From assembly GCA_949294335.1 (NCBI GenBank), contig CASFGO010000030.1, forward strand, positions 1 to 64,000: a stretch of 64,000 bases of DNA, read 5' to 3'. This DNA comes from an uncultured bacterium. GTDB taxonomy: Bacteria > Cyanobacteriota > Vampirovibrionia > Gastranaerophilales > Gastranaerophilaceae. Numbering within the stretch: the stretch's first letter is position 1; each line of letters begins with the position of its first letter. Shown piece by piece: positions 1 through 64,000 of this stretch. Position numbers and translations under genes: made by a program. The notes under the pieces are model-generated. The model had not been told where the DNA came from. It did not search any database and worked only from the letters and a program-made list of their open reading frames with translations.

Positions 1-48
1 AAAAGGTTTGAACAAGCATTTTCAAAGAAAGAAAAAGTATGGCAGTAG
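1..48 (+). CDS. C-terminal end of an upstream gene (partial)
   Basis: A reading frame is open from the window edge and ends at a TAG at 46-48, giving the tail KRFEQAFSKKEKVWQ. It overlaps the start of the adenine methyltransferase by 10 bases, which is typical of tightly packed operons, so it may be the end of another gene of the restriction-modification unit (for example a second methyltransferase or a control protein). The fragment is too short to identify and could also be chance. Confidence 0.3.
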   Translation, partial: KRFEQAFSKKEKVWQ

Positions 49-881
49 TTTTAGAACAATTGAAAAATGAAACATATCCGATTATTAAATGGGTTGGCGG
101 AAAGCGTCAGCTAATGTTTGAACTGCTCAAAAATATGCCAAAGTCTTACAACAGATATTTTGAACCTTTTATCGGTGGTGGTGCTCTGTTTTTTGAGTTA
201 CAACCACAAAATGGCTACATTTCAGATATGAACGAGGAGTTGATAAATTTATATTTAACTGTTCGAGATAATGTTTATGAATTAATTTCAGATCTGAATA
301 AGCATGAAGTATCAAAAGAATATTTTTTAGAAATAAGAAATTTAGATCGAACTGAAAAATATTCAACACTTTCAAATGTAGAAAAGGCAAGTCGTTTTAT
401 ATACTTAAATAGGACTTGTTTTAACGGATTATACAGAGTAAATTCTCAAGGACAATTTAATGTCCCGTTTGGGAACTATAAAAATCCAAGAATTGTTGAT
501 GCGGATAATTTAATAAATTGTTCAAAATTACTTAAAAATACAGAAGTTAAATGTACAGATTTTTCAACGATTTTAGAGAAAGTCCACAAAGGCGATTTTG
601 TCTATTTTGACCCTCCTTATGTTCCATTAAATGAGACATCCAGTTTTACTTCATACACTAAAGATGGTTTTGACATTGATATGCAATTTAAACTGAGAGA
701 GGTTTGTGATGAATTAGATGCAATGGGGGTAATGTTTATGCTTTCCAATTCTGATACTAAATTGGTTAATGAATTGTATGAAAATTATAAAATAAAAAAA
801 GTTTTTGCTTCTCGTGCAGTAAATGCAAATGCTAATGGTAGAGGTAAAATTACAGAAGTTTTAGTGAGGAATTATAAATGA
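39..881 (+). CDS. DNA adenine N6-methyltransferase, D12 (Dam/DpnM-like) class
   Basis: This 280-residue protein matches the D12 class of N6-adenine methyltransferases. Near the N-terminus it has KWVGGKRQL followed by PFIGGGALFFEL, the SAM-binding motif I. Near residue 190 it has FVYFDPPY, the catalytic DPPY motif that positions the target adenine. Length is normal for Dam/DpnM-type enzymes. The ATG at 39 follows an in-frame stop at 9-11. The gene ends in a 4-base overlap (ATGA) with a nuclease-like gene, so it most likely protects host DNA as the modification half of a type II system. The recognition site cannot be read from the sequence; GATC is a common target of this class but is only a guess. 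Confidence 0.9.
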   Translation: MAVVLEQLKNETYPIIKWVGGKRQLMFELLKNMPKSYNRYFEPFIGGGALFFELQPQNGYISDMNEELINLYLTVRDNVYELISDLNKHEVSKEYFLEIRNLDRTEKYSTLSNVEKASRFIYLNRTCFNGLYRVNSQGQFNVPFGNYKNPRIVDADNLINCSKLLKNTEVKCTDFSTILEKVHKGDFVYFDPPYVPLNETSSFTSYTKDGFDIDMQFKLREVCDELDAMGVMFMLSNSDTKLVNELYENYKIKKVFASRAVNANANGRGKITEVLVRNYK

Positions 882-1405
882 TTAAAGATGGTATTGGTGG
901 TGGAAATACAACAACAGGACTAGTGTTTGAATCTAAAGCTGATTTAAAAACATTATTAAATGGTATTAAAAATTATAATGTCGATGATAATAATAATGTT
1001 TTTTATAAAGATAAATTAGTTGGAATGATTTTTGTAAAATATGGATTGTATAAATTTCTAGAAACAAAAAATGTAAATTGGAAAAATTATCTTTCAAAAA
1101 AACTATTACCTGACGATTCTATTTATGTTATTTTAAATAACACTTTTTATATTATTGAATGTAAATATCAACAAGTTGGAGGTTCTGTTGATGAAAAATT
1201 GCAAACTTGCGATTTTAAGAAAAAACAATATAAAAGATTATTAGCATCATTAAATTTTGAAGTTGAATATATTTATATTTTAAATGATTGGTTTAAAAAA
1301 CCTGAATATAAAGATGTTTTAGCTTATATACATAGTGTTGGCTGCGATTATTATTTTAATTATATCCCTCTTAAAAGATTAGGATTACCTGTTGATAATA
1401 ATTAA
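878..1405 (+). CDS. Putative type II restriction endonuclease, PD-(D/E)XK fold
   Basis: The 175-residue product starts inside the stop codon of the adenine methyltransferase, so the two are translationally coupled. The segment around residues 80-120 has an acidic residue in LPDDSIYVI, then FYIIECKYQ, matching the D...ExK active site of PD-(D/E)XK nucleases. It is followed by GGSVDEKLQTCDFKKKQY, a stretch I associate with small type II restriction enzymes. The N-terminal GGGNTTTGLVFES also looks family-like. Position and motif together suggest the cutting partner of the methyltransferase. The exact family and site are unknown. Confidence 0.7.
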   Translation: MIKDGIGGGNTTTGLVFESKADLKTLLNGIKNYNVDDNNNVFYKDKLVGMIFVKYGLYKFLETKNVNWKNYLSKKLLPDDSIYVILNNTFYIIECKYQQVGGSVDEKLQTCDFKKKQYKRLLASLNFEVEYIYILNDWFKKPEYKDVLAYIHSVGCDYYFNYIPLKRLGLPVDNN

Positions 1406-1418
1406 AATTTACCCTAAT

Positions 1419-2267
1419 CTAATTCAAAATTAAAATTACAGACCCAATAACCATAATAACAGAGCCTAGAAGTTTTTTATAAAAATGTTCCTCTTTAAAA
1501 AATTTATACCCAAATATTACATTAACAATAGATGATAACTGGAACAATGCCAACGCATAAGATACATTCATATTATTAAACAAATAATTCGTCGTAATCT
1601 GCATTAAACCAAACATTAAAATTAAACCCACAAATTGAAATGATGATATTTTATCAGGGAGTTTGAATTTATCTTGTTTAAATATTGCAAAAAGAATTGA
1701 AAATACAAATCCAAAGAATGACCAAAAAATAAATGAAATAAGAATATCAGATAATAATATAACCTTTTTTATCATCAAAGCTTCTAACGCAGTAAAAAAT
1801 AAAGCCAAAAATCTATAAATTATATCTTTTCTTTTGAATAATTTTAGAGAAAATTTTTCTTCTACAGTATCAAAAACAAAATAACTTCCCCATATAATTA
1901 AACCAATTGCAAATATCCCTATAAGAGATGGGATTTCTCCTAATAAAAATATTCCAAAAATCATTGCAAAAACAGATTTATAAGAATTTATAGGCCCTAA
2001 AACAGATAAATCCCCCAAAGACAATGCTTTTACTAAAAAAGCATTCCCTAAAGCACCAAACAAACCACCAATAATTGCATATTTCCATATATCTAATGGT
2101 AGATTTATAAAATTAGTATAAAAAATAATAGGTAATAATAAAAAACATAATCCACCATAAGTAATAGAATTTACTACAAATGATGTAAAATTCTTGGTAA
2201 GTTTTTTTTGAAAAACATTCGCCAGCGGATTCGACAGTATTCTAAGTATTAGAGATATTAAAATCAT
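1419..2267 (-). CDS. DMT-superfamily (EamA-like) membrane transporter
   Basis: The product (282 residues from the ATG at 2267) is almost entirely hydrophobic, with about ten predicted membrane segments in two halves, the layout of EamA/DMT-superfamily metabolite exporters. Features include LANVFQKKLTKNF near the start and the small-residue helix LGDLSVLGPINSYKSVFAMIFG. A TTG at 2289-2291 would add eight residues and abut the stop of the upstream XRE gene; I prefer the ATG because the added residues are hydrophilic and neither start has a clear ribosome site. It lies directly downstream of the regulator and may be co-transcribed with it. The substrate is unknown. Confidence 0.75.
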   Translation of the reverse strand: MILISLILRILSNPLANVFQKKLTKNFTSFVVNSITYGGLCFLLLPIIFYTNFINLPLDIWKYAIIGGLFGALGNAFLVKALSLGDLSVLGPINSYKSVFAMIFGIFLLGEIPSLIGIFAIGLIIWGSYFVFDTVEEKFSLKLFKRKDIIYRFLALFFTALEALMIKKVILLSDILISFIFWSFFGFVFSILFAIFKQDKFKLPDKISSFQFVGLILMFGLMQITTNYLFNNMNVSYALALFQLSSIVNVIFGYKFFKEEHFYKKLLGSVIMVIGSVILILN

Positions 2268-2291
2268 TCTTTTATTATAATTAAAGAACAA

Positions 2292-2606
2292 TTAACTAAT
2301 CAATGCTTTCAATATTTTATAGAAATCTCTGATTTTATCAGGATTGTCTTTTAAAAGAGTATTAATTTCATCTAATAAAAAATCATTATTTTGATAATGT
2401 TCAATTGTAAATAAATCTTGTGGTGAAACATTTAAAACTTTAATGATTCTTTCTAAATTTTCAGCTGTTGGATAATATTTTCCATTTTCAATATTACTAA
2501 TACTTGTAGATTCAATACCTATTTGCTCAGCAACATATTCTTGCGTAAAACCTTTACTTTTACGAAATTCTTTTATCCTTTTACCTAATAATTTCTTTAT
2601 ATTCAT
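2292..2606 (-). CDS. XRE-family helix-turn-helix regulator
   Basis: This product of about 104 residues has an N-terminal Cro/CI-type DNA-binding domain: LGKRIKEFRKSKGFTQEYVAEQIG followed by STSISNIENGKYYP, the canonical XRE helix-turn-helix. The C-terminal part (about 35 residues, DNPDKIRDFYKILKAL) resembles the small tail seen in the XRE gene at 48055. An ATG at 2621 would add five residues. I choose the ATG at 2606 because GAGG sits five bases upstream of it on the minus strand. It lies immediately upstream of the EamA-like transporter and divergent from the TRL genes, so it may control either. Confidence 0.85.
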   Translation of the reverse strand: MNIKKLLGKRIKEFRKSKGFTQEYVAEQIGIESTSISNIENGKYYPTAENLERIIKVLNVSPQDLFTIEHYQNNDFLLDEINTLLKDNPDKIRDFYKILKALIS

Positions 2607-2674
2607 ATATGCCTCAGACATTATTATCTAAGAATTTATATATAAATTTAATGATGTAAAACTATAAAAAAGTA

Positions 2675-2703
2675 TTGACTAAATACAGTTATACAAATAT
2701 AAT
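2675..2703 (+). promoter_or_regulatory. Sigma-70-type promoter for the TRL pair
   Basis: TTGACT at 2675-2680 and TATAAT at 2698-2703 are separated by exactly 17 bases, a near-consensus vegetative promoter. It points toward the TRL-like genes, leaving a leader of about 50 bases that ends in the ribosome site AAAGGA. It lies in the divergent region with the XRE gene, which could bind here. Confidence 0.75.
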
Positions 2704-2759
2704 ATTTTGTATAATTTAATTTTATTTAAAATTTATAAAGTTTTACAAAGGAATTAAGT

Positions 2760-3125
2760 ATGATTATTAGATTTATTATTATTTTAAGTTTAATTTTATT
2801 TTCAAACAAAGCTTATGCAGAAGGGTATGGATATAAATACTTAGATGGAGGAGGAATATACACAAATGTAACTCTACCAAATTGTATTTATAAAGATAGT
2901 CAGGGGCATAATATTGATATAAATAAATTAAAAAAAGGTAAATCTACAACAACAAATATTTTAGGTTTAGTTCAAACAGGAAATGCAGGAATATTAGCAG
3001 CAGCTAAAGAAGCAGGAATAACTAAAATATATTTTGTTGAATGGAAAAAAACAAAAGTGTATGTTCCATTAGGATTTATACCAATTTATGTTGCTGGAAT
3101 TGAAACAATTGTATACGGAGAATAG
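2760..3125 (+). CDS. TRL-like secreted protein (copy 1)
   Basis: This 121-residue protein begins with a signal peptide (MIIRFIIILSLILFSNKAYA, cleavage after AYA). The mature part has the hallmarks of the TRL-like family: GGGIYTNVTLP, a GKSTTTNILGLVQTGNAGI core, AAKEAGITKIYFVE and the C-terminal ETIVYGE. Proteins of this family are small exported proteins of unknown function, often found in tandem. The ribosome site is AAAGGAATTAAGT. It is followed 8 bases downstream by a shorter relative, and both are driven by the strong promoter at 2675. Confidence 0.75.
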   Translation: MIIRFIIILSLILFSNKAYAEGYGYKYLDGGGIYTNVTLPNCIYKDSQGHNIDINKLKKGKSTTTNILGLVQTGNAGILAAAKEAGITKIYFVEWKKTKVYVPLGFIPIYVAGIETIVYGE

Positions 3126-3133
3126 GAGCGAAT

Positions 3134-3457
3134 ATGAAAAGATTTATTTTAGGTATTTTGATGATTGTGTGTTTAACTTTATTTTCATTAGGGAATAAAG
3201 CAAATGCAATGGGCTTGTTTTATACAAATGCAAGTTATCCACTAACTGCAACAGGAACAAAAATAACTGATTTATCAAATTTAAAATCAGGGAAATCAGA
3301 TTGTTTAAATGTACTATGGTTTGTAGAAGTTGGAGATGCTGGGATTGAAAAAGCAATGAAAGATGGACAAATAAAAAAAGTAAGTTTTATTGATATTAAT
3401 GAAAAAACAGTATTTATATTTTTTAGAAAAATAACAACAACAGTTTATGGAGAATAA
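3134..3457 (+). CDS. TRL-like secreted protein (copy 2)
   Basis: This 107-residue protein has an N-terminal signal peptide ending SLGNKANA and then the TRL-like pattern GLFYTNASYP, LKSGKSDCLNVLWFVEVGDAGI, KKVSFID and TTTVYGE. It is clearly paralogous to the preceding gene but diverged, with a shorter middle. The ATG follows AGGAGCGAAT 8 bases after the first copy's stop, so the pair form a two-gene operon closed by a strong terminator. Function is unknown; export across the inner membrane is inferred from the leader. Confidence 0.72.
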   Translation: MKRFILGILMIVCLTLFSLGNKANAMGLFYTNASYPLTATGTKITDLSNLKSGKSDCLNVLWFVEVGDAGIEKAMKDGQIKKVSFIDINEKTVFIFFRKITTTVYGE

Positions 3458-3481
3458 TTTTATTATACAAACTAAAATTTT

Positions 3482-3521
3482 AAAAAAAATATATAGACCA
3501 AATGGTCTATATATTTTTTTT
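3482..3521. terminator. Bidirectional-looking intrinsic terminator after the TRL pair
   Basis: A perfect inverted repeat (ATATATAGACCA against TGGTCTATATAT, centred on 3501-3502) is preceded by an A-run and followed by a T-run, so it can terminate in both directions. It separates the TRL operon from the flagellar operon. Confidence 0.8.
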
Positions 3522-3597
3522 AAACTTCAACCCTATGATTGATGAACCTTTCCTGTGAATAGTTTAAATTTATAATGTAGACTTGGTAAGTATAGTA

Positions 3598-3618
3598 TAT
3601 AATCGTACAAAATTGTAC
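3598..3618 (+). promoter_or_regulatory. Promoter -10 and palindromic operator ahead of the flagellar operon
   Basis: TATAAT at 3598-3603 is immediately followed by the perfect palindrome GTACAAAATTGTAC (3605-3618). The transcription start would fall inside the palindrome, which is then followed by the ribosome site GGGAGAGAGGG. This could be an operator controlling the whole operon, or a small hairpin at the 5' end of its mRNA. No good -35 box is visible, so an activator or alternative sigma factor may be needed. Confidence 0.5.
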
Positions 3619-3638
3619 AAGGGAGAGAGGGAAAGAAA

Positions 3639-4217
3639 GTGGAACTTTCCGGACTAGAGCTAACATTAAGACGTATAAGCGCTATTGAAAATCAGTTCCA
3701 ATCAATAATGAACTTTGGAAATGATGGACAAACAAATAGCGATTTTCAAAAAATACTTGATTCGACATATGAGAAAGAATATGGTTCAAAATCAAGTATT
3801 CCTTCAAGTGGAACAAATGTTAGCCATGGGGATATTGACAAATTAATAGACAAATATGCTTCAGCAAACAATTTAGATCCTGATTTTGTAAAAGCTGTTG
3901 TTAAACAAGAATCAGGGTTTAATCCAAAAGCAAAATCACCTTGCGGAGCGATGGGTTTGATGCAATTAATGCCATCAACAGCACAAGGCTTAGGAGTAAC
4001 AAATGCTTTTGATGCAGAACAAAATATTTACGGTGGAACAAAATACCTAAAAGGATTAATGGACAGATTTGATAATAATAAAGAACTTGCACTTGCAGCA
4101 TATAATGCCGGCCCTAATGCCGTGAAGAAATACAATGGTATTCCACCGTATAAAGAAACACAAAATTATGTAAAAAATGTAATGGCAAGTTATGGAAGAT
4201 TTAAGGACGCAAGCTAA
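3639..4217 (+). CDS. Flagellar-locus lytic transglycosylase (SLT domain)
   Basis: This 192-residue protein starts at a GTG preceded by a strong GGGAGAGAGGG ribosome site. Residues 65-185 form an SLT/Slt70-type goose-lysozyme fold: catalytic Glu in VVKQESGFNPKAKSP, then GLMQLMPSTAQGLG, YGGTKYLKGL and ALAAYNAGP. Such enzymes open peptidoglycan; heading a rod/ring operon, it most likely makes room for the flagellar rod. The FlgJ-like gene in this operon (8374) lacks a muramidase domain, so this separate protein probably supplies that activity. No signal peptide is visible. The stop overlaps the flgF start by one base. Confidence 0.85.
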   Translation: MELSGLELTLRRISAIENQFQSIMNFGNDGQTNSDFQKILDSTYEKEYGSKSSIPSSGTNVSHGDIDKLIDKYASANNLDPDFVKAVVKQESGFNPKAKSPCGAMGLMQLMPSTAQGLGVTNAFDAEQNIYGGTKYLKGLMDRFDNNKELALAAYNAGPNAVKKYNGIPPYKETQNYVKNVMASYGRFKDAS

Positions 4218-5044
4218 TGATACTAAGAGGATTTGAATCAGCATCAAATGGAATGTTATCCTTAATGGACAACTTAGATAACACAGCAAATAACCTTGCG
4301 AATGTTAATACATCAGGGTACAAAAAAAGTATGCTTACTTTTAAAAACACAATGGATTCTGCTGTATATCAAAAAAATGGAGAACTTATCAAAGGTCAAA
4401 GTACAGGAAGCAACAGATATTTAGGTGAATTAAGTATGGGAAGCGAGACAATGAAAATAACATACGATTTCACTCAAGGCGGACTTTCAAAAACTAATGT
4501 TCCATTTGATTTTGCTCTTCAAGGTGATGGTTTCTTCAAAGTAATGGATAGAGATGGCAATATTGGTTATACAAGAAATGGTTCTTTCTGCAAAAATAGT
4601 CAACAATTCTTAACAACAAAAGAAGGGGATTACGTTTTAGATAATCAAAATAGACCAATCAGACTTTACAACGATGATATGGAAGAAGGAACAGAAGCTT
4701 ATCAAATCTTAGTAACAGAACAAGGAAATATTGAAGCATTTGATGGCAAAAATAGATTTGCATTAGGAACTTTTGGGATATTTAACTTCAGCGATAAAGA
4801 AGATTTACGTTCAGTAGGATATTCAAAATTTGCACCTAGGAGTGAAAATAATCAAGAGTTAGTAACTCCACCTACAAAATTTACAATTCAACAAGGAATG
4901 CTTGAAATGTCAAATTCGAATGTTATAAGAGAAATGTTAAATACAATAAATACAAACAGAAATTACGAATCACTAAGCAGAGTAGTAACAACTAATAGTG
5001 ATTTATTGGATTCGGCGATATCAGTTGGTCGTATCAGGAGTTAA
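4217..5044 (+). CDS. flgF: Flagellar basal-body rod protein FlgF-like
   Basis: This 275-residue rod protein has the N-terminal signature shared by rod/hook proteins (ASNGMLSLMDNLDNTANNLANVNTSGYKKS), a central FALQGDGFFKVMDRDGNIGYTRNGSF segment, and a C-terminal coil typical of FlgF/FlgG/FlgE (GMLEMSNSNVIREML, INTNRNYES). It sits directly before flgG in the usual flgF-flgG order and is more diverged from FlgG consensus than its neighbour, hence FlgF. It is exported by the flagellar type III system and so has no signal peptide. Its start overlaps the transglycosylase stop. Confidence 0.88.
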   Translation: MILRGFESASNGMLSLMDNLDNTANNLANVNTSGYKKSMLTFKNTMDSAVYQKNGELIKGQSTGSNRYLGELSMGSETMKITYDFTQGGLSKTNVPFDFALQGDGFFKVMDRDGNIGYTRNGSFCKNSQQFLTTKEGDYVLDNQNRPIRLYNDDMEEGTEAYQILVTEQGNIEAFDGKNRFALGTFGIFNFSDKEDLRSVGYSKFAPRSENNQELVTPPTKFTIQQGMLEMSNSNVIREMLNTINTNRNYESLSRVVTTNSDLLDSAISVGRIRS

Positions 5045-5084
5045 GAAAATTAGTTAAGATTAAACAGGGCGAGGAAAATAAAAA

Positions 5085-5873
5085 ATGTTAAAATCATTAA
5101 CAACAGCTGCAACAGGTATGATAGCACAACAAAATAACTTAGATGTTATTGCTAACAATGTTGCTAACGTAAATACAACAGGTTTTAAACATTCAAGAGC
5201 TGAATTTCAAGATTTATTATCACAGGCTATTAAAACTCCTGGTGCAATGATGAACCAAGGAACATTCCAACCTGTAGGTATTGAAATTGGATTAGGTGTT
5301 AAAACTGTTGCAACAACAAGAGTATTTACACAAGGGGTAACAATGTCAACTGGAAGAGAACTTGACGTTGAAATCGAAGGTGATGGCTTCTTCCAAGTTA
5401 TGCAACAAGATGGGACTCTGGCTTATACTCGTGATGGTTGTTTCCAATTAGATTCGTTAGGGCAATTAGTAACAAATGATGGTTTAATTATTCAACCTGC
5501 AATCACAATTCCTCGTGATGCTACTGAAATTACTATTACACAAGATGGTAACATCTCTGTTACACTTCCTGGACAAACTCAACAAGCTATCGTTGGAACT
5601 TTACAACTTGTTAAATTCCAAAACCCATCAGGGCTATTATCTATAGGACACAATTTATATACTGAAACTCAAGCTTCAGGGACTCCTATTCAAGATACAC
5701 CTGGTCAAAACGGATTAGGAAAACTTCAACAAGGCATGCTAGAAGGTTCTAACGTTCAAATTGTTGATGAGCTTATCGGACTAATCAAAGCCGAAAGAGC
5801 TTTTGAATCTAATTCAAAAATTATTAACACTTCTAATAATATTCTTCAAGAAACAAATAACTTAATTAGATAA
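5085..5873 (+). CDS. flgG: Flagellar distal rod protein FlgG
   Basis: The product has 262 residues, the usual FlgG length. It shows near-consensus FlgG motifs: LTTAATGMIAQQNNLDVIANNVANVNTTGFK at the start, GDGFFQVMQQDGTLAYTRDG in the middle, and LQQGMLEGSNVQIVDELIGLI and AERAFESNSKII at the end. It forms the distal rod that passes through the P and L rings encoded just downstream. The ribosome site GGCGAGGAAAAT lies about 7 bases before the ATG, 40 bases after flgF. Confidence 0.95.
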   Translation: MLKSLTTAATGMIAQQNNLDVIANNVANVNTTGFKHSRAEFQDLLSQAIKTPGAMMNQGTFQPVGIEIGLGVKTVATTRVFTQGVTMSTGRELDVEIEGDGFFQVMQQDGTLAYTRDGCFQLDSLGQLVTNDGLIIQPAITIPRDATEITITQDGNISVTLPGQTQQAIVGTLQLVKFQNPSGLLSIGHNLYTETQASGTPIQDTPGQNGLGKLQQGMLEGSNVQIVDELIGLIKAERAFESNSKIINTSNNILQETNNLIR

Positions 5874-5891
5874 TAATTAAGAGGTAATGTA

Positions 5892-6599
5892 ATGAAAAAA
5901 ATTCTCAGCACAATTTTTACAATAATTATTTTTGCAGGAACTGTATCTGCACAAACTATTAGTGCTGAAAGATTAAAAAATGATATACAAAAAATAGTAA
6001 CAGAAGATTATAAAACTAAAACAAGTGCAGAATTAGATATTAAAGTTACAATGTTGCCTTTCCCATCAATTAATTTACCTGATGGAAGAATTGATTATGT
6101 AATTTTAAATAATGATGATTATAAATTAACTTCAAGAGCAGTTAAAAGAATTAACATTCTTATAGATGGTAAACTTCAAAGAACAATCAGCGTACCTCTT
6201 GAAATAAAAGCATATCAAGAAGTTCCTATTGCAATAGATACAATTGAAAGAGAACAACCTATTACATTATCAAAAGTAAGATTTAAAAAAATAAATATTG
6301 CAGATAAAAGCGATTTCGTTGTATCAAGAGAATCTTTAAACAAAGAAATAATAGCTAAAAAAGAATTTAAAGAAGGAGAATTCATTGATAAACGCTTTGT
6401 TAAAGAAAGACCTGATGTAACAATGAATTCTGAAGTAAGAATTATTTTAAACTCCGATAACGGATTTCAAATTGCAATCGATGGCATCGCAAAAAAAGAT
6501 GGTGTAATCGGAGAATATGTAACAGTTGAAAATAAAATGTATAACAAAGTTTATAACGCAAAAGTTATAGGCGAAAATAGAGTATTAGTAAATATTTAA
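5892..6599 (+). CDS. flgA: Flagellar P-ring assembly chaperone FlgA
   Basis: This 235-residue protein has a Sec signal peptide (MKKILSTIFTIIIFAGTVSA) and so acts in the periplasm. The C-terminal half is a SAF-type domain as in FlgA: VPIAIDTIEREQPITLSKVRFKKI, then KKEFKEGEFIDKRFVKERPDV, and the closing GEYVTVENKMYNKVYNAKVIGENRVLV. FlgA helps FlgI assemble around the rod, and the placement flgG-flgA-flgH-flgI agrees. It begins 18 bases after flgG with the ribosome site AAGAGGTAATGT. Confidence 0.9.
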   Translation: MKKILSTIFTIIIFAGTVSAQTISAERLKNDIQKIVTEDYKTKTSAELDIKVTMLPFPSINLPDGRIDYVILNNDDYKLTSRAVKRINILIDGKLQRTISVPLEIKAYQEVPIAIDTIEREQPITLSKVRFKKINIADKSDFVVSRESLNKEIIAKKEFKEGEFIDKRFVKERPDVTMNSEVRIILNSDNGFQIAIDGIAKKDGVIGEYVTVENKMYNKVYNAKVIGENRVLVNI

Positions 6600-6618
6600 T
6601 AAACTTGGGTAAGGAATT

Positions 6619-7242
6619 ATGAAAAAAATATTAGTTTCAATAGCATTAATATTAATGGTAATGATGACATCATACACAAGCGCAAATGCTGAATCTTTAT
6701 TTGTATTAGGCGCAAACGCAAACTATGGAGGATGTCCGAAATCATTATTTAGTGGGGTTCAAGCAAGACAAATCGGTGATTTAATCTCGATTATTATGAG
6801 TGAAGACATTTCAATCAATGATAACTTGAACTATACTACATCAAAAACAAGTACAACAGTTGATACTTTCACATCATTCTTAAAAGATTGGTTTGGTCTT
6901 GGTTTCTTAAAAGGGACTGACGGTTATGGCGGAAGCAACGAAGTTGAATCAAATGCTCAAGGAAACAGAACTTTTTCATATGGTGATACAATAGCTGTTC
7001 AAGTTGTTCAACAAATGCCAAATGGTAATTTATCAGTTCAAGGTAAAAAAACACTTGTTAACGGAAACGAAAGAATGGATGTAATAATAACAGGATTGGT
7101 TGACCCTCGTTGGATTGATCAAAACGGTAGAATTTATTCATACAATGTAGCAAATCTTCAATTTGCAATGTCAGGTAGAGGAACAATCTCTAGAAGTCAA
7201 AACGAAGGTATATTCAACAGACTTATCAAATACTTATTCTAG
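6619..7242 (+). CDS. flgH: Flagellar L-ring protein FlgH
   Basis: This 207-residue protein matches FlgH: LFSGVQARQIGDLISIIMSEDISINDN, then the later GDTIAVQVVQQMPNGNLSVQGKKTLVNGNERMDVIITGLVDPRWID. It forms the outer-membrane ring, showing that the cell is diderm. The leader MKKILVSIALILMVMMTSYTSANA looks like a plain signal peptidase I site. The lipobox cysteine of well-studied FlgH lipoproteins is missing; the first Cys is about residue 39 in YGGCPKS. It begins 19 bases after flgA. Confidence 0.9.
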   Translation: MKKILVSIALILMVMMTSYTSANAESLFVLGANANYGGCPKSLFSGVQARQIGDLISIIMSEDISINDNLNYTTSKTSTTVDTFTSFLKDWFGLGFLKGTDGYGGSNEVESNAQGNRTFSYGDTIAVQVVQQMPNGNLSVQGKKTLVNGNERMDVIITGLVDPRWIDQNGRIYSYNVANLQFAMSGRGTISRSQNEGIFNRLIKYLF

Positions 7243-7261
7243 GGATAGAGGTAAATATAAT

Positions 7262-8365
7262 ATGATTAAAAAAGTAGTTACAATAACATTAATATTACTA
7301 AGCTGGGTTATAGCACCAATTGCAACAATATCAGCACCTGTTAGAATCGGGAACTTAACACACGTAAAAGGTGTTCGAGAAAACCAAATTGTCGGTTATG
7401 GTGTAGTAGTTGGTCTACCCGGAACAGGTGATAACTCACGTTCTACTCAGATTACAAATAAAATGTTGATAAGAAACTTAGGGACAGTAATCGATCAAGA
7501 AAACTATATCCAAAAAGGTTCATCAGCTGCAGTTATTGTAACAGCGACAGTTCCTCCATTTTCTAAAAACGGTGATAAGATTGATTGTACTGTATCAACA
7601 ATTGCCGATGCAAAAAGTTTAGAAGGCGGAGTATTAGTACAAACAATATTAAAAGCACCAAATGGAGAAGCAGTTGCAGTAGCACAAGGTCCTGTATCAG
7701 TAGGTGGGATTAACAAAATAGCAGGTTCTGCATCTAAAAGAACAGCGATAACATCAACTGGTAGAATCCCAGGTGGTGCAATTATGGAACGTGATATTGA
7801 TACACAAATAGGGGATGAAGGAACTATTACAATATCTATGGATAAATCAGATTATACAATGGTTTCAAGAATCGCTCAAACTATTTCTAACACAATAGCT
7901 CCGGCTAAGGCTATTGATGGAAGTTCAGTAATGATAAGTGTTCCTTCAAAATTCCAAAATGATAGAGTTAGATTTTTATCAATAATAGAAAATATTGAGG
8001 TAACACCAACTGTTGAAACAGCAAGAGTTGTAGTTAACGAAAGAACAGGAACAGTTGTTATTGGTAGTGATGTAAAATTACTCCCTGCAGCTGTTGCTCA
8101 CGGAAACATTACAGTAACAGTAACACCTAATAATGAAGTTTCACAACCAAATGCTTTTTCAGCAGGTGCAACTGTTGGATTTGCAAATCCGGCTGTTGAT
8201 GTTCAAAAATCAAATGCAAGTTTAGTAAATATGCCTGCAAACAGTAATCTTAATGATTTGGTAAAAGCATTGAATGCAATCGGTGTTGCACCAATCGACT
8301 TGATTTCAATATTACAAGCATTGAAAAAAGCAGGTAGTTTACAAGCAGATTTAGTAGTTATATAA
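7262..8365 (+). CDS. flgI: Flagellar P-ring protein FlgI
   Basis: This 367-residue protein carries a signal peptide (to about residue 26, ending ATISA) and the FlgI hallmarks VRIGNLTHVKGVRENQIVGYGVVVGLPGTGDN near the start and VVIGSDVKLLPAAVAHGNITVTV near residue 270. The C-terminal NDLVKALNAIGVAPIDLISILQALKKAG is also typical. I use the ATG at 7262, preceded by GATAGAGGTAAAT; the frame is open further upstream into flgH, but that extension is not FlgI-like and would block the signal peptide. It builds the ring in the peptidoglycan layer. Confidence 0.95.
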   Translation: MIKKVVTITLILLSWVIAPIATISAPVRIGNLTHVKGVRENQIVGYGVVVGLPGTGDNSRSTQITNKMLIRNLGTVIDQENYIQKGSSAAVIVTATVPPFSKNGDKIDCTVSTIADAKSLEGGVLVQTILKAPNGEAVAVAQGPVSVGGINKIAGSASKRTAITSTGRIPGGAIMERDIDTQIGDEGTITISMDKSDYTMVSRIAQTISNTIAPAKAIDGSSVMISVPSKFQNDRVRFLSIIENIEVTPTVETARVVVNERTGTVVIGSDVKLLPAAVAHGNITVTVTPNNEVSQPNAFSAGATVGFANPAVDVQKSNASLVNMPANSNLNDLVKALNAIGVAPIDLISILQALKKAGSLQADLVVI

Positions 8366-8373
8366 GGTGGAAA

Positions 8374-8727
8374 ATGGATATAACATCAGGAATGGTAAGT
8401 AATATAACATCAAACGCATTGAATTCAAGTGCAATAAGTGCAGATCAGGCTGTATATAACCAAATTAAAAATGCAGGAGATAACAAAGAACAATTGATGA
8501 AAGCTGCACAAGAATTTGAGTCAATATTTATTACCAAAATATTATCTTCAATGGAAGAAACAGTAGATAAGACAGGAAGTTTATTTGAAGAAAAATCAGG
8601 AGGTTATCTTGATTCATTCAGACCATACATGTACCAACAAATAGGACATGATTTGGCAAGTAATCCTAATACTTCATTCGGTTTTGCAAAACAAATTTAC
8701 AACCAAATGGAAAAATATGTTAAATAG
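8374..8727 (+). CDS. flgJ: FlgJ-like rod-binding protein, N-terminal domain only
   Basis: This 117-residue protein has the rod-binding domain of FlgJ: LMKAAQEFESIFITKILSSMEETV and later GYLDSFRPYMYQQIGHDLA. The C-terminal muramidase domain of enterobacterial FlgJ is absent. Single-domain FlgJ is common outside gammaproteobacteria. The missing hydrolase is likely replaced by the SLT protein at the head of this operon. It starts 8 bases after flgI with the ribosome site AAGGTGGAAA, and acts as the rod cap or scaffold in the periplasm. Confidence 0.85.
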   Translation: MDITSGMVSNITSNALNSSAISADQAVYNQIKNAGDNKEQLMKAAQEFESIFITKILSSMEETVDKTGSLFEEKSGGYLDSFRPYMYQQIGHDLASNPNTSFGFAKQIYNQMEKYVK

Positions 8728-8752
8728 AGTTAATTAAAGGTAAGGAAAACAA

Positions 8753-9028
8753 ATGGTATCATCAATAAGTGGAAATAGTTCATTACAAATGATAAATGCT
8801 CTAAATGCCTTTGGAGCAAATAAAAGGATTGAAGAACAATCAAATTTAATGGATATTGATACTTCAAATGGTATTAACTTATCAGATAATGACAATTTGC
8901 TTAAAAATATTGATACTAATGATGTAAGAAACTTTGCACAGAAACTTGGAGAGATTAACCTAACAGACGAAGATATCAAATATGGTTTAACATACGGTAG
9001 AAGTGTAATAGCAGATTACATAGCATAA
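8753..9028 (+). CDS. Hypothetical protein in the FlgM position (possible anti-sigma-28)
   Basis: This 91-residue protein lies between flgJ and flgN, the slot often held by flgM. It is soluble, with a Ser/Asn-rich first third and a predicted C-terminal helical pair, NDVRNFAQKLGEINLTDEDIKYGLTYGRSVIADYIA. The ending, a glycine-containing turn followed by a helix closing in IAxYIA, recalls the sigma-binding end of FlgM (about a short helix, GxY, then an IA-rich helix). The resemblance is too weak to name it. A role as FlgM, exported after hook completion, is inference from position. Confidence 0.45.
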   Translation: MVSSISGNSSLQMINALNAFGANKRIEEQSNLMDIDTSNGINLSDNDNLLKNIDTNDVRNFAQKLGEINLTDEDIKYGLTYGRSVIADYIA

Positions 9029-9040
9029 GGGGCAAAGAAT

Positions 9041-9538
9041 ATGCAAGAAGAAATTTTTAAAAATTTAGTAAATATTTTAGATGATGAAATTAAATTGTAT
9101 ACAGAAATGAGAAATCTATATACAGAAAAGAAAGAAATTTTAATCAAAAATAACATTTTAGAATTAACTAAAATTGATACAAAAATCATCGAAAATTATG
9201 AAAAAATCAAAAAAATAGATGTTCTAAGATTAGATGCAATAAAAATGATAGGTAACGATATTAATAGCATGAGTTCATTAATTGAAATTGCAGAAGAAAG
9301 ATGTCATAAATTTGTTTCTAAATTAAAAGAACAACAAGCTAAACTAAATAATCTATCTAGTTCAATTTCATTATTAAATTTAACAAATATGAAATTAATT
9401 AAACACGGAATGATTATTACAGATAAGAAATTAAATATTATCATTGAAGCTTGTGCACCAAAAGGAACAAGTTATAATGGCAAAGGTCAAGAAGATGATA
9501 ATAATTTAGAAATGAGCACAATAATAAGAGATGTTTAA
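9041..9538 (+). CDS. flgN: FlgN-like export chaperone (copy 1)
   Basis: This 165-residue, strongly helical coiled-coil protein fits the FlgN family: NLVNILDDEIKLYTEMRNLYTEKKEILIKNNILEL at the start and a heptad-rich middle. FlgN binds the C-termini of FlgK and FlgL in the cytoplasm and delivers them to the flagellar export gate. It lies 12 bases upstream of flgK, as expected. A paralogue is found at 12572 ahead of the second flgK. The ribosome site is AAGGGGCAAAGA. Confidence 0.8.
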   Translation: MQEEIFKNLVNILDDEIKLYTEMRNLYTEKKEILIKNNILELTKIDTKIIENYEKIKKIDVLRLDAIKMIGNDINSMSSLIEIAEERCHKFVSKLKEQQAKLNNLSSSISLLNLTNMKLIKHGMIITDKKLNIIIEACAPKGTSYNGKGQEDDNNLEMSTIIRDV

Positions 9539-9550
9539 CAAGGGGAATAA

Positions 9551-11161
9551 ATGAGTAGTTTATTAACAACATTAGGTATGTCATCTTCAGCTCTTGGTGT
9601 AAACCAAACAGCTATTAGTGTAGTATCTAATAATATTGCTAACATGAATACAGAGGGTTATTCTAAACAAAAAGTTAACCTTGGGGCCTTATTTTTAGAT
9701 ATACCTATAGGTAATAACGTAGCATCCCAAGCAAAAACAAATGCTGGTGTTGAAGTTATAAGTATTGAAAGATATACCACAACTTTTATTGGTTCATATT
9801 ATAGAGATCAATTATCGGAACAATCATACTTAAACAAAGAGCAACAAGCAATTACAAATATTGCAAATATGTTTGATGAATTAAAAGGACAAGGCCTAGA
9901 TACTGCCATAGAAGATTTTTATGCAGCTTTAGACAACCTTAACCAATATCCATCAGATATGAGTGCAAGAATAAATTTCTTAGATGCAGCTCAAACATTA
10001 ACAAATTCAATGAACAAAACAGCAAGCAATCTAAATGATTTAAAAGAATTAAGTGTTGGAGATGGGGTTTCTTATGAATCACTTAAAAATTCTGAAATAT
10101 ACACATCTATTCAAGCAATAAATCAAAACTTAGAAAAACTTGCAAACATAAATAGTATGATTACAAGATCTCAAACAGGAACATTGGAAAATAACAGCCT
10201 ATTAGACCAAAGAGATCAAGTATTAAATGAATTATCTCAATATGCTAATTTTAAAACAACAATTCAAGACAACGGAACTGTAACATTAAGTCTTAATGGA
10301 ACAAAATTAGTTGGTGGAACGAATGTTCTTGCTAAATTCAATGTTCAAACAGCACAACAATATGATGAATATTGTCAAATGAATGGAATTGTTAACACTA
10401 ACGAATCTAATGCTGTTATTATGCTTGAAAAAACAAATGGACCGACATTACAAAATATCAATGACAGAATGGACACAGGTCTTGTTGGTGCTATTTTGAA
10501 TACTTCATCTACCCAAGAAGGGGTGAATGTTAATACAGTACTAAATGACTTAGATACTCTAGCTCAAACAATTGCTAATGTATTTAATGAATTACAAACA
10601 AGAGAAGGTGCTTTTTATCTTGATAATGCCGGAGGTACAATTCAATTATCAAATGCAAACCTTGAAGATTATGAAATATTCACAACAAGCGATGGAAGCG
10701 CAAATATAACTGCAAGCAATATTTCTATTAATTCTTTATTATTAGAAGATGGTGGGTACAATAAAATTGCGACAGCATACTTCCCTGATTATGACCCACT
10801 AAACCCTGATTCAGTTGACTTAAATGCTGTAGGTAACGCTGATAATATTATTGCGATGATTAATACAAAAACAGATAATACATCAGCAGCATTTGATTCT
10901 ATTGGAAATATTTCATTAAGCGATTATTATAGCGGTATTTTAGGAAAAATTACTTCTGCAACAACAGCTAAAACAAATGCTGCAACTTCTCAAAATGCAG
11001 TAGTTTCATCATTAGATACAAAAACAAAAGAACAAACTGGGGTTGATTTGAACGAAGAATTAACAGATTTAGTTAAATTTCAAACCGCATATTCTGCTTC
11101 TTCAAGAGTTTTCACAACTTGTAATACTCTATTAGAAACATTAGTAAACTTAGGATTATAA
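9551..11161 (+). CDS. flgK: Flagellar hook-filament junction protein FlgK (copy 1)
   Basis: This 536-residue protein is FlgK/HAP1. The N-terminus has the rod/hook signature (AISVVSNNIANMNTEGYSKQKVNLG), followed by FIGSYYRDQLSEQ and the LDNLNQYPSD segment. The C-terminus has TGVDLNEELTDLVKFQTAYSASSRVFTTCNTLLETLVNLGL. It joins hook to filament and is exported by the type III system, so it has no signal peptide. It lies 12 bases after flgN and 11 before flgL. A second, diverged flgK is at 13061. Confidence 0.95.
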   Translation: MSSLLTTLGMSSSALGVNQTAISVVSNNIANMNTEGYSKQKVNLGALFLDIPIGNNVASQAKTNAGVEVISIERYTTTFIGSYYRDQLSEQSYLNKEQQAITNIANMFDELKGQGLDTAIEDFYAALDNLNQYPSDMSARINFLDAAQTLTNSMNKTASNLNDLKELSVGDGVSYESLKNSEIYTSIQAINQNLEKLANINSMITRSQTGTLENNSLLDQRDQVLNELSQYANFKTTIQDNGTVTLSLNGTKLVGGTNVLAKFNVQTAQQYDEYCQMNGIVNTNESNAVIMLEKTNGPTLQNINDRMDTGLVGAILNTSSTQEGVNVNTVLNDLDTLAQTIANVFNELQTREGAFYLDNAGGTIQLSNANLEDYEIFTTSDGSANITASNISINSLLLEDGGYNKIATAYFPDYDPLNPDSVDLNAVGNADNIIAMINTKTDNTSAAFDSIGNISLSDYYSGILGKITSATTAKTNAATSQNAVVSSLDTKTKEQTGVDLNEELTDLVKFQTAYSASSRVFTTCNTLLETLVNLGL

Positions 11162-11172
11162 AGGATAAATAA

Positions 11173-12276
11173 ATGATAGGAAGAGTTTCATCATCTGCAA
11201 TAAATTCAACATTAGTAGGACATATTCAAAATAACTACCTTGATTTTGCAAAATTAACAGAACAGTTATCAACAGGTAAAAAAATTAATTCGATATTAGA
11301 TGATACACTTCAATCAGTAAATATTATAAATTCAAATAGACAATTAGGGAAAATTGATATATGGTCTGCAAATATTGGCTCATTAACTAATGAAATTAAA
11401 CAATCATCTGAAACTATTGAATTAGTAATGGAAAAGGGACAACGTGCAAAAGATTTAGCAACATCTGCCGCAAACGGGACATCAAATAAAGATAACTTAA
11501 TATCAACTCTTACAGAATTAGATAACATCATAAAATCAGTAGTTGATATGGCAAATACTAGTTATAACGGGAACTACATATATGGTGGTACAAATACAAA
11601 AACGCAGCCATATAGTATTCAGTATGGTATAGATGCTGATGGAAATCCAACAGATGAAATTATTGGAATAAAATATAACGGTACTGCTATTGATGGCGAT
11701 TGGAAAAGACAATTAGAAATAGCTGATGGAGTATTTGAAACTTGTAACGTAACAGGCATGGCTGCATTTGGAGAATGTGATGTTGAGCCTGTTTATCAAG
11801 CAGATGGAGTAACTCCGGTATTGGATGCTGATGGTAATCCTACTTATACTGAAAATTCAAATAGTGGGATAATGGGCGATTTAATAGACTTTCGAAATGC
11901 ACTTTCAGATACAATTAAAAAGCTTGAAGAACAAGAAAATCTCCCTGAAAATGCAACCCAAGCAGAAAAAGATGCAATTGGAGCAGAAATCAAAGCCTGT
12001 TATGATTCAATAAACGGATTATTAGACGGATTTGATGACTCAATTACACAAATGACAACTGTTAATTCAAAATTTGGGACAGTTACAAATAAATTAGAAA
12101 TGTCAACAGAAGCACTTTCTACTAGCAAGTTAAATTTAGAAGAATATATTTCAGGAATACAAGATTTAGACATTACAGAAGCAATAAGCCAATGGTATAC
12201 AAGCCAAACGGCTTATCAAGCAAGTATGCAAACTGCAACATCTATTATGTCAATGTCATTATTGAATTATATGTAA
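11173..12276 (+). CDS. flgL: Flagellar hook-filament junction protein FlgL (copy 1)
   Basis: This 367-residue protein belongs to the flagellin-like FlgL/HAP3 family. The N-terminal helices contain IQNNYLDFAKLTEQLSTGKKINSILDD and QRAKDLATSAANGT; the C-terminus has TEAISQWYTSQTAYQASMQTATSIMSMSLLNYM. Relative to the second FlgL (14666) it carries an extra loop of about 20 residues around CDVEPVYQADGVTPVLDADG, which probably lies on the exposed face. It closes the first flagellar operon and is followed by a terminator at 12323. Confidence 0.93.
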   Translation: MIGRVSSSAINSTLVGHIQNNYLDFAKLTEQLSTGKKINSILDDTLQSVNIINSNRQLGKIDIWSANIGSLTNEIKQSSETIELVMEKGQRAKDLATSAANGTSNKDNLISTLTELDNIIKSVVDMANTSYNGNYIYGGTNTKTQPYSIQYGIDADGNPTDEIIGIKYNGTAIDGDWKRQLEIADGVFETCNVTGMAAFGECDVEPVYQADGVTPVLDADGNPTYTENSNSGIMGDLIDFRNALSDTIKKLEEQENLPENATQAEKDAIGAEIKACYDSINGLLDGFDDSITQMTTVNSKFGTVTNKLEMSTEALSTSKLNLEEYISGIQDLDITEAISQWYTSQTAYQASMQTATSIMSMSLLNYM

Positions 12277-12322
12277 TTTCTGAAAAATAAAAGACTACAA
12301 TAAATAATACTTACCATTTATT

Positions 12323-12347
12323 AAGGACAAACTTGTCCTTTTTTTTT
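12323..12347 (+). terminator. Intrinsic terminator of the flagellar operon
   Basis: AAGGACAA at 12323-12330 pairs perfectly with TTGTCCTT at 12333-12340 and runs into seven further T residues. It lies 47 bases after the flgL stop and separates the first operon from the second flgN-flgK-flgL set. Confidence 0.85.
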
Positions 12348-12374
12348 GATTTTTTATTATTATTTGAATACCAA

Positions 12375-12455
12375 TGTAACAAATTATTTCATTATATGTA
12401 AATAGGAATTGAAAAATTATAATACATAGTAAATAATATGTATATACATTTACCG
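12375..12455 (+). promoter_or_regulatory. Promoter module of the second flgN-flgK-flgL operon
   Basis: TTGAAA at 12409-12414 and AATAAT at 12432-12437 are 17 bases apart, within a stretch (TGTAACAAATTAT, then ATTGAAAAA, ATACATAGTAAATAAT, TATACATTTAC) that recurs almost unchanged at 16081-16160 ahead of the structured RNA. The shared upstream block TGTAACAAATTAT, about 30 bases before the -35 box, may be an activator site. The leader to the flgN start is about 125 bases and contains a short hairpin (CTCAT/ATGAG near 12517-12532). Confidence 0.6.
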
Positions 12456-12571
12456 CATTGTAGTTTTTTGATTAAAAAAGGATATTTAATTAAAAGAAAA
12501 CTTTGCACACAACATCTCTCATAAGGATATGAGGAGTAGTATATAGCTTGAATATGGCCACGGAGGCAGGT

Positions 12572-13048
12572 ATGGACTTTAATTCATTAATAGGATTAAT
12601 GGATAAAGAAATTGAGTTGTATAAACAACTTAGAATACTTTATTCTGACAAAAAAAATTCATTAATCAAAAATGATATCAATTCTCTCAAAAATATTGAT
12701 AATCAAATCATTGAATTGATATCTAAAATCAAAATTTTTGAAACAAAAAGATTAAAAATTGCAGGGGATAAATTTAACAATATCTCAGCATTAATTAATT
12801 ATGCAAAAATTAAATCTCCTGAATTTTCAAACAAACTTGAAAACCAGAAAATAGAAATAAATAAACTTGCAAAAGAGATTTCTCATTTACACAAAACAAA
12901 CGTAGAATTAATAAAACACGGCTTAGTTTTATCAGACAAAACTCTACAATTAATAATTAAAATTTGTAGAGGGGTAAATAAAAATTATTCTTCTACTGGA
13001 TTTTCTAAATTTAACACCCCTATTAGTACAATCATTAAAGAAGCATAA
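12572..13048 (+). CDS. flgN: FlgN-like export chaperone (copy 2)
   Basis: This product of about 158 residues is helical and paralogous to the FlgN at 9041: LIGLMDKEIELYKQLRILYSDKKNSLIKNDINSL aligns with the first copy's start, and both end with a short tail containing STIIK or STIIR. I choose the ATG at 12572 because GGAGG lies 5 bases upstream and this start matches the first copy; the frame also has an ATG at 12554 and a TTG at 12548. It probably serves the second FlgK and FlgL specifically. Confidence 0.75.
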   Translation: MDFNSLIGLMDKEIELYKQLRILYSDKKNSLIKNDINSLKNIDNQIIELISKIKIFETKRLKIAGDKFNNISALINYAKIKSPEFSNKLENQKIEINKLAKEISHLHKTNVELIKHGLVLSDKTLQLIIKICRGVNKNYSSTGFSKFNTPISTIIKEA

Positions 13049-13060
13049 AAGGAGATATCT

Positions 13061-14653
13061 ATGAGTAGTCTTTTTTCAGCTTTAAATATTTCTGCAGGAG
13101 CATTACAAGTCAACCAATCTGCAATAAGCATTGTATCTAACAATATTGCTAATATTAATACTGAAGGATATTCAAAACAAAAAGTTAATTTAGGAACATT
13201 AGTAATTAATTCTCCTATCAGCAATAATGTCGATGCTCAAGTAGATTCAAGTATTGGGGTTGAAATAGTAAGTGTTTCAAGATATACAACAACTTTTTTA
13301 GGATCATATTATAGAAATCAAATCTCAGAACAAGCAAATTATAATGAACAAGCACAGATAGCATCAGATATTGCAGGAGTTTTTGACGAATTACAAGGAA
13401 AAGGACTGGATAAAGAACTAGAAGATTTCTATGCTGCACTTGATAATCTTAGCAAATCACCGACAGATAAAACTACAAGAATAAGTTTTATTGATTCTGC
13501 CTCAACACTAACAGACAAAATGAATAAACTATCTTCCAAACTTAATGAAATTAAGAACCAAAATGTTGGAGATGGAATTTCACAATCAGAATTAAATAAA
13601 TCTAAGATTACACAATCAATTAATGAACTTAATCAAAAAATAGAAGATTTAGCAAAAATTAATCAAATGATAGCATCATCTCAAACTGGAACATTAGAAA
13701 ATAATAATTTGTTAGATAAAAGAGATTTATTATTAAAAGATATTTCTAAATACGGAAATTTTGAAGAAAGTATTCAAGAAAATGGAACAGTTAATTTGAA
13801 ACTTGATGGAACTCAAATAATATATGGAACAACAATAAAATCAAAATTTAATGTTAAAACTGCAGCTCAATATGATGAATATTGCCAACAAAATGGAATA
13901 GAAAATAAGAATGAATGTAATGCAGTAGTATACATTGAAAAGAATGATGGCAGCACAATTCCTAATATAAACAATAAGTTCGAATCAGGAGAAATAGGAG
14001 GGATATTAAAAGCCAATACCGGTTCAGAAGATAAAAATATTAATACGGTATTATCAGATTTAGACACATTAGCCTCAACAATTGCAAACGTATTTAATGA
14101 AATTCAAACACAGAAAGGAGCATATTACTTAGAAAACAATAACGGTACAATACAATTATCCAATGCAAACTTAGAAAATTATGAAATATTCACAACCAAG
14201 GATGGTAGCGATACTATCAAAGCTGATAATATAACTATCAATTCTATTTTTAAAGAAGATGATGGTTATAACAAAATTGCAACAGCATATTTCCCAGATA
14301 ATCAAATAGATTATAACGCTGTTGGCAACATCAACAACATTATTTCAATGATAAATACTAAAAACGATACAACTACATCTGGTTTTGATAGTATCGGGAA
14401 TATTTCATTTAACGAATATTATAATGGAATTATTGGCAAAGTTGCCTCTAATTCTGATTACAAAACAAATCTAGCAACAGCACAAGATTCAATTGTAGCA
14501 TCACTTGATAACAAAATAAAAGAACAAACAGGAGTAGATTTAAACGAAGAATTATCAGATATGGTAAAATTTCAAACTGCATTTTCAGCATCAGCAAGAG
14601 TGTTTGAAACTTGTAATAATATGTTAGAAACATTGGTACACCTTGGAGAATAG
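13061..14653 (+). CDS. flgK: Flagellar hook-filament junction protein FlgK (copy 2)
   Basis: This 530-residue FlgK paralogue is collinear with the copy at 9551: AISIVSNNIANINTEGYSKQKVNLG near the start, FLGSYYRNQISEQ, and TGVDLNEELSDMVKFQTAFSASARVFETCNNMLETLVHLGE at the end. Differences are spread throughout, so the duplication is old rather than a recent copying event. Both N- and C-terminal polymerisation regions are intact, so it should be exportable and functional. It is coupled to flgN (12-base gap) and flgL (12-base gap). Confidence 0.93.
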   Translation: MSSLFSALNISAGALQVNQSAISIVSNNIANINTEGYSKQKVNLGTLVINSPISNNVDAQVDSSIGVEIVSVSRYTTTFLGSYYRNQISEQANYNEQAQIASDIAGVFDELQGKGLDKELEDFYAALDNLSKSPTDKTTRISFIDSASTLTDKMNKLSSKLNEIKNQNVGDGISQSELNKSKITQSINELNQKIEDLAKINQMIASSQTGTLENNNLLDKRDLLLKDISKYGNFEESIQENGTVNLKLDGTQIIYGTTIKSKFNVKTAAQYDEYCQQNGIENKNECNAVVYIEKNDGSTIPNINNKFESGEIGGILKANTGSEDKNINTVLSDLDTLASTIANVFNEIQTQKGAYYLENNNGTIQLSNANLENYEIFTTKDGSDTIKADNITINSIFKEDDGYNKIATAYFPDNQIDYNAVGNINNIISMINTKNDTTTSGFDSIGNISFNEYYNGIIGKVASNSDYKTNLATAQDSIVASLDNKIKEQTGVDLNEELSDMVKFQTAFSASARVFETCNNMLETLVHLGE

Positions 14654-14665
14654 GGAGGAGAAAAT

Positions 14666-15685
14666 ATGATAAATAGAGTAACCTCATCATCAATAAATGC
14701 AAATTTAGTATTAAATATGCAAAAAAATTATGCTGATTATGCAAAACTAACTGAGCAAATATCTTCAGGCAAAAAAATAGAATCAATATTAGATAATCCA
14801 ACAGAAGCAATCAATATAATTAATGCAAATAGAGAGCTTAATAAAATAGAAGAATGGGAATCTAATATAACTTATTTAACAAATGAACTAAACCAATCAT
14901 CAGATACTTTAGATTTTATTATTGATAAAAGCCAACGAGCAAAAGATTTGGCTACAATATCTGCTAACAAAACATACAACAAAGATAATCTTAATTCTGT
15001 ATTAACAGAAGTCGATTTATTAATAGAATCTATTGTCGATATGGCAAATACAAAACATAATGGAAACTACATTTACTCAGGTGTGAATACAAAAACTGCA
15101 CCATATGAAATTCAATATGATAACAATGGAGAAATTACAGGAATAGAATATAAAGGAAGTTCAAAAGATAATGTATGGGAACGAAAACTTGAAATCAGTG
15201 AAGGAATTTTCCAAACAGTTAATGTCACAGGCATAGAGGTATTTGGAGAAAGTAATGTTAATGGAGATTCTTCAGGGATAATGGGCGATTTAATTGATTT
15301 AAGAAATAATTTAAAAAATACAATCTCAAAATTAGAAGAACAAGAAAATCTACCTGAAAACGCAACGCAAGCAGAAAAAAACCAAATAGTATCCGAGATA
15401 AATTCTTGTTATGATTCAATTAATCGTTTATTAGATAATTTTGACGATTCTATAAATAATATAACAGGCATAAATTCTCGCATAGGAGCAGTAACCAATA
15501 AGCTTGAGATGACTAGTAAAGCCCTTGAAAATACAAGCTTGAATATAGAAGGAGAAAAATCAGATATAGAGAATATTGATTTAACAAAAACCATATCTGA
15601 ATGGTATATGAGTCAATATGCTTATCAAGCAAGTATGCAGGTATTTCAAGCCTCAAACTCTATGTCATTATTGAATTATATATAA
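14666..15685 (+). CDS. flgL: Flagellar hook-filament junction protein FlgL (copy 2)
   Basis: This 339-residue FlgL paralogue matches the copy at 11173: MQKNYADYAKLTEQISSGKKIESILDN at the start, QRAKDLATISANKT, and LTKTISEWYMSQYAYQASMQVFQASNSMSLLNYI at the end. It lacks the extra surface loop of the first FlgL. It follows flgK by 12 bases with the ribosome site GGGAGGAG. It completes a second, self-contained hook-junction set, which would allow alternative filaments or condition-dependent junctions. Confidence 0.92.
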   Translation: MINRVTSSSINANLVLNMQKNYADYAKLTEQISSGKKIESILDNPTEAINIINANRELNKIEEWESNITYLTNELNQSSDTLDFIIDKSQRAKDLATISANKTYNKDNLNSVLTEVDLLIESIVDMANTKHNGNYIYSGVNTKTAPYEIQYDNNGEITGIEYKGSSKDNVWERKLEISEGIFQTVNVTGIEVFGESNVNGDSSGIMGDLIDLRNNLKNTISKLEEQENLPENATQAEKNQIVSEINSCYDSINRLLDNFDDSINNITGINSRIGAVTNKLEMTSKALENTSLNIEGEKSDIENIDLTKTISEWYMSQYAYQASMQVFQASNSMSLLNYI

Positions 15686-15789
15686 TTTCTAAAAATAAAA
15701 AATTTAAGTTCTTTTTATTAATACCAATATATTAAATTTAATTATAATTAGTACTAAAATGTCAATATTGATTAAGAGGTACTAATAAA

Positions 15790-16002
15790 ATGAATATAGT
15801 TAAACAAATTGCAAATAGAATTGTAGAATTAAGAAAAGCAAAAGGTATGACAGCAGAAACCCTTGCTTGGACTGCTAAATTATCAAAAAGTTGTGTAAGT
15901 TACGCTGAACAAGGTAAACATGATATAAAAATTAGCACGATATCAGCAATTTGTAATGCGTTAGAAATTTCTTTATCAGATTTCTTCAAAGATTTTAATT
16001 AA
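15790..16002 (+). CDS. Small XRE-family helix-turn-helix protein
   Basis: This 70-residue protein is essentially one Cro/CI-type helix-turn-helix: IANRIVELRKAKGMTAETLAWTAKLSKSCVSYAEQGKHDIKISTISAICNALEISLSDFF. The ribosome site AAGAGGTACTAATAAA precedes the ATG. A hairpin with arms ATGAGTA (16034-16040) and TACTCAT (16051-16057) follows the stop and may end the transcript. It sits between the second flagellar operon and the structured RNA and could regulate either, but nothing in the sequence shows which. Confidence 0.8.
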   Translation: MNIVKQIANRIVELRKAKGMTAETLAWTAKLSKSCVSYAEQGKHDIKISTISAICNALEISLSDFFKDFN

Positions 16003-16080
16003 AATAATTTATGATAATTTCTAAACAAATATAATGAGTAAGCTCAATATTACTCATATATATTTACCCCTTTTCCCTTT

Positions 16081-16160
16081 TGTAACAAATTATGTCGTTT
16101 TTTGAATTCATGGATTGAAAAAATATGATACATAGTAAATAATAATTATATACATTTACA
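16081..16160 (+). promoter_or_regulatory. Promoter module ahead of the structured RNA (repeat of 12375-12455)
   Basis: TTGAAA at 16115-16120 and AATAAT at 16138-16143 are 17 bases apart. The surrounding sequence (TGTAACAAATTAT upstream; GATACATAGTAAATAAT and TATACATTTAC downstream) repeats that of the second flgN operon promoter. The predicted start is about 16150. No coding sequence follows for 350 bases on this strand, so the product is an RNA. Confidence 0.6.
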
Positions 16161-16486
16161 GAGTAGACTTGGCTTAATTTTCAAATTTAATCAACAGTAG
16201 TAAATCCGCAAGATTACGGACTCAAAACGTCCATTAGCTACATGTTCGAATTAGATATGGGGAAGCGGTCAGTCACAGAAGTTACCTATCAGCTGGACAG
16301 AAACTCTAACCCTTTGGTTATACCATTTCTACCGGCGAGGACGGGAGCGGAACTCTAAGACCCACAATTATTAAAGTATTCAGCTAAAAAGCTACCGTAC
16401 AACGGCTGTCACTTGGGATATTTGGAGTACAAATATCAAAGGCTATATGCTTTTAAAACAGGTTTCAGCACTTTGCGGAGCTTTTT
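16150..16486 (+). ncRNA. Putative structured non-coding RNA, family not recognised
   Basis: The stretch has no convincing reading frame on either strand, is clearly richer in G+C than its surroundings, and is packed with hairpins. Examples are GGAC/GTCC near 16240; TAACC/GGTTA at 16307-16311 and 16316-16320; CAGC/GCTG at 16381-16384 and 16405-16408, enclosing AGCT/AGCT and CCG/CGG; and a perfect eight-pair stem GATATTTG/CAAATATC at 16417-16437. It ends in AGCACTTTGCGGAGC followed by five T residues (about 16468-16486), which can act as a terminator. It lacks the conserved cores of RNase P RNA, tmRNA, SRP RNA and group I or II introns as I know them. Confidence 0.5.
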
Positions 16487-16501
16487 AGTATGTATACCTT
16501 T

Positions 16502-17281
16502 TTATAATTTTATTTTTTCTCCATCTTTAGGGACTAATATTTTTTGAATATTATTTATCTTAATAAATTCTTTTAAATCATTTCTAGTCACTGTTAGATG
16601 ACTAACTGTATCCATATGACTTGCAATAACAGTAGAATCTGGATAATCTTGAATAAACTCTTTTAAATCTTGTTTATTCATAATAAGTTTTTCACCATTT
16701 ATTACAGATGCACCACACAAATTTAAAACTACAATGTCAGGTAAAAACTTATCCATTGTATCCTTAACTTCATCACAATAAATTGTATCTCCTGCGACAT
16801 ATAAAGTTTTTTCATTACTATTCTTAAATATCACTCCCATCGCATCATATGGCATACCGATTTTATCACATATAGGTTTTATAATTTCTCTTCTTCCATG
16901 TTGGCAAGGAGTTTTATATAACATAACATTTTTATAATCAAATCCGTCAGATGATAAAATTTCAACATTTTTAAACCCTTTGGAAACTAAATAATTTTTA
17001 TCAAATTCTGCTTGAACAAATATTAATTTGTCTTTATCAATAGCTTCTTCTGCATAAATATCCCAATGATCAGGATGAATATGAGTTAATATTACAACGT
17101 CAACATCAACAATTTCATTGATACTCATTGGTAATTCAACTCTTGGTTGGCGGATTTCAGAATTTATCGCAGTATCAAACCCTAGCATATAATCTTTTGG
17201 TCCAAGCCAAGGATCTATTAAAAATTTAATGTTATTATATTCAACAATTATTGTCGCATTTCTTATTTGAGTAATTTCCAT
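16502..17281 (-). CDS. Metallo-beta-lactamase-fold hydrolase
   Basis: This product of about 259 residues has the MBL-fold metal site VILTHIHPDHWD (HxHxDH), a second ligand in AGDTIYCDEV, and further His in ASHMDTVSH. The start ITQIRNATIIVEYNNIKFLIDPWL is typical of the UlaG/YtnP-like branch that acts on small metabolites. The ATG at 17281 is chosen because AAGGAGGT sits about 8 bases upstream; an extension to 17323 is possible but unlikely. It is divergently transcribed from an HxlR regulator, which probably controls it. The substrate is unknown. Confidence 0.85.
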   Translation of the reverse strand: MEITQIRNATIIVEYNNIKFLIDPWLGPKDYMLGFDTAINSEIRQPRVELPMSINEIVDVDVVILTHIHPDHWDIYAEEAIDKDKLIFVQAEFDKNYLVSKGFKNVEILSSDGFDYKNVMLYKTPCQHGRREIIKPICDKIGMPYDAMGVIFKNSNEKTLYVAGDTIYCDEVKDTMDKFLPDIVVLNLCGASVINGEKLIMNKQDLKEFIQDYPDSTVIASHMDTVSHLTVTRNDLKEFIKINNIQKILVPKDGEKIKL

Positions 17282-17344
17282 TTTGATTACCTCCTTAACA
17301 AAGTTCTTTAATTTTAAACACATATTTTCTTTTTATCAAGAATG

Positions 17345-17381
17345 TACTTTTTTGTATAATACTTACTTTTTTATATAATAG
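17345..17381. promoter_or_regulatory. Tandem direct repeats in the MBL/HxlR divergent promoter
   Basis: Two adjacent 18-bp repeats (17345-17362 and 17364-17381) share TACTTTTTT then TATAATA and match at 16 of 18 positions by eye. The right copy supplies a TATAAT at 17373-17378 suitable for the HxlR gene. Direct-repeat sites overlapping a promoter are what one would expect for autoregulation by an HxlR protein, although the binding is not shown. Confidence 0.5.
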
Positions 17382-17409
17382 TATATATAAGGTAACTTAA
17401 GGAGTTTTT

Positions 17410-17784
17410 ATGGTAAAGGATACAAAAAAAGGATATCAATGCCCATTAGAAGCTACAATGAATATTATTGGCGGGAAATACAAAGGAATAATTATAGGAC
17501 ATTTAATTAATAAAACTCTAAGATATAACGAGTTACAAAAATTAATTCCACAAGCAACTCCTAAAATGCTTATACAACAACTAAAAGAATTAGAAGCTGA
17601 TGGAATAATTAATAGAAAACTTTACCCAGTAGTTCCTCCTAAAACCGAATACTCATTATCAAAAAGGGGTGAAACCTTGATTCCTATTATTACAGAATTA
17701 AACATATGGGGGATTAACTATTTAAAAGAAGAAAATATTCCATGTAAATATCTTGAAAAAACCAATAAAAAAAATAATGACTAA
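17410..17784 (+). CDS. HxlR-family winged-helix regulator
   Basis: This 124-residue protein fits the HxlR family: CPLEATMNIIGGKYKGIIIGHL at the start, with the conserved cysteine near residue 11. It is followed by LRYNELQKLIPQATPKMLIQQLKELEADGIINRKLYPVVPPKTEYSLSKRGETLIPII, the recognition helix and wing. Many HxlR proteins sense reactive electrophiles through this cysteine. The ribosome site AAGGAG is good. It is divergent to the MBL hydrolase with the repeats at 17345 between them, so it probably regulates that gene and itself. Confidence 0.9.
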   Translation: MVKDTKKGYQCPLEATMNIIGGKYKGIIIGHLINKTLRYNELQKLIPQATPKMLIQQLKELEADGIINRKLYPVVPPKTEYSLSKRGETLIPIITELNIWGINYLKEENIPCKYLEKTNKKNND

Positions 17785-17810
17785 ATTATAGGTTAATTAC
17801 CTATTTATCT

Positions 17811-19904
17811 CTAAGATTCAGGTTCTTTAAGAACTTCTTCCCAATGTTTCATGCTGTCCATTATCGGATTAGCTTCTGCATAAGCTTCCTCTCTTGGTTT
17901 CAAACCTTTTGCAACCATCATGCCAGCCTTTGCGTTTACTGCCATACCTACAAGTTCTGGCATGTTCATAACAGGAGCTTTTTCGGTAATTAAATTATCG
18001 TGGTATCTATCATTATAATCTTCTGAAACTCTTGCTTTCCAAGTATCTGAACTATTATCTCTAGGGTTATATGTCTTATCAATAGCCAACCAATCAGAGA
18101 AAGTAACTTGAATATTTTGAGTTCCACGCATTAATTCAGCATACTTTGCTTTTAATCTTTTTCTTGGATTATTTTGAATATCAGATATCATTCTATCTTT
18201 TTCATCAGCTTTTTTAGGATCTGGGTTTAGGTATCCACCTAAATATGCAGGCATCCAACCATATCCACCACCATTTGAATCATATATCCATCCCTGATTT
18301 AGATATTTAAATGTTGGCATATTATCATGAGAACCTATCAAGCTCCAATCAGGTTTTTGGACTGATTGTTCCCAAATCTCTTTTCCTTCAGCATTTTTCT
18401 TGATTTCACCTGTTTTTTTATCTCTAACAGGAGCCCAATCAAAACATAATTCTTGAGTTCTTCCTCCTGTTGGTAATATTATTCCAGGAAGTTGCTCTTC
18501 ACGTTCAAATACTTGCTTGAATGCATCAGTTTGTTCACCTAAATTTTCCCAAACAACTTCTTTGGGATTTATACCATTTTCTTTTAATGCAGGAATAACA
18601 ATATTATGTAAAACTTTCAAATAATTTCCATCAGAATCTACCTCAGGCTTAGATGATAAATTCCCACCGTTTAATTTACCCCTATCTGCGATAGAATAAC
18701 TTTGCCCGTTATCTACGGCTGTAATCATATGTACAGTATCAGCTTTGTATACATATGGATCAACAAGTCCCATAACATTGTCTACACGAACATTTTCAAC
18801 ATTTTCTGTTGCTTTTAATACTTTATTATATAAAAGCTTGCCTGATTCACCTAAAGAACCATCCTCATTAAATAATTTGTCAGGATCAGGAAGCGGATTA
18901 CCCCAAATTTGAGGAGAATTACAAGGACCGCCAAATTCGGCACCTATTTTCCAACCAGACTTAAAAGCATCTTCATGAGCCCATTCGTCGGCATAAGAAA
19001 ATCCTACTAATAAATCTCCAATATATTTTATACCATCTTTTTCTCTTTCAGCTTTGTCTGCTTTTTCTTGCTTATCAATTAAAAATTGAGTAAACATATA
19101 CTCATTAATATCATCTTTTGAACGTTGTTTAATCAATTCATATCTATCATTTGCTTTTACATTATTTTTTTTCTGAGTTATCAAATGTTTATCTATTGGA
19201 TTATCCCAATTGTGAAAATTATCTGTACCATGGATATCAGATAAAACATGGAATATAGCATACTTTTCTATCCAATTTTTATTGTTTTCTTTAAAATTAT
19301 CAAATTCTTTGTTTAATTTTTGAGCATTAATATCACCTTTAGCTAATTTTGACTCATAATTTTCATAAGCTTTATGAGTTAAGATTCTTGAAACCTCTTT
19401 TGCTTCGTCAAAATCAGACATTTCATAAGATTTGCCAGATTTTTTAGGTTTAATATTAATCTCATCAATATCTTTTTTAGATAAAATATTTGCATATTTA
19501 TCTGTAGTCATTTCACCATAATCAAGGAATAAAGGATTTTTAGCATAAATAGATGCACGGTATGGGGAATTATCGCCTTTGCAAAGCTCACCATTTGGAC
19601 CTAATTGAATACAATTAAATCCATGCATTTTAGCAGTTTTATTAAAATCTCTTTGTCTATATGGAGTTCCAATATAATGATTTCTTATTAATGGAGCATT
19701 ATTGTGTGTATTTTTAGCACCATCTTTTGAATCAGGATAAACAGAACCATGAATAATTAAAGCACGATTTTTAATCCCTAAATAATTAAAAGCCTTGTTC
19801 ATATCAGCTTCCATTTTAGGTTTTTCATCTTCTTTAAGCTTGCGCTTAAAGTTTAGATTAGAAGAACACACACGGTTACTATAGTTAAAAATTCCTAATT
19901 CCAT
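17811..19904 (-). CDS. malQ: 4-alpha-glucanotransferase-like GH77 protein (diverged)
   Basis: This 697-residue protein fits GH77 amylomaltase/disproportionating enzyme. An early block has SPYRASIYAKNPLFLDYGE. The middle has IKYIGDLLVGFSYADEWAHEDAF and WGNPLPDPDKLF. The candidate nucleophile Asp lies in NVRVDNVMGL, the acid/base Glu in VVWENLGEQTD and the third Asp in IGSHDNMPT. Typical MalQ has DH at the nucleophile; here it is DN, and the protein is longer than usual with long Lys/Asp-rich inserts. It would rearrange alpha-1,4-glucans such as glycogen. It stands alone, with no other glycogen gene nearby. Confidence 0.72.
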   Translation of the reverse strand: MELGIFNYSNRVCSSNLNFKRKLKEDEKPKMEADMNKAFNYLGIKNRALIIHGSVYPDSKDGAKNTHNNAPLIRNHYIGTPYRQRDFNKTAKMHGFNCIQLGPNGELCKGDNSPYRASIYAKNPLFLDYGEMTTDKYANILSKKDIDEINIKPKKSGKSYEMSDFDEAKEVSRILTHKAYENYESKLAKGDINAQKLNKEFDNFKENNKNWIEKYAIFHVLSDIHGTDNFHNWDNPIDKHLITQKKNNVKANDRYELIKQRSKDDINEYMFTQFLIDKQEKADKAEREKDGIKYIGDLLVGFSYADEWAHEDAFKSGWKIGAEFGGPCNSPQIWGNPLPDPDKLFNEDGSLGESGKLLYNKVLKATENVENVRVDNVMGLVDPYVYKADTVHMITAVDNGQSYSIADRGKLNGGNLSSKPEVDSDGNYLKVLHNIVIPALKENGINPKEVVWENLGEQTDAFKQVFEREEQLPGIILPTGGRTQELCFDWAPVRDKKTGEIKKNAEGKEIWEQSVQKPDWSLIGSHDNMPTFKYLNQGWIYDSNGGGYGWMPAYLGGYLNPDPKKADEKDRMISDIQNNPRKRLKAKYAELMRGTQNIQVTFSDWLAIDKTYNPRDNSSDTWKARVSEDYNDRYHDNLITEKAPVMNMPELVGMAVNAKAGMMVAKGLKPREEAYAEANPIMDSMKHWEEVLKEPES

Positions 19905-20053
19905 ACTAATATAATGACAAAATGTATTTTTTTTTGCTACTATATGAAGAATTATTTACAATAAGAATCATTTGAAAATCTTTTACATTTTCTCAATTTT
20001 GATATAAAATAAAGTAAAGTTAACGGGAAGTAATTATAAGGAGAGATTTGAAT

Positions 20054-21424
20054 ATGGAACGTCAAAGACCTAAAGAACAGGATATGATAGAACGCAGAAA
20101 GAATTTTGATGCAGTAGAAGAGAATTTAACACCAGAACAAGCAAAACTAGAAGCATCAAGATGTTTGAATTGTAAAAACCCAAGATGCGTACAAGGTTGC
20201 CCTGTAAATATTCAAATCCCACAATTCATACAAGCAATCAAAGAAGATAACTTAGACAAAGCAGGCGAAATCATCCGTCAGACAAGTATGTTACCATCAG
20301 TTTGTGGTAGAGTTTGTCCTCAAGAAAGACAATGCGAAGGCAAATGCGTTTTAGGCATTAAAGGCGAAGCAGTTGCAATAGGAGCTTTAGAAAGATACGT
20401 TGGTGATAACACAAGACCGGAAAAAGCAGAAATTACACCTTCAGGCAAAAAAGTTGCCGTAATCGGTTCAGGTTGTGCAGGTATAACAGCTGCAGCTGAC
20501 CTTAGAAAAGCAGGACACGAAGTTGTTGTATTTGAAGCATTACACAAATTCGGTGGCGTTTTAAGATATGGTATCCCACCATTCAGATTACCAAGAGTTG
20601 TTTTAGATAGAGAAATTGATTCTCTAAAAGAAATGGGTGTTGAATTCAAGAAAAATGTTATCGTTGGTAAGTCTATTACTATCAAACAATTAGAAGAAGA
20701 CGGCTTTGATGCAATATTTATTTGCTCAGGTGCAGGTCTTCCTAAGATGATGAATATTCCAGGAGAAAACTTAAATGGTGTATTCTCAGCAAACGAATTC
20801 TTAACTCGTGTAAACTTAATGCAAGCTAACGATGAAAACACTCCAACTCCATTAAAAGTTGGTAAAAAAGTTGCTGTAATCGGTGGCGGAAACGTTGCAA
20901 TGGATGCTGCAAGAACAGCCGTTAGAGTAGGATTTGAAGAAGTTTACATTGTATATAGACGTACAGAAAAAGAACTTCCTGCAAGATTAGAAGAAATCAG
21001 ACACGCAAAAGAAGAAGGCGTAATCTTCAAATTCTTACACGCACCTTCTGAAATCCTTGATAATGAAGGATATGTTGCAGGCATGAAATTTGAGATAATG
21101 GAATTAGGCGAACCTGATGAATCAGGCAGATGCAAACCTGTTGGAACTGGCAAGTTTGAAACATTAGATGTTGATTCAGTAATCGTAGCTTTAGGTACAG
21201 GCCCTAACCCTATTATTCAAAAATCATCAGAAGCTGATGGAATTAATTTTGAAACAGATAGACGTGGATATTTCACAGTTGATGAAGAAACAAGAGAAAC
21301 ATCTATTCCTAAGATTTACGCAGGTGGTGACGTTGCTCCAGTTGGAACATCAAACGCAATTAACGCAATGGGCGCAGGTAAAAAAGCAGCAAAGGCTATT
21401 AATGAATATCTTGCAACAAAATAA
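20054..21424 (+). CDS. gltD: NADPH-dependent glutamate synthase, small-subunit type
   Basis: This product of about 456 residues has an N-terminal Fe-S helical domain (CLNCKNPRCVQGCPVNIQIP and CGRVCPQERQCEGKCVLG) and then two Rossmann folds: VAVIGSGCAGITAAADLRKAGHEVVVFEA for FAD and VAVIGGGNVAMDAARTAVRVG for NADPH. It ends with YAGGDVAPVGTSNAINAMGAGKKAA. This is the form that in many anaerobes works as a homotetramer; an NfnB/SudA-like role cannot be excluded without a partner, and no large subunit is nearby. The ATG at 20054 has AAGGAGAG about 9 bases upstream and is preferred over the TTG at 20048. Confidence 0.88.
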   Translation: MERQRPKEQDMIERRKNFDAVEENLTPEQAKLEASRCLNCKNPRCVQGCPVNIQIPQFIQAIKEDNLDKAGEIIRQTSMLPSVCGRVCPQERQCEGKCVLGIKGEAVAIGALERYVGDNTRPEKAEITPSGKKVAVIGSGCAGITAAADLRKAGHEVVVFEALHKFGGVLRYGIPPFRLPRVVLDREIDSLKEMGVEFKKNVIVGKSITIKQLEEDGFDAIFICSGAGLPKMMNIPGENLNGVFSANEFLTRVNLMQANDENTPTPLKVGKKVAVIGGGNVAMDAARTAVRVGFEEVYIVYRRTEKELPARLEEIRHAKEEGVIFKFLHAPSEILDNEGYVAGMKFEIMELGEPDESGRCKPVGTGKFETLDVDSVIVALGTGPNPIIQKSSEADGINFETDRRGYFTVDEETRETSIPKIYAGGDVAPVGTSNAINAMGAGKKAAKAINEYLATK

Positions 21425-22352
21425 TAATAAAAAATTATTTATAACATTTCTTATACAGGCATTATTTTTAATGCCTGTATTTGGTATAGACCTAGATTAC
21501 ACAGTAGATGATGCGATAAGAAAAAATTATAATGTTAATCAGATTAACAACATAGGCGGAAATAATTCTAATAAGAATGTTTCAAAGCCAACCAAAACAA
21601 CACAACAACCTGTTCAAAAAACAACAGTATCTGAACCTTTACCAAAACTCCCTGCATTACCTAAAAATGCTAGTGGCTCATCTAGTTCTAATACAAGTAC
21701 AATTAAATCACAACCGATAAAAACATATACTCAAAAACCAATAAAGAAAACGATTACAAAAACTAATAAAAAAGTTTTGCAACTAAGAAAAGGAATGGTT
21801 TTTGATATAGTAAATATTAATGCAATATCAGATAAACAAAGAGTTGGAACAAGTATTGTATTCAAATCAACAAAACCAATAAAAACAGCATATTATACAA
21901 TCCCAGAAGGGACAAAATTTGTCGGAGAAATTGTAGAATCACATACACCTCAGATTTCAGGAAACGGTGGATTAGTAAACTTATCAGTATGTTCAATTAT
22001 ATTTGGTGGAACATATCAACATATTGATACAAGAGTTATAAGAGTTGGAGGCAAAAAAGTTTTCTTTGAAGATATAAAAGGAAAACGTTCTTATTGGAAA
22101 AATACGGTTAATAAAGGGAAATGGGGGCGTAATACATTCCATAAGATGAACAAATTATCAGCAAATTTAGTTCAAGATAAAACAACTGTTATCCTTGCTC
22201 CATTCACTTTTGTATATGGATTAACCTTAGGAACAATCAGTACAGTTGCATCACCTGTTGTATCTATATTCTGCAAAGGTGGTTCTGTATATATTCCTGC
22301 TAATACTTCATTTCGAATAAAATTCGAAAAAGATGTAAAACTTTATTATTAA
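21402..22352 (+). CDS. Secreted protein of unknown function
   Basis: I do not recognise this protein of about 316 residues. It starts at an ATG overlapping the end of the glutamate synthase gene by 23 bases, with AAAGG upstream. A signal peptide (KKLFITFLIQALFLMPVFG) is followed by a Thr/Pro/Ser/Lys-rich linker of about 100 residues (TKTTQQPVQKTTV, KPIKKTITKTNKK). The globular C-terminal domain has GMVFDIVNINAISD, IPEGTKFVGEIVESHTPQ and GLTLGTISTVASP. The PEGTKFVGEIVESHTP part recalls beta-barrel domains of envelope proteins. It is probably anchored in, or secreted to, the periplasm. Confidence 0.65.
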   Translation: MNILQQNNNKKLFITFLIQALFLMPVFGIDLDYTVDDAIRKNYNVNQINNIGGNNSNKNVSKPTKTTQQPVQKTTVSEPLPKLPALPKNASGSSSSNTSTIKSQPIKTYTQKPIKKTITKTNKKVLQLRKGMVFDIVNINAISDKQRVGTSIVFKSTKPIKTAYYTIPEGTKFVGEIVESHTPQISGNGGLVNLSVCSIIFGGTYQHIDTRVIRVGGKKVFFEDIKGKRSYWKNTVNKGKWGRNTFHKMNKLSANLVQDKTTVILAPFTFVYGLTLGTISTVASPVVSIFCKGGSVYIPANTSFRIKFEKDVKLYY

Positions 22353-22417
22353 ATTAATGACTATATTTATTATTTAATATAATATTAAGTATAAATTACT
22401 AAAACAAGGAACTAAAA

Positions 22418-23116
22418 ATGCAAGACAAAATTAAACTTAATATTTTAGGTATTAAGATAAATATTAACAATCCATTATTAATAAAAAATAATTATATTAT
22501 TTTAAATAAAAATGGGAAATCAAAAAAAATTTACAAAGTCAAAGGGCTTAAAATTAAGTTTTATGGTTCCAATAACAGAATTGAATTTTTTGACAAAATT
22601 CCTAAAATGAAAAATGTAAAAATTGATTGTGGCTCTAATTCCACAATATCAATTAAGAAAACTGATTATAGAATAAAAAATTTATATATTAATGCAAGAG
22701 CAAAAAATGTTCAAGTTAATATAGATGAAGATTTTTCAATAGAATCAGGTAAATTTGATTTTCACGGAGAACCAAATATCAGTATTAATATAGGTAAAGA
22801 TTGTCAATTTGGCTCAAATATTCAGTTAGACCCTGCCGATGGACATACAATATATGATGAATATTCAAAAAATATGTTAAATTCTCCTAAAGACATTAAT
22901 ATTAATTCTCATGTATGGTTATGTGAAAATGTATCTATCTTAAAAGGAACAATAATTCCTGATAACTGTATTGTTGCAAAAGGCAGTATAGCAACTAGAA
23001 AATTTTCTGAAACAAACAAAGTTATTGCAGGTATACCTGCTAAAATAGTTGAAACAGAAAAATATAATTCAATTAACTGGTCAAGAGAAACAAATAAAAA
23101 CTATCAACAACCCTAA
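22418..23116 (+). CDS. Hexapeptide-repeat (left-handed beta-helix) acyltransferase
   Basis: This 232-residue protein has a beta-rich N-terminal half. From about residue 120 it has a left-handed beta-helix acyltransferase ending, with SINIGKDCQFGSNIQLDPADGHTIYD, ININSHVWLCENVSILKGTIIPDNCIVAKGS and VIAGIPAKIVE. The pattern matches sugar O-acetyltransferases of capsule and O-antigen loci. It starts the polysaccharide region and converges with the GT2 gene at 23113, overlapping its end by four bases. Substrate unknown. Confidence 0.8.
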   Translation: MQDKIKLNILGIKININNPLLIKNNYIILNKNGKSKKIYKVKGLKIKFYGSNNRIEFFDKIPKMKNVKIDCGSNSTISIKKTDYRIKNLYINARAKNVQVNIDEDFSIESGKFDFHGEPNISINIGKDCQFGSNIQLDPADGHTIYDEYSKNMLNSPKDININSHVWLCENVSILKGTIIPDNCIVAKGSIATRKFSETNKVIAGIPAKIVETEKYNSINWSRETNKNYQQP

Positions 23117-24096
23117 ACAAAAAAATTCCGTTTGTATTGAGTTTTAAAGAATTTTCTTAAGATATGAGCTGTTTCTCTAAAAATGACACCTAGATATGGG
23201 ATAATACATAATCTTGTCCATATACAACCTGCATCTTCATTTATTGCTTGCTCAATAAATTCTTCTAATGACATTGTAAAATCATGTCCCCAGAAATAGG
23301 CATTTTTAAGCTGTTTAAAGTTAATCAAATTATACATAAATATAGAATATATAGAATCATACATATATTGTTTAAAGAAATGATTAAAAGCGATTATTTC
23401 AGAATAACTAGGACTAACATCATGCCTGCCAACGTATGTTCTATATCTTAATAATTTTTTGCTTCTGAAAATTATTGCGCCATCATCTTCTTGCATTGTA
23501 TTTGCAGCAAAAGGCTTATCTCCAATACCACCAAACTGTCCATAATATGCCATATCAAATATATGTTCTCTTAAATTTTGTGTTTTATATATTGTTGGAG
23601 AAAAAGCGAAACGTTGCATACGATATAAATAATTAGCAAAAGTTTTCTTATCAGGACAGTAGTCAAATCTTTTTGATGCATCTTGCCAGTTATCATTTGT
23701 AGGATTTGACCAACCTTGATAATGAGTAGAAACAATAGATGTGTTAGGAAATTTGTTTATTGCAGAGATTGCATATTCTAAATAACTTGGATGCAAAACA
23801 TCTTCTGAATGGAACATCAAAACGTATTCTGTTTGAGTAAGCTCGATAGCTTTTTTAAAAGCTTCAACTTTGTTTTCAGTATCTCCATGCCAGTAATATT
23901 TAATATTAGGATGTTCTTTAGACATTTGATAAACCAAATCCCCTGTACCATCAGAACTAGCAATATCAATTACAGTTATTGAAATATCACCAATTGTTTG
24001 ATTAAGAATACTTGTGATAGATTCTTTTAAGAAATCTTTTTTATTACTCGTCAAAATAAATGCTTCAATATTTTCTTTTGTATACAACTTACTCAT
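23113..24096 (-). CDS. Glycosyltransferase family 2
   Basis: This 327-residue protein has the GT2 N-terminal fold: IEAFILTSNKKDFLKESITSILNQTIGDISITVIDIASSDGTG, then the nucleotide-sugar site EYVLMFHSEDVLHPSY in place of the usual DxD. The C-terminal part is specific and not recognised. It is the only minus-strand gene in the polysaccharide locus and converges with the acyltransferase gene at 22418. It probably transfers one sugar during repeat-unit or glycan assembly on the cytoplasmic side. Confidence 0.85.
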   Translation of the reverse strand: MSKLYTKENIEAFILTSNKKDFLKESITSILNQTIGDISITVIDIASSDGTGDLVYQMSKEHPNIKYYWHGDTENKVEAFKKAIELTQTEYVLMFHSEDVLHPSYLEYAISAINKFPNTSIVSTHYQGWSNPTNDNWQDASKRFDYCPDKKTFANYLYRMQRFAFSPTIYKTQNLREHIFDMAYYGQFGGIGDKPFAANTMQEDDGAIIFRSKKLLRYRTYVGRHDVSPSYSEIIAFNHFFKQYMYDSIYSIFMYNLINFKQLKNAYFWGHDFTMSLEEFIEQAINEDAGCIWTRLCIIPYLGVIFRETAHILRKFFKTQYKRNFFV

Positions 24097-24168
24097 AAAA
24101 ACCTCGCTTGTGTTTTATTATACCATCAAAATTTGTGATATAATTAATTTTGATTTTAGAGGCTAGTT

Positions 24169-24879
24169 ATGGATTTATTACTTGAGAATTTAAAACAAAA
24201 TTTTCATGCTATAGGATTAAAGGCAGAATTTGAGTCAGAAGGTGCGACTTATGAGGAAGTTTTAGCCCTAAAAAAACTATCTGATTTACCATTATCTTTA
24301 AAAATAGGTGGTTGTGGAGCTTTAAGAGATATTCAAGAAGCAAAAAAAATTGGAGTATCATCAATTGTAGCCCCAATGATAGAATCTAAGTATGCATTAA
24401 ATAAATTTGTCGAAACTGTCAGAAAAGTTTATTCAGAAGATGAAAAAATAAATTTATATATAAATATAGAAACAATTACAGGGTTCAATGCAATAGATGA
24501 AATAATTAATGATAGTGATTTTGCTTATATAAAAGGGATTGTGCTTGGTAGAAATGATTTAGCGGAATCTATGGGAATAGATGATGTTGAAGATAATAGA
24601 ATTTTTGAAATTGCAGAAGAAATTTCAAAAAAGATTAAAGATAAGGAGTTTGTTATTGGAGGGAAAATAACAGAAAAATCATTACCATTTATAAATAAAT
24701 TACCTGTAACGAAATTTGAAACCAGAAAAATAATTCTCGATAAAGATGCAGATATTGAAAGTATTAATAAATCAATAGAATTTGAAATTTTATGGATAAA
24801 AAATAAAAATATAAAATCGATAGAAGATTATAAACGTTTAGAAAATTTAGAAAAAAGAGGTGGAGCAATAAGTGCTTAA
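24169..24879 (+). CDS. HpcH/HpaI-type aldolase/lyase-like protein
   Basis: This 236-residue protein resembles the HpcH/HpaI and citrate-lyase beta TIM-barrel family: FHAIGLKAEFESEGATYEE, LSLKIGGCGALRDIQEAKKIGVSSIVAPMIESKYAL, INIETITGFNAIDEII and IKGIVLGRNDLAESMG, where the paired acidic residues bind the metal. Relatives occur in surface-glycan loci, where they may make or split a C3-containing sugar-acid precursor. The gene ends in an 8-base overlap with the HAD phosphatase at 24872, so the two probably act in one pathway, much as a lyase and phosphatase do in nonulosonate-like synthesis. That pathway is inference. Confidence 0.7.
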   Translation: MDLLLENLKQNFHAIGLKAEFESEGATYEEVLALKKLSDLPLSLKIGGCGALRDIQEAKKIGVSSIVAPMIESKYALNKFVETVRKVYSEDEKINLYINIETITGFNAIDEIINDSDFAYIKGIVLGRNDLAESMGIDDVEDNRIFEIAEEISKKIKDKEFVIGGKITEKSLPFINKLPVTKFETRKIILDKDADIESINKSIEFEILWIKNKNIKSIEDYKRLENLEKRGGAISA

Positions 24880-25528
24880 TAATTTTATATTTGATTTAGA
24901 CGGAACAATAATTAATTCTTCAAAGGAGGTAATGATTTGCTTTGAGAAAGCATTTGCAAAAGCGAATTATCCAATTGATAAATCACGTTTAACACATAAT
25001 ATAATTGGTCCTCCACTACCTGAAATAGTTAAACTTATAGCTCCTGAGATAGATAAAATTAATTTAGATAAAGTTGTAAACAATTTTCATCAAATATATG
25101 ATTACGATGAAAATGATATCAGCGAGATTTATGCAGGAATGTATGAATTCTTGTGTTCTCTAAAACAATCAGGCAAACGAATATTTATGGCGACATATAA
25201 GCCGGATTTTCCGACACAAAGAATAATAAAACAATTTAAATTAAATATGTTTGATGAGGTTTATACAATAGATAAATTTGGAGAAAATATAACAAAAGCC
25301 CAAATGATAAATATGATAATAGATAAGTATGATTTAAAAAAAGAAGAAACTGTAATGATAGGTGATGCTGCATCAGATGTCATCTCTGCAAGAGAAGCAG
25401 GAGTAAGAGGGATTGGTGTTTTATGGGGTTATGGAGAAGACAAGACCAATTTGATAAACAATTCTGATACAGTCGTAAAAACAATAAATGAGCTAGAAGA
25501 AAATATTTGTAAACTGATTAATATATAA
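24872..25528 (+). CDS. HAD-superfamily phosphatase (phosphoglycolate-phosphatase-like)
   Basis: This 218-residue protein starts at a GTG behind AGAGGTGGAG and has all HAD motifs: FIFDLDGTIINSSKEV (motif I nucleophile Asp), FMATYKPDFPTQ with Lys (motifs II and III) and VMIGDAASDVISAREAG (motif IV). An all-helical cap lies between. It overlaps the preceding aldolase-like gene and likely dephosphorylates the product or substrate of that enzyme. Confidence 0.88.
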   Translation: MLNNFIFDLDGTIINSSKEVMICFEKAFAKANYPIDKSRLTHNIIGPPLPEIVKLIAPEIDKINLDKVVNNFHQIYDYDENDISEIYAGMYEFLCSLKQSGKRIFMATYKPDFPTQRIIKQFKLNMFDEVYTIDKFGENITKAQMINMIIDKYDLKKEETVMIGDAASDVISAREAGVRGIGVLWGYGEDKTNLINNSDTVVKTINELEENICKLINI

Positions 25529-25630
25529 AATTCCAACCAAATACTAATAATAAATTTATGATATATTAAATTGTATTTTAATAAATTCCATGATAATATT
25601 TATCATATAAATTTTAATCAGGAGTAAGTT

Positions 25631-26035
25631 TTGGAATACAAATTAATAAACATGAAAGTCTTTGGCGATGAGAGAGGGAAATTAGTTTCACTAGAAGGTG
25701 GAATGAATATACCTTTTGATATCAAACGTGTTTATTATATTTTCGATACTTTACCTGATCAAGAACGTGGCAAACACGCACACAAAGAATTGGAACAAAT
25801 AATTGTTGCGATGGACGGAGCATGTCAATTTGTATTAGATGATGGCAATACAAGAGAAGAAGTTTGGTTGAACCGTCCTGACATTGGGTTATATATCGGG
25901 AAAAATATGTGGCGAGAAATGCAACATTTTTCTTACGGTTGCAAATTAATGGTATTAGCAAGCACACATTATGATGAAAAAGAATATATCAGGGATTATG
26001 ATGAATTCTTGAAAGAAGTTAAGGGTAAAAAGTGA
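25631..26035 (+). CDS. fdtA: dTDP-4-keto-6-deoxyhexose 3,4-ketoisomerase, FdtA/QdtA type (copy 1)
   Basis: This 134-residue cupin matches the FdtA/QdtA/WxcM family: [29 protein letters not shown], then [12 protein letters not shown] with the active-site His pair, and [34 protein letters not shown]. It converts dTDP-4-oxo-6-deoxyglucose to the 3-oxo isomer that the transaminase FdtB aminates. The TTG at 25631 is used because GGAG precedes it and it matches the ATG start of the second copy at 38600. By my count the two copies are about 94% identical in protein. Whether the product is the fuco or quinovo isomer cannot be told here. Confidence 0.9.
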
Positions 26036-26463
26036 TACATCAATTATCAGACGTACAAAGTAACAATATAGGAGATGGAACAAATATTTGGCAATATTGT
26101 GTAGTATTACCTAATGCAAAAATAGGTAAAAATTGTAATATCTGTTCTCATTGTTTTATAGAAAATGATGTTGTAATTGGTGATAATGTTACTATAAAAA
26201 ACGGTGTTTATTTATATGATGGAATAACCATAGAAGATGATGTATTTGTAGGACCAAATGCAACATTCTGTAATGATAGATACCCAAAATCAAAAAACAA
26301 AGATTTCAAACTTGAACCAATTTTAATAAAAAAAGGTGCAAGTATAGGGGCAAACGCAACAATACTACCAGGAGTAACAATCGGAGAGAATTCTCTTATT
26401 GCTGCTGGAGTTGTTGTGACTAAAAATGTGGGAAATAATACAAAATTTATAAAGGAGAAATAA
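26032..26463 (+). CDS. fdtC: N-acyltransferase with hexapeptide repeats, FdtC/QdtC-like
   Basis: This 143-residue protein starts at a GTG overlapping the fdtA stop by four bases. It is one left-handed beta-helix: [70 protein letters not shown], then [25 protein letters not shown]. FdtC and QdtC acetylate the 3-amino group made by FdtB. Its position directly behind fdtA supports this role. There is no second copy behind the second fdtA, where an acyl-carrier module follows instead. Confidence 0.8.
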
Positions 26464-26465
26464 AA

Positions 26466-28733
26466 ATGACAAACCTATGTGATATGAAAAATTGTACAGG
26501 CTGTTCATCTTGTTTTTCGATTTGTCCCAATAATGCAATCTCTATGCAAAAAAATGAAGAAGGGTTTTTGTACCCAATCATAGATAAAGAAAAATGTACA
26601 AATTGTGGATTGTGTCAAAAAGTTTGTCCAGAATTACAAGTTAATTTTAATAAAGAAAAACAACAATATTATATTGGTTTTAACAGTGATATAAAAGATT
26701 GTTATGAATCTTCATCTGGAGGGATGTTTTCATTACTTGCAAGAAAAATTTTAAAACAAAATGGATATGTAGCAGGTGCAATGTTTGATGAAAATGCTAT
26801 ATTAAAACATGTTTTAATTGATAATGAAAAAGATTTGGCTAAATTAAAAGGTTCAAAATATTTACAAAGTGATATTAATGATGTATACAAGCAAGTACAA
26901 GAGAAATTAAAAGAAAATAATTATGTATTATTTTGTGGAACCCCATGTCAGTGTGCTGGCTTGAAAAACTTTTTACAAAAAGATTATGAAAAATTATATC
27001 TAGTTGATTTTGTATGTCACGGAGTACCTGCTCAAGAAACTTTTAATGAATATTTAAGAGAAAAATTTGGAGAAAATAAAAAATATTCATATATAAATTT
27101 CAGAGATAAAAGTAATAGTTATTATTTCCCTAAATTAATAATAAAAGATGAAAATGGAATAGATATATTAGAAGAAGGCTTTGATAAAGAATATTTATTA
27201 GGTTTCAGTGAAAATTTATACCTAAGGAAAAGTTGTAGCTATTGTAAATATGCACAAATAAAAAGAGTTTCAGATATAACATTAGCTGATTTTTGGAATG
27301 TGAAAAACTATATGCCAAATTTTGATTATGAAAAAGGATTTTCATCATTTATTATAAATACTCCGAAAGGTAACGATTTAATAAAGAATTTAAAAGATAA
27401 AATTAGTTGTATGCAAGAAGTAAAACTAAATATAATTAATCAACCTTACTTAAAAGCACCTTTAAAAACACATAAAAATAGAGAATTATTTTTTAGTTTA
27501 AAAAATATGAGTTTTTCTAAAAAAATAGAAACTTGTTTAGGAACAAAAAATGTAGGAATAATTAATTTCCAAGATGAAAATTCAAATTATGGAGCATTAT
27601 TTGTAGCTTATTCTATGAAAAAAGTAATAGAAAAATTAGGATACAATGCATTCAATATTAATTTTATTAGATCATCTCAAATAGAAACAAATAAACACTT
27701 TGATGATTTCCGTAAAAAATATTTAAATCTAACAACACCTTGTTATAATATTCAGGATTTAAAGAATATTCAAAAAGATTTTAAATTATTTGTCACAGGT
27801 GGAGATCAAGTATTTAATGGCTTTAGTTCTATTTATAGTTTAGGTTGGGTTGAAGGGAATAAAAAAATATTATCCTATGCTGCAAGCTTAGGAGCACATA
27901 ATCTTTCATATTTTATAAAAAATAAATCATTAATAACAAAATTATTATCAAGATTCGACAATATTGCAGTAAGAGAAGATTCTGCAGAATCAATTTTAAG
28001 TAATATAGGAATAGCTTCAGAATCTGTAATTGATTCAGTATTATTATTAAACGAAGAAGAATATAATAAAATTATTTCAGAAGATACTAATGTAAAACCA
28101 ATTAATAAAAAATATATTGCATGTGCTTTATGGGATTTTGATGAATTCAAAAAAACAGATTTCTATGAAAAAATGCATAATGAATATACATTTATTAATG
28201 TCTTTAAAAATGAAAACAATGAAATGAATTCATTTGGTCAATTTTTAAATTTAATCAAAAATGCAGATTACGTAATAGGTAATTCATACCACGGAATAGT
28301 TTTTTCAATAATTTTCCAAAAGAAATTTCTAGCAATACGATTAAATGACATGAGAGATGATAGGTTAATAACATTATTTTCAAAATTAAAAATTAATAAA
28401 AATAGATTATTATATAGTATTAACGAAATAAATAAAGAGCTTTTAGATGAATTTATCAATTACAATTTAGTAAAAGAAAATATTTTATTAGAACAGGAAC
28501 ATTCATATAAGTATTTAAAAGAATCTTTAGAATCACCTTCTAAATATAAATATTCTTGTTTAGATACTAAAACAAAAATAAGATTTTTAAATTTATTTAC
28601 TCTTTTTGAAATAATAGAAACATTTGATAAAACAAAATGTTATTTCTTAAAGAAGATACCTTTATTAACAATAAAAAAAGGTCAAATTTACTTGTTTGGA
28701 TTTATTCCATTATTGAATATACAAACTAAATAA
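26466..28733 (+). CDS. Ferredoxin/FrhB-like and polysaccharide pyruvyltransferase fusion
   Basis: This 755-residue, multi-domain protein has two 4Fe-4S clusters at the start (CTGCSSCFSICP, CTNCGLCQKVCP). Next is an F420 hydrogenase beta-subunit-like (FrhB) domain to about residue 350 (YESSSGGMFSLLARKIL, FCGTPCQCAGLKNFL, FVCHGVPAQETF). Then comes a polysaccharide pyruvyltransferase domain (IINFQDENSNYGALFVAYSMKKV, LFVTGGDQVFN, ADYVIGNSYHGIVFSIIF). The first two halves occur together in capsule loci; the third adds a pyruvyl-ketal transferase. A redox-coupled step in glycan modification is likely, but its substrate is unknown. Confidence 0.82.
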   Translation: MTNLCDMKNCTGCSSCFSICPNNAISMQKNEEGFLYPIIDKEKCTNCGLCQKVCPELQVNFNKEKQQYYIGFNSDIKDCYESSSGGMFSLLARKILKQNGYVAGAMFDENAILKHVLIDNEKDLAKLKGSKYLQSDINDVYKQVQEKLKENNYVLFCGTPCQCAGLKNFLQKDYEKLYLVDFVCHGVPAQETFNEYLREKFGENKKYSYINFRDKSNSYYFPKLIIKDENGIDILEEGFDKEYLLGFSENLYLRKSCSYCKYAQIKRVSDITLADFWNVKNYMPNFDYEKGFSSFIINTPKGNDLIKNLKDKISCMQEVKLNIINQPYLKAPLKTHKNRELFFSLKNMSFSKKIETCLGTKNVGIINFQDENSNYGALFVAYSMKKVIEKLGYNAFNINFIRSSQIETNKHFDDFRKKYLNLTTPCYNIQDLKNIQKDFKLFVTGGDQVFNGFSSIYSLGWVEGNKKILSYAASLGAHNLSYFIKNKSLITKLLSRFDNIAVREDSAESILSNIGIASESVIDSVLLLNEEEYNKIISEDTNVKPINKKYIACALWDFDEFKKTDFYEKMHNEYTFINVFKNENNEMNSFGQFLNLIKNADYVIGNSYHGIVFSIIFQKKFLAIRLNDMRDDRLITLFSKLKINKNRLLYSINEINKELLDEFINYNLVKENILLEQEHSYKYLKESLESPSKYKYSCLDTKTKIRFLNLFTLFEIIETFDKTKCYFLKKIPLLTIKKGQIYLFGFIPLLNIQTK

Positions 28734-28757
28734 TAAAAATTATTACAAGGGAATAAT

Positions 28758-29651
28758 ATGAAAAGTTTATACAATATATTACAAAAATTATTTACATTTA
28801 AAATTTCTTTATTTTCACAAATAATAAATTTAAAAAATAATAATACAAATTCAAAACCAAAAATAAATAAAGAGTTTATTAATGAAATTATTTTAAAATA
28901 TAATGAATTCCAATTAAAAAAAGAAAATATTGATACACTTATATTAGGAAGTTCTCATGGTGCAGCAGGTTTTATTTCCAATCAATATTCTGCAAATTCT
29001 TTTAATTTAGCTAGTGCATCACAAGATTTATATTATTCTTATCATTTATTAAAATATTGTAAGAACGAATTAAAAAATTTAAAAAATATCTATTTGTTTT
29101 TTTCAGTATTTTCTTTTGGTTTTGATTTACAAAAAACAATAGAAAAACAACGATGTGCTTTTTTTAAGTATTTATTTAATATTCCGTATAAATATGACGC
29201 AGATATTGAATTAGAAGTTTATTACAAGCAAATAAAAAAATATTATAAAAACTTCAAAAAATATATTTCATCAAATGGCTATATTGAACAACAAATTTTT
29301 TTCCCTTCGGATTATCCCATAAATGAAAGAGCTAAAACTCATTTACGAGAAAATCAAAGAGAAAATGATCAAATGGATTATTTAAGAAAAATCATTGAAA
29401 CATGTAAACAAGATAATATTAATTTAAAAATAATTATTCCACCTCTACGAAATGATTTTTATAATTTGTTACCAGATGAAAATATTTTATTTGCCAAACT
29501 ATATCAACAAGATAATTTACCAGAAATTTTTAGTTTTTGGAAAAATGAAATTTTTAAGGATTCAGATTTCGGAGATTTTGATCATTTAAATTATTCAGGA
29601 GCAAGGAAATTAACTAGTTTAATAAAAGATAAAGTGGGATTAAATGAATGA
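28758..29651 (+). CDS. SGNH-hydrolase-like protein (copy 1)
   Basis: This 297-residue protein of uncertain function has [13 protein letters not shown] near residue 60, a GxSxx block like that of SGNH/DltD/AlgX-type enzymes, and [16 protein letters not shown] near the end, with the DxxH pair that completes a Ser-Asp-His triad. The middle is Tyr/Lys-rich. A paralogue at 41892 shares the same skeleton, including [14 protein letters not shown] and [13 protein letters not shown]. There is no signal peptide. It may be a transferase or esterase of glycan acyl groups. It overlaps the fdtB start by four bases. Confidence 0.62.
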
Positions 29652-30745
29652 TTAAATTTTTAGATTTAGAAAAAATAAATAACCGTTTTAGAGATGAGAT
29701 TGATTCAAGGATTAAAACAATTCTTGATAAAGGTTGGTATTTGCAAGGGGAAGAAAATGAAATCTTTACTAAAAACTTTGCTCAATACTGTGGGACAAAA
29801 CATTGTATTGGAGTAGCAAACGGACTTGATGCACTTAATCTTATTATAAAAGCTATGGGATTTACTGCAGGAGATGAAATCATTGTTCCTGCAAATACAT
29901 ATATTGCATCTATTCTTGCAATTACTCAAAATGGGTGTACTCCCGTTCTTGTTGAACCTGATATCAATACATATAATATCAATCCAGATTTAATCGAAGA
30001 AAAAATTACATCAAGAACTAAAGCAATAATGGTTGTACATCTTTATGGACAAGCTGTACAAATGGAAAAAATATGGGACCTTGCTAAAAAATATAATCTT
30101 AAAGTTATTGAAGATTCTGCCCAAGCTCATGGTGCTGGAATAAATGTTGAAGGGGAAATAAAAAGAGTTGGCAACCTATCTGATGCATCAGGTTTTTCTT
30201 TCTATCCAGGGAAAAATCTAGGTTGTATGGGAGATGGAGGAGCAGTTACAACCAATGATGATGAATTAGCTCAAAAAATCAAAGCTATAGCGAACTATGG
30301 TAGTGATAGAAAATATCATCATATATATAAAGGAGTAAACTCTCGTCTTGATGAAATTCAAGCTGCTGTATTAGATGTAAAATTAAAATATTTAGATAAA
30401 GATAACCAAAGACGTAGAGAAATTTCTAAATATTATCGAGAAAATATCAAGAACAAAAAAATAATCTTACCTGAAACATACAACGAACATTCTCATGTTT
30501 GGCATGTTTTTGTTGTAAGGACAAAAGAAAGAGATAAATTCCAACAATATCTATCTGATAATGGAATCCAAACTATTATCCATTATCCAACACCACCACA
30601 CAAACAAGAATGTTATAAAGAATGGAATAATTTGTCTTTCCCAATAACAGAAGAAATACACAAAACTATAATTAGTCTACCAATCTCTCCTGTTATGACT
30701 GATGAAGAAGTTAAAAAAATTGTTGAAGTAGTTAATAAATATTAA
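29648..30745 (+). CDS. fdtB: dTDP-3-keto-6-deoxyhexose aminotransferase, FdtB/QdtB type (copy 1)
   Basis: This 365-residue, PLP-dependent DegT/DnrJ/EryC1-family enzyme has [11 protein letters not shown] (PLP-binding Asp), then [24 protein letters not shown] with the catalytic Lys in PGKNLG, and [24 protein letters not shown]. It adds an amino group at C3 of the ketosugar made by FdtA. A second copy at 45849 differs at about 19 positions. The glutamate it uses could come from the glutamate synthase upstream. The start at 29648 overlaps the previous stop by four bases. Confidence 0.92.
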
Positions 30746-30755
30746 GGATAGTAAG

Positions 30756-31532
30756 ATGTTTGGTTTATTAAAACAATTATTTAAAGATAATTCTAATAAA
30801 AAAATTACTGTATTAGATAAAAAAACAACATTATATGAAATATTAAATTCAAATAAAAGTTTTGGAAGATTCGGTGATGGAGAATTCCAATTAGCATTAG
30901 GTAAAGGAATTCCATTTCAAGAAAAAAATAAAAAATTATCAAAAAAATTAAAAAAATTATTAAAAACAAATGATAAAAATTTTATGATAGGTTTTAATTA
31001 TAGATACATTTATCCTAAAAAAACAGAATCAAAGATTGTAGCAAAATTCATTGAAAATTTTATTGCAAAGAAATTACCAAAATTTTTAAAATTATGTTCT
31101 AAAAGTGTAACATATTATGATGCATCTGTATTCCTTACTTATATATTAGAACATGATAATTGCCAAAAATATTTTGATGAGATGAAAAAATTATGGGAAA
31201 ACAAAGATATCGTAATAGTTTCTGGAGAAACAGTATTCGATAAAATAGAAAACAATATATTTAATTGTGCAAAATCTATTGAATATATTAAAGCTCCAAG
31301 TGTAAATGCTTTTAATAAATATGATGAAATAATATCAGAAGTAGAGAAACAAGATAAATCAAAGTTAATTTTGCTCATTTTAGGACCAACAGCAACCGTT
31401 ATGGCTTATGATTTATATTTAAAAGGATACAGAGCTATAGATGTTGGTCATATTGCAAAAGATTATGATTTTTATATAAAAAAAATAGAATTAAATGATA
31501 ATAATATAACTGATTTTCATGGTATAGATTGA
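30756..31532 (+). CDS. GT-D fold (DUF1792-type) glycosyltransferase
   Basis: This 258-residue protein matches the GT-D fold family. Near residue 35 it has NKSFGRFGDGEFQLALGKGIPFQ, with the conserved RxGDGE metal/nucleotide site. Later it has MIGFNYRYIYP, VTYYDASVFLTY, DIVIVSGETVFD and LLILGPTATVMAYDLYLKGYRAIDVGHIAKDYDFY. The founding members act on serine-rich protein glycans in streptococci. It lies directly after fdtB with a 10-base gap. The transferred sugar is unknown. Confidence 0.82.
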   Translation: MFGLLKQLFKDNSNKKITVLDKKTTLYEILNSNKSFGRFGDGEFQLALGKGIPFQEKNKKLSKKLKKLLKTNDKNFMIGFNYRYIYPKKTESKIVAKFIENFIAKKLPKFLKLCSKSVTYYDASVFLTYILEHDNCQKYFDEMKKLWENKDIVIVSGETVFDKIENNIFNCAKSIEYIKAPSVNAFNKYDEIISEVEKQDKSKLILLILGPTATVMAYDLYLKGYRAIDVGHIAKDYDFYIKKIELNDNNITDFHGID

Positions 31533-31533
31533 T

Positions 31534-32340
31534 ATGAAGAAAAAAACTATATTTAATAATAAAAAATTTGATTTAATATGTAGTATTGGAGAAGATTGTG
31601 CTTGTTCGATGTATCTTAATAAATTTAAGTTACGAAATGCATCTTATCCTTTTGATTGGTTAACAAAATCTAATTTTGATACAAGAATTAATCTTATACT
31701 TAATGACTTCAAAGATTTTTGTAATAAAGAGGATTTTCAAAAGTTAGAAAAACCTAAAAATACTATAGTCGATTTAAAATATGATTATTATGAAAATAAA
31801 CAAACAGATTTTTACTTTTATCATGATTTTGATGCTAATTTAGATTTTAATGATGCGTATGAAATAGTTAAAAAAAGATATGAAAGACGTATTAATAGAT
31901 TCTATAAACATATTCAAAAATCTAAAAATATACTATTTGTTTTTTGGGGGCGTACAGATTTTGTCGATATCGAAAAATTAAAAGAATATCATCAACTATT
32001 AGACAATAAATTTAAAAATAAAAATATTTATTTGTTAATTCTTGAAAATACAAAAAATCAAAACAATTTTATTTATGACAATATATCTGAGAATATTTTA
32101 AAAATAAAATATGATATGACATCTTATGATTTAAGTAAACCACAAAATGCTTGTGTAGGAAATGTTTCATTAAACGACAAAATATTTAAAAAATTAAAAT
32201 TAAAAAAATCAATGTCTACATATATAAAAAATATTTTTTTCCATATTTTTATAAAAATCCCATCTATGTTTATACCAATAAAACAAACTCGAAGAAATTT
32301 TAAAGAAAAGATGAAATTATTGATATTTAAAGAAGATTGA
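31534..32340 (+). CDS. DUF1796-type papain-like cysteine peptidase family protein
   Basis: This 268-residue protein has the start DLICSIGEDCACSMYLNKFKLRNASYPFDWL, matching the DUF1796 family, with its Cys and the SYPFDW block. Members are often found among glycosyltransferases and are predicted papain-fold proteins, with no activity that I know to be established. It is followed by NILFVFWGRTDF and a Lys-rich, hydrophobic end (SMSTYIKNIFFHIFIKIPSMF) that might sit on the membrane. The preceding stop is one base upstream, so it is in the same operon. Confidence 0.7.
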   Translation: MKKKTIFNNKKFDLICSIGEDCACSMYLNKFKLRNASYPFDWLTKSNFDTRINLILNDFKDFCNKEDFQKLEKPKNTIVDLKYDYYENKQTDFYFYHDFDANLDFNDAYEIVKKRYERRINRFYKHIQKSKNILFVFWGRTDFVDIEKLKEYHQLLDNKFKNKNIYLLILENTKNQNNFIYDNISENILKIKYDMTSYDLSKPQNACVGNVSLNDKIFKKLKLKKSMSTYIKNIFFHIFIKIPSMFIPIKQTRRNFKEKMKLLIFKED

Positions 32341-32342
32341 TT

Positions 32343-33848
32343 ATGAACAAAGAAGAGAAAATTATACAAAAACAACAAATTCATTTTGAAAATTTGTTAG
32401 AACAAATAAATAAAACAAAAAATATTGAAGAAAAAATAGACCTAGCGATTATTGCATCTGACTATGCAACATATAATAATACCGGGTATTATTATTCAAC
32501 CAAACTTGAAAAAATATTTGTTGATTATGCTAAATCTATCAAAATTGAATTAGAAAATGATTATAAACCAAATACTTTTTTACATGTTCTAACAACTGCT
32601 TTTACTGGTGGAGGACATACAAGAGTTGTTGAAAAATGGATTGAACAATCGCCTAAAAATCAAATCCACTCTGTTATATGTATTAATCAAGAAAATTTTG
32701 AAATTCCTAAAAAATTAAATAATGCTATTAAAGAAAAAAATGGTGAATTAATCTTATTAAATAATGATAATTTAAAAGATAGAGCCATAGAATTAAGAAA
32801 AATAGCAAGTGAATATGAATATATTATTCTTCATACTCACATGGAAGATCCAACTTCACTTGTTGCATTTGGAACAGAAGATTTTAAACGACCTGTTATA
32901 TTCTATAACCATGCAGATCACATGTTTTGGCTTGGTAAAAGTATTACAGATAAATTAGCTACATTGAGAGAATATGCAGATACTATAACAATACCTAAAA
33001 GAAATATAACAGATTCTTTTATGCTTGGTGTTCCAATTGAAGCAAAAGATAGACAAATTATTGATAAAAAAATTGCAAAAGAAAAACTCAATCTTGATGT
33101 AAATAAAAAACTTATTGTATCTGCTGGAGGTTCTCATAAATACACTCCAATGTGTGGAAAATCTTTTGTTGATTATTTATTAAACATAATAAAAGAAAAC
33201 AATAACATTAAAATTATTATAATAGGACCAAGTCCAAAAGAAAAACTTTGGGAAAATGCTTATAAAAAATCTAATGGGGTAATTAAAACTATTGGACAAG
33301 TAGATTATAATAATGGCTATTTTGATTATATAAATGCTGCTGATTTAGTCATAGACTCTTGGCCTATGAGTGGTGGAACTGTGATGATTGATGCAATATC
33401 TTGTAATACTCCTGTTCTTGCTCTAAAAAATCCAATAGGACAATTTGATTATTTAGCTAAATCACAAGCATATTGCAAAACAGAAAATGAATTATACAAA
33501 AAAACAAAACTCATATTAAATAATGAAGATTTTAAAAACAATTTAGTTAATGAGGTCAAAAAAAATCTTGAGCAAGATCATTCTGTAGAAAATTGGGGTA
33601 AAAAACTTGAAAAACTAATCGAAACTACTCCAAAAACTCATACAGTAAAAGATATTTCTAACGAAATTGAAAATAAAGAAATAGACAATGCTGCTATTTG
33701 TTTGAATTATATTTACAATAAAAATTTCCTTAAAAAACACTATAATAAAAAATTTATTTATAAAATATTTTATCTATTTTCAAAATATATTCTAAAAAAT
33801 GAAAAAAAAGCATATGAATATTTAAAAAAATATTGTAAATACATATAA
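32343..33848 (+). CDS. Glycosyltransferase, GT4/GT41-like (GT-B fold)
   Basis: This product of about 501 residues has a short N-terminal helical part, then a GT-B two-lobe fold: LHVLTTAFTGGGHTRVVEKWI as the acceptor lobe, and IVSAGGSHKYTPMCG and DLVIDSWPMSGGTVMIDAISCNTPVLALKNPIG for nucleotide-sugar binding (the last like the O-GlcNAc-transferase-type loop). I use the ATG at 32343; a TTG at 32337 would overlap the previous stop. The C-terminal 50 residues are basic and aromatic. It is in an operon with the preceding genes. Confidence 0.75.
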   Translation: MNKEEKIIQKQQIHFENLLEQINKTKNIEEKIDLAIIASDYATYNNTGYYYSTKLEKIFVDYAKSIKIELENDYKPNTFLHVLTTAFTGGGHTRVVEKWIEQSPKNQIHSVICINQENFEIPKKLNNAIKEKNGELILLNNDNLKDRAIELRKIASEYEYIILHTHMEDPTSLVAFGTEDFKRPVIFYNHADHMFWLGKSITDKLATLREYADTITIPKRNITDSFMLGVPIEAKDRQIIDKKIAKEKLNLDVNKKLIVSAGGSHKYTPMCGKSFVDYLLNIIKENNNIKIIIIGPSPKEKLWENAYKKSNGVIKTIGQVDYNNGYFDYINAADLVIDSWPMSGGTVMIDAISCNTPVLALKNPIGQFDYLAKSQAYCKTENELYKKTKLILNNEDFKNNLVNEVKKNLEQDHSVENWGKKLEKLIETTPKTHTVKDISNEIENKEIDNAAICLNYIYNKNFLKKHYNKKFIYKIFYLFSKYILKNEKKAYEYLKKYCKYI

Positions 33849-33918
33849 TTTATATTTATGATAGAATAAAGCAGTCTAGTAAATTTATTTTTGGTTAGTT
33901 CTATTGGAAAAAATAAAT

Positions 33919-34683
33919 ATGAAAAATCTTACAGTTATCATTCCTACATTATTAAAAGATGAAAGTTTATTGAATGAATTAATTGATTCGTTAGTTTCTG
34001 ATGATTCTGTTCAGGAAATTCTTATTATAAATAATAATTCAGAAAAAGAATTCTATTATGAAAACCACAAAGTAAGAATAATTTCCAAAGGACAAAACCT
34101 TTTTGTTAATCCTAGTTGGAATTTAGGCGTTAAAGAAGCAAAAAATGATTATATTGCACTTATTAATGATGATATAAAAATTCCTAATAATCTATGTTCA
34201 TCAATTTTAAATTTATTTGATGATAATGTAGGTATTGTAGGAGCAGATAAAGATTACGTGATTGATACTAGAAATAAAAATAATGAAATAATTATAGATA
34301 TATCTACTGTTAATCTTCAATTATCAGATAATATTGTTTTTAAACCAGTTAAATATAGACCTCATAATTTTGGAATAATAATGTTTTTCAAAAAAGATGT
34401 TTATAAAGAAATACCAGAAGATATAAAAATATTTTATGGAGATGATTGGATTATTCATTTTGCAGAGAAAATGGGTAAAACAAATTATGTTTTTTCTAAC
34501 CAAACTATTTATCATCTTGGATCATTATCTTCAAGAAAGTTTGCAGATTTAGCAAAAAAAGAAAATCGTATTTATAAAAAATTTATTTTCCCAATGATAA
34601 AAAGAATATTTAATTTTTATGAAACTGATACTCACAAAAATTGTTATATTTTAGGGATTAATTTATCATTAAGAAAAAAATAA
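33919..34683 (+). CDS. Glycosyltransferase family 2
   Basis: This product of about 254 residues has GT2 features: LTVIIPTLLKDESLLNELIDSLVSDDSVQEILIINNNSE, then NPSWNLGVKEAKNDYIALINDDIKIP, where NDD is the DxD-type metal site, and later FYGDDWIIHFAEKMG. The ATG at 33919 is preferred over an upstream TTG at 33904 because the family starts at this point. A short gap (33849-33903) with TAGAATAAAG-like sequence could hold an internal promoter, otherwise it reads on from the gene before. Confidence 0.83.
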   Translation: MKNLTVIIPTLLKDESLLNELIDSLVSDDSVQEILIINNNSEKEFYYENHKVRIISKGQNLFVNPSWNLGVKEAKNDYIALINDDIKIPNNLCSSILNLFDDNVGIVGADKDYVIDTRNKNNEIIIDISTVNLQLSDNIVFKPVKYRPHNFGIIMFFKKDVYKEIPEDIKIFYGDDWIIHFAEKMGKTNYVFSNQTIYHLGSLSSRKFADLAKKENRIYKKFIFPMIKRIFNFYETDTHKNCYILGINLSLRKK

Positions 34684-34701
34684 TTAAAAAGAAAGATTTA
34701 T

Positions 34702-36003
34702 ATGTATATTACTATAATAGGAACAGGATATGTAGGTTTGGTTGCAGGCGCTTGCTTTGCTGATATGGGTAACAATGTTATCTGTATAGATAACAATCTT
34801 GAAAAAATTGAACAACTCAAAAAAGGGATAATCCCTATATACGAACCGGGGCTTGAAGAACTTGTTAAATCTAATGTTCTTGAAAATAGACTTGTTTTCT
34901 CATCTGATTTAGATTCAGCAGTCAAAAAATCTCAAGTTTGTTTCATCGCTGTTGGAACTCCTCAAGGAGAAGATGGTTCTGCTGATTTGAAATATGTATT
35001 CAATGTTGCTGAATCAATCGCAAAATCAATGAATGAATACAAAGTTATTGTTGATAAATCAACTGTTCCTGTTGGAACTGCTGAAAAAGTTGCAAGTATT
35101 ATCAAACAAAACTCCATTTACCCCTTTGATGTTGTATCAAATCCAGAGTTCCTAAAACAAGGTAATGCTGTTGATGATTTCCTTCACCCTGACAGAGTTA
35201 TTATTGGTTCTGATTCAGATAGAGCAACTCAAATTATGCAAGATATTTATTCTCCGTTCTTTAGAACAGGTAATCGTGTAATTGTAATGGACGTAAAATC
35301 TGCTGAAATGACTAAATATGCTGCAAATTCTTTCCTTGCAACAAAAATTTCATTTATGAACGAAATCGCAAACCTTTGCGAAAAAGTTGGTGCTGATGCT
35401 GAAATGGTGAGAGTTGGAATGTCTACTGATTCTCGTATCGGAAACAAATTCTTGTTCCCTGGACTCGGTTATGGTGGAAGTTGTTTCCCTAAAGATGTTA
35501 AAGCTCTTATCAAAACAGGATTAGAAAATAATTGTGAAATGAGTATAATCTCATCTGCTGATAAAGTTAACAAAGAACAAAGAAATATTTTTATCGAAAA
35601 AATTATAACTCGTTTTGGACAAAATCTACAAGACAAAACTTTTGGTGTTTGGGGGCTTGCATTCAAACCTAAAACTAACGATATGAGAGAAGCTCCTGCA
35701 ATAACAATAATAAATGCTTTGTTAGAAAAAGGAGCAAAAGTAAAAGCATTTGATCCTAAGGCTATGGAAACTGCTAAATTCTATTTTGAAGATAAAATAA
35801 CATACACAAAAACAGCTTACGAAACATTAGAAGGTGCTGATTGTATGTTATTACTAACAGAGTGGAATGAATTTAGAAGACCTGATTTTGAAAAAGTTAA
35901 GTCATTATTAAAAAATCCTGTTATCTTTGACGGACGCAATCAATATGATGAAAAAAGGCTTAAAGATAAAGGTTTCGAATATTATCAGATAGGAAAAAAA
36001 TAA
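34702..36003 (+). CDS. ugd: UDP-glucose 6-dehydrogenase
   Basis: This 433-residue enzyme has all Ugd landmarks: the N-terminal NAD fold YITIIGTGYVGLVAGACFADMGNNV, PIYEPGLEELV, STVPVGTAEK, the catalytic block LGYGGSCFPKDVKAL with Cys, and the C-terminal GVWGLAFKPKTNDMREAPAI. It oxidises UDP-glucose to UDP-glucuronate for the polysaccharide. It is followed directly by an epimerase (the ATG lies next to the stop), so the two probably act in sequence. Confidence 0.95.
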   Translation: MYITIIGTGYVGLVAGACFADMGNNVICIDNNLEKIEQLKKGIIPIYEPGLEELVKSNVLENRLVFSSDLDSAVKKSQVCFIAVGTPQGEDGSADLKYVFNVAESIAKSMNEYKVIVDKSTVPVGTAEKVASIIKQNSIYPFDVVSNPEFLKQGNAVDDFLHPDRVIIGSDSDRATQIMQDIYSPFFRTGNRVIVMDVKSAEMTKYAANSFLATKISFMNEIANLCEKVGADAEMVRVGMSTDSRIGNKFLFPGLGYGGSCFPKDVKALIKTGLENNCEMSIISSADKVNKEQRNIFIEKIITRFGQNLQDKTFGVWGLAFKPKTNDMREAPAITIINALLEKGAKVKAFDPKAMETAKFYFEDKITYTKTAYETLEGADCMLLLTEWNEFRRPDFEKVKSLLKNPVIFDGRNQYDEKRLKDKGFEYYQIGKK

Positions 36004-36882
36004 ATGGATAAGAAAGTTTTATTAACAGGTGTTACAGGTTTAATTGGTAAAGAAATTATTGAACCATTAAAAAATCTAGGATATGAAATATCTGCATTGA
36101 CTATTGATGAAAACAATCCTGATAATGGTGTTAATTGGATTAAGTGTAACTTATTCAATGAAGAATCAGTAAAAAATGCTTTTGAAGCTGTTAAACCAAC
36201 CCACTTAATGAACTTTGCATGGGCTACAACAGGTGATTATTTATCTTCTGATATAAATTTAGAATTTGTGAAAGCAGGGATTAATTTATTAAAATATTTC
36301 AAACAAAACGGTGGTAAACGTGCAGTTTATGTCGGGACATGTTTTGAATATAAATTCAAAGATGAACCATTAAAAGAATATGATGCAGTTAATCCTCAAA
36401 CATTATACGCAACAAGCAAAAATGCCCTAAGAGAAATTGCAGAATCATTTTGTAAAACAAATGGAATATCTTTTGGATATGGAAGAATTTTTTATGTGTA
36501 TGGTCACGGAGAAAACGAAAAACGACTTACTGCGCATTTAATAAAGACTTTGCAAGAAAATAAAGAAGTAATAATCAATTGTGGAAGATTAGTTAAAGAT
36601 TATATGTACACAAAAGATATTGCAAGTGGTTTTGCAGCATTCTTGGACAGTAATGTTGAAGGAATTGTTAATATGGCAACAGGCAAGGGGATTTCATTAA
36701 GAGATTACTCAACATATATTGCCAAAAGATTAGGTAAAGAAAAATATTTGATAATCAAAGAAGAAGAAACAAACCAACCGGAAAGAATTGTAGGCGATAA
36801 TACAAGATTAACCCAAGAAGTTGGGTACAAAATAAAATATACATTTGAACAAGCAATCGAAGAAATTTTGAACAATTCATAA
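36004..36882 (+). CDS. NAD-dependent sugar epimerase/dehydratase (extended SDR)
   Basis: This 292-residue protein has the NAD-binding VLLTGVTGLIGKEII and the extended-SDR catalytic pair YATSKNALREIAES (YxxxK). It also has VGTCFEY in place of the usual Ser/Thr block and LVKDYMYTKDIASGFAAFLD near residue 200. It starts at the base after the ugd stop. Which sugar nucleotide it acts on cannot be read; UDP-glucuronate from Ugd is one possibility. It is the last gene before the recombinase. Confidence 0.85.
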   Translation: MDKKVLLTGVTGLIGKEIIEPLKNLGYEISALTIDENNPDNGVNWIKCNLFNEESVKNAFEAVKPTHLMNFAWATTGDYLSSDINLEFVKAGINLLKYFKQNGGKRAVYVGTCFEYKFKDEPLKEYDAVNPQTLYATSKNALREIAESFCKTNGISFGYGRIFYVYGHGENEKRLTAHLIKTLQENKEVIINCGRLVKDYMYTKDIASGFAAFLDSNVEGIVNMATGKGISLRDYSTYIAKRLGKEKYLIIKEEETNQPERIVGDNTRLTQEVGYKIKYTFEQAIEEILNNS

Positions 36883-36924
36883 CTCTTGTTGTTATTAGTT
36901 AGCAATTATTTTTCAAAAATACTA

Positions 36925-36948
36925 TTCTTAATTTGGAATTAAGAAGGA
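36925..36948 (+). promoter_or_regulatory. Palindrome at the recombinase ribosome site
   Basis: Perfect nine-base arms TTCTTAATT (36925-36933) and AATTAAGAA (36937-36945) surround TGG, and the right arm overlaps the ribosome site GAAGGAG of the recombinase. As DNA it could be an operator; as RNA it would hide the ribosome site. Either way it suggests that recombinase levels are held low. Confidence 0.5.
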
Positions 36949-36957
36949 GTATAATAT

Positions 36958-37500
36958 ATGAAAATAGTTGAACCAATCCGAGAAAAAGAGAGTATTAAAA
37001 AAGTTGAAAACATTTTAAGCAAAAAGAATAAACGAGATTTATTATTTTTTGTATTAGGCACAAATAGTGGTTTACGGATTTCAGATATTTTGGGCTTAGA
37101 TGTAAGAGATGTAAGAAATAAAGATTTTATAGAACTTGAGGAACAAAAAACAGGTAAGCGAAAAAAGTTTCCAATAAATTCAAAACTCCAAAAGCTAATC
37201 AATAATTATATAAAAAATCGTTTGGATGATGAGCCATTATTTATGACAAAATTTTCTAATCGACTAGAGCGCTGTAACGCTTATTTGATAATCAAATCAG
37301 CTTGCAAAGAAGCAGGAATAAAATATAATGTAGGCACTCATACACTAAGAAAAACTTTTGGCTATCATCATTATCAGAAGTTTAAAGATGTAGTAATTTT
37401 ACAAAAGATATTCAATCATTCATCTCCAAGCATAACCTTACGTTATATCGGAATAGAAGAAGATGAGATATTTGAGAGTTATCGCAATTTTGTTTTATAA
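36958..37500 (+). CDS. Compact tyrosine recombinase (integrase family)
   Basis: This 180-residue protein is the catalytic domain alone of a tyrosine recombinase. It has Arg in SGLRISDILGLDV, Lys in EEQKTGKRKKF, the HxxR box in GTHTLRKTFGYHHY, His in FNHSSPSITLRYIG and the nucleophile Tyr in LRYIG. The N-terminal core-binding domain of most integrases is missing. It stands between the two halves of the polysaccharide locus, directly left of a pair of 24-bp inverted repeats shaped like recombinase core sites, so it probably inverts that segment. No other mobile-element gene is near. Confidence 0.88.
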   Translation: MKIVEPIREKESIKKVENILSKKNKRDLLFFVLGTNSGLRISDILGLDVRDVRNKDFIELEEQKTGKRKKFPINSKLQKLINNYIKNRLDDEPLFMTKFSNRLERCNAYLIIKSACKEAGIKYNVGTHTLRKTFGYHHYQKFKDVVILQKIFNHSSPSITLRYIGIEEDEIFESYRNFVL

Positions 37501-37525
37501 GATATGACTTTAAATGACATAAAAT

Positions 37526-37549
37526 ATAACATATTATCCATTATGTTAT
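37526..37549. repeat. Left inverted repeat of the putative invertible segment
   Basis: This is a 24-bp site with eight-base arms ATAACATA and TATGTTAT around an eight-base centre (TTATCCAT on this strand, ATGGATAA on the other). The arms are perfectly symmetrical. It matches the right site at 22 of 24 positions in opposite orientation. The arm-spacer-arm layout is that of tyrosine recombinase core sites. Confidence 0.75.
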
Positions 37550-37688
37550 GAAAAATAAGAGTTTTTAATTTTTTTCAGTTTATTCTATTTTTTTAAATAT
37601 ATTTCCAACTTTTACAACATAATTTGTTACATTATATTTGCTATAAAAAAACGTTTATGATACTATAATACACATAAGTTTTAGGTAT
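37550..37688. promoter_or_regulatory. Putative invertible promoter segment
   Basis: This non-coding, very A+T-rich 139-bp segment lies between the inverted repeats. Toward the downstream glycan genes it carries TATAAT at 37664-37669 with a weak TTGCTA at 37638-37643. On the other strand it carries TATAAT followed by TGTAACAAATTATG, the same block found near the promoters at 12375 and 16081, and a TTGGAA/TAGAAT pair. In the present orientation the TATAAT would give a leader of about 35 bases to the GT2 gene at 37711; inverted, it would face the recombinase. Confidence 0.6.
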
Positions 37689-37712
37689 ATAACATAATGG
37701 ATAGTTTGTTAT
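37689..37712. repeat. Right inverted repeat of the putative invertible segment
   Basis: This is the 24-bp partner of the left site, with arms ATAACATA and TTTGTTAT around the centre ATGGATAG. Its last two bases are the first two of the ATG of the GT2 gene at 37711, so inversion changes everything up to the start codon while leaving the gene intact. Confidence 0.75.
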
Positions 37713-38610
37713 GAATCAGAGAGATAGTTTGGGCTTAAATAATGGATTGATAAGTATAATAACTGCGAGTTATAACTATCAAGACTACATAAAAGATACA
37801 ATAGATAGTGTATTAGCTCAGACATATCCAAATTGGGAATTGATAATAGTAGATGATGGTTCAACAGATGATTCGGTAAATGTCATCAAGTCTTATTGCG
37901 AAAAAGATTCAAGAATCAAACTTTTCCAACACGAGAATGGTATAAATAAAGGACTAGCAGAAACAGTCAAATTAGGGATAGAAAAATCCTCTTCGGATTG
38001 GATAGTTTTTTTAGAGTCAGATGATACTATTACACCTGATTATTTGGAAGAGAAAATACAAGTAATACAAGAAAACCCTGATGTTGAATTTATATTCAAT
38101 GCAGTAAATTGTTTTGGAGAAGAAGAAGAAATTACTTCTATGTCAAAATATTTTGATGAACAAAAGAGAGCTATTAAAAGACATAAAAATCCCGATAATT
38201 ATTTGAAAGTATTTAAAAAAATCAATATTGTACCAACATTTTCTTGTGTAATGTTGAGGAAAGAATTATTTAATGGTTTAGATTTTAATTCTTCATTAAA
38301 ACCATTATTAGATTGGTATTTATGGGTTCAGATAGCACAAAATCATGACTTTTATTATATAGATAAACAACTCACAAATTGGAGAATGCATAAAACTAGT
38401 TATATTAATACCAAAAATGATATTCAATTAGGTGTAGATTTTAATCTTAAAGTATTAAAAATAATTTATTATAAACATAATAAATTATTATATTTTATAA
38501 AAAGCTTAAAATATTATAAGAAAAAATTTATAAGAATACATTTCAACAAACGCGAAGTATATCTTTTCGGACATTGGTTCTACCTAAAAAGGAGGGCTAA
38601 TGAATTATAA
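37711..38610 (+). CDS. Glycosyltransferase family 2, first gene of the second glycan cluster
   Basis: This 299-residue GT2 enzyme has LISIITASYNYQDYIKDTIDSVLAQTYPNWELIIVDDGSTDDS, then DWIVFLESDDTITPDYL with the metal-binding DD, and LLDWYLWVQIAQNHDFYYIDKQLTNWRMH. The C-terminus has IHFNKREVYLFGHWFYLKR. Its ATG overlaps the right inverted repeat, so its expression should depend on the segment's orientation. No good ribosome site is visible in the present orientation except GGATAG. It overlaps the second fdtA by 11 bases. Confidence 0.85.
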   Translation: MNQRDSLGLNNGLISIITASYNYQDYIKDTIDSVLAQTYPNWELIIVDDGSTDDSVNVIKSYCEKDSRIKLFQHENGINKGLAETVKLGIEKSSSDWIVFLESDDTITPDYLEEKIQVIQENPDVEFIFNAVNCFGEEEEITSMSKYFDEQKRAIKRHKNPDNYLKVFKKINIVPTFSCVMLRKELFNGLDFNSSLKPLLDWYLWVQIAQNHDFYYIDKQLTNWRMHKTSYINTKNDIQLGVDFNLKVLKIIYYKHNKLLYFIKSLKYYKKKFIRIHFNKREVYLFGHWFYLKRRANEL

Positions 38611-39004
38611 ACTTATTGATATGAAAGTATTCGGAGATGAAAGAGGCAAATTAGTTTCACTAGAAGGTGGAATGAATATACCTTTTGATATCAAACGTGT
38701 TTATTATATTTTCGATACTTTACCTGAACAAGAACGTGGCAAACACGCACACAAAGAATTGGAACAAATAATAGTTGCGATGGACGGAGCATGTCAATTT
38801 GTATTAGATGATGGCAATACAAGAGAAGAAGTTTGGTTGAATCGTCCTGATGTTGGGTTGTATATCGGGAAAAACATGTGGCGAGAAATGCGACATTTCT
38901 CTTACGGTTGCAAATTAATGGTATTAGCAAGCACACATTATGATGAAAAAGAATACATCAGAGATTATGACGAATTCTTGAAAGAGGTTAAGAATATTTA
39001 CTAA
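38600..39004 (+). CDS. fdtA: dTDP-4-keto-6-deoxyhexose 3,4-ketoisomerase, FdtA/QdtA type (copy 2)
   Basis: This second copy of the cupin isomerase at 25631 has 134 residues and about 94% protein identity by my count. The differences are scattered, plus a changed last four residues (KNIY against KGKK). The same KHAHKELEQ active-site block is present. The strong ribosome site AAGGAGGGCTA lies inside the end of the GT2 gene. Here it is followed by an acyl-carrier module rather than by fdtC, so the sugar it helps make may be acylated differently. Confidence 0.9.
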   Translation: MNYKLIDMKVFGDERGKLVSLEGGMNIPFDIKRVYYIFDTLPEQERGKHAHKELEQIIVAMDGACQFVLDDGNTREEVWLNRPDVGLYIGKNMWREMRHFSYGCKLMVLASTHYDEKEYIRDYDEFLKEVKNIY

Positions 39005-39016
39005 AAGGGGAAACAT

Positions 39017-39307
39017 ATGGAAATTAAAGAGATACTAAAAATCGCTATTGATGAATTAAACGAACAATTAGAAGATGACGAAAAGGTAGAATTTTCAGAA
39101 AATACAAAATTTATTGGATCAAATGCATGTATTGATTCTATAACTTTTGTTACATTAATTTCAATAATAGAAGAATTAATTGAAGACCAATATAATAAAA
39201 CAATCCATTTAGTAAATGAAAAAGCTTTTTCTCAGAAACGTTCTCCATTTTATTCAATAGAAACAATCACAGCATACATTGAAGATTTATTAAAGGAAGA
39301 AGTATAA
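39017..39307 (+). CDS. Acyl carrier protein-like
   Basis: This 96-residue acidic helical protein matches the ACP fold. The phosphopantetheine serine lies in NACIDSITFVTLISIIEELIED (the DS pair), with preceding and following helices as in ACP. It is longer by about 15 residues than primary-metabolism ACP because of an insertion (NEKAFSQKRSPFYSIE). It begins a run of ACP, ketoreductase, acyl ligase and acetyltransferase genes within a glycan cluster, so it probably carries an acyl group destined for an amino sugar. Confidence 0.75.
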   Translation: MEIKEILKIAIDELNEQLEDDEKVEFSENTKFIGSNACIDSITFVTLISIIEELIEDQYNKTIHLVNEKAFSQKRSPFYSIETITAYIEDLLKEEV

Positions 39308-39309
39308 AA

Positions 39310-40005
39310 ATGAACATAGTAATTACAGGAACAAGTCGTGGCATTGGTTTGAGTTTAGTTAAAAGATATATAGAACAAGGACATTTTATTATAGGATGTT
39401 CTAGAAGTGAATCAGAATTTAAACATGCAAATTATCAACATTTTGTTGTTGATTTAACAAATGAAAAAGAAATAAACAATTTTGCTTTAGCAGTTAAAAA
39501 ACAATATGGAGAAGTAGATGTACTAATCAATAATGCAGGAATCGCATCTATGAACCATTTTATGCTAACTCCACTAGAAACAGCTAAAAAAGTTATGAAT
39601 ACTAACTTTTTTGCTCCATTTATAGTTACTAGATCATTTATAAATGCATTAAAAAAATCTAATCACCCTAGAATTATTAATTTCTCTACTGTTGCTGTTC
39701 CATTTAATTTAGATGGAGAACTAGCATATGTTGCCTCTAAAGCAGCTGTAGAATCTATGACAAAAATTTTAGCAAAAGAATTAGCATCTTTTAATATTAC
39801 AGTAAATGCAATTGGTCCAACTCCTGTGAAAACATTTTTAACTGCAAATGTCCCTCCTGATAAAATTCAAAACTTATTAAATCGGCAAGCAATAAAACGT
39901 TTTGGAGAGTTTGAAGATATTGGCAATGTAATTGATTTTTATATAAAAGAATCTTCTGATTTTATAACGGGTCAAATTATTTATCTTGGAGGAGTTAATA
40001 AATAA
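39310..40005 (+). CDS. Short-chain dehydrogenase/reductase (FabG-like)
   Basis: This 231-residue classical SDR has the TGTSRGIGLSLVKRY nucleotide loop, VLINNAGIAS, the catalytic Ser in IINFSTVAVP and YVASKAAVESMTKILAKELA with YxxxK. It follows the ACP gene by two bases and resembles 3-oxoacyl-ACP reductases. It may reduce a 3-oxoacyl group on the neighbouring carrier protein, for example to a 3-hydroxyacyl group later placed on the amino sugar. That role is inferred from position. Confidence 0.85.
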   Translation: MNIVITGTSRGIGLSLVKRYIEQGHFIIGCSRSESEFKHANYQHFVVDLTNEKEINNFALAVKKQYGEVDVLINNAGIASMNHFMLTPLETAKKVMNTNFFAPFIVTRSFINALKKSNHPRIINFSTVAVPFNLDGELAYVASKAAVESMTKILAKELASFNITVNAIGPTPVKTFLTANVPPDKIQNLLNRQAIKRFGEFEDIGNVIDFYIKESSDFITGQIIYLGGVNK

Positions 40006-40006
40006 A

Positions 40007-41338
40007 ATGAATATTGATTTTATTATAAATAAAATAATATCTTTTAAAGATAACATAGCAGTTGTTACTGAAGGAAAAGAATATACATTTAAACAAATAC
40101 TTGATGAGTATAAAAAAGCAAAATATTTTTTAGAAACTAATGTTAACGAAAATTCAATTATTTCATTGTTAGCTGATTTTAATCCTCAGTCAATCGCAAT
40201 GTTCCTTGCACTAATTGAAAAAAATGCAATTATTGTTCCAATATCTAATACAATAAAAACAATTGATAGTTATATAAAAGTATCTCAAAGTGAATTCTTT
40301 ATTAACCAAGAAAAAAATAATTTTAAAATAAAGAAAATTAACAATATTGTTAATCATAAAATGTTACTTGATTTAAAAAATAAAAATAAACCTGGTTTAA
40401 TATTATTTTCATCAGGAACAACAGGTGAACCTAAAGCAGCATTACATGATCTAACCTATCTTCTAGAGAAATTTAAAAAAGATGGTAAAAAACTTTCAAC
40501 AGTTACGTTTTTATTATTCGATCATATTGGTGGGTTTAATACCATGATGCATACATTATGCAATGGAGGACTAATTGTTACATTAAAAACAAGAAGTGCA
40601 GATGAGGTTTGTTCTTTAATAGAAAAATATAAATTAGAACTGTTACCAACTTCACCAACATTTATAAACTTAATTATATTAAATAAAACTTATGAAAAAT
40701 ATGACTTAAGTTCTCTTAAAATAATCACATATGGAACAGAGCCTATGCCTGAATCAACTTTAAAAGCTATGCATAAAATTTTACCAAATGTAATATTAAA
40801 ACAAACATATGGATTATCAGAAGTAGGAATAATGCCAACTAAATCAGAAAATTCAGAATCTTTATGGATGAAACTTAGAAATGATGAAACATTTCAGACA
40901 AAAATTGTAGACGATATTTTATACATTAAATCAAAATCTGCAATGATTGGATATTTAAATGCTCCTAGTCCATTTGATGAGGATGGTTGGTTTAATACTA
41001 AAGACAAAGTTCTTGTTAAAGGAGATTATGTAAAAATCTTAGGAAGAACAACAGATCTTATAAATGTAGGGGGACAAAAAGTCTATCCTATAGAAGTAGA
41101 AAGCGTATTTTTAGATTTAGAAGAAGTTCTAGATATAAGAATATATGGAGTCAATAATCCAATTATGGGGAAAGTTGTTGAAGCAGAAGTAAAAGTAAAT
41201 GAAGAAAATAATAACAGAGAATTTATAAAAAAATTAAGAAAATTCGCTAAAGAAAAATTAGAAACTTATAAAATACCTGTTAAGTTCAATTTAACAACTA
41301 AAGATTTATATGGTGATAGGTTTAAGAAAAAAAGATAA
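40007..41338 (+). CDS. AMP-forming acyl ligase (acyl-CoA/ACP synthetase family)
   Basis: This protein of about 443 residues has adenylate-forming-enzyme motifs: LILFSSGTTGEPKAALHD (A3 phosphate loop), VTFLLFDHIGGFNTMMHTL, LKQTYGLSEVGIMP (A5), DGWFNTKDKV (A7) and GRTTDLINVGGQKVYPIEVE (A8), with a terminal Lys in YGDRFKKKR (A10). It activates an acid as acyl-AMP and likely loads it on the ACP at 39017. I use the ATG at 40007 just past the SDR stop. It is shorter than acetyl-CoA synthetase, closer to O-succinylbenzoate-CoA-ligase-like members. Confidence 0.85.
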   Translation: MNIDFIINKIISFKDNIAVVTEGKEYTFKQILDEYKKAKYFLETNVNENSIISLLADFNPQSIAMFLALIEKNAIIVPISNTIKTIDSYIKVSQSEFFINQEKNNFKIKKINNIVNHKMLLDLKNKNKPGLILFSSGTTGEPKAALHDLTYLLEKFKKDGKKLSTVTFLLFDHIGGFNTMMHTLCNGGLIVTLKTRSADEVCSLIEKYKLELLPTSPTFINLIILNKTYEKYDLSSLKIITYGTEPMPESTLKAMHKILPNVILKQTYGLSEVGIMPTKSENSESLWMKLRNDETFQTKIVDDILYIKSKSAMIGYLNAPSPFDEDGWFNTKDKVLVKGDYVKILGRTTDLINVGGQKVYPIEVESVFLDLEEVLDIRIYGVNNPIMGKVVEAEVKVNEENNNREFIKKLRKFAKEKLETYKIPVKFNLTTKDLYGDRFKKKR

Positions 41339-41850
41339 TGATTATTATTAAAGGAAAATTTGTAAACATAAGAGAAGTAGATATAAATGATGCAAAATTC
41401 ATTTTATCATTGCGGTGCAATAATAAAAAATCAAAATATTTGCACAAAACCGAATACAATTTACAAAAACAAATTGACTATATAAAAAAATATCAAACAT
41501 TAAATGACGAATTGTATTTTATAATTGAATCAAAAAAAAATAAACCTATCGGTACATATAGAATATATGATTTAAAACAAGATAGTTTTTGTATTGGTAG
41601 TTGGTTAATGAAAGATAATTGTACCCCTTTTGAAATGATGGAAGGAGAATATTTATGCAAAAATTATGCATTTGAACAAACGGGATTTGAAAAATTTCAT
41701 TTTGATGTAAGAAAAGATAATAAAAAAGTAATTAAATACCATAAAATGATGGGAGCACAAGTTGTTGCAGAAAATGAACTTGATTATCTTTTTGAATGCT
41801 CAAAAGAAGATTATCTAAAAAATATAAAAAAATATTTAATAATACAGTAA
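41338..41850 (+). CDS. GNAT-family N-acetyltransferase (RimJ/PseH-like)
   Basis: This 170-residue GNAT protein has VNIREVDINDAKFILSLR at the start, YFIIESKKNKPIGTYRIYDL, and EKFHFDVRKDNKKVIKYHKMMGAQVV at the end, as in RimJ- and PseH-type enzymes of amino-sugar pathways. It shares one base with the preceding stop. As the second FdtA/FdtB set has no FdtC, this enzyme or the ACP module may acylate the 3-amino sugar. That assignment is inference. Confidence 0.78.
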   Translation: MIIIKGKFVNIREVDINDAKFILSLRCNNKKSKYLHKTEYNLQKQIDYIKKYQTLNDELYFIIESKKNKPIGTYRIYDLKQDSFCIGSWLMKDNCTPFEMMEGEYLCKNYAFEQTGFEKFHFDVRKDNKKVIKYHKMMGAQVVAENELDYLFECSKEDYLKNIKKYLIIQ

Positions 41851-41891
41851 TATATAATGACATAAAATGATAAATTTACAAAAGGATAAAA

Positions 41892-42749
41892 ATGAATTTT
41901 TTAAATAAATTAAAATTGAAACAAATTGAAAAAAAACATAAAATTAATAAAAATGAATTTAGTATATACAAATTAAAAAAAATAGGTATTGAAAGAAACA
42001 AAGATAGTATAATTCATTTATTTTTAGGTAGTAGCCATGGAATGCTTGGTATAAATACAAATTTTTATAAAAATTGTACGGCTTATAATTTATGTATTGG
42101 ATCTCAAGATTTATATTATTCATATGAATTATATAAAAAATATGCTGATATATGTCATAACTTAGAATATGTTTATCTAACATATTCAGTTTTTTCTGCT
42201 GGATATGAATTACAAAAAACAATAAATAGTAGATTTGCATATTATTATAAAAAAGTTTTTGATATTAATTTTAAATATAAACCTCACAAAACTTTTCTTG
42301 AAAAAGAATTAAATTTTTTAGACAAACTAACTAACGATATTTATTGTCCTAAAGGATATACAGGATATCAAGAAAGCATATCTCCTTTTAACTATGATGT
42401 CGCTATAAAAGACGTAAAATCTCATTTAAAACATGCTTTTCGAAATAATGGACAAGAAAATTTCGTTAAAGAATTTGCTCAATTAGCAAAACAAAAAGGT
42501 CACAAATTAATAGTTATTATACCTCCTCACTCTTATGAGTATAAATATTATTGTAAAAAAATAGCAAACGATATTGGAGTTAAATATACAGATATTTTTG
42601 ATTCTTTATACAATCAAGTAAATGATTTCAAAATTTTAAACTTTTTTAATAATAATAATTTTAATAATGAAGATTTTATGGATTGGGAACACTTACTACC
42701 TTCAGGATGTTTAAAATTAACTAAAATAATTCTAGATGAGGAACTATAA
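41892..42749 (+). CDS. SGNH-hydrolase-like protein (copy 2)
   Basis: This 285-residue paralogue of the protein at 28758 shares the landmarks [50 protein letters not shown] and a closing DWEHLLPSGCLKLTK with the DxxH pair. The two differ widely elsewhere. No signal peptide or membrane segment is evident. The candidate triad (Ser in GSSH, Asp and His in DWEH) suggests esterase or acyl/alkyl transferase chemistry on the glycan. Each FdtA/FdtB set has one such gene, implying a linked function. Confidence 0.6.
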   Translation: MNFLNKLKLKQIEKKHKINKNEFSIYKLKKIGIERNKDSIIHLFLGSSHGMLGINTNFYKNCTAYNLCIGSQDLYYSYELYKKYADICHNLEYVYLTYSVFSAGYELQKTINSRFAYYYKKVFDINFKYKPHKTFLEKELNFLDKLTNDIYCPKGYTGYQESISPFNYDVAIKDVKSHLKHAFRNNGQENFVKEFAQLAKQKGHKLIVIIPPHSYEYKYYCKKIANDIGVKYTDIFDSLYNQVNDFKILNFFNNNNFNNEDFMDWEHLLPSGCLKLTKIILDEEL

Positions 42750-42751
42750 AT

Positions 42752-43756
42752 ATGAAATGGAAAGATAAATTAAATAAATTATTTAATAAAAATCAAAAAT
42801 ACAATGTAAATCCGACATCTATTACTATAGATATTAGTAATAGATGTAATGCAGCTTGTCCTTTTTGTTCTAGACAAATTTCGTCATTAAGAAGAAATGA
42901 AATTATGCCAAAGGATATGTTTTATTGCATAATGGAACAAGTAAGTCAAATAAAATCAATAAAATCAGTAGTATTAGCAGCTTGGGGAGAACCAATGTTG
43001 CATCCTGATTTTGATGAATTTGTTGATTTTTTGACAAGTAAAGGATACAAAGTAGGTTTTCCTTCAAATATGTCACTTGCTCATAACCATTTTGATTCTA
43101 TTTTAAAAGTAAGTCACATAATGTTATCAATAGAAGGACATGACAAAGAAACATATTCTAATAGTCGTAAAAATTTAAATTTTGACGTTGTATATAATAA
43201 CGTTAAAGAGTTAGATACATTAATAAAAGAAAAAAGATCAAAGGGCGAAAAAACTCCTACGAGAGAGATAAATTTTTTGATTAATAAAGAATCTGATATT
43301 GATGAGTATATGAATACATGGTCTGAGTTTGTTGATATTGTTAGAATTGGGCCTGTTTTACCTGTCGCATTATGGGATAAAACATTAAATTGTTCAAAAC
43401 TTATAACAAATGAAGAATTACGGGGAAAAATGTTGCCATGTGATTCTATGGTAAAAAATATGTATTGTGCCCAACCGTTTAAATCTATTTTTGTTAGAGC
43501 AAATGGGAAATTAGCACTTTGCTGTTCAGATTATGATTTTGATTTAGATTTAGGCGATTACTCAAATATCAAAACTTCTTATTTTAATAATATTCAATTT
43601 AAAAAAATAAGAAAAGAGTTTAGAAAGAATCAATTGGAAATATGCAAAAATTGTTTTCAAAATTTTGAAATAAAAAAGGAAGATTTATTCAGATTTTTAC
43701 CAAGTCTTTCTAAATATTCTGATAAACCCAAAATAGTAATATATTCAAATAGGTAA
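42752..43756 (+). CDS. Radical SAM/SPASM-domain protein
   Basis: This 334-residue protein starts with a radical SAM core: ISNRCNAACPFCSRQ supplies the CxxxCxxC cluster, then VVLAAWGEPMLHPDF (GGE-like) and VGFPSNMSLA. The C-terminal part has Cys-rich SPASM-like positions (LPCDSMVKNMYCAQPF, LALCCSDYDF, LEICKNCFQNF), which would hold an auxiliary cluster. Such enzymes modify peptides or sugars in glycan loci. The gene follows the SGNH-like gene by two bases. The substrate is unknown. Confidence 0.85.
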   Translation: MKWKDKLNKLFNKNQKYNVNPTSITIDISNRCNAACPFCSRQISSLRRNEIMPKDMFYCIMEQVSQIKSIKSVVLAAWGEPMLHPDFDEFVDFLTSKGYKVGFPSNMSLAHNHFDSILKVSHIMLSIEGHDKETYSNSRKNLNFDVVYNNVKELDTLIKEKRSKGEKTPTREINFLINKESDIDEYMNTWSEFVDIVRIGPVLPVALWDKTLNCSKLITNEELRGKMLPCDSMVKNMYCAQPFKSIFVRANGKLALCCSDYDFDLDLGDYSNIKTSYFNNIQFKKIRKEFRKNQLEICKNCFQNFEIKKEDLFRFLPSLSKYSDKPKIVIYSNR

Positions 43757-43761
43757 ATAAA

Positions 43762-44841
43762 ATGACAAAAATTTCAATTTTATGTCCCACATATAATCAT
43801 GAAAAATATATCAAATACTTTATAGAAAGTGTGTTGTCTCAAACAGAAGAAGATTTTGAATTAATTATAATTGATGATTGTTCTTCTGATAATACAGTAA
43901 AAGAAATATTAAAATTTAAAGATGCAAGAATAAAATTTATACAACACGACTACAATATGGGGATTAATGCAACATTAACAGAATTAATCCAAAATGCACA
44001 GGCAGATATTGTTGCAACTGTTGCTTCTGATGATGTATTAGTACAAGATTATATAAAATACGTTTTAAATAAATTTAATAATGATTCTACTTTGTCTGTA
44101 GTATATGTTTCATTACAATATATTGATGAATATAATAACATAATACAAGATGGAAATGTAATATTAGATGAGAATAAAAAACAAACAGAGATTATTAGAA
44201 ATTCTTTTTTAGGAGAAAATCAATTACCTTCACCAGGCATGGCATTTAAAAAAAGTGCAGTAGAAACATTTTTACCTTTACCATATGGTTTGATTCAATA
44301 CTCTGATTGGCAATTACATAATTATTTACTTTTAAATAATAAAATTGCCGTTATAAATAAATGTTTAATTAAATATAGAATATCTTCAAATAGTGCATGT
44401 GCTAGATCTAAAAATGTTATCAAAAGAGAAAAAATAGAAACAGATTTACTGATGGAACCTTTTTTAAAGATTTCAGATATAAATAAATTTAAGCAAATTT
44501 TTGAAGGTTATTATTCAGAATTTGGAGAACCAAAAACTTCTACAATTCCATATTTTTTAGCAAGACTTGCTTTAAAATCAAAAATTCCAGAGAAACAAAG
44601 ATGGGGATATGCATTATTAATAAAATTTATTTCAAAAAATAATAATTTAGAATTAATACATAATCTTTATGGTTTAAATTATGCTGATTTAATAAAATTA
44701 GTAGAATTATATAACGATGATTATCAATCTGAAAATGTTTCTCATTATATAAAAAAAATAAAAAAATATAAAAAAATATTTATGTTTTTAAGCGCAATAT
44801 TATTTGTCATATTAATTTTATACTTATGGAGTCTACTATGA
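43762..44841 (+). CDS. Glycosyltransferase family 2 with C-terminal membrane anchor
   Basis: This 359-residue GT2 enzyme has ISILCPTYNHEKYIKYFIESVLSQTEEDFELIIIDDCSSDNT, then ADIVATVASDDVLVQDYI, and YGLIQYSDWQLHNYLL. The last 25 residues (IFMFLSAILFVILILYLWSLL) form one membrane helix that ties it to the inner membrane where lipid-linked glycan is built. It overlaps the GT8 start by four bases (ATGA). Confidence 0.88.
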   Translation: MTKISILCPTYNHEKYIKYFIESVLSQTEEDFELIIIDDCSSDNTVKEILKFKDARIKFIQHDYNMGINATLTELIQNAQADIVATVASDDVLVQDYIKYVLNKFNNDSTLSVVYVSLQYIDEYNNIIQDGNVILDENKKQTEIIRNSFLGENQLPSPGMAFKKSAVETFLPLPYGLIQYSDWQLHNYLLLNNKIAVINKCLIKYRISSNSACARSKNVIKREKIETDLLMEPFLKISDINKFKQIFEGYYSEFGEPKTSTIPYFLARLALKSKIPEKQRWGYALLIKFISKNNNLELIHNLYGLNYADLIKLVELYNDDYQSENVSHYIKKIKKYKKIFMFLSAILFVILILYLWSLL

Positions 44842-45836
44842 AGAACATACCAATATTTTTTTCTTTTAATAATGATTATACAATTCCAGCAGCTGTTGCC
44901 TTTTTCTCTCTTTTGAACAAGACAAAAGAGGATATTTTCTACGATATGTTTGTTTTACATTCTGATATTACTTCAGAAAATCAGAATTTATTGCAAGACA
45001 TTGTTGCAAAATTTAAAAATGGGAAATTAAATTTTATAAATACTGAGGGTTTTCTTGACGAATTTTGGAATAAAGGAAATTTTGAAGGACACAATACAAG
45101 AAATCAATTTACTGTAGATGCTATTGTAAAATGTTTTGGAGCAAGTTTTTTTTTACAGTATGAAAAAATTATATATTCCGATGTTGATATTATTTTCATG
45201 GATGATATTTCAGATTTATTGAATGTAAATCTTGATGAGAAATACATTGTAGGAGTTAAAAATCCTTTTATGAAATGGAATCAAAATGAACTTTCTCATT
45301 TAAATAAAGAATATTATGAAATGTTAAAAGATTCATATATTGGTGGTGGTATATGGGTTATGAATCTTAAAAAAATTAGAGAAGACAATCTTGAACAAAA
45401 AATGCTTGAAATAATTAATGATGATTCTATTATTAAAAGATGGCCAGATCAAGATATTATTAATATTGCTTGTAAAAACAAAATTGGTTTTATTCCTCTT
45501 AATTATATTTCTTATCCATATTTGCCTGATTTATTACAAAAAGAAGATTTTATAAGTGATTATTCCAGAGAAGAATTATATGATTCGATTATAAATCCTA
45601 AAATAATTCATTATGCAGCAGGAAAACCTTGGCATTATAATGCTAAAAAAGCTGAAATTTGGTGGGATATTTTTAATTATTTAAAATTACCAAAAACAAA
45701 AATTTTTACTAAACAAAAAGAAAATAATTTTAATAAAAAAATCAAAAAATATAAAATACTATTTAATATTTTTCTTATAATTTCAATTTTATTATTTTTA
45801 TTAAATATGTTTTTTTATTTTTATTTAATTAAATAA
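44838..45836 (+). CDS. Glycosyltransferase family 8 with C-terminal membrane anchor
   Basis: This product of about 332 residues has the GT8 layout: IPIFFSFNNDYTIPAAVAFFSLL at the start, IIYSDVDIIFMDDISDLL with the DxD metal site, GGGIWVMNLKKIRED, WPDQDIINIACKNK and IIHYAAGKPWHY. The final 25 residues are a membrane helix. I take the ATG at 44838, which forms the usual ATGA overlap with the previous stop and has GGAG upstream, over the ATG at 44826. GT8 enzymes add galactose or glucose in retaining fashion. Confidence 0.88.
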   Translation: MKNIPIFFSFNNDYTIPAAVAFFSLLNKTKEDIFYDMFVLHSDITSENQNLLQDIVAKFKNGKLNFINTEGFLDEFWNKGNFEGHNTRNQFTVDAIVKCFGASFFLQYEKIIYSDVDIIFMDDISDLLNVNLDEKYIVGVKNPFMKWNQNELSHLNKEYYEMLKDSYIGGGIWVMNLKKIREDNLEQKMLEIINDDSIIKRWPDQDIINIACKNKIGFIPLNYISYPYLPDLLQKEDFISDYSREELYDSIINPKIIHYAAGKPWHYNAKKAEIWWDIFNYLKLPKTKIFTKQKENNFNKKIKKYKILFNIFLIISILLFLLNMFFYFYLIK

Positions 45837-45848
45837 AAAGGATTAATA

Positions 45849-46949
45849 ATGATTAAATTTTTAGATTTAGAAAAAATAAATAACCGTTTTAGAGATGAGA
45901 TTGATTCAAGAATTAAAACAATCCTTGATAAAGGTTGGTATTTGCAAGGGGAAGAAAACGAAATTTTTACTCAAAACTTTGCTCAATACTGTGGAACAAA
46001 ACATTGCATAGGAGTTGCAAATGGACTTGATGCACTTAATCTTATTATTAAAGCGATGGGGTTTGGTGTAGGAGATGAAATAATAGTTCCTGCAAATACA
46101 TATATTGCATCTATTCTTGCTATTTCTCAAAATGGGTGTACTCCTGTTCTTGTTGAACCTGATATCAACACATATAATATCAATCCAGATTTAATAGAAG
46201 AAAAAATTACATCAAGAACTAAAGCAATAATGGTTGTTCATCTCTACGGACAAGCTGTACAAATGGAAAAAATATGGGAGCTTGCGAAAAAATATAACCT
46301 AAAAATCATAGAAGATTCCGCACAAGCTCATGGTGCAGGGGTAAATGTTGAGGGAGAAATAAAAAGAGTCGGCAATCTATCTGACGCATCAGGTTTTTCT
46401 TTCTACCCTGGGAAAAATCTAGGTTGTATGGGAGATGGTGGAGCTGTTACGACCAACGATGATGAATTAGCTCAAAAAATCAAAGCTATAGCAAATTATG
46501 GAAGTGATAGAAAATATCACCATATTTATAAAGGAATAAACTCTCGTCTTGATGAAATCCAAGCTGCTGTATTAGATGTAAAACTAAAATACCTAGATAA
46601 AGATAACCAAAGACGTAGAGAAATTTCTAAATATTATAGAGAAAATATCAAGAACGAAAAAATAATCTTACCGAAAACATACAACGAACATTCTCATGTT
46701 TGGCACGTTTTTGTTGTAAGAACACAAGAGAGAGATAGATTCCAACAATATCTATCTGATAATGGGATACAAACAATTATCCATTATCCAACACCGCCAC
46801 ACAAACAAGAAGCATATAAAGAATGGAATAATTTGTCATTCCCAATAACAGAAAAAATACACAAAACTATAATAAGTTTGCCTATTTCTCCTGTTATAAC
46901 TGATGATGAAGTTAAAAAAGTTGTTGAGGTTGTTAATAAGTATGAATGA
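45849..46949 (+). CDS. fdtB: dTDP-3-keto-6-deoxyhexose aminotransferase, FdtB/QdtB type (copy 2)
   Basis: This 366-residue PLP enzyme is about 95% identical by count to the copy at 29648, with long runs of identical DNA at the 5' end. It has the same [25 protein letters not shown] and [16 protein letters not shown] motifs. Together with the fdtA copy at 38600 it makes the second cluster able to form the 3-amino-3,6-dideoxy sugar on its own. The DNA similarity means the two clusters can recombine by homology. Confidence 0.92.
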
Positions 46950-47901
46950 TTTAATATCAGTAATAATACCTGCATGTAATCATGAAAAATATGTTCAAGA
47001 AACTATTCAATCTATAATCAATCAAACATATCAAAATATTGAATTGATTATAATAGATGATGGTTCAAAAGATTCTACTTGGCAAAAAATCCAAGAGATG
47101 AAACAAGTTTGTGAAAATAGATTTTCTCGTTTTGTTTTTGAAACACAAGAAAATCAAGGAACTTGTAAAACATTGAATAAACTTATATCTCTTTCTCAAG
47201 GAGAATATTTATACTTAATAGCTTCTGATGACATTGCAAAACCTGATGCAATTGAAAAAGAATATAATTTTTTATCAAAAAATCCCAATTATGCTCTTTG
47301 TGTTGGAGATGATGAATTTATTGATTCAGAATCAAAAGTTTGCTATTGGGATAATGAGCTTAATATTGAATATGATAAAAAGAAAGCAATATATATATCA
47401 TTTGGAAATTTTTTACAAAAAAATCATAATTTTTCTTTTTTGTCTAACAAATTTGGACGGTATGATTCACTAAATATTGGCAATCATATTCCTAATGGAT
47501 ATTTAGTTAGAAAATCAATCTTTGAAAAAATTGGACAATTTACACCAGATGCTCCATTAGAAGATTATTGGCTAATGCTTCAAATATCAAAATACGCCAA
47601 AATGAAATATTTTGATGAAATATTATTTTCTTATCGTTGGCATAATACAAATACTGCTCAAAATAGAGAAAAAATGATTAATATGACAAACAAAACAAAA
47701 GAATATGAAGAATATATCCTAGAAAATCTTGATTTTAATACAGTTTTGCCAATAGTAAAAAATGTTTATGAAAACGGGACTTGTTACAAAAAACAAGGAA
47801 TTCCTTTTGTATTTGAAATATTAACTTATAGAAAAAAACAAGAAAAAATCAAAATAATAAAATTATTCAATAAAGAAATTAAGAGGTATACAAAACATTA
47901 A
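46942..47901 (+). CDS. Glycosyltransferase family 2
   Basis: This product of about 319 residues has GT2 motifs: [43 protein letters not shown], then [18 protein letters not shown], and [36 protein letters not shown] use the ATG at 46942, which overlaps the fdtB end by eight bases and puts the family start at residue 4. It is the last gene of the polysaccharide locus; repeats rather than a clear terminator follow. Confidence 0.87.
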
Positions 47902-47911
47902 AGAGAATTAA

Positions 47912-48022
47912 CCCTCACCTTAATCCTCTCCCCCGGAGAGGAAACAAAACAAAATAAAATAAATAGGGTAAGTTGGGACTGATTAAACAACCCTCACCCT
48001 AGCCCTCTCCCCCAAAGAGAGA
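47912..48022. repeat. Two copies of a GC-rich intergenic palindromic repeat
   Basis: The copies at 47912-47942 and 47991-48022 both begin CCCTCACC and contain CCTCTCCCCC followed by a complementary GAGAGG or GAGAGA, so each can fold into a short hairpin. The G+C content is far above the neighbourhood. This CCCTCACCCTAGCCCTCTCCC type of element is scattered in many unrelated bacterial genomes. It lies between the last glycosyltransferase and an XRE gene. Confidence 0.7.
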
Positions 48023-48054
48023 AATGAACAAAAAATAAAATAGAAAGAATCAAA

Positions 48055-48384
48055 ATGAACGAACAAGAAATTAAGCTAAAAGTTGGAAATAAAATTAAAG
48101 ATTATAGGAAATCTCTAAAGCTTACTCAACAAAATTTGGGTGATATAATCGGTATTAATCAAAGACAAGTCGCACTTATTGAAACGGGAAAATCTTTCCC
48201 AATGCTTTCTACTATGGTGAAATTGGCTGAAGTCTTTAAATGTAATGTGAATGATTTTTTTGAGTTTAATCCATTTTTAAATTGTTTGGATATAAAAAAA
48301 CAATTACTTCTGATTATTGATAGTTGTAACAAAGAACAATTAGAACAAATTTATTCAATTTCTAAAATTCTTATTAAAAAATAA
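48055..48384 (+). CDS. XRE-family helix-turn-helix regulator
   Basis: This 109-residue protein has the N-terminal XRE domain VGNKIKDYRKSLKLTQQNLGDIIGINQRQVALIETGKSFPMLSTMVKLAEVFKCNVNDFF. A C-terminal helical tail (LLLIIDSCNKEQLEQIYSISKILIKK) resembles the tail of the XRE protein at 2292 and may dimerise. The ATG is in repeat-derived sequence with AAAGAATCAAA upstream, a weak ribosome site. It is followed by a strong terminator. Target unknown. Confidence 0.85.
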   Translation: MNEQEIKLKVGNKIKDYRKSLKLTQQNLGDIIGINQRQVALIETGKSFPMLSTMVKLAEVFKCNVNDFFEFNPFLNCLDIKKQLLLIIDSCNKEQLEQIYSISKILIKK

Positions 48385-48388
48385 TTTT

Positions 48389-48416
48389 AAAGGCTTAGTT
48401 TAAACTAAGCCTTTTT
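48389..48416. terminator. Intrinsic terminator after the XRE gene
   Basis: AAAGGCTTAG at 48389-48398 pairs fully with CTAAGCCTTT at 48405-48414 across TTTAAA and runs into T residues. It is symmetrical, so it could work in both directions. Confidence 0.85.
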
Positions 48417-48419
48417 AAA

Positions 48420-48981
48420 TCTTCTCCCCTTTACTCCCAAAATAAATGATTAATAATTCATATTCCATTATAATATATAATCTTTTTCAACTCTCCCCTT
48501 GAGTCTTGTAGCCATCACTCCCTTCCAAGTACATTGTTATATTAGGCTAATCTTATCGGATAATCAAGTAAAGAATTTCGCATGAAAAATTTACAATCTA
48601 ACATGCCCCATATCATTACTATAACTAAGACTGATTTACATTCTTAATGAACAAATTTTAATGAAATTTAGTTAAAAAATCGAACTTTTTTGGTTGACTT
48701 TTTATTTTTAATAAGAACTTTAATAAAAATAAGAGTTGTAAAAATCGATTATAAATTACAACCAAATGTAAAGAAATATTATGATAAATTTTTACATACT
48801 TATTCCCATCCTAATCCCAACAACCGCCTATATTTACCCCCTTTGCAAGTAATTGTTAATATTTATTTAGTAAATTTTTGTTTAACTTATTTTCATCCTA
48901 TTAAACTCAATAAAATCAAGCTTTTTAGAGATTATTTTTATTTAAACCTTGTAAAAAAATTGTCATGTAAACACTTTATAT
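48420..48981. other. Non-coding A+T-rich stretch
   Basis: I see no gene here. A frame from 48690 to 48998 exists but reads as low-complexity Leu/Tyr/Lys text with a poor start and no ribosome site. One TATTTACCCCC motif lies near 48831, of the type repeated at 16066, 50786 and 53900. No cobalamin-riboswitch box is visible, although the next gene is cobO. Confidence 0.5.
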
Positions 48982-49010
48982 TTGTTTTTTATCTTTAAAT
49001 TTGGTTTAAT
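48982..49010 (+). promoter_or_regulatory. Promoter of cobO
   Basis: TTGTTT at 48982-48987 and TTTAAT at 49005-49010 are 17 bases apart. The transcript would start at about 49017, just before the first stem of the leader element at 49020. Confidence 0.45.
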
Positions 49011-49019
49011 AAGTATACA

Positions 49020-49098
49020 GACATCCGAAACATTTTTTAAGTTTTGTATAACTAAATGTTGGGAGCATAAAAATCAATTACATTATTGATAGGATGTC
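49020..49098 (+). promoter_or_regulatory. Folded leader of cobO, possible riboswitch-like three-way junction
   Basis: GACATCC (49020-49026) pairs with GGATGTC (49092-49098) and encloses two more stems, AACATTT/AAATGTT (49029-49035, 49054-49060) and ATCAAT/ATTGAT (49073-49078, 49085-49090), joined by GGGAGCATAAA. This three-way junction starts where the transcript is predicted to begin and ends about 50 bases before the cobO ribosome site. It does not match the cobalamin, purine or TPP riboswitch cores that I know. In such A+T-rich DNA some stems may be chance. Confidence 0.4.
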
Positions 49099-49162
49099 AA
49101 AATAGTTGATAAAATTTAAAATGAAATTAGAAAATGCAGTTAGTATTTCGGAGGGCATATTA

Positions 49163-49696
49163 GTGTTAGAACACGGTTATATTCAAATTTATACAGGGGA
49201 TGGAAAAGGAAAAACAACAGCATCTCTAGGGCTAGCACTTCGTGCCTTGGGACACGGTTGGAAAGTTTTAATTATCCAATTTACTAAGGGAGATTGTGGT
49301 ACTTCTTATGGAGAAATTGCTTCTTCATCAAAATTTCTTCCAAATCTTGATGTAGTTCAATTTGGGATGGATAGAGTAGTTTATTCTCACAATATTTGTA
49401 TGGATGACTATAAAGAAGCAAAAAAAGGTTGGGAATTTGCTAAAAATGCAATTAACAGCGGCGAATATCAATTAATAATTTTAGATGAAATTAATATTTG
49501 TGTTTCTCTAGGAATGATAAAAGTCGCAGATGTTAAAGATGCATTATTAAATAAACCTGAAAACCTTGAAATAGTTTTAACAGGAAGATACGCACACCCT
49601 GAATTGCAAGCGCTTGCTCATCTTGTTACAGAGATGAAACCTATCAAACATTATTTTGATATGGGAGTTATGGCAAGACAGGGTATAGAATATTAA
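49163..49696 (+). CDS. cobO: Cob(I)alamin/corrinoid adenosyltransferase, CobO/BtuR type
   Basis: This product of about 177 residues has YIQIYTGDGKGKTTASLGLALRALGHGWKV with the P-loop GDGKGKTT, then VLIIQFTKG, QLIILDEINICVSLG and LEIVLTGRYAHPELQALAHLVTEMKPIKHYFDMGVMARQGIEY, all CobO hallmarks. It attaches the adenosyl group to corrinoid for B12 coenzyme formation or salvage. The GTG at 49163 is chosen because GGAGGG sits about 7 bases upstream and matches the family start; an ATG at 49121 in the same frame lacks a ribosome site. Confidence 0.93.
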   Translation: MLEHGYIQIYTGDGKGKTTASLGLALRALGHGWKVLIIQFTKGDCGTSYGEIASSSKFLPNLDVVQFGMDRVVYSHNICMDDYKEAKKGWEFAKNAINSGEYQLIILDEINICVSLGMIKVADVKDALLNKPENLEIVLTGRYAHPELQALAHLVTEMKPIKHYFDMGVMARQGIEY

Positions 49697-49723
49697 TTTG
49701 AAGAGAGATGATTATTAAATTGT

Positions 49724-49751
49724 AACGAGTCTTTATTGACTCGTTTTTTTT
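49724..49751 (+). terminator. Intrinsic terminator after cobO
   Basis: AACGAGTC (49724-49731) pairs with GACTCGTT (49738-49745) across TTTATT and is followed by a T-run. It ends the cobO transcript. Confidence 0.88.
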
Positions 49752-49794
49752 ATGGATTGATTTTATTAACCTAAAATGCTACTATTTTTGTAAT

Positions 49795-50451
49795 ATGGCC
49801 AATGATTTAATTAATGATAAATCCGAAGTTAAATTCGCAAAACTACTTTTTAATAAAGGTACAGATGATGCGCTTAGTTTTAACTGTCTTATAAAAGATA
49901 TAAAACAAGAATATGTTAATTTTGTTGGGATGTCGGATTATACAGATCAAGTTTCATTAGGAGCTCCTATTGATATAAAGATTTATTCTACAAATGGTAT
50001 TGTTGCCGCGGAGGCAACGTTATTAAAAGTATTTAAAAATGGTAATACTCCGATTTATACAACGACTTATCCATCTCCATATGAGCATACTCAAAAAAGG
50101 GCATATTATCGTGCTGATATGCACTTGCCTGTAACATTGTTGGTTGTATTACCTAATGGCGCAACAAAACAAATTAATGCTACGACAAAAAATATTTCAG
50201 GAAGGGGGATGTGTTATATATCTTTAGAACCTGAGTTTCCTGATTATTTTTCAATTACAATTAATGTAAAATTTAAAAACAGATTTGTTGTTACAACAGC
50301 AGATCATATGTATACAAATCCTGTAAGATTTAATGATTCTATTTTGTATATTCACGCATTTAAATTTACCGGAATAGAACCTGAAGATATCAATTTTATT
50401 GTAAAAGAATGTTTTCTTCATCAGATAGAAAGAAAAAGATTACAATCTTAA
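49795..50451 (+). CDS. PilZ-domain protein, YcgR/DgrA-like c-di-GMP effector
   Basis: This 218-residue protein has a PilZ domain in the C-terminal half: KRAYYRADMHLPV holds the RxxxR c-di-GMP loop, and ATTKNISGRGMCYISLE holds the (D/N)xSxxG motif. The N-terminal half (DQVSLGAPIDIKIYSTNGIVAAEATLLKVFKNGNTPIYTT) resembles the YcgR N-terminal barrel. Proteins of this size act as flagellar brakes or regulators. With flagellar genes in the same window and a MotA/MotB-like pair just downstream, a motility role is likely. No ribosome site precedes the ATG; the mRNA may be leaderless. Confidence 0.85.
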   Translation: MANDLINDKSEVKFAKLLFNKGTDDALSFNCLIKDIKQEYVNFVGMSDYTDQVSLGAPIDIKIYSTNGIVAAEATLLKVFKNGNTPIYTTTYPSPYEHTQKRAYYRADMHLPVTLLVVLPNGATKQINATTKNISGRGMCYISLEPEFPDYFSITINVKFKNRFVVTTADHMYTNPVRFNDSILYIHAFKFTGIEPEDINFIVKECFLHQIERKRLQS

Positions 50452-50516
50452 TTATTTTTTGACTTTATGAAAAAAATAACTAAAATATATAATGTAGATA
50501 GTGAAGGTTAAATTAA

Positions 50517-50777
50517 ATGAAAATGTTAGAGAGATTAAAAGACTTGGAACAACAGTATGTGTTCCTCAGATGGGTTACTGGGAACGAATACGGTAAAATT
50601 GAATACGTTGGGGAAGACTTCATCGAATTCGCAATCATTGATGTTGATTCTATGGAGTATAGAGAAACTATTCTATTAAATTCTCAACTCGTTTTAGAAA
50701 TTACTTTCGGAGGAGCCGATGTAGCAAGAATTATTGCTGAAAGATCATCACAATTACCATCTATTGGCGAAAATTAA
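50517..50777 (+). CDS. Small conserved-looking protein of unknown function
   Basis: I do not recognise this 86-residue protein. It reads as a helix followed by a run of beta-strands, YVFLRWVTGNEYGKIEYVGEDFIEFAIIDVD, then METILL-like TILLNSQLVLEITFGGAD, which could be a small SH3- or Sm-like barrel. The tail is hydrophilic. The ribosome site is GAAGG. It lies between the PilZ gene and the MotA-like gene and may belong to the same functional group. Confidence 0.6.
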   Translation: MKMLERLKDLEQQYVFLRWVTGNEYGKIEYVGEDFIEFAIIDVDSMEYRETILLNSQLVLEITFGGADVARIIAERSSQLPSIGEN

Positions 50778-50874
50778 TTGATTTATATTTACCCCCACCA
50801 TTTAGATGAATATATTTACCTCTATAGTATAAATTAATTATATTATGATATAATTAACTAAGAGGTATAGTGAT

Positions 50875-51780
50875 ATGGATTTAATGCATCTTTTAAAAGA
50901 CCCACCTATTCAGATTATCTTGACAGTATTTACATCTAGCTTGGTTTATACTATCAGAAGTTATTCTATGCTAGGAAAAGAACTCAAAAAATTAAATACT
51001 GATATTCAACCATTTGAAAAAGGAAATATCTCATATAAATTTGAAGAATTCAAACATGCTATGTCTAATAGTAGACTAGCTGCAAAACCGTGGGAAGATT
51101 TTAAAAATACATTAGTTTTTTCAGAAAATATTGCATATCAAGATAGCGAAACTGAAGAATTAGATTATGACTCTGTTTCCGATTCTATGTCTGATATTCA
51201 GACAACAGCTGACGCTTTAGATTATTTTAACGAAGACACATTGGCTTATGCTCATTATAATAAACATATTATTGCTTTAGCTCCTACTCTTCTTACAGGG
51301 TTTGGGCCGTTATTTACATTCATTATGATTGGTACTGCATTTGGAATGTTGGATTTCTCCAGTACTCAAGCGCTTACAAAATCAATTGCAGGATTCGTTG
51401 GAACCATGCAAGTTGCAGCTATGTGTTCTGTATTCGCTGTTGCATCTGCTCTTATTTTTATGAGTGTTGATAAATTTTGGTTCTCTAAATCAATTTTACC
51501 AGCTGTTGCTAAAGTTCAAGGCAAAATTACAGATTTATTCTCTACAATCTCAAGCGAAAAATTCCTTATTGATTTGTTAAAAACAACTAAAACTCAATCT
51601 CACGAAAATTCTAATGTTCTGAAAAATTTACCTGCTACTTTTGCTGGCTCTGTAAAAAAAGATTTAACCAATATTGTTGTACCGTATCTTGATAGTATGA
51701 TTTTTGGGATTAATAACCTTAACAAAACCATGGAAAAAACAGCGTCTAGCGGAGATGATGATTTAGGCGGATTATTCTAA
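50875..51780 (+). CDS. MotA/TolQ/ExbB-type membrane motor subunit
   Basis: This 301-residue protein has one N-terminal membrane helix, a soluble loop of about 110 residues rich in acidic residues, then two long helices (IIALAPTLLTGFGPLFTFIMIGTAFGML and IAGFVGTMQVAAMCSVFAVASALIFMSV), the order seen in MotA/TolQ/ExbB-like channel subunits. The last 80 residues are cytoplasmic. It is paired with an OmpA/MotB-like gene 13 bases downstream. Its sequence is not close to flagellar MotA, so it may drive another process. Confidence 0.7.
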   Translation: MDLMHLLKDPPIQIILTVFTSSLVYTIRSYSMLGKELKKLNTDIQPFEKGNISYKFEEFKHAMSNSRLAAKPWEDFKNTLVFSENIAYQDSETEELDYDSVSDSMSDIQTTADALDYFNEDTLAYAHYNKHIIALAPTLLTGFGPLFTFIMIGTAFGMLDFSSTQALTKSIAGFVGTMQVAAMCSVFAVASALIFMSVDKFWFSKSILPAVAKVQGKITDLFSTISSEKFLIDLLKTTKTQSHENSNVLKNLPATFAGSVKKDLTNIVVPYLDSMIFGINNLNKTMEKTASSGDDDLGGLF

Positions 51781-51793
51781 TAAGGATTTTTTA

Positions 51794-52549
51794 ATGGCTA
51801 GAAAAAAACAAGCTGAAGCAGAAGAAAATATATTTTGGGTAACAATGTCCGACTTGTTCCTTGGAATGTTCATGGTTTTTGCAACATTATTCTTTGCATT
51901 TGTTACAAACACAGGACAAGGAAGTGGAGCACAAGAAGCTACTACTGAAATGGTTCAAGAAGTTGTTCAAGAAATGCAAAAACAAAATATCAAAGTTAAA
52001 TTAATTGATGAAAATAAACCTGAAAAAACTAATACTAAAGAAAATGTTCATGTTGAAATGGATCCAGTTACAGGATTGGTTAGAATTTCTGATTTAGAAT
52101 TATTTGATTTAAACAGTTCTCAACTAACACCTAAGGGCAAAGCTTTTTTAAACAAATTTATTCCTGTATATTTTGATTCTATTTATAAAAAAGAATTAGC
52201 ACAATATATTTCTGCTGTTGTTATTCAAGGACATACAGATTCTACTAACTTTAGAGGAAATTATTCTACTGAACAACAATATATGAAAAATATGAACCTA
52301 TCAATGAATCGTGCTTATAATGTTGCTAATTTTATATTTGCAAAATGTTCAAATAAACCATATCAGAAAGATTTGACACATACAATAAAGGTTGAAGGGG
52401 CTAGTTCTTCAAGACCTATTTTAATAAATGGTGTAGAGGATAAAACAAAGAGTAGACGTGTTGAACTCAGATTACTCCTTAAAAAACCTGCAGGAGATGT
52501 ATTGAGTGAATTTTTAACTGTTGGGGCTAATTATGAAGACGTTCGATAA
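51794..52549 (+). CDS. MotB/OmpA-like peptidoglycan-binding motor partner
   Basis: This 251-residue protein has a single N-terminal membrane helix, [25 protein letters not shown], with an Asp near residue 20 placed like the proton-carrying Asp of MotB. A linker and an OmpA-like domain follow: [51 protein letters not shown] and RRVELRLLL. The OmpA part should bind peptidoglycan and act as the stator foot. The pair resembles flagellar stators and also ZorA/ZorB of Zorya defence, but no defence gene is adjacent. Confidence 0.78.
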
Positions 52550-53900
52550 AGAATTAATACTAGAAACTATTAATATGATTAAGTTACATAATCTGGATAT
52601 CAGAACTGTAACTATGGCAATTTCTTTAAGAGATTGTATGGATAGGGATATCAATAAAGTTTGTGATCGTATAAGAGAAAAAATTATGCGACACGCTAAA
52701 GATTTAATCAAATATGCAAATGAGATTGAAAATGATTACTCTATTCCGATTGTTAATAAAAGAATTGCAGTAACTCCTATTTCTATTATTGGAGAATCTT
52801 GTGATAGTTATGATTATGTAAAAATAGCTAAAACTTTAGACGATGTTGCAAATACAATTGGAGTTGATTTTATTGGTGGATATTCTGCTCTTGTTGAAAA
52901 AGGATGGACAAGAGGTGATTTAGCACTTATTGAATCCATTCCTGAAGCGCTTGCTCAAACAAGCAAACTTTGTTCATCTGTTAATGTTGCATCATCAAAA
53001 GCAGGTATTAATATGGATGCAGTTCTTAAAGTTTCTGAAATTATTAAAGAAGCTGCATTATTAACAAAAGATTCTGATGGGATTGGCGCTGCTAAATTCG
53101 TTGCATTCTGCAACTCTGTAAACGATAATCCATTTATGGCAGGTGCTTTCTGCGGTTATACAGAACCTGAATGTGCTTTAAATGTTGGGGTTTCAGGACC
53201 CGGAGTTGTAAGAGCTGCAATTGAAAGCTTGCCTAAAGATGCTAATTTTTCTGTATTAGCAAATACTATTAAACAAACTGCATACAAAATTACTTCTACA
53301 GGAGAACTTGTTGGACGTCAATTAGCAAAAAAATTGAATGTACCTTTTGGGGTTATTGATTTATCTTTAGCACCAACTCCTGCACCGGGTGATAGTGTTG
53401 CAGGTATTTTCCAAGCAATGGGGCTTGAACATGCCGGAGCGCACGGAACTACAGCTGCACTTGCGATGTTAAACGATGCTGTTAAAAAAGGTGGCATTAT
53501 GGCAAGCTCTTATGTTGGAGGGCTGTCAGGGGCATTTATTCCTGTATCAGAAGATGCTGGCATGATTGAAGCTGCAACAAAAGGAGTGCTAACTTTTGAC
53601 AAGCTTGAAGCAATGACATCAGTTTGTTCTGTTGGACTTGATATGATTGCAATCCCTGGAGATACACCTTCTACTACAATTGCAGGTATTATTGCTGATG
53701 AAATGGCTATTGGTATGATTAACAAGAAAACAACTGCTGTTCGTGTTATCCCTGCTGTTGGAAAAACTGTTGGAGATTCTGTTGTATACGGTGGACTTTT
53801 AGGTGAAGCACCTATTATGAAAGTAAATTATTTATCTTCTGCTGATTTTGTAAACAGAGCCGGAAGAATCCCTGCACCGTTACACAGCTTAAACAACTAG
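52533..53900 (+). CDS. UPF0210 (DUF711) family protein
   Basis: This product of about 455 residues matches UPF0210: [31 protein letters not shown] near the start, [45 protein letters not shown] and [40 protein letters not shown]. The family is widespread in anaerobes and of unknown function, with a fold related to pyruvate-formate-lyase-like barrels. In many genomes it follows a small ACT-domain gene; that partner is absent here. I use the ATG at 52533, overlapping the previous gene by 17 bases. Confidence 0.9.
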
Positions 53901-54050
53901 GGGGTAAATATAGGGGGGGGTAAATGAAATTATATTTAATTCTGCTTACACAACTAAAGTAAAGAGGGTATAGAGGTAAATGAAGGGGCTAAATTTCAGC
54001 CTACCAGTTGAATTAAATTGTTGTTTCTTCTTACTAATCAAGGATTAAAA
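53900..54050. repeat. Intergenic stretch with repeated GGGTAAAT motifs
   Basis: GGGGGTAAATA (53900-53910), a longer G-run with TAAAT (53913-53925) and GAGGTAAATGAAGGGG (about 53968-53983) follow each other. The complementary form TATTTACCCC is seen at 16066, 48831, 50786 and 50811. The meaning is unknown. The spmA ribosome site AAGGA lies at the right end. Confidence 0.4.
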
Positions 54051-54647
54051 ATGAATTATATTTTTTACTTTTTAATAGTTATATCAATAATCGCAGGAGC
54101 CGTTAACGGGAAACTTCCTGATGTTGTTAATTCAATTCTTACAGGTGCTGAATTATCTGTTAAAGTTGCTTTTTCTCTTATTGGGATTATGGCATTTTGG
54201 CTTGGCATGATGAGAATTGCAGAAAAAGCAGGACTCATTAATATTATTGCTAAATGTATTAAACCTATTACTAAATGGTTATTCAAAGATATTCCACAAG
54301 ATTCACACGCTTTAGGAAATGTTGCATTAAGTTTTTCTGCAAACGCTCTAGGGCTTGCAAATGCAGCAACTCCTATTGGGTTAAAAGTTATGGAAGAATT
54401 ACAACAAGAAAACAAAAACAAAGAATCAGCATCTGATGCGATGTGTATGTTTCTTGGAATGTGTACTGCAGGTTTTCAATTAGTACCTGCAACTGTTATT
54501 GCAATCCTTGTTGGAGCAGGAGCAAAAAATCCGACAGAAATTATTGCACCAACAATGATAGTTACATCTATTGCATTTATTTCTGCAATCATAGTTGCAA
54601 AAATATTTAGCAAAATCTGGAAAAAACAGGAGGTCATAAATGATTAA
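54051..54647 (+). CDS. spmA: SpmA-like nucleoside-recognition (gate) membrane protein
   Basis: This product of about 198 residues is hydrophobic with around five membrane helices and the gate-domain signature NGKLPDVVNSILTGAELSVKVAFSLIGIMAFWLGMMRIAEKAGLI, then ALGNVALSFSANALGLANAATPIGLKVMEELQ. It fits SpmA. In Bacillus SpmA/SpmB help spore core dehydration, but homologues are common in non-spore formers, where their substrate is unknown. The ATG at 54051 has AAGGATTAAAA upstream; a TTG at 54018 is less likely. It overlaps spmB by eight bases. Confidence 0.87.
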   Translation: MNYIFYFLIVISIIAGAVNGKLPDVVNSILTGAELSVKVAFSLIGIMAFWLGMMRIAEKAGLINIIAKCIKPITKWLFKDIPQDSHALGNVALSFSANALGLANAATPIGLKVMEELQQENKNKESASDAMCMFLGMCTAGFQLVPATVIAILVGAGAKNPTEIIAPTMIVTSIAFISAIIVAKIFSKIWKKQEVIND

Positions 54648-55176
54648 TCTAATTTCATTATGGGCTATTCCTGCAATACTTTTTATAATTTTAACGTTAG
54701 GACTTGTTAAAAAAATTCCTATCTATGAAGAATTTACAGAAGGAGCAAAAGACGGGTTCAAAGTCGCTGTAAATATTATCCCATATCTTGTTGCAATTAT
54801 AGTTGGGGTATCAATGCTTAGAGCATCAGGCGTGATAGATTCATTAGGGCATCTTCTTGCACCATTGTTAGAAAAATTTATGATACCTGTTGAAACTCTA
54901 CCTGTAATGATTGTCCGTTCATTATCAGGAGCAGCAACTTTAGGATTATTCTCCGACATAGCACATCATTTCGGCCCTGACAGTTATGCTGCGAAACTAA
55001 CCGCAGTTATTGTAGGCAGTTCCGAAACGACGTTCTATGTTCTTGCTGTTTATTTTGGATCTGTAGGTATAAAGAAGGTTAGATATGCAATGTTAACAGG
55101 GATTATTGCTGATTTTATAGGAATTGTTGCAGCAATAATGGTTTGTTCATATTTTTTTCATCCCAGCATTGGGTAA
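54640..55176 (+). CDS. spmB: SpmB-like membrane protein
   Basis: This 178-residue partner of SpmA has IPIYEEFTEGAKDGFKVAVNIIPYLVAIIVGVSMLRASGVID, then PVMIVRSLSGAATLGLFSDIAHHFGPDSYAAKLTAVIVGSSETTFYVLAVYFGSVGIKK, the typical SpmB gate domain. The ribosome site CAGGAGGTCAT lies inside spmA. The 3' end overlaps the convergent zinc-ribbon gene by about 60 bases. Confidence 0.88.
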   Translation: MINLISLWAIPAILFIILTLGLVKKIPIYEEFTEGAKDGFKVAVNIIPYLVAIIVGVSMLRASGVIDSLGHLLAPLLEKFMIPVETLPVMIVRSLSGAATLGLFSDIAHHFGPDSYAAKLTAVIVGSSETTFYVLAVYFGSVGIKKVRYAMLTGIIADFIGIVAAIMVCSYFFHPSIG

Positions 55177-55489
55177 ATTCTCTTACATTTGAGTTATCAA
55201 CTACTTTTTTAACCAATACTGCATAATTTATATCAACAAAATTTATTTTAGGTAATTTTTCGACAATATATTCATTACCTCCACAGTTATGACAGAAATT
55301 TGCCTCCGGCATAATTTCACCATTTTTTATGATAGCTTTTTCTTTTATACCACAGCATGCACATCTTACAATATACCATTCGTTTTCTATCAATTCTCCA
55401 CAATCAGGACAATAACTAAACTCTGCCTGAACAGATACATGCTCATGCTGGCATGTGTGACATCTTCTAAACAAATCCATTAAAAACAT
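55115..55489 (-). CDS. Zinc-ribbon protein of unknown function
   Basis: This product of about 124 residues carries four CxxC pairs: CHTCQ, CPDCG, CACCG and CHNCG, enough for two zinc ribbons. The last 40 residues lack cysteines. I use the ATG at 55489 because GAGG precedes it by five bases on the minus strand; a frame extension to 55540 has no ribosome site. Such proteins often bind RNA or partner proteins. Its 3' end runs into spmB on the opposite strand. Confidence 0.65.
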   Translation of the reverse strand: MFLMDLFRRCHTCQHEHVSVQAEFSYCPDCGELIENEWYIVRCACCGIKEKAIIKNGEIMPEANFCHNCGGNEYIVEKLPKINFVDINYAVLVKKVVDNSNVREFTQCWDEKNMNKPLLLQQFL

Positions 55490-55579
55490 ATACACCTCAA
55501 TTCTACATATTTGTTTTAATGATTGTTTTTGAAAAGTCAAAAATTAAAAAAGAAAGATTAACAATTTGTAATAAAAAAG

Positions 55580-55807
55580 CTAAAGCTTTAATTTTCTTCC
55601 AATAACACTAAATTTTTCTTTAGTTTTAATAATATATTCTTCTAACATTTCAAGAATACAAGACAATTCAACTTTATTATCAGCCCACCAATCATTGTTA
55701 TAAGAATGAAGAAAGAAAGTTATCCCATGTTTTATATTAAAAATCCTGCCCTCATGTTCTAAAAGCTCCAATTTCATATCTTCATCAATATAAGTTCTTG
55801 TTTCCAC
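55580..55807 (-). CDS. Small hypothetical protein divergent from a helix-turn-helix gene
   Basis: This 75-residue product from a GTG at 55807 has AAGGAG 7 bases upstream. A longer frame to 55834 would start inside an operator-like palindrome. It reads as beta-strands then helix: HEGRIFNIKHGITFFLHSYNNDWWADNKVELSCILEMLEEYIIKTKEKF. The family is not recognised. It is divergent to the small regulator at 55929 and shares two operator-like sites with it, an arrangement common in regulator-target or toxin-antitoxin pairs, although no toxin motif is seen. Confidence 0.6.
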   Translation of the reverse strand: METRTYIDEDMKLELLEHEGRIFNIKHGITFFLHSYNNDWWADNKVELSCILEMLEEYIIKTKEKFSVIGRKLKL

Positions 55808-55825
55808 TTTTATACTCCTTAATAT

Positions 55826-55901
55826 AATTAGCAAATATATGCTAATTATAGAATATATTCGCTATAATTGTCAATATAAAATTAGCATATTTCTACTAAT
55901 A
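55826..55901. promoter_or_regulatory. Twin operator-like palindromes between divergent small genes
   Basis: AATTAGCA (55826-55833) and TGCTAATT (55840-55847) are perfect arms around AATATA. A second imperfect copy has AATTAGCA at 55880-55887 and TACTAATA at 55894-55901. Both surround minus- and plus-strand TATAAT boxes. The product of the helix-turn-helix gene at 55929 is the natural candidate to bind them. Confidence 0.6.
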
Positions 55902-55914
55902 ATAGAAAATATAG

Positions 55915-55920
55915 TATAAT
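55915..55920 (+). promoter_or_regulatory. -10 box of a leaderless-looking gene
   Basis: TATAAT ends eight bases before the ATG at 55929 with no ribosome site between them, so transcription likely starts at or next to the start codon. Confidence 0.5.
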
Positions 55921-55928
55921 TTTTGATA

Positions 55929-56135
55929 ATGGATACTATTAATGAAGTAAAAATGTTAGCTGCTAAAAAAGGGATTACAATGACAAGTATTGCCAAATAT
56001 TTGTCAGAAAAAAGTGGCAAAAAATATACAATAGATGGTTTATCAAAAAAATTGAGAGCTGATACCATCAGATACTCCGAAATGAAGCTAATAGCAGAGG
56101 CTTTAGACTACGAATTGATTTTCAAAGAGAAATAA
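55929..56135 (+). CDS. Small helix-turn-helix protein
   Basis: This product of about 68 residues is a compact helix-turn-helix: INEVKMLAAKKGITMTSIAKYLSEKSGKKYTIDGLSKKLRADTIRYSEMKLIAEALDYELIF. It is close in pattern to small XRE-like regulators of anaerobes, with a short insertion between the helices. The ATG at 55929 is used (a TTG at 55923 is in frame); there is no ribosome site. It probably represses the divergent gene at 55580-55807 and itself through the twin sites at 55826-55901. Confidence 0.75.
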   Translation: MDTINEVKMLAAKKGITMTSIAKYLSEKSGKKYTIDGLSKKLRADTIRYSEMKLIAEALDYELIFKEK

Positions 56136-56139
56136 ATAA

Positions 56140-56168
56140 TTGTAAATATATTAAAATTATAGTAAGAT
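56140..56168 (+). promoter_or_regulatory. Promoter of small-peptide locus 1
   Basis: TTGTAA (56140-56145) and TAAGAT (56163-56168) are 17 bases apart. The transcript should begin at about 56175, the A of AGGGTA. Confidence 0.6.
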
Positions 56169-56181
56169 AATTTTAGGGTAG

Positions 56182-56242
56182 TACCTTATTACCTCCGTCT
56201 GTACACGCTTTTTACTAAGAAAACGGCAGAGAAAGGAGGTGA
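56182..56242 (+). promoter_or_regulatory. Leader hiding the ribosome site of peptide 1
   Basis: TTACCTCC (about 56189-56196) is complementary to GGAGGTGA at 56235-56242, and CGTCTG behind it can pair with the CAGAG before the ribosome site. The very strong Shine-Dalgarno AAAGGAGGT would therefore lie in a stem in the full-length RNA. Such sequestering is usual in type I toxin mRNAs. Confidence 0.6.
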
Positions 56243-56247
56243 TAAAC

Positions 56248-56346
56248 ATGAAGTTAAGTTTTATACCACTTGTCAATTTTCTAATTGATAAGTATAAAAC
56301 AAAAGCTCCAGTAGTTGAGATACTGGAACTTTTAATTAAAACATAA
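56248..56346 (+). CDS. 32-residue peptide, candidate type I toxin (locus 1)
   Basis: The ATG at 56248 follows AAAGGAGGTGATAAAC, the strongest ribosome site in the window. The peptide begins MKLSFIPLVNFLIDKYKTK and ends APVVEILELLIKT; it is amphipathic with two hydrophobic stretches. I know no homologue. The RNA context makes it a candidate toxin: the leader can hide the ribosome site, a 3' hairpin follows, an antisense promoter lies just beyond, and an antisense terminator sits within the coding sequence. A second locus at 59710 shares this layout with a different peptide. Confidence 0.65.
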   Translation: MKLSFIPLVNFLIDKYKTKAPVVEILELLIKT

Positions 56347-56405
56347 CTTTTAGGGTACTAAGTCAAGCTCTAACGAAGTTGCATTTCTTTAGGGCTTGCC
56401 CCTAT
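56297..56405 (-). ncRNA. Predicted antisense RNA to peptide 1 (candidate antitoxin)
   Basis: On the minus strand, TTGATT (56434-56439) and TATAAT (56412-56417) are 16 bases apart and give a start near 56405. The RNA would cover the peptide's 3' hairpin and the second half of its coding region. It would then stop at an intrinsic terminator whose arms are TCCAGTA/TACTGGA (56307-56313, 56321-56327), extended by AAAAG/CTTTT and followed on the minus strand by a T-run. Length is about 110 nt. Confidence 0.6.
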
Positions 56406-56410
56406 GTTTT
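56351..56410 (+). terminator. 3' hairpin of peptide-1 mRNA
   Basis: CAAGCTCTAA then GAAG (about 56364-56378) pairs with CTTTAG then GGCTTG (about 56387-56398). The outer TAGGG (56351-56355) can close on CCCTA (56400-56404), and T residues follow. The same outer and inner pattern recurs downstream of peptide 2. Confidence 0.65.
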
Positions 56411-56524
56411 TATTATAATTCATTTATACAAGAAATCAATAGGAATAATTATCTTATAGGTTGAATTTAAGCTTTAAGTATAGTACCGTATAATAAGTAG
56501 AAAATAGTTATGAGGGAAGTCTGA

Positions 56525-57097
56525 ATGTCTGTTAGAAAAATTGTTCAATACGGTACTCCATCTCTTAGAGAACCATCAAAAGAAGTTCATAAAGTATCAT
56601 CTAAAATCAAAACTCTTATTAAAGATATGCTTGATACAATGTATGTTAATAATGGTGTTGGACTTGCGGCTCCTCAAGTTGGAGAGAATTTAAGAATTTT
56701 CGTTATTGATGTTTCAACAAACGATGAACCTCTTAATCCTATCGTATTCATTAACCCTAAAATAATAAAAAAATCAGGATTAATGAAAGGTGATGAAGGT
56801 TGTTTAAGTTTCCCTCAAGCATATACTGAAGTTTGGAGATACAAAAAAGTTACTGTTAAAGCGCAAGATAAAAACGGACGTCCTTTTATTCTTGAAGCAG
56901 ACGGAAATCTTCTTGCAAAAGCTATTCAACACGAATTTGACCATTTAGACGGCATTTTATTTGTTGATCACGCAACTAACAGATTTGCTGCAGATGAAGA
57001 ACTTGCAAAACATAATCTTCCTCCTATTGAAGTGGATAAGATGATTGAAATTCCTGAAGGATTAGAAGAAGAAGCTGAAACTGAGGATAAAGAATAG
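56525..57097 (+). CDS. def: Peptide deformylase
   Basis: This 190-residue enzyme has all three deformylase motifs: GVGLAAPQVG, EGCLSFP with the metal-binding Cys, and QHEFDHLDG with HExxH-type histidines. It removes the formyl group from new proteins. The C-terminal tail (EIPEGLEEEAETEDKE) is an acidic extension. It is immediately followed by fmt at the next base, so formylation and deformylation genes form one operon, as in many bacteria. The ribosome site is GAGGGAAG. Confidence 0.97.
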   Translation: MSVRKIVQYGTPSLREPSKEVHKVSSKIKTLIKDMLDTMYVNNGVGLAAPQVGENLRIFVIDVSTNDEPLNPIVFINPKIIKKSGLMKGDEGCLSFPQAYTEVWRYKKVTVKAQDKNGRPFILEADGNLLAKAIQHEFDHLDGILFVDHATNRFAADEELAKHNLPPIEVDKMIEIPEGLEEEAETEDKE

Positions 57098-58045
57098 ATG
57101 ATTAATATTGTTTTTTTCGGAACTCCTGATATTGGGCTTAAGTCTTTAGATTATTTATTCAAATCAGATAAAATTAATGTTCAAGCTGTTGTTACACAGC
57201 CTGATAAACCTTCTGGAAGAGGGCATAAAATTACTATGTCACCTATCAAAAGATATGCACTAGAAAATGATATTCCTGTTTTTCAACCTAAATCTATTAG
57301 AAAAGAACCGGAAATTATGGATGCTTTAAGAAAATTAGAGCCTGATTTCTTTGTAACTTTTGCATTCGGACAGATTTTATCACAAGAAGTTTTGGATATT
57401 CCGAAATATGAAACAATAAATCTACACGCATCACTTTTACCTAAATACAGAGGTGCTAACCCTATCCAAAGAGTAATCATTGACGGAGAAAAAGAAACAG
57501 GTATTTGTACAATGATTACTGAATTAGGACTTGATTGTGGTGATGTTTGCATCAAAAAACCTATTCCAATTCCTGATAATATGACTTGCGAAGATTTATA
57601 TAATCAAATTTCAGAAGATTCACCTGAATTGATAGAGGAAACATTGATAGGAATTGTTGAAAATTCACTTTGCCCAACTCCTCAATGTGAAGATGGAGTT
57701 TGTATGGCAAACAAATTGAACAAAGAAGAATGTAAGATTGATTGGAGTAAATCTGCAAAAGATATTCATAACTTAGTTCGTGGGGTTTATCGTTGCCCTT
57801 CTGCATTTTTCTCTTTAAATAATAAATTAGTAAAAGTTTTAACAACAGAAGTTGTAGAACCTAGACAAGAAGCTTCATTCTATGCAGATTTTATACCTGG
57901 AACAGTTGTTGGGAAACTTAAAGACGGAATCGAAGTTTTAACAGGTGATGGAATAATAAAACTAATCACAGTTAAGCCTGAAGGTAAAGGTGAAATGAGA
58001 GCTGTTGACTGGTTCCATGGAGTTCAAGGAGTTAAAAATTTATGA
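57098..58045 (+). CDS. fmt: Methionyl-tRNA formyltransferase
   Basis: This 315-residue enzyme has INIVFFGTPDIGLKSLDYLF at the start, VTQPDKPSGRGHKI, INLHASLLPKYRGANPIQRVIIDGE with the catalytic Asn-His, and GLDCGDVC in the transferase domain. The C-terminal oligonucleotide-binding-like domain ends GEMRAVDWFHGVQG. It formylates initiator Met-tRNA using formyl-tetrahydrofolate. It is in an operon with def before and aroH after (4-base overlap). Confidence 0.96.
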   Translation: MINIVFFGTPDIGLKSLDYLFKSDKINVQAVVTQPDKPSGRGHKITMSPIKRYALENDIPVFQPKSIRKEPEIMDALRKLEPDFFVTFAFGQILSQEVLDIPKYETINLHASLLPKYRGANPIQRVIIDGEKETGICTMITELGLDCGDVCIKKPIPIPDNMTCEDLYNQISEDSPELIEETLIGIVENSLCPTPQCEDGVCMANKLNKEECKIDWSKSAKDIHNLVRGVYRCPSAFFSLNNKLVKVLTTEVVEPRQEASFYADFIPGTVVGKLKDGIEVLTGDGIIKLITVKPEGKGEMRAVDWFHGVQGVKNL

Positions 58046-58392
58046 TTACAAAAGGAATAAGAGGTGCTATTACAGTTGAAAATAATACCAAAGAAGATAT
58101 TAAATCAGCAACTATTGAACTTTTGGAAAAATTAATCAAAGAAAACAACATAAAAAAAGAAAATATTTCTCATGCGATTTTCACATTAACAAGTGATTTG
58201 AATGCTGAATTCCCTGCAAAATTTGCTCGTTTAGATTTTGGTTGGGATAATATTGCAATGATGTGCTTCCACGAACTTGATGCTCCAAACTCTTTAGAAA
58301 AATGTTTAAGAGTTCTTGTTGTTGTAAATGTTGAAGATAATTTTGAACCTAAATTTGTTTACCTAAAAGGAGCTGAAAAGCTTAGAAAGTAA
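58042..58392 (+). CDS. aroH: Chorismate mutase, AroH type
   Basis: This 116-residue protein matches the trimeric AroH class found in cyanobacteria and some Firmicutes: KGIRGAITVENNTKEDIKSATIELLEKLI with the active-site Arg in GIRGA, then ISHAIFTLTSDLNAEFPAKFARLDFGWDNIAMMCFHELDAPNSLEKCLRVLVVVN with Arg and Glu in place. It converts chorismate to prephenate for Phe/Tyr synthesis. The class is a small hint for the cyanobacterial side branch. It overlaps fmt by four bases. Confidence 0.93.
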   Translation: MITKGIRGAITVENNTKEDIKSATIELLEKLIKENNIKKENISHAIFTLTSDLNAEFPAKFARLDFGWDNIAMMCFHELDAPNSLEKCLRVLVVVNVEDNFEPKFVYLKGAEKLRK

Positions 58393-58423
58393 GGTTGACA
58401 AATTATTTAATTCTTTTTAATTT

Positions 58424-59494
58424 TTAATTGTACATTTGAAGTATTTCGGTTGTTGTTTTACCTTCATAAAAACCTTGCAATACCTTTTCAGAAACTTCAC
58501 AATTAATATTAGCTTTATTATCTTTCGGCACAATCATTCCCATATCAACAACAACACCATTTATTAGGTTATTAGAATTATCATCTATATCATTATGAAT
58601 CAATCCTATTTTATCAAGCCATTTTTTTAATTTTAAACTTTGAGAATTAACTGTTCTTGGTTTGTCTATAAATTCTACTAATTGCCAAGTTCCTTCAGGT
58701 GGTTTGTATTGTCCTGTATTCTTGCCAAATATATTTGCCATGTATAATTTAGGGACATCAACTACACCTGCTTTATTAGCCTCATTTAATATTGCGACCT
58801 CTTCAATAATACCATTATTAAGCCCTAACCTTGTAGGTAATCTATTTGCATGTTTAAAACATATATTATGCCCTTTATCATCAGTTAATTTATAGGCATT
58901 ATTACTTCCACCTTGTCCAAGCCATGTAAATTTAAAAATTTTACCATTTATAGAAATTGTCCCTGATTTTTCCGGATAATTTTCAACAACAGCTGAATGT
59001 AACCTTGTAGGTAATTTATCAAGCTCACTTAATAATGTTGTTTCATCTATACCTTTAAACATTTCAGGAATTTCATTTTTTATTAAAGCTCTTCCTGTTA
59101 AATGTTTTGTATTATTTCCAATAGTTGCATATCTAATAGACAAATCATACAAATTTTTGGCATTATATTTCTTTTTTATTAAATTAAGATTTGGATTTTG
59201 GAATACTAAACCTTCACAATCTTTTACTGCATTCAATGTTTCTTTTATAATGTCTACATTTTTGAAAATATTTACTTTATTTTTAACACCTAATAAAATG
59301 GCAGTTGCTGCAGTTGCCGCGGTGGCCACAGTTGCAATCATAATTTTTTTTGTAGTATTTTGCTTTTTTGTTGTTAAGGATAAGGTATCTTTATTAGGTT
59401 CTGTATCAACCGCACTATGACTTTTTGTATTCCCTTTAAAATTACTGTTATATTTTTGTTTTGGAGAATAAAAATTAGTTGAAATTATTTCCAT
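58424..59494 (-). CDS. Kinase-like protein with N-terminal membrane helix
   Basis: This product of about 356 residues shows a protein-kinase-like pattern in its C-terminal part: FTWLGQGGSNNAYKLTDDKGHNICFKHA (Gly loop and Lys), EGTWQLVEFI (hinge), and GLIHNDIDDNSNNLINGVVVDMGMIV (HxD...N and a DxG). Before it is a membrane helix (KIMIATVATAATAATAILLGV, about residues 45-65). The ATG at 59494 has AAAGG upstream. The family is not clear. The N-terminus (SPKQKYNSNFKG) looks like a low-complexity tag. Kinase activity is inferred from motifs alone. Confidence 0.6.
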   Translation of the reverse strand: MEIISTNFYSPKQKYNSNFKGNTKSHSAVDTEPNKDTLSLTTKKQNTTKKIMIATVATAATAATAILLGVKNKVNIFKNVDIIKETLNAVKDCEGLVFQNPNLNLIKKKYNAKNLYDLSIRYATIGNNTKHLTGRALIKNEIPEMFKGIDETTLLSELDKLPTRLHSAVVENYPEKSGTISINGKIFKFTWLGQGGSNNAYKLTDDKGHNICFKHANRLPTRLGLNNGIIEEVAILNEANKAGVVDVPKLYMANIFGKNTGQYKPPEGTWQLVEFIDKPRTVNSQSLKLKKWLDKIGLIHNDIDDNSNNLINGVVVDMGMIVPKDNKANINCEVSEKVLQGFYEGKTTTEILQMYN

Positions 59495-59621
59495 AAATAA
59501 GCCTTTATAAATTTCACACACACATAATAAATAAGTAAAATACTCAAGAGAAATTTACTAATTATCAAAATATATTAAAAGATTTTTACAAATATATTGT
59601 ATAAATGAAAATAGTCTTAGG

Positions 59622-59650
59622 TTGACAAATACTGAAAAATCGTAAATAAT
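59622..59650 (+). promoter_or_regulatory. Antisense promoter of small-peptide locus 2
   Basis: A consensus TTGACA (59622-59627) and AATAAT (59645-59650) are 17 bases apart, aimed across the 3' end of the minus-strand peptide gene at 59710. The start would be about 59657, next to CAGGGTGAAGCC. Confidence 0.7.
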
Positions 59651-59656
59651 AAAAAT

Positions 59657-59770
59657 GCAGGGTGAAGCCTTGTAAGAAGTAGTTTTTCTTTAAAGGCTTT
59701 CTTCACACCCTACAACCAAATAATGATAATTCTTAAAACCGCTATAATTACCGTTATAGTGGTTTTTATC
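59657..59770 (+). ncRNA. Predicted antisense RNA to peptide 2 (candidate antitoxin)
   Basis: Transcription from the promoter at 59622 would copy the complement of the peptide's 3' hairpin and most of its coding sequence. It would stop at an intrinsic terminator inside that sequence: AAAACCGCTATAA (59736-59748) pairs with TTATAGTGGTTTT (59754-59766), followed by more T residues. The length is about 113 nt, the same as in locus 1. Confidence 0.65.
59659..59712 (-). terminator. 3' hairpin of peptide-2 mRNA
   Basis: Read on the minus strand, TAGGGTG (starting at the stop codon) closes on CACCCT, with AAAGCCTT and AAGAA inside pairing with TTCTT and AAGGCTT. This copies the outer AGGG/CCCT and inner AAGC/GCTT layout of the hairpin after peptide 1. 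Confidence 0.65.
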
Positions 59771-59784
59771 ACTTTTTGAATCAT
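59710..59784 (-). CDS. 24-residue hydrophobic peptide, candidate type I toxin (locus 2)
   Basis: The ATG (59782-59784) follows AAAGGAGGCAATCACT on the minus strand. The peptide starts MIQKVIKTTITVIIAVL and ends RIIIIWL: a short basic head and one membrane helix, as in known type I toxins such as Ibs, Ldr or TxpA-like peptides. Upstream, GCTTCC near 59838-59843 can pair with the GGAGGC of the ribosome site. The mRNA is expected to start close to AGGGTA (about 59854-59849), downstream of TAAAAT/TATAAT boxes at 59863-59878. The antisense RNA at 59657 overlaps it. Confidence 0.7.
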   Translation of the reverse strand: MIQKVIKTTITVIIAVLRIIIIWL

Positions 59785-59924
59785 AGTGATTGCCTCCTTT
59801 CTTGACCGATTTCTTCAAAAATTCGTGTGCCAAGTGGAAGCGTGTGCTTACCCTGCAAATTCATTTTATCATATTATATTAATTTTGCATATATTTTCTG
59901 TTTTTATATATATTTATTTTTTGA

Positions 59925-59930
59925 TATAAT
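59925..59930 (+). promoter_or_regulatory. -10 box of a leaderless-looking gene (receiver protein)
   Basis: TATAAT ends six bases before the ATG at 59937, with no ribosome site, so the mRNA probably starts at the ATG. Confidence 0.55.
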
Positions 59931-59936
59931 ACTTAT

Positions 59937-60332
59937 ATGAAAATACTTATTGTTGATGATATGGCAGCTTGGAGAGAGTTCCATAAAAATATTTTAGAAG
60001 AACTTTTTATTGAATTGGATAAAACAGATTATTCTATCGATTTAGCAAACTATGCAAGAGAAGGTTTAGATAAAATTTATGAAAATTCTGCAAATCCATA
60101 TGATTTAATAATTACAGATTTGCAAATGGAAGATGAATTCTCACCTAAATACGCAGGTGAATGGCTTGTTGAACAAATCCAAAACATGCTGGCATATAGA
60201 AAAAGTAGAATTATAATTTCATCAGGAACATATAATATAAAAGCTATTGCAGAAAATTATAATGTAGAATATATGCCAAAAAGAGTTGCTTGTAGTGATA
60301 TAAACGCTTATAAAGAATTTTTGAAAGGATAA
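59937..60332 (+). CDS. Single-domain response regulator (CheY-like receiver)
   Basis: This 131-residue protein is a lone receiver domain: KILIVDDMAAWREFHKNIL with the acidic pair, DLIITDLQMEDEF with the phospho-accepting Asp, IIISSGTYN (switch Ser/Thr) and EYMPKRVA with the conserved Lys. There is no output domain, so it signals by binding a partner such as the flagellar switch or a kinase chain. It has no ribosome site and a TATAAT at six bases upstream. It is in an operon with anmK one base downstream. Confidence 0.88.
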   Translation: MKILIVDDMAAWREFHKNILEELFIELDKTDYSIDLANYAREGLDKIYENSANPYDLIITDLQMEDEFSPKYAGEWLVEQIQNMLAYRKSRIIISSGTYNIKAIAENYNVEYMPKRVACSDINAYKEFLKG

Positions 60333-60333
60333 T

Positions 60334-61455
60334 ATGGAAGAAAAAGAACCTAAAAAAATTATAGGTCTTATGTCAGGAACATCTTGTGATTCAATTGATG
60401 CAGGTTTATGTATAGTAAATCCTGATTTATCTTGCGAACTTATTCAGGGGATTAATTATAAATATCCTCCACATATACAAGCAAAAATTTTCCAAGCATT
60501 CTCTCAAGAAATCTCTTTAAAAGAATTATGTCAACTTAATTTCGCAATTGGAGAATGTTTTGCAGATGCTGCGAATGTACTTATTGCAGAACACGGAAAA
60601 CCTGATTTGATATCAAGCCATGGTCAAACAGTTTATCATTTCCCATATGATGAAAAAATTGATAGCATCAACTTAAAAAGCACATTACAAATTGGAGATA
60701 GTTCAGTAATTGCAGCAAAAACAGGATGTATGACAGTATCAAATTTTAGAGAAGCAGACATCGCTCACGGGGGACAAGGTGCTCCTTTGGTTTGTTTTGC
60801 TGATCGTCAATGGTTTAAAAATGCTGCTGTTCAAAATATTGGTGGAATTTCAAATGTAACTGTAGTATCTGATGATTGTCTACCGTTTGGATTTGATACA
60901 GGTTGTGGAAATATTATGATTGATTATTGTGTTAAAAAATTCTTTAATCAACCTTATGACAAAGATGGAGAAATAGCTAAAAGCGGAACAATATCAGAAA
61001 GTTGGCTAAACTGTCTTTTAGAAGATGAGTATTATTTCATTTCACCTCCTAAGACAACAGGTAGAGAATATTTTTCACCTAAATACATAGAAAATATTTT
61101 AAAATTTGCACCTGAAAGCCCTGAAGATATAATTGCAACACTAACTGCGCTGACTGCAAAAACAATTGCGCAAGCTTATGATAGATTTGTTTATCCAAAC
61201 GCACATATCAACGAAGTTATAATAGGTGGCGGTGGAGCTTATAATAAATATATGATGAAGCTTTTAAGAGGTTACATTCCTAAACATATTGAACTTAAAA
61301 CTCATGAAGATTATGGAATCTCTAATAACTTCAAAGAAGTTATGGCATTTGCTCTATTAGCTTATTGTAATTATTACAGAATTCCTAACAATGTTCCATC
61401 ATGTACAGGTGCTGATAAATCTGTTGTATTAGGCAAAATTTCTTATCCTAACTAA
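60334..61455 (+). CDS. anmK: Anhydro-N-acetylmuramic acid kinase
   Basis: This 373-residue enzyme has IIGLMSGTSCDSIDAGLC (phosphate loop), LISSHGQTVYHFP, LQIGDSSVIAAKTG, VSNFREADIAHGGQGAPLVCFAD, VQNIGGISNVTVV, FDTGCGNIMIDYC and VIIGGGGAYNKYMMKLL, all AnmK signatures. It phosphorylates and opens anhydroMurNAc in cell-wall recycling, which links with the lytic transglycosylase and CHAP-like hydrolase in the window. It starts one base after the receiver gene. Confidence 0.96.
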   Translation: MEEKEPKKIIGLMSGTSCDSIDAGLCIVNPDLSCELIQGINYKYPPHIQAKIFQAFSQEISLKELCQLNFAIGECFADAANVLIAEHGKPDLISSHGQTVYHFPYDEKIDSINLKSTLQIGDSSVIAAKTGCMTVSNFREADIAHGGQGAPLVCFADRQWFKNAAVQNIGGISNVTVVSDDCLPFGFDTGCGNIMIDYCVKKFFNQPYDKDGEIAKSGTISESWLNCLLEDEYYFISPPKTTGREYFSPKYIENILKFAPESPEDIIATLTALTAKTIAQAYDRFVYPNAHINEVIIGGGGAYNKYMMKLLRGYIPKHIELKTHEDYGISNNFKEVMAFALLAYCNYYRIPNNVPSCTGADKSVVLGKISYPN

Positions 61456-61511
61456 TTTTTTAGTGATATAATTTAGTCAGGGATACAAATAAAAATAAAG
61501 GTATGAATATT

Positions 61512-61970
61512 ATGGGAATTAAGCCTTGGAATGAATATTTTATGGATTTAGCTAAAACTTGTGCGACTCGCTCAAACTGTATTAGAGCGCATGTTGGAGC
61601 AGTTATTGTTGGACAAGATAAAAAAATTAAAGCCACAGGCTACAATGGGACACCTTCAGGAGTTGAATCTTGCTATGAAAGAGGTGAATGTTTCAGAATC
61701 AAACATAATATCCCATCAGGAACAAGATACGAAACTTGTCGTTCAATCCATGCTGAACAAAATGCCATAATTCAAGCAGGACAAGATAGATGTATGGGAG
61801 CATCTATGTATATCTATGGACACAATTTTATTTGTATTCTTTGTAAAAGATTTATCGTTCAAGCTGGTATAAAAGAAGTTTTCCTTAAAAAAGACGATAA
61901 CTCTGAAATTATCAGAGTTACTGTTGATGATATTAAAAGAGAACTGGAAGAACAAGCTGAACTTGTTTAA
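61512..61970 (+). CDS. dCMP deaminase (ComEB-type cytidine/deoxycytidylate deaminase)
   Basis: This product of about 152 residues has the zinc site of the deoxycytidylate deaminase family: SIHAEQNAIIQAG with His and catalytic Glu, and CILCKRFIVQAGI with the two Cys. It begins GIKPWNEYFMDLAKTCATRSNCIRAHVGAVIV, and the long loop GTPSGVESCYERGEC is typical of dCMP deaminase. It supplies dUMP for thymidylate synthesis. I prefer the ATG at 61512 because AAAGGT is about nine bases upstream; an ATG at 61503 is too close to it. Confidence 0.93.
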   Translation: MGIKPWNEYFMDLAKTCATRSNCIRAHVGAVIVGQDKKIKATGYNGTPSGVESCYERGECFRIKHNIPSGTRYETCRSIHAEQNAIIQAGQDRCMGASMYIYGHNFICILCKRFIVQAGIKEVFLKKDDNSEIIRVTVDDIKRELEEQAELV

Positions 61971-62936
61971 TTATTTAACAATTTTTTGAGTATCGATATA
62001 TCCTGAATAACCAAATGCAGCAAGGTTTTCTGCTGTATAAGTTTTTCTAATTAATCCATCTCGCTTATTTACTTCTTTAAAATCTCCTATATCTTGTGCG
62101 CCTATAGCAGCATCAGCTTGAGTCATAACAAGTTCTCGTTCTGATGAACCTGTTAAAAACTCATTTGCATTCCCTTCTATTACGGTTATTGTCCCATCTT
62201 CATTTACGGACTCTAAAATACCAATATGACTAGAGTTTTTATTTTTAAATTCTCCATTAGGAAGTTCTGCAACATATGATGATTTCCAAACAATAAAATC
62301 TCCTTCTTTCATTGTTTTAAATTGCTCTTTTATTTGGACTTCGCGTTGCTTACGCTCCCAAGTATAATTTGATGCTGTCGCTGTATTTGTTTCTATCGGA
62401 TGATAATAACCTTTTTTTGTTGCCCAATTAATATATTGTTGAACTCCCATCTTATGACCATCTATATTCATTCCTGCTTCTTCAGATAAATGGCTCACAG
62501 CATGGGCACACCATTGGTGGTTTGGATTTCCGTATTTACCTATAAAATGCATTTGCGTCTTATCTTTTTCAGATTTTGAAAGTTTTGAATATTCACTACT
62601 ACTTACCTCTTGATAACCTAAATGGTTTTGAGCAATATCTAATAACTTTGTATTATGAGAAGTTTTATACATTAATGATTGTGTCTTAGATTCAAAGGGA
62701 GTTTTCTCATTCCCAACTTTAGGAATATTTATTTTTTCTTTATTTTTAGTCGATAAATCTAAATTAATATTATTCCCCCATATAAAAGGAAAGAATCTAT
62801 CATTTTTTTGAGATTTACCAAAATCAAATAATGGAACCTCAACTGCTTGTGGCTTTGACAAGCGATTCTTTGTTTTATCATCGTGTATATTCATATTTGA
62901 ATTCGGAAAATAAACCGAATCATAATATTTACTCAT
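61971..62936 (-). CDS. CHAP-like cysteine amidase/peptidase
   Basis: This 321-residue protein has a C-terminal CHAP/NlpC-like domain: LLDIAQNHLGYQEVSSSEYSKL, HQWCAHAVSHLSEEAG with the active-site Cys, GDFIVWKSSYV, and SSHIGILESVNEDGTITVIEGNANEF with His and Asn/Glu. The first 100 residues are Asn/Lys-rich with no signal peptide. It probably cleaves peptidoglycan cross-bridges, or could be an exported effector. It converges with the deaminase gene; the stops abut. Its export route is unclear. Confidence 0.7.
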   Translation of the reverse strand: MSKYYDSVYFPNSNMNIHDDKTKNRLSKPQAVEVPLFDFGKSQKNDRFFPFIWGNNINLDLSTKNKEKINIPKVGNEKTPFESKTQSLMYKTSHNTKLLDIAQNHLGYQEVSSSEYSKLSKSEKDKTQMHFIGKYGNPNHQWCAHAVSHLSEEAGMNIDGHKMGVQQYINWATKKGYYHPIETNTATASNYTWERKQREVQIKEQFKTMKEGDFIVWKSSYVAELPNGEFKNKNSSHIGILESVNEDGTITVIEGNANEFLTGSSERELVMTQADAAIGAQDIGDFKEVNKRDGLIRKTYTAENLAAFGYSGYIDTQKIVK

Positions 62937-63066
62937 AATAATCCCCTGTAATGTTATTAAGTATTTTTTTTATTGAAAATTGATTAATTTTCTAAAAAAA
63001 GTTTAAAAAATTTAATAAAATCTTATTTTATGGAAAATATGTTAAAAAAATCTCACAAATTAGAAT

Positions 63067-63072
63067 TATTAT
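63067..63072 (+). promoter_or_regulatory. -10 box of a leaderless-looking gene (LuxR-type HTH)
   Basis: TATTAT ends six bases before the ATG at 63079, again without a ribosome site. Confidence 0.4.
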
Positions 63073-63078
63073 ATTAAT

Positions 63079-63297
63079 ATGAATAAAGTTTATCATATTA
63101 CAGAAAGAGAATTTGAAGTACTTAAATTATTAATTCAAGGATATTCTAATCCTCAAATCGCAGAAAAACTTAATATTACAGTACATACTGTTAAAGCACA
63201 TATTTCATCTATATATGAAAAAACTGGAGTAAATTCTAGAGTTAATTTAACAGTTTTAGCATGTTCTTTTGGAGTTGATAAAAATTTAACTGTATAA
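63079..63297 (+). CDS. Stand-alone LuxR/GerE-type helix-turn-helix protein
   Basis: This 72-residue protein is just the GerE-type DNA-binding domain: ITEREFEVLKLLIQGYSNPQIAEKLNITVHTVKAHISSIYEKTGVNSRVNLTVLA, with all family positions. There is no sensor domain. It resembles the output half of a NarL-type regulator and may pair with a receiver-only protein such as that at 59937. The transcript looks leaderless. Confidence 0.88.
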   Translation: MNKVYHITEREFEVLKLLIQGYSNPQIAEKLNITVHTVKAHISSIYEKTGVNSRVNLTVLACSFGVDKNLTV

Positions 63298-63327
63298 AAT
63301 CAATAGTTAGTTTTTATCTAATTAGAG

Positions 63328-63333
63328 TATAAT
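63328..63333 (+). promoter_or_regulatory. -10 box of a leaderless-looking gene (rnpA)
   Basis: TATAAT ends six bases before the rnpA ATG with no ribosome site between them. Confidence 0.55.
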
Positions 63334-63339
63334 ATATTT

Positions 63340-63687
63340 ATGCTTCCTAAAAATTATAGATTGAAGAATAAGCATGCTTTTACAGCAACATACAAAATAC
63401 AAAATTCCTTTTATAAAAATGGAATAATAATGTTTGTTGGGAAAAAATCTGATAACATTAGCAATCCTAAAATAGGATTTGTTGTTAGCAAAAAAACACA
63501 TAAACGAGCTGTAAAACGAAACCGTTTGAAAAGATTAATGAGAGAATCTATTAGATTAATCATTAAAAATAATTTTGATTTCAAAAATACTCAATCAATT
63601 ATATTTGTTGGGAAATCTCAAGCATTAGGCAAATCTTTTGACGAAATTGATAACTCCATTAAATTATTATTAAAGGAGATTAACTAA
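63340..63687 (+). CDS. rnpA: Ribonuclease P protein component
   Basis: This 115-residue basic protein has LPKNYRLKNKHAFTATYK, IGFVVSKKTHKRAVKRNRLKRLMRESIR (the RNR-type RNA-binding motif) and SIIFVGKSQAL. It partners with the catalytic RNA in tRNA 5' processing. Usually rpmH lies just upstream; here an HTH gene does, so the rpmH-rnpA link is broken. It shares its last base with the start of the next gene. Confidence 0.95.
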   Translation: MLPKNYRLKNKHAFTATYKIQNSFYKNGIIMFVGKKSDNISNPKIGFVVSKKTHKRAVKRNRLKRLMRESIRLIIKNNFDFKNTQSIIFVGKSQALGKSFDEIDNSIKLLLKEIN

Positions 63688-64000
63688 TGCCAATGATTGA
63701 AAGGGCAACACCCCCTAATGTAAGAATTAATGATGAAACCAAACTTTATCCTAGATATCCATCAGGACTTTTAGAAAATCAAAGTACATTATATCGTTAT
63801 GGGTATTCTGATTGTAAACACCCAATTTTGAGAATTGTTGATTACATAACAGATTACAACGGGCACTATCTAAAGCCTGGCATGTATGAATTAGCTCTTA
63901 GTGATGATAAAGAATTTTTATTAATAATTCAATCAGGAGAACTAATGGCTGTTATTCCTGTGTTCAAACTTGCCGAAAACCAAGCAGAAGTTGAGAAATA
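63687..64000 (+). CDS. Hypothetical protein, incomplete at the window edge
   Basis: The ATG at 63687 overlaps the rnpA stop and has AAGGAG eight bases upstream. The frame stays open to the end of the window (about 104 residues). It reads MPMIERATPPNVRINDET, then LYPRYPSGLLENQSTLYRYGYSD and LKPGMYELALSDDKEFLLIIQSGELMAVIPVFKL. It is beta-rich, with no signal peptide. Function is not recognised. In many genomes yidD or yidC follows rnpA; this is neither. Confidence 0.75.
   Translation, partial: MPMIERATPPNVRINDETKLYPRYPSGLLENQSTLYRYGYSDCKHPILRIVDYITDYNGHYLKPGMYELALSDDKEFLLIIQSGELMAVIPVFKLAENQAEVEK

What the first reader, a model, noticed from the sequence alone, without database searches (positions are those of the whole stretch)
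59622..59880. Candidate type I toxin-antitoxin locus 2 with a membrane peptide
On the minus strand, a 24-residue peptide (59710-59784) with a basic head and one run of Ile/Val/Leu, behind AAAGGAGGC, looks like a pore-type toxin. A consensus TTGACA-17-AATAAT promoter fires across its 3' end. The antisense RNA meets an intrinsic terminator (AAAACCGCTATAA against TTATAGTGGTTTT) inside the coding sequence. The mRNA 3' hairpin starts at the stop codon and is closed by AGGGTG/CACCCT.
Basis: partly seen in the sequence, partly recalled or inferred. Interest (0 to 1): 0.88.

Follow-up and report, generated by a model that had tools for sequence, protein, structure and literature searches.

The report
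Palindromic membrane-peptide toxin and antisense RNA
In uncultured gut relatives of cyanobacteria, a tiny membrane-peptide gene, probably a self-poison, is written so that its reverse strand also ends the RNA that keeps it silent; the same RNA frame carries many different peptides across about a hundred genomes and one phage.

Summary
The window is from a Gastranaerophilales-type MAG. The locus is one member of a family with a constant RNA chassis: leader, buried Shine-Dalgarno, 3' hairpin, near-consensus antisense promoter. The payload is a swappable 21-32 aa hydrophobic or amphipathic peptide. The genome has five copies; the second in the window is at 56173-56416 (+). A leader covariance model hits 107 of 286 genomes of the order and nothing credible elsewhere in the phylum. 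One full copy sits in a contractile-tailed phage, Dulem virus 31. Three points go beyond the finding. (1) Intrinsic terminators for the antisense RNA are embedded in the toxin coding sequences: 93% of 99 distinct genes against 11% of synonymous recodings. (2) A covarying long-distance helix joins the leader to the stop-codon region. (3) Different peptide classes share the chassis, and copies within the genome encode different peptides. No Rfam, Pfam or NCBIfam family matches. I rate it a new variant of a known kind: a new type I-like family, not reported in Gastranaerophilales in the papers searched. Toxicity, transcription and antitoxin action remain inferred.

The parts
59863..59871 (-). Predicted toxin promoter, extended -10 (TGATAAAAT); weak -35
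   Evidence: Sequence; 8 of 12 consensus bases here, family mean 9.6 of 12
59657..59856 (-). Predicted toxin mRNA, about 200 nt, from GCAGGGT to ACCCTGC
   Evidence: Fold -71.5 kcal/mol, z -7.1; leader model R1 hit E 3.2e-13
59850..59856 (-). 5' arm of P1 (GCAGGGT), pairs with the 3' end
   Evidence: MFE; swap test; counts
59842..59846 (-). 5' arm of P2 (CACAC), pairs with GTGTG after the stop codon
   Evidence: MFE; helix covaries in the family, 95.6% of cells paired
59836..59841 (-). Anti-Shine-Dalgarno GCTTCC
   Evidence: Pairs with GGAGGC in the MFE at all transcript lengths tested
59829..59834 (-). 5' arm of the leader middle stem (CTTGGC)
   Evidence: Covarying stem in 51 leaders
59801..59806 (-). 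3' arm of the leader middle stem (GTCAAG)
59792..59800 (-). Shine-Dalgarno AAAGGAGGC
   Evidence: Sequence; conserved in A1 and A2
59710..59784 (-). Toxin-like peptide ORF, 24 aa, MIQKVIKTTITVIIAVLRIIIIWL
   Evidence: frame conserved across the family
59735..59766 (+). Intrinsic terminator of the antisense RNA, inside the toxin coding sequence
59704..59708 (-). 3' arm of P2 (GTGTG), next to the stop codon
59657..59712 (-). mRNA 3' region: AGGGTG/CACCCT hairpin, whose distal strand can pair instead with the 5' end (P1)
59622..59650 (+). Antisense promoter TTGACA-17-AATAAT
59657..59770 (+). Predicted antisense RNA (antitoxin), about 113 nt; covers the 3' UTR, stop codon and most of the coding sequence, not the Shine-Dalgarno
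   Evidence: Inferred from promoter and terminator positions
56173..56416 (+). Second copy of the same chassis in the window (toxin unit)
   Evidence: R1 hit E 1.8e-11; sequence
56248..56346 (+). Its 32 aa peptide MKLSFIPLVNFLIDKYKTKAPVVEILELLIKT
56302..56333 (-). Its antisense terminator, inside the coding sequence
   Evidence: -16.1 kcal/mol; synonymous recoding z -5.3
56412..56439 (-). Its antisense promoter TTGATT-16-TATAAT

Best explanation
A chromosomal type I toxin-antitoxin-like module. The minus strand makes a ~200 nt mRNA for a 24-residue membrane peptide. The mRNA locks itself: an upstream GCUUCC pairs with the Shine-Dalgarno, the leader pairs with the stop-codon region, and the 5' end pairs with the 3' end. 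A strong promoter beyond the mRNA 3' end makes a ~113 nt antisense RNA that pairs with the 3' UTR and coding region and ends at an intrinsic terminator written into the palindromic hydrophobic codons. The antisense RNA would have the mRNA degraded (RNase III) or untranslatable; when it is scarce the mRNA refolds, for example by the alternative 5' hairpin GGUAAGC/GCUUCC that captures the anti-Shine-Dalgarno, and the peptide is made and damages the membrane. Shown by sequence and comparison: the elements, their conservation, the covarying helices, and selection on synonymous codons for the terminator. Inferred: both transcripts, toxicity, antitoxin action, the activation step, RNase III.
For: Fold z -7.1. 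Conservation. Covariation in A2: score 0.353 against 0.166 shuffled and at most 0.129 when slid; 15 of 25 pairs with compensatory changes. Leader stem: 0.451 against 0.176. Strand asymmetry: P2 has 14 G-U and no A-C cells in the mRNA sense, so it works in mRNA; the coding palindrome has 18 cells that are G-U only in the antisense strand against 8 the other way, so it leans to the antisense RNA. Terminators in 93% of 99 coding sequences against 11% of recodings; antisense fold z mean -3.3, 88 of 99 below -2. Promoters. Intact ORFs. Shine-Dalgarno paired in 91 of 95 leaders.
Against: No RNA or protein data. Purifying selection in the reading frame is mild (pN/pS 0.62; shifted frames 0.71 and 1.17) and confounded by the palindrome. 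Truncation at any point left the Shine-Dalgarno paired in the MFE, so release by 3' trimming, as in AapA and Hok, is not reproduced in silico. Shuffle and swap tests are inflated by relatedness. P1 is fully complementary only in part of the family.
Confidence: 0.8

Rival explanations
1. A small membrane peptide with a regulatory or signalling role (not a toxin), held down by a cis-antisense RNA.
For: Toxicity was not tested; small hydrophobic peptides can be regulators; amphipathic classes such as MGLGFFLILDFIIKSLKEKAPELELLELFLNS are not plain single-helix peptides.
Against: Several unrelated peptide sequences share one locking RNA chassis with a strong antisense promoter, which fits interchangeable toxins better than a specific regulator; scattered presence, tandem copies and a phage copy.
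Confidence: 0.13
2. A structured non-coding RNA or a mobile miniature element; the ORF is incidental.
For: Multicopy; 5' and 3' ends complementary (GCAGGGT/ACCCTGC) like short terminal repeats; palindrome in the middle.
Against: ORFs intact in 118 of 126 copies against 23% in shuffles, hydrophobic 109 of 126 against 2%; conserved Shine-Dalgarno, start spacing and two promoters; no Rfam family; the terminal pairing is matched between ends of the same copy.
Confidence: 0.04
3. The coding-sequence palindrome acts mainly in the toxin mRNA (for example as a translation brake), not as an antisense terminator.
For: It also folds in the sense strand and lies in the mRNA MFE; the sense fold is the more stable in 33 of 99 copies.
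Against: Antisense fold more stable in 60 of 99; U-tract on the antisense 3' side in 93%; wobble asymmetry 18 to 8 favours the antisense strand.
Confidence: 0.12

Closest known systems
aapA/IsoA type I family (Helicobacter, Campylobacter)
   Same: Short hydrophobic toxin; mRNA locked by 5'-3' long-distance pairing; local anti-Shine-Dalgarno hairpins; several chromosomal copies (PMC6733600).
   Different: Here the antisense promoter lies beyond the toxin 3' end and the antisense RNA covers 3' UTR and coding sequence, not the Shine-Dalgarno; its terminator is in the coding sequence. No shared sequence was recognised.
TxpA/RatA and BsrG/SR4 (Bacillus subtilis)
   Same: Convergent promoters with 3' overlap; likely RNase III route (PMC4147584 for RatA).
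   Different: RatA does not overlap the coding region (PMC4147584); those toxins are 38-59 aa and on prophage-type elements (partly from memory); no palindromic coding sequence that I know of.
MsoT1/MsoA1 (Microcystis)
   Same: Same phylum; antisense RNA predicted to bind the 3' end of the coding region and the 3' UTR (PMC12390103).
   Different: 63 aa toxin with two helices, unrelated sequence; no long-distance lock or chassis family described.
Ibs/Sib (Escherichia coli)
   Same: Very short (18-19 aa, from memory) hydrophobic toxin in several chromosomal copies.
Hok/Sok
   Same: Self-locked mRNA with 5'-3' pairing and refolding.
   Different: Sok targets the leader; Hok is about 50 aa (from memory); no sequence relation found by Rfam search.

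Membership tests
Type I toxin-antitoxin (general kind) | Small hydrophobic peptide gene with its own promoter and ribosome site | tested here: met
Type I toxin-antitoxin (general kind) | Cis antisense RNA gene with promoter and terminator overlapping the toxin mRNA | tested here: met
   As sequence signals only:
Type I toxin-antitoxin (general kind) | Toxin primary transcript folded so that the Shine-Dalgarno is hidden | tested here: met
   Predicted: 91 of 95 leaders, covariation
Type I toxin-antitoxin (general kind) | Peptide is toxic and the antisense RNA neutralises it | not testable with these tools
   Needs expression assays
aapA/IsoA | 5'-3' long-distance interaction in the toxin mRNA | tested here: met
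   P1 and P2
aapA/IsoA | Shine-Dalgarno released by 3'-end trimming | tested here: not met
   Shine-Dalgarno stays paired in every truncated MFE; in silico only
aapA/IsoA | Homologous toxin or RNA sequence | tested here: inconclusive
   No Rfam, Pfam or NCBIfam match, but I did not align AapA itself; not filed as a member
TxpA/RatA | Antitoxin overlaps only the toxin 3' UTR | tested here: not met
   The antisense terminator lies inside the coding sequence
Ibs/Sib | Antitoxin covers the whole coding sequence and ribosome site | tested here: not met
   Predicted antisense end about 59770, before start codon and Shine-Dalgarno
MsoT1/MsoA1 | 63 aa toxin with two predicted membrane helices | tested here: not met
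   24 aa with a single hydrophobic run
Hok/Sok | Match to the sok RNA or a Hok protein model | tested here: not met
   No Rfam hit, no Pfam hit

The most novel reading that the evidence does not exclude
A type I toxin-antitoxin superfamily whose toxin genes are dual-coded: the hydrophobic codons are a palindrome that is also the antitoxin's terminator, so that toxin, antitoxin end and antitoxin specificity change together. The constant RNA chassis lets unrelated peptides be swapped in, giving several mutually insulated pairs per genome, some carried by phages.
Probability: 0.4. Interest if true: 0.8.

Novelty: new variant of a known kind. Interest (0 to 1): 0.7.

Why it matters
The papers found describe type I systems in Proteobacteria, Firmicutes and Tenericutes and, since 2025, a candidate in Microcystis (PMC12390103); none of the papers found reports one in Gastranaerophilales, an uncultured gut lineage. 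The family gives a natural experiment: the same RNA switch carries different peptides, and synonymous codons are visibly selected for a terminator on the other strand. That makes it possible to test how a membrane toxin and its antidote's terminator can share the same bases, and whether the peptide diversity keeps co-resident pairs from cross-talking. The palindrome-plus-leader signature could serve to search other lineages for unannotated 20-30 aa toxins.

Tried and rejected
Mobile miniature element: rejected, ORF and promoters conserved. Incidental ORF: rejected. Pfam, NCBIfam and Rfam membership: none; the permissive Rfam hits (SNORD65, mir-268) are below their gathering scores and biologically out of place. 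Spread beyond the order: the one phylum hit, G413, has neither ORF nor antisense promoter and is a false positive; hits in Aneurinibacillus, Syntrophales and Flavobacteriales and one IMG/VR contig are pattern coincidences. Plasmid hits (Piscirickettsia, 40 nt) match the palindrome only. Two further viral contigs patterns found nothing. A first, too strict terminator scorer missed many sites and was replaced. In-silico 3' trimming to release the Shine-Dalgarno did not work.

Full report
What was checked. The minus-strand RNA of the locus folds at -71.5 kcal/mol, z -7.1. Reading outside the given coordinates, the mRNA 5' end (GCAGGGTAAGCACACGCTTCC) is the key missing piece: its first seven bases pair with the 3' end, CACAC pairs with GTGTG beside the stop codon, and GCTTCC pairs with the Shine-Dalgarno.

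Conservation. A DNA search finds the locus in 5 of 8 genomes of the genus at 90-99% identity (G001 is cut at a contig end) and at 70-80% identity across the family. Named hits in public genomes are mostly MAGs of Candidatus Gastranaerophilales/Melainabacteria. A covariance model of the leader finds five copies in the own genome: two in the window, a tandem pair at C30:81953 and 82279, and one at C26:6130. It hits all 8 genus genomes, of which G004 and part of the other hits are weak, and 107 of 286 genomes of the order, 105 of them in the window's family. In a phylum-wide sample the only hit outside the order is a false positive. Genome G302 of another family has four divergent copies with a 36-37 aa peptide and again a palindrome in the coding sequence; G303 of a third family has one.

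Chassis and payload. All copies share the leader (AGGGTA..GNNCC..CACACG..AAGAAATCGG..AAAGGAGG), the stop-proximal AGGGTxxxAAG box, the 3' hairpin and the antisense promoter. The peptides fall into classes, by my grouping: IIKTVITVIITVLQIIIYWL; DKIIMLLLAFSIAVIALKLL; RELIKKALAILELLIRLI; KSAIKLLIALL; SITEKALWLILLIIITL; and 32 aa forms ending KAPELELLELFLNS. Four of the five own-genome copies carry clearly different peptides; the fifth is a second ITEKALWL-type. Longest shared runs between own copies in the antisense-covered part are 7-17 nt.

Dual coding. Synonymous recoding that keeps each peptide destroys the antisense-strand fold: real -21.0 against -10.1 kcal/mol on average, 88 of 99 with z below -2. 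A hairpin of -8 kcal/mol or better with a U-tract exists on the antisense strand in 93% of coding sequences against 11% of recodings. The U-tract corresponds to the Ile-Lys (ATA AAA) codons at the basic head. Stems differ between classes (AACCGTTATAA, AGTGCTATCA, AGCTCTAG, AATGCTATTACTGC, AGCTCCAG), so this is not one inherited sequence. Wobble pairs place the palindrome preferentially in the antisense RNA (18 to 8 cells) and the leader-stop helix in the mRNA (14 to 0). The tool's own counts agree. Caveat: related sequences inflate the shuffle controls; the slid controls do not have that fault.

Promoters and translation. The antisense promoter is stronger than the toxin promoter (11.1 against 9.6 consensus bases of 12; TTGACA perfect in 76 of 100), the imbalance expected of a repressed toxin; the -10 was partly fixed by how the units were cut out, the -35 was not. 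ORFs are intact in 118 of 126 copies; several copies are broken by frameshift or lost start (L026, L048 and L151 among them), as expected of toxin genes that can decay. The Shine-Dalgarno is paired in 91 of 95 leaders; freeing it costs about 8 kcal/mol in the model. A 5' hairpin that would capture the anti-Shine-Dalgarno is weakly supported by a swap test (z -2.9), so the activation step is a proposal.

Site history and mobility. The window copy sits between a hypothetical 365 aa gene and a response-regulator-like gene followed by anmK. Near relatives have at the same site one or two tandem copies: G005 and G006 both MIQKV and MNREK payloads, G002 only MNREK; in G007 the neighbour gene is there without the module. 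Flanks of other copies match mainly housekeeping families (dnaN, pfk, dnaJ), with a few phage-like families. A complete copy (leader, MNNVTIKIAITVIIAILQIILHCL, antisense promoter) lies in the genome of Dulem virus 31 from lemur faeces, among tail genes (model score 60.9 bits). I did not find it in plasmids.

Known relatives. It works like the self-locked type I systems aapA/IsoA and hok/Sok (PMC6733600), with an antisense arrangement closer to TxpA/RatA and BsrG/SR4 (PMC4147584) and to the predicted MsoA1 (PMC12390103). It matches no known family by sequence, and each specific family fails at least one feature. The literature searches found no report of a type I system in Gastranaerophilales; the library lacks most subscription papers, so this is not proof of novelty.

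Verdict. Observation confirmed; interpretation supported at the level of sequence and evolution; function to be tested at the bench.

Noticed in passing
L190:3905-4150 (PP511318.1, 17873-18118): A complete unannotated copy of the module in the phage Dulem virus 31. The record is classified as Microviridae although it encodes tail sheath, tube and baseplate proteins over 35.8 kb, so the taxonomy of the record looks wrong.
   Followed up: partly
   Followed up: yes
L034:909-1718 (-) (G222:C22): Three tandem copies with two payload classes but nearly the same antisense promoter, which suggests payload exchange or gene conversion within arrays.
   Followed up: no
L185, L187, L188, L189 (G302): Divergent chassis with a peptide such as MKVKFAVSERELLILVIVILLLYGKKDLVEILSLLLH in another family of the order; its end resembles the 32 aa class.
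   Followed up: partly
L057, L071, L073, L098: Records named Brachyspira, Muribaculaceae and Fusobacterium carry the module; the contig of L098 has the same length as a contig of family member G125, so the names look wrong.
   Followed up: partly
window 25779-25817 and 38748-38786; 30597-30624 and 46798-46825: Near-identical coding stretches repeated about 13 and 16 kb apart, which points to duplicated genes in the window.
   Followed up: no
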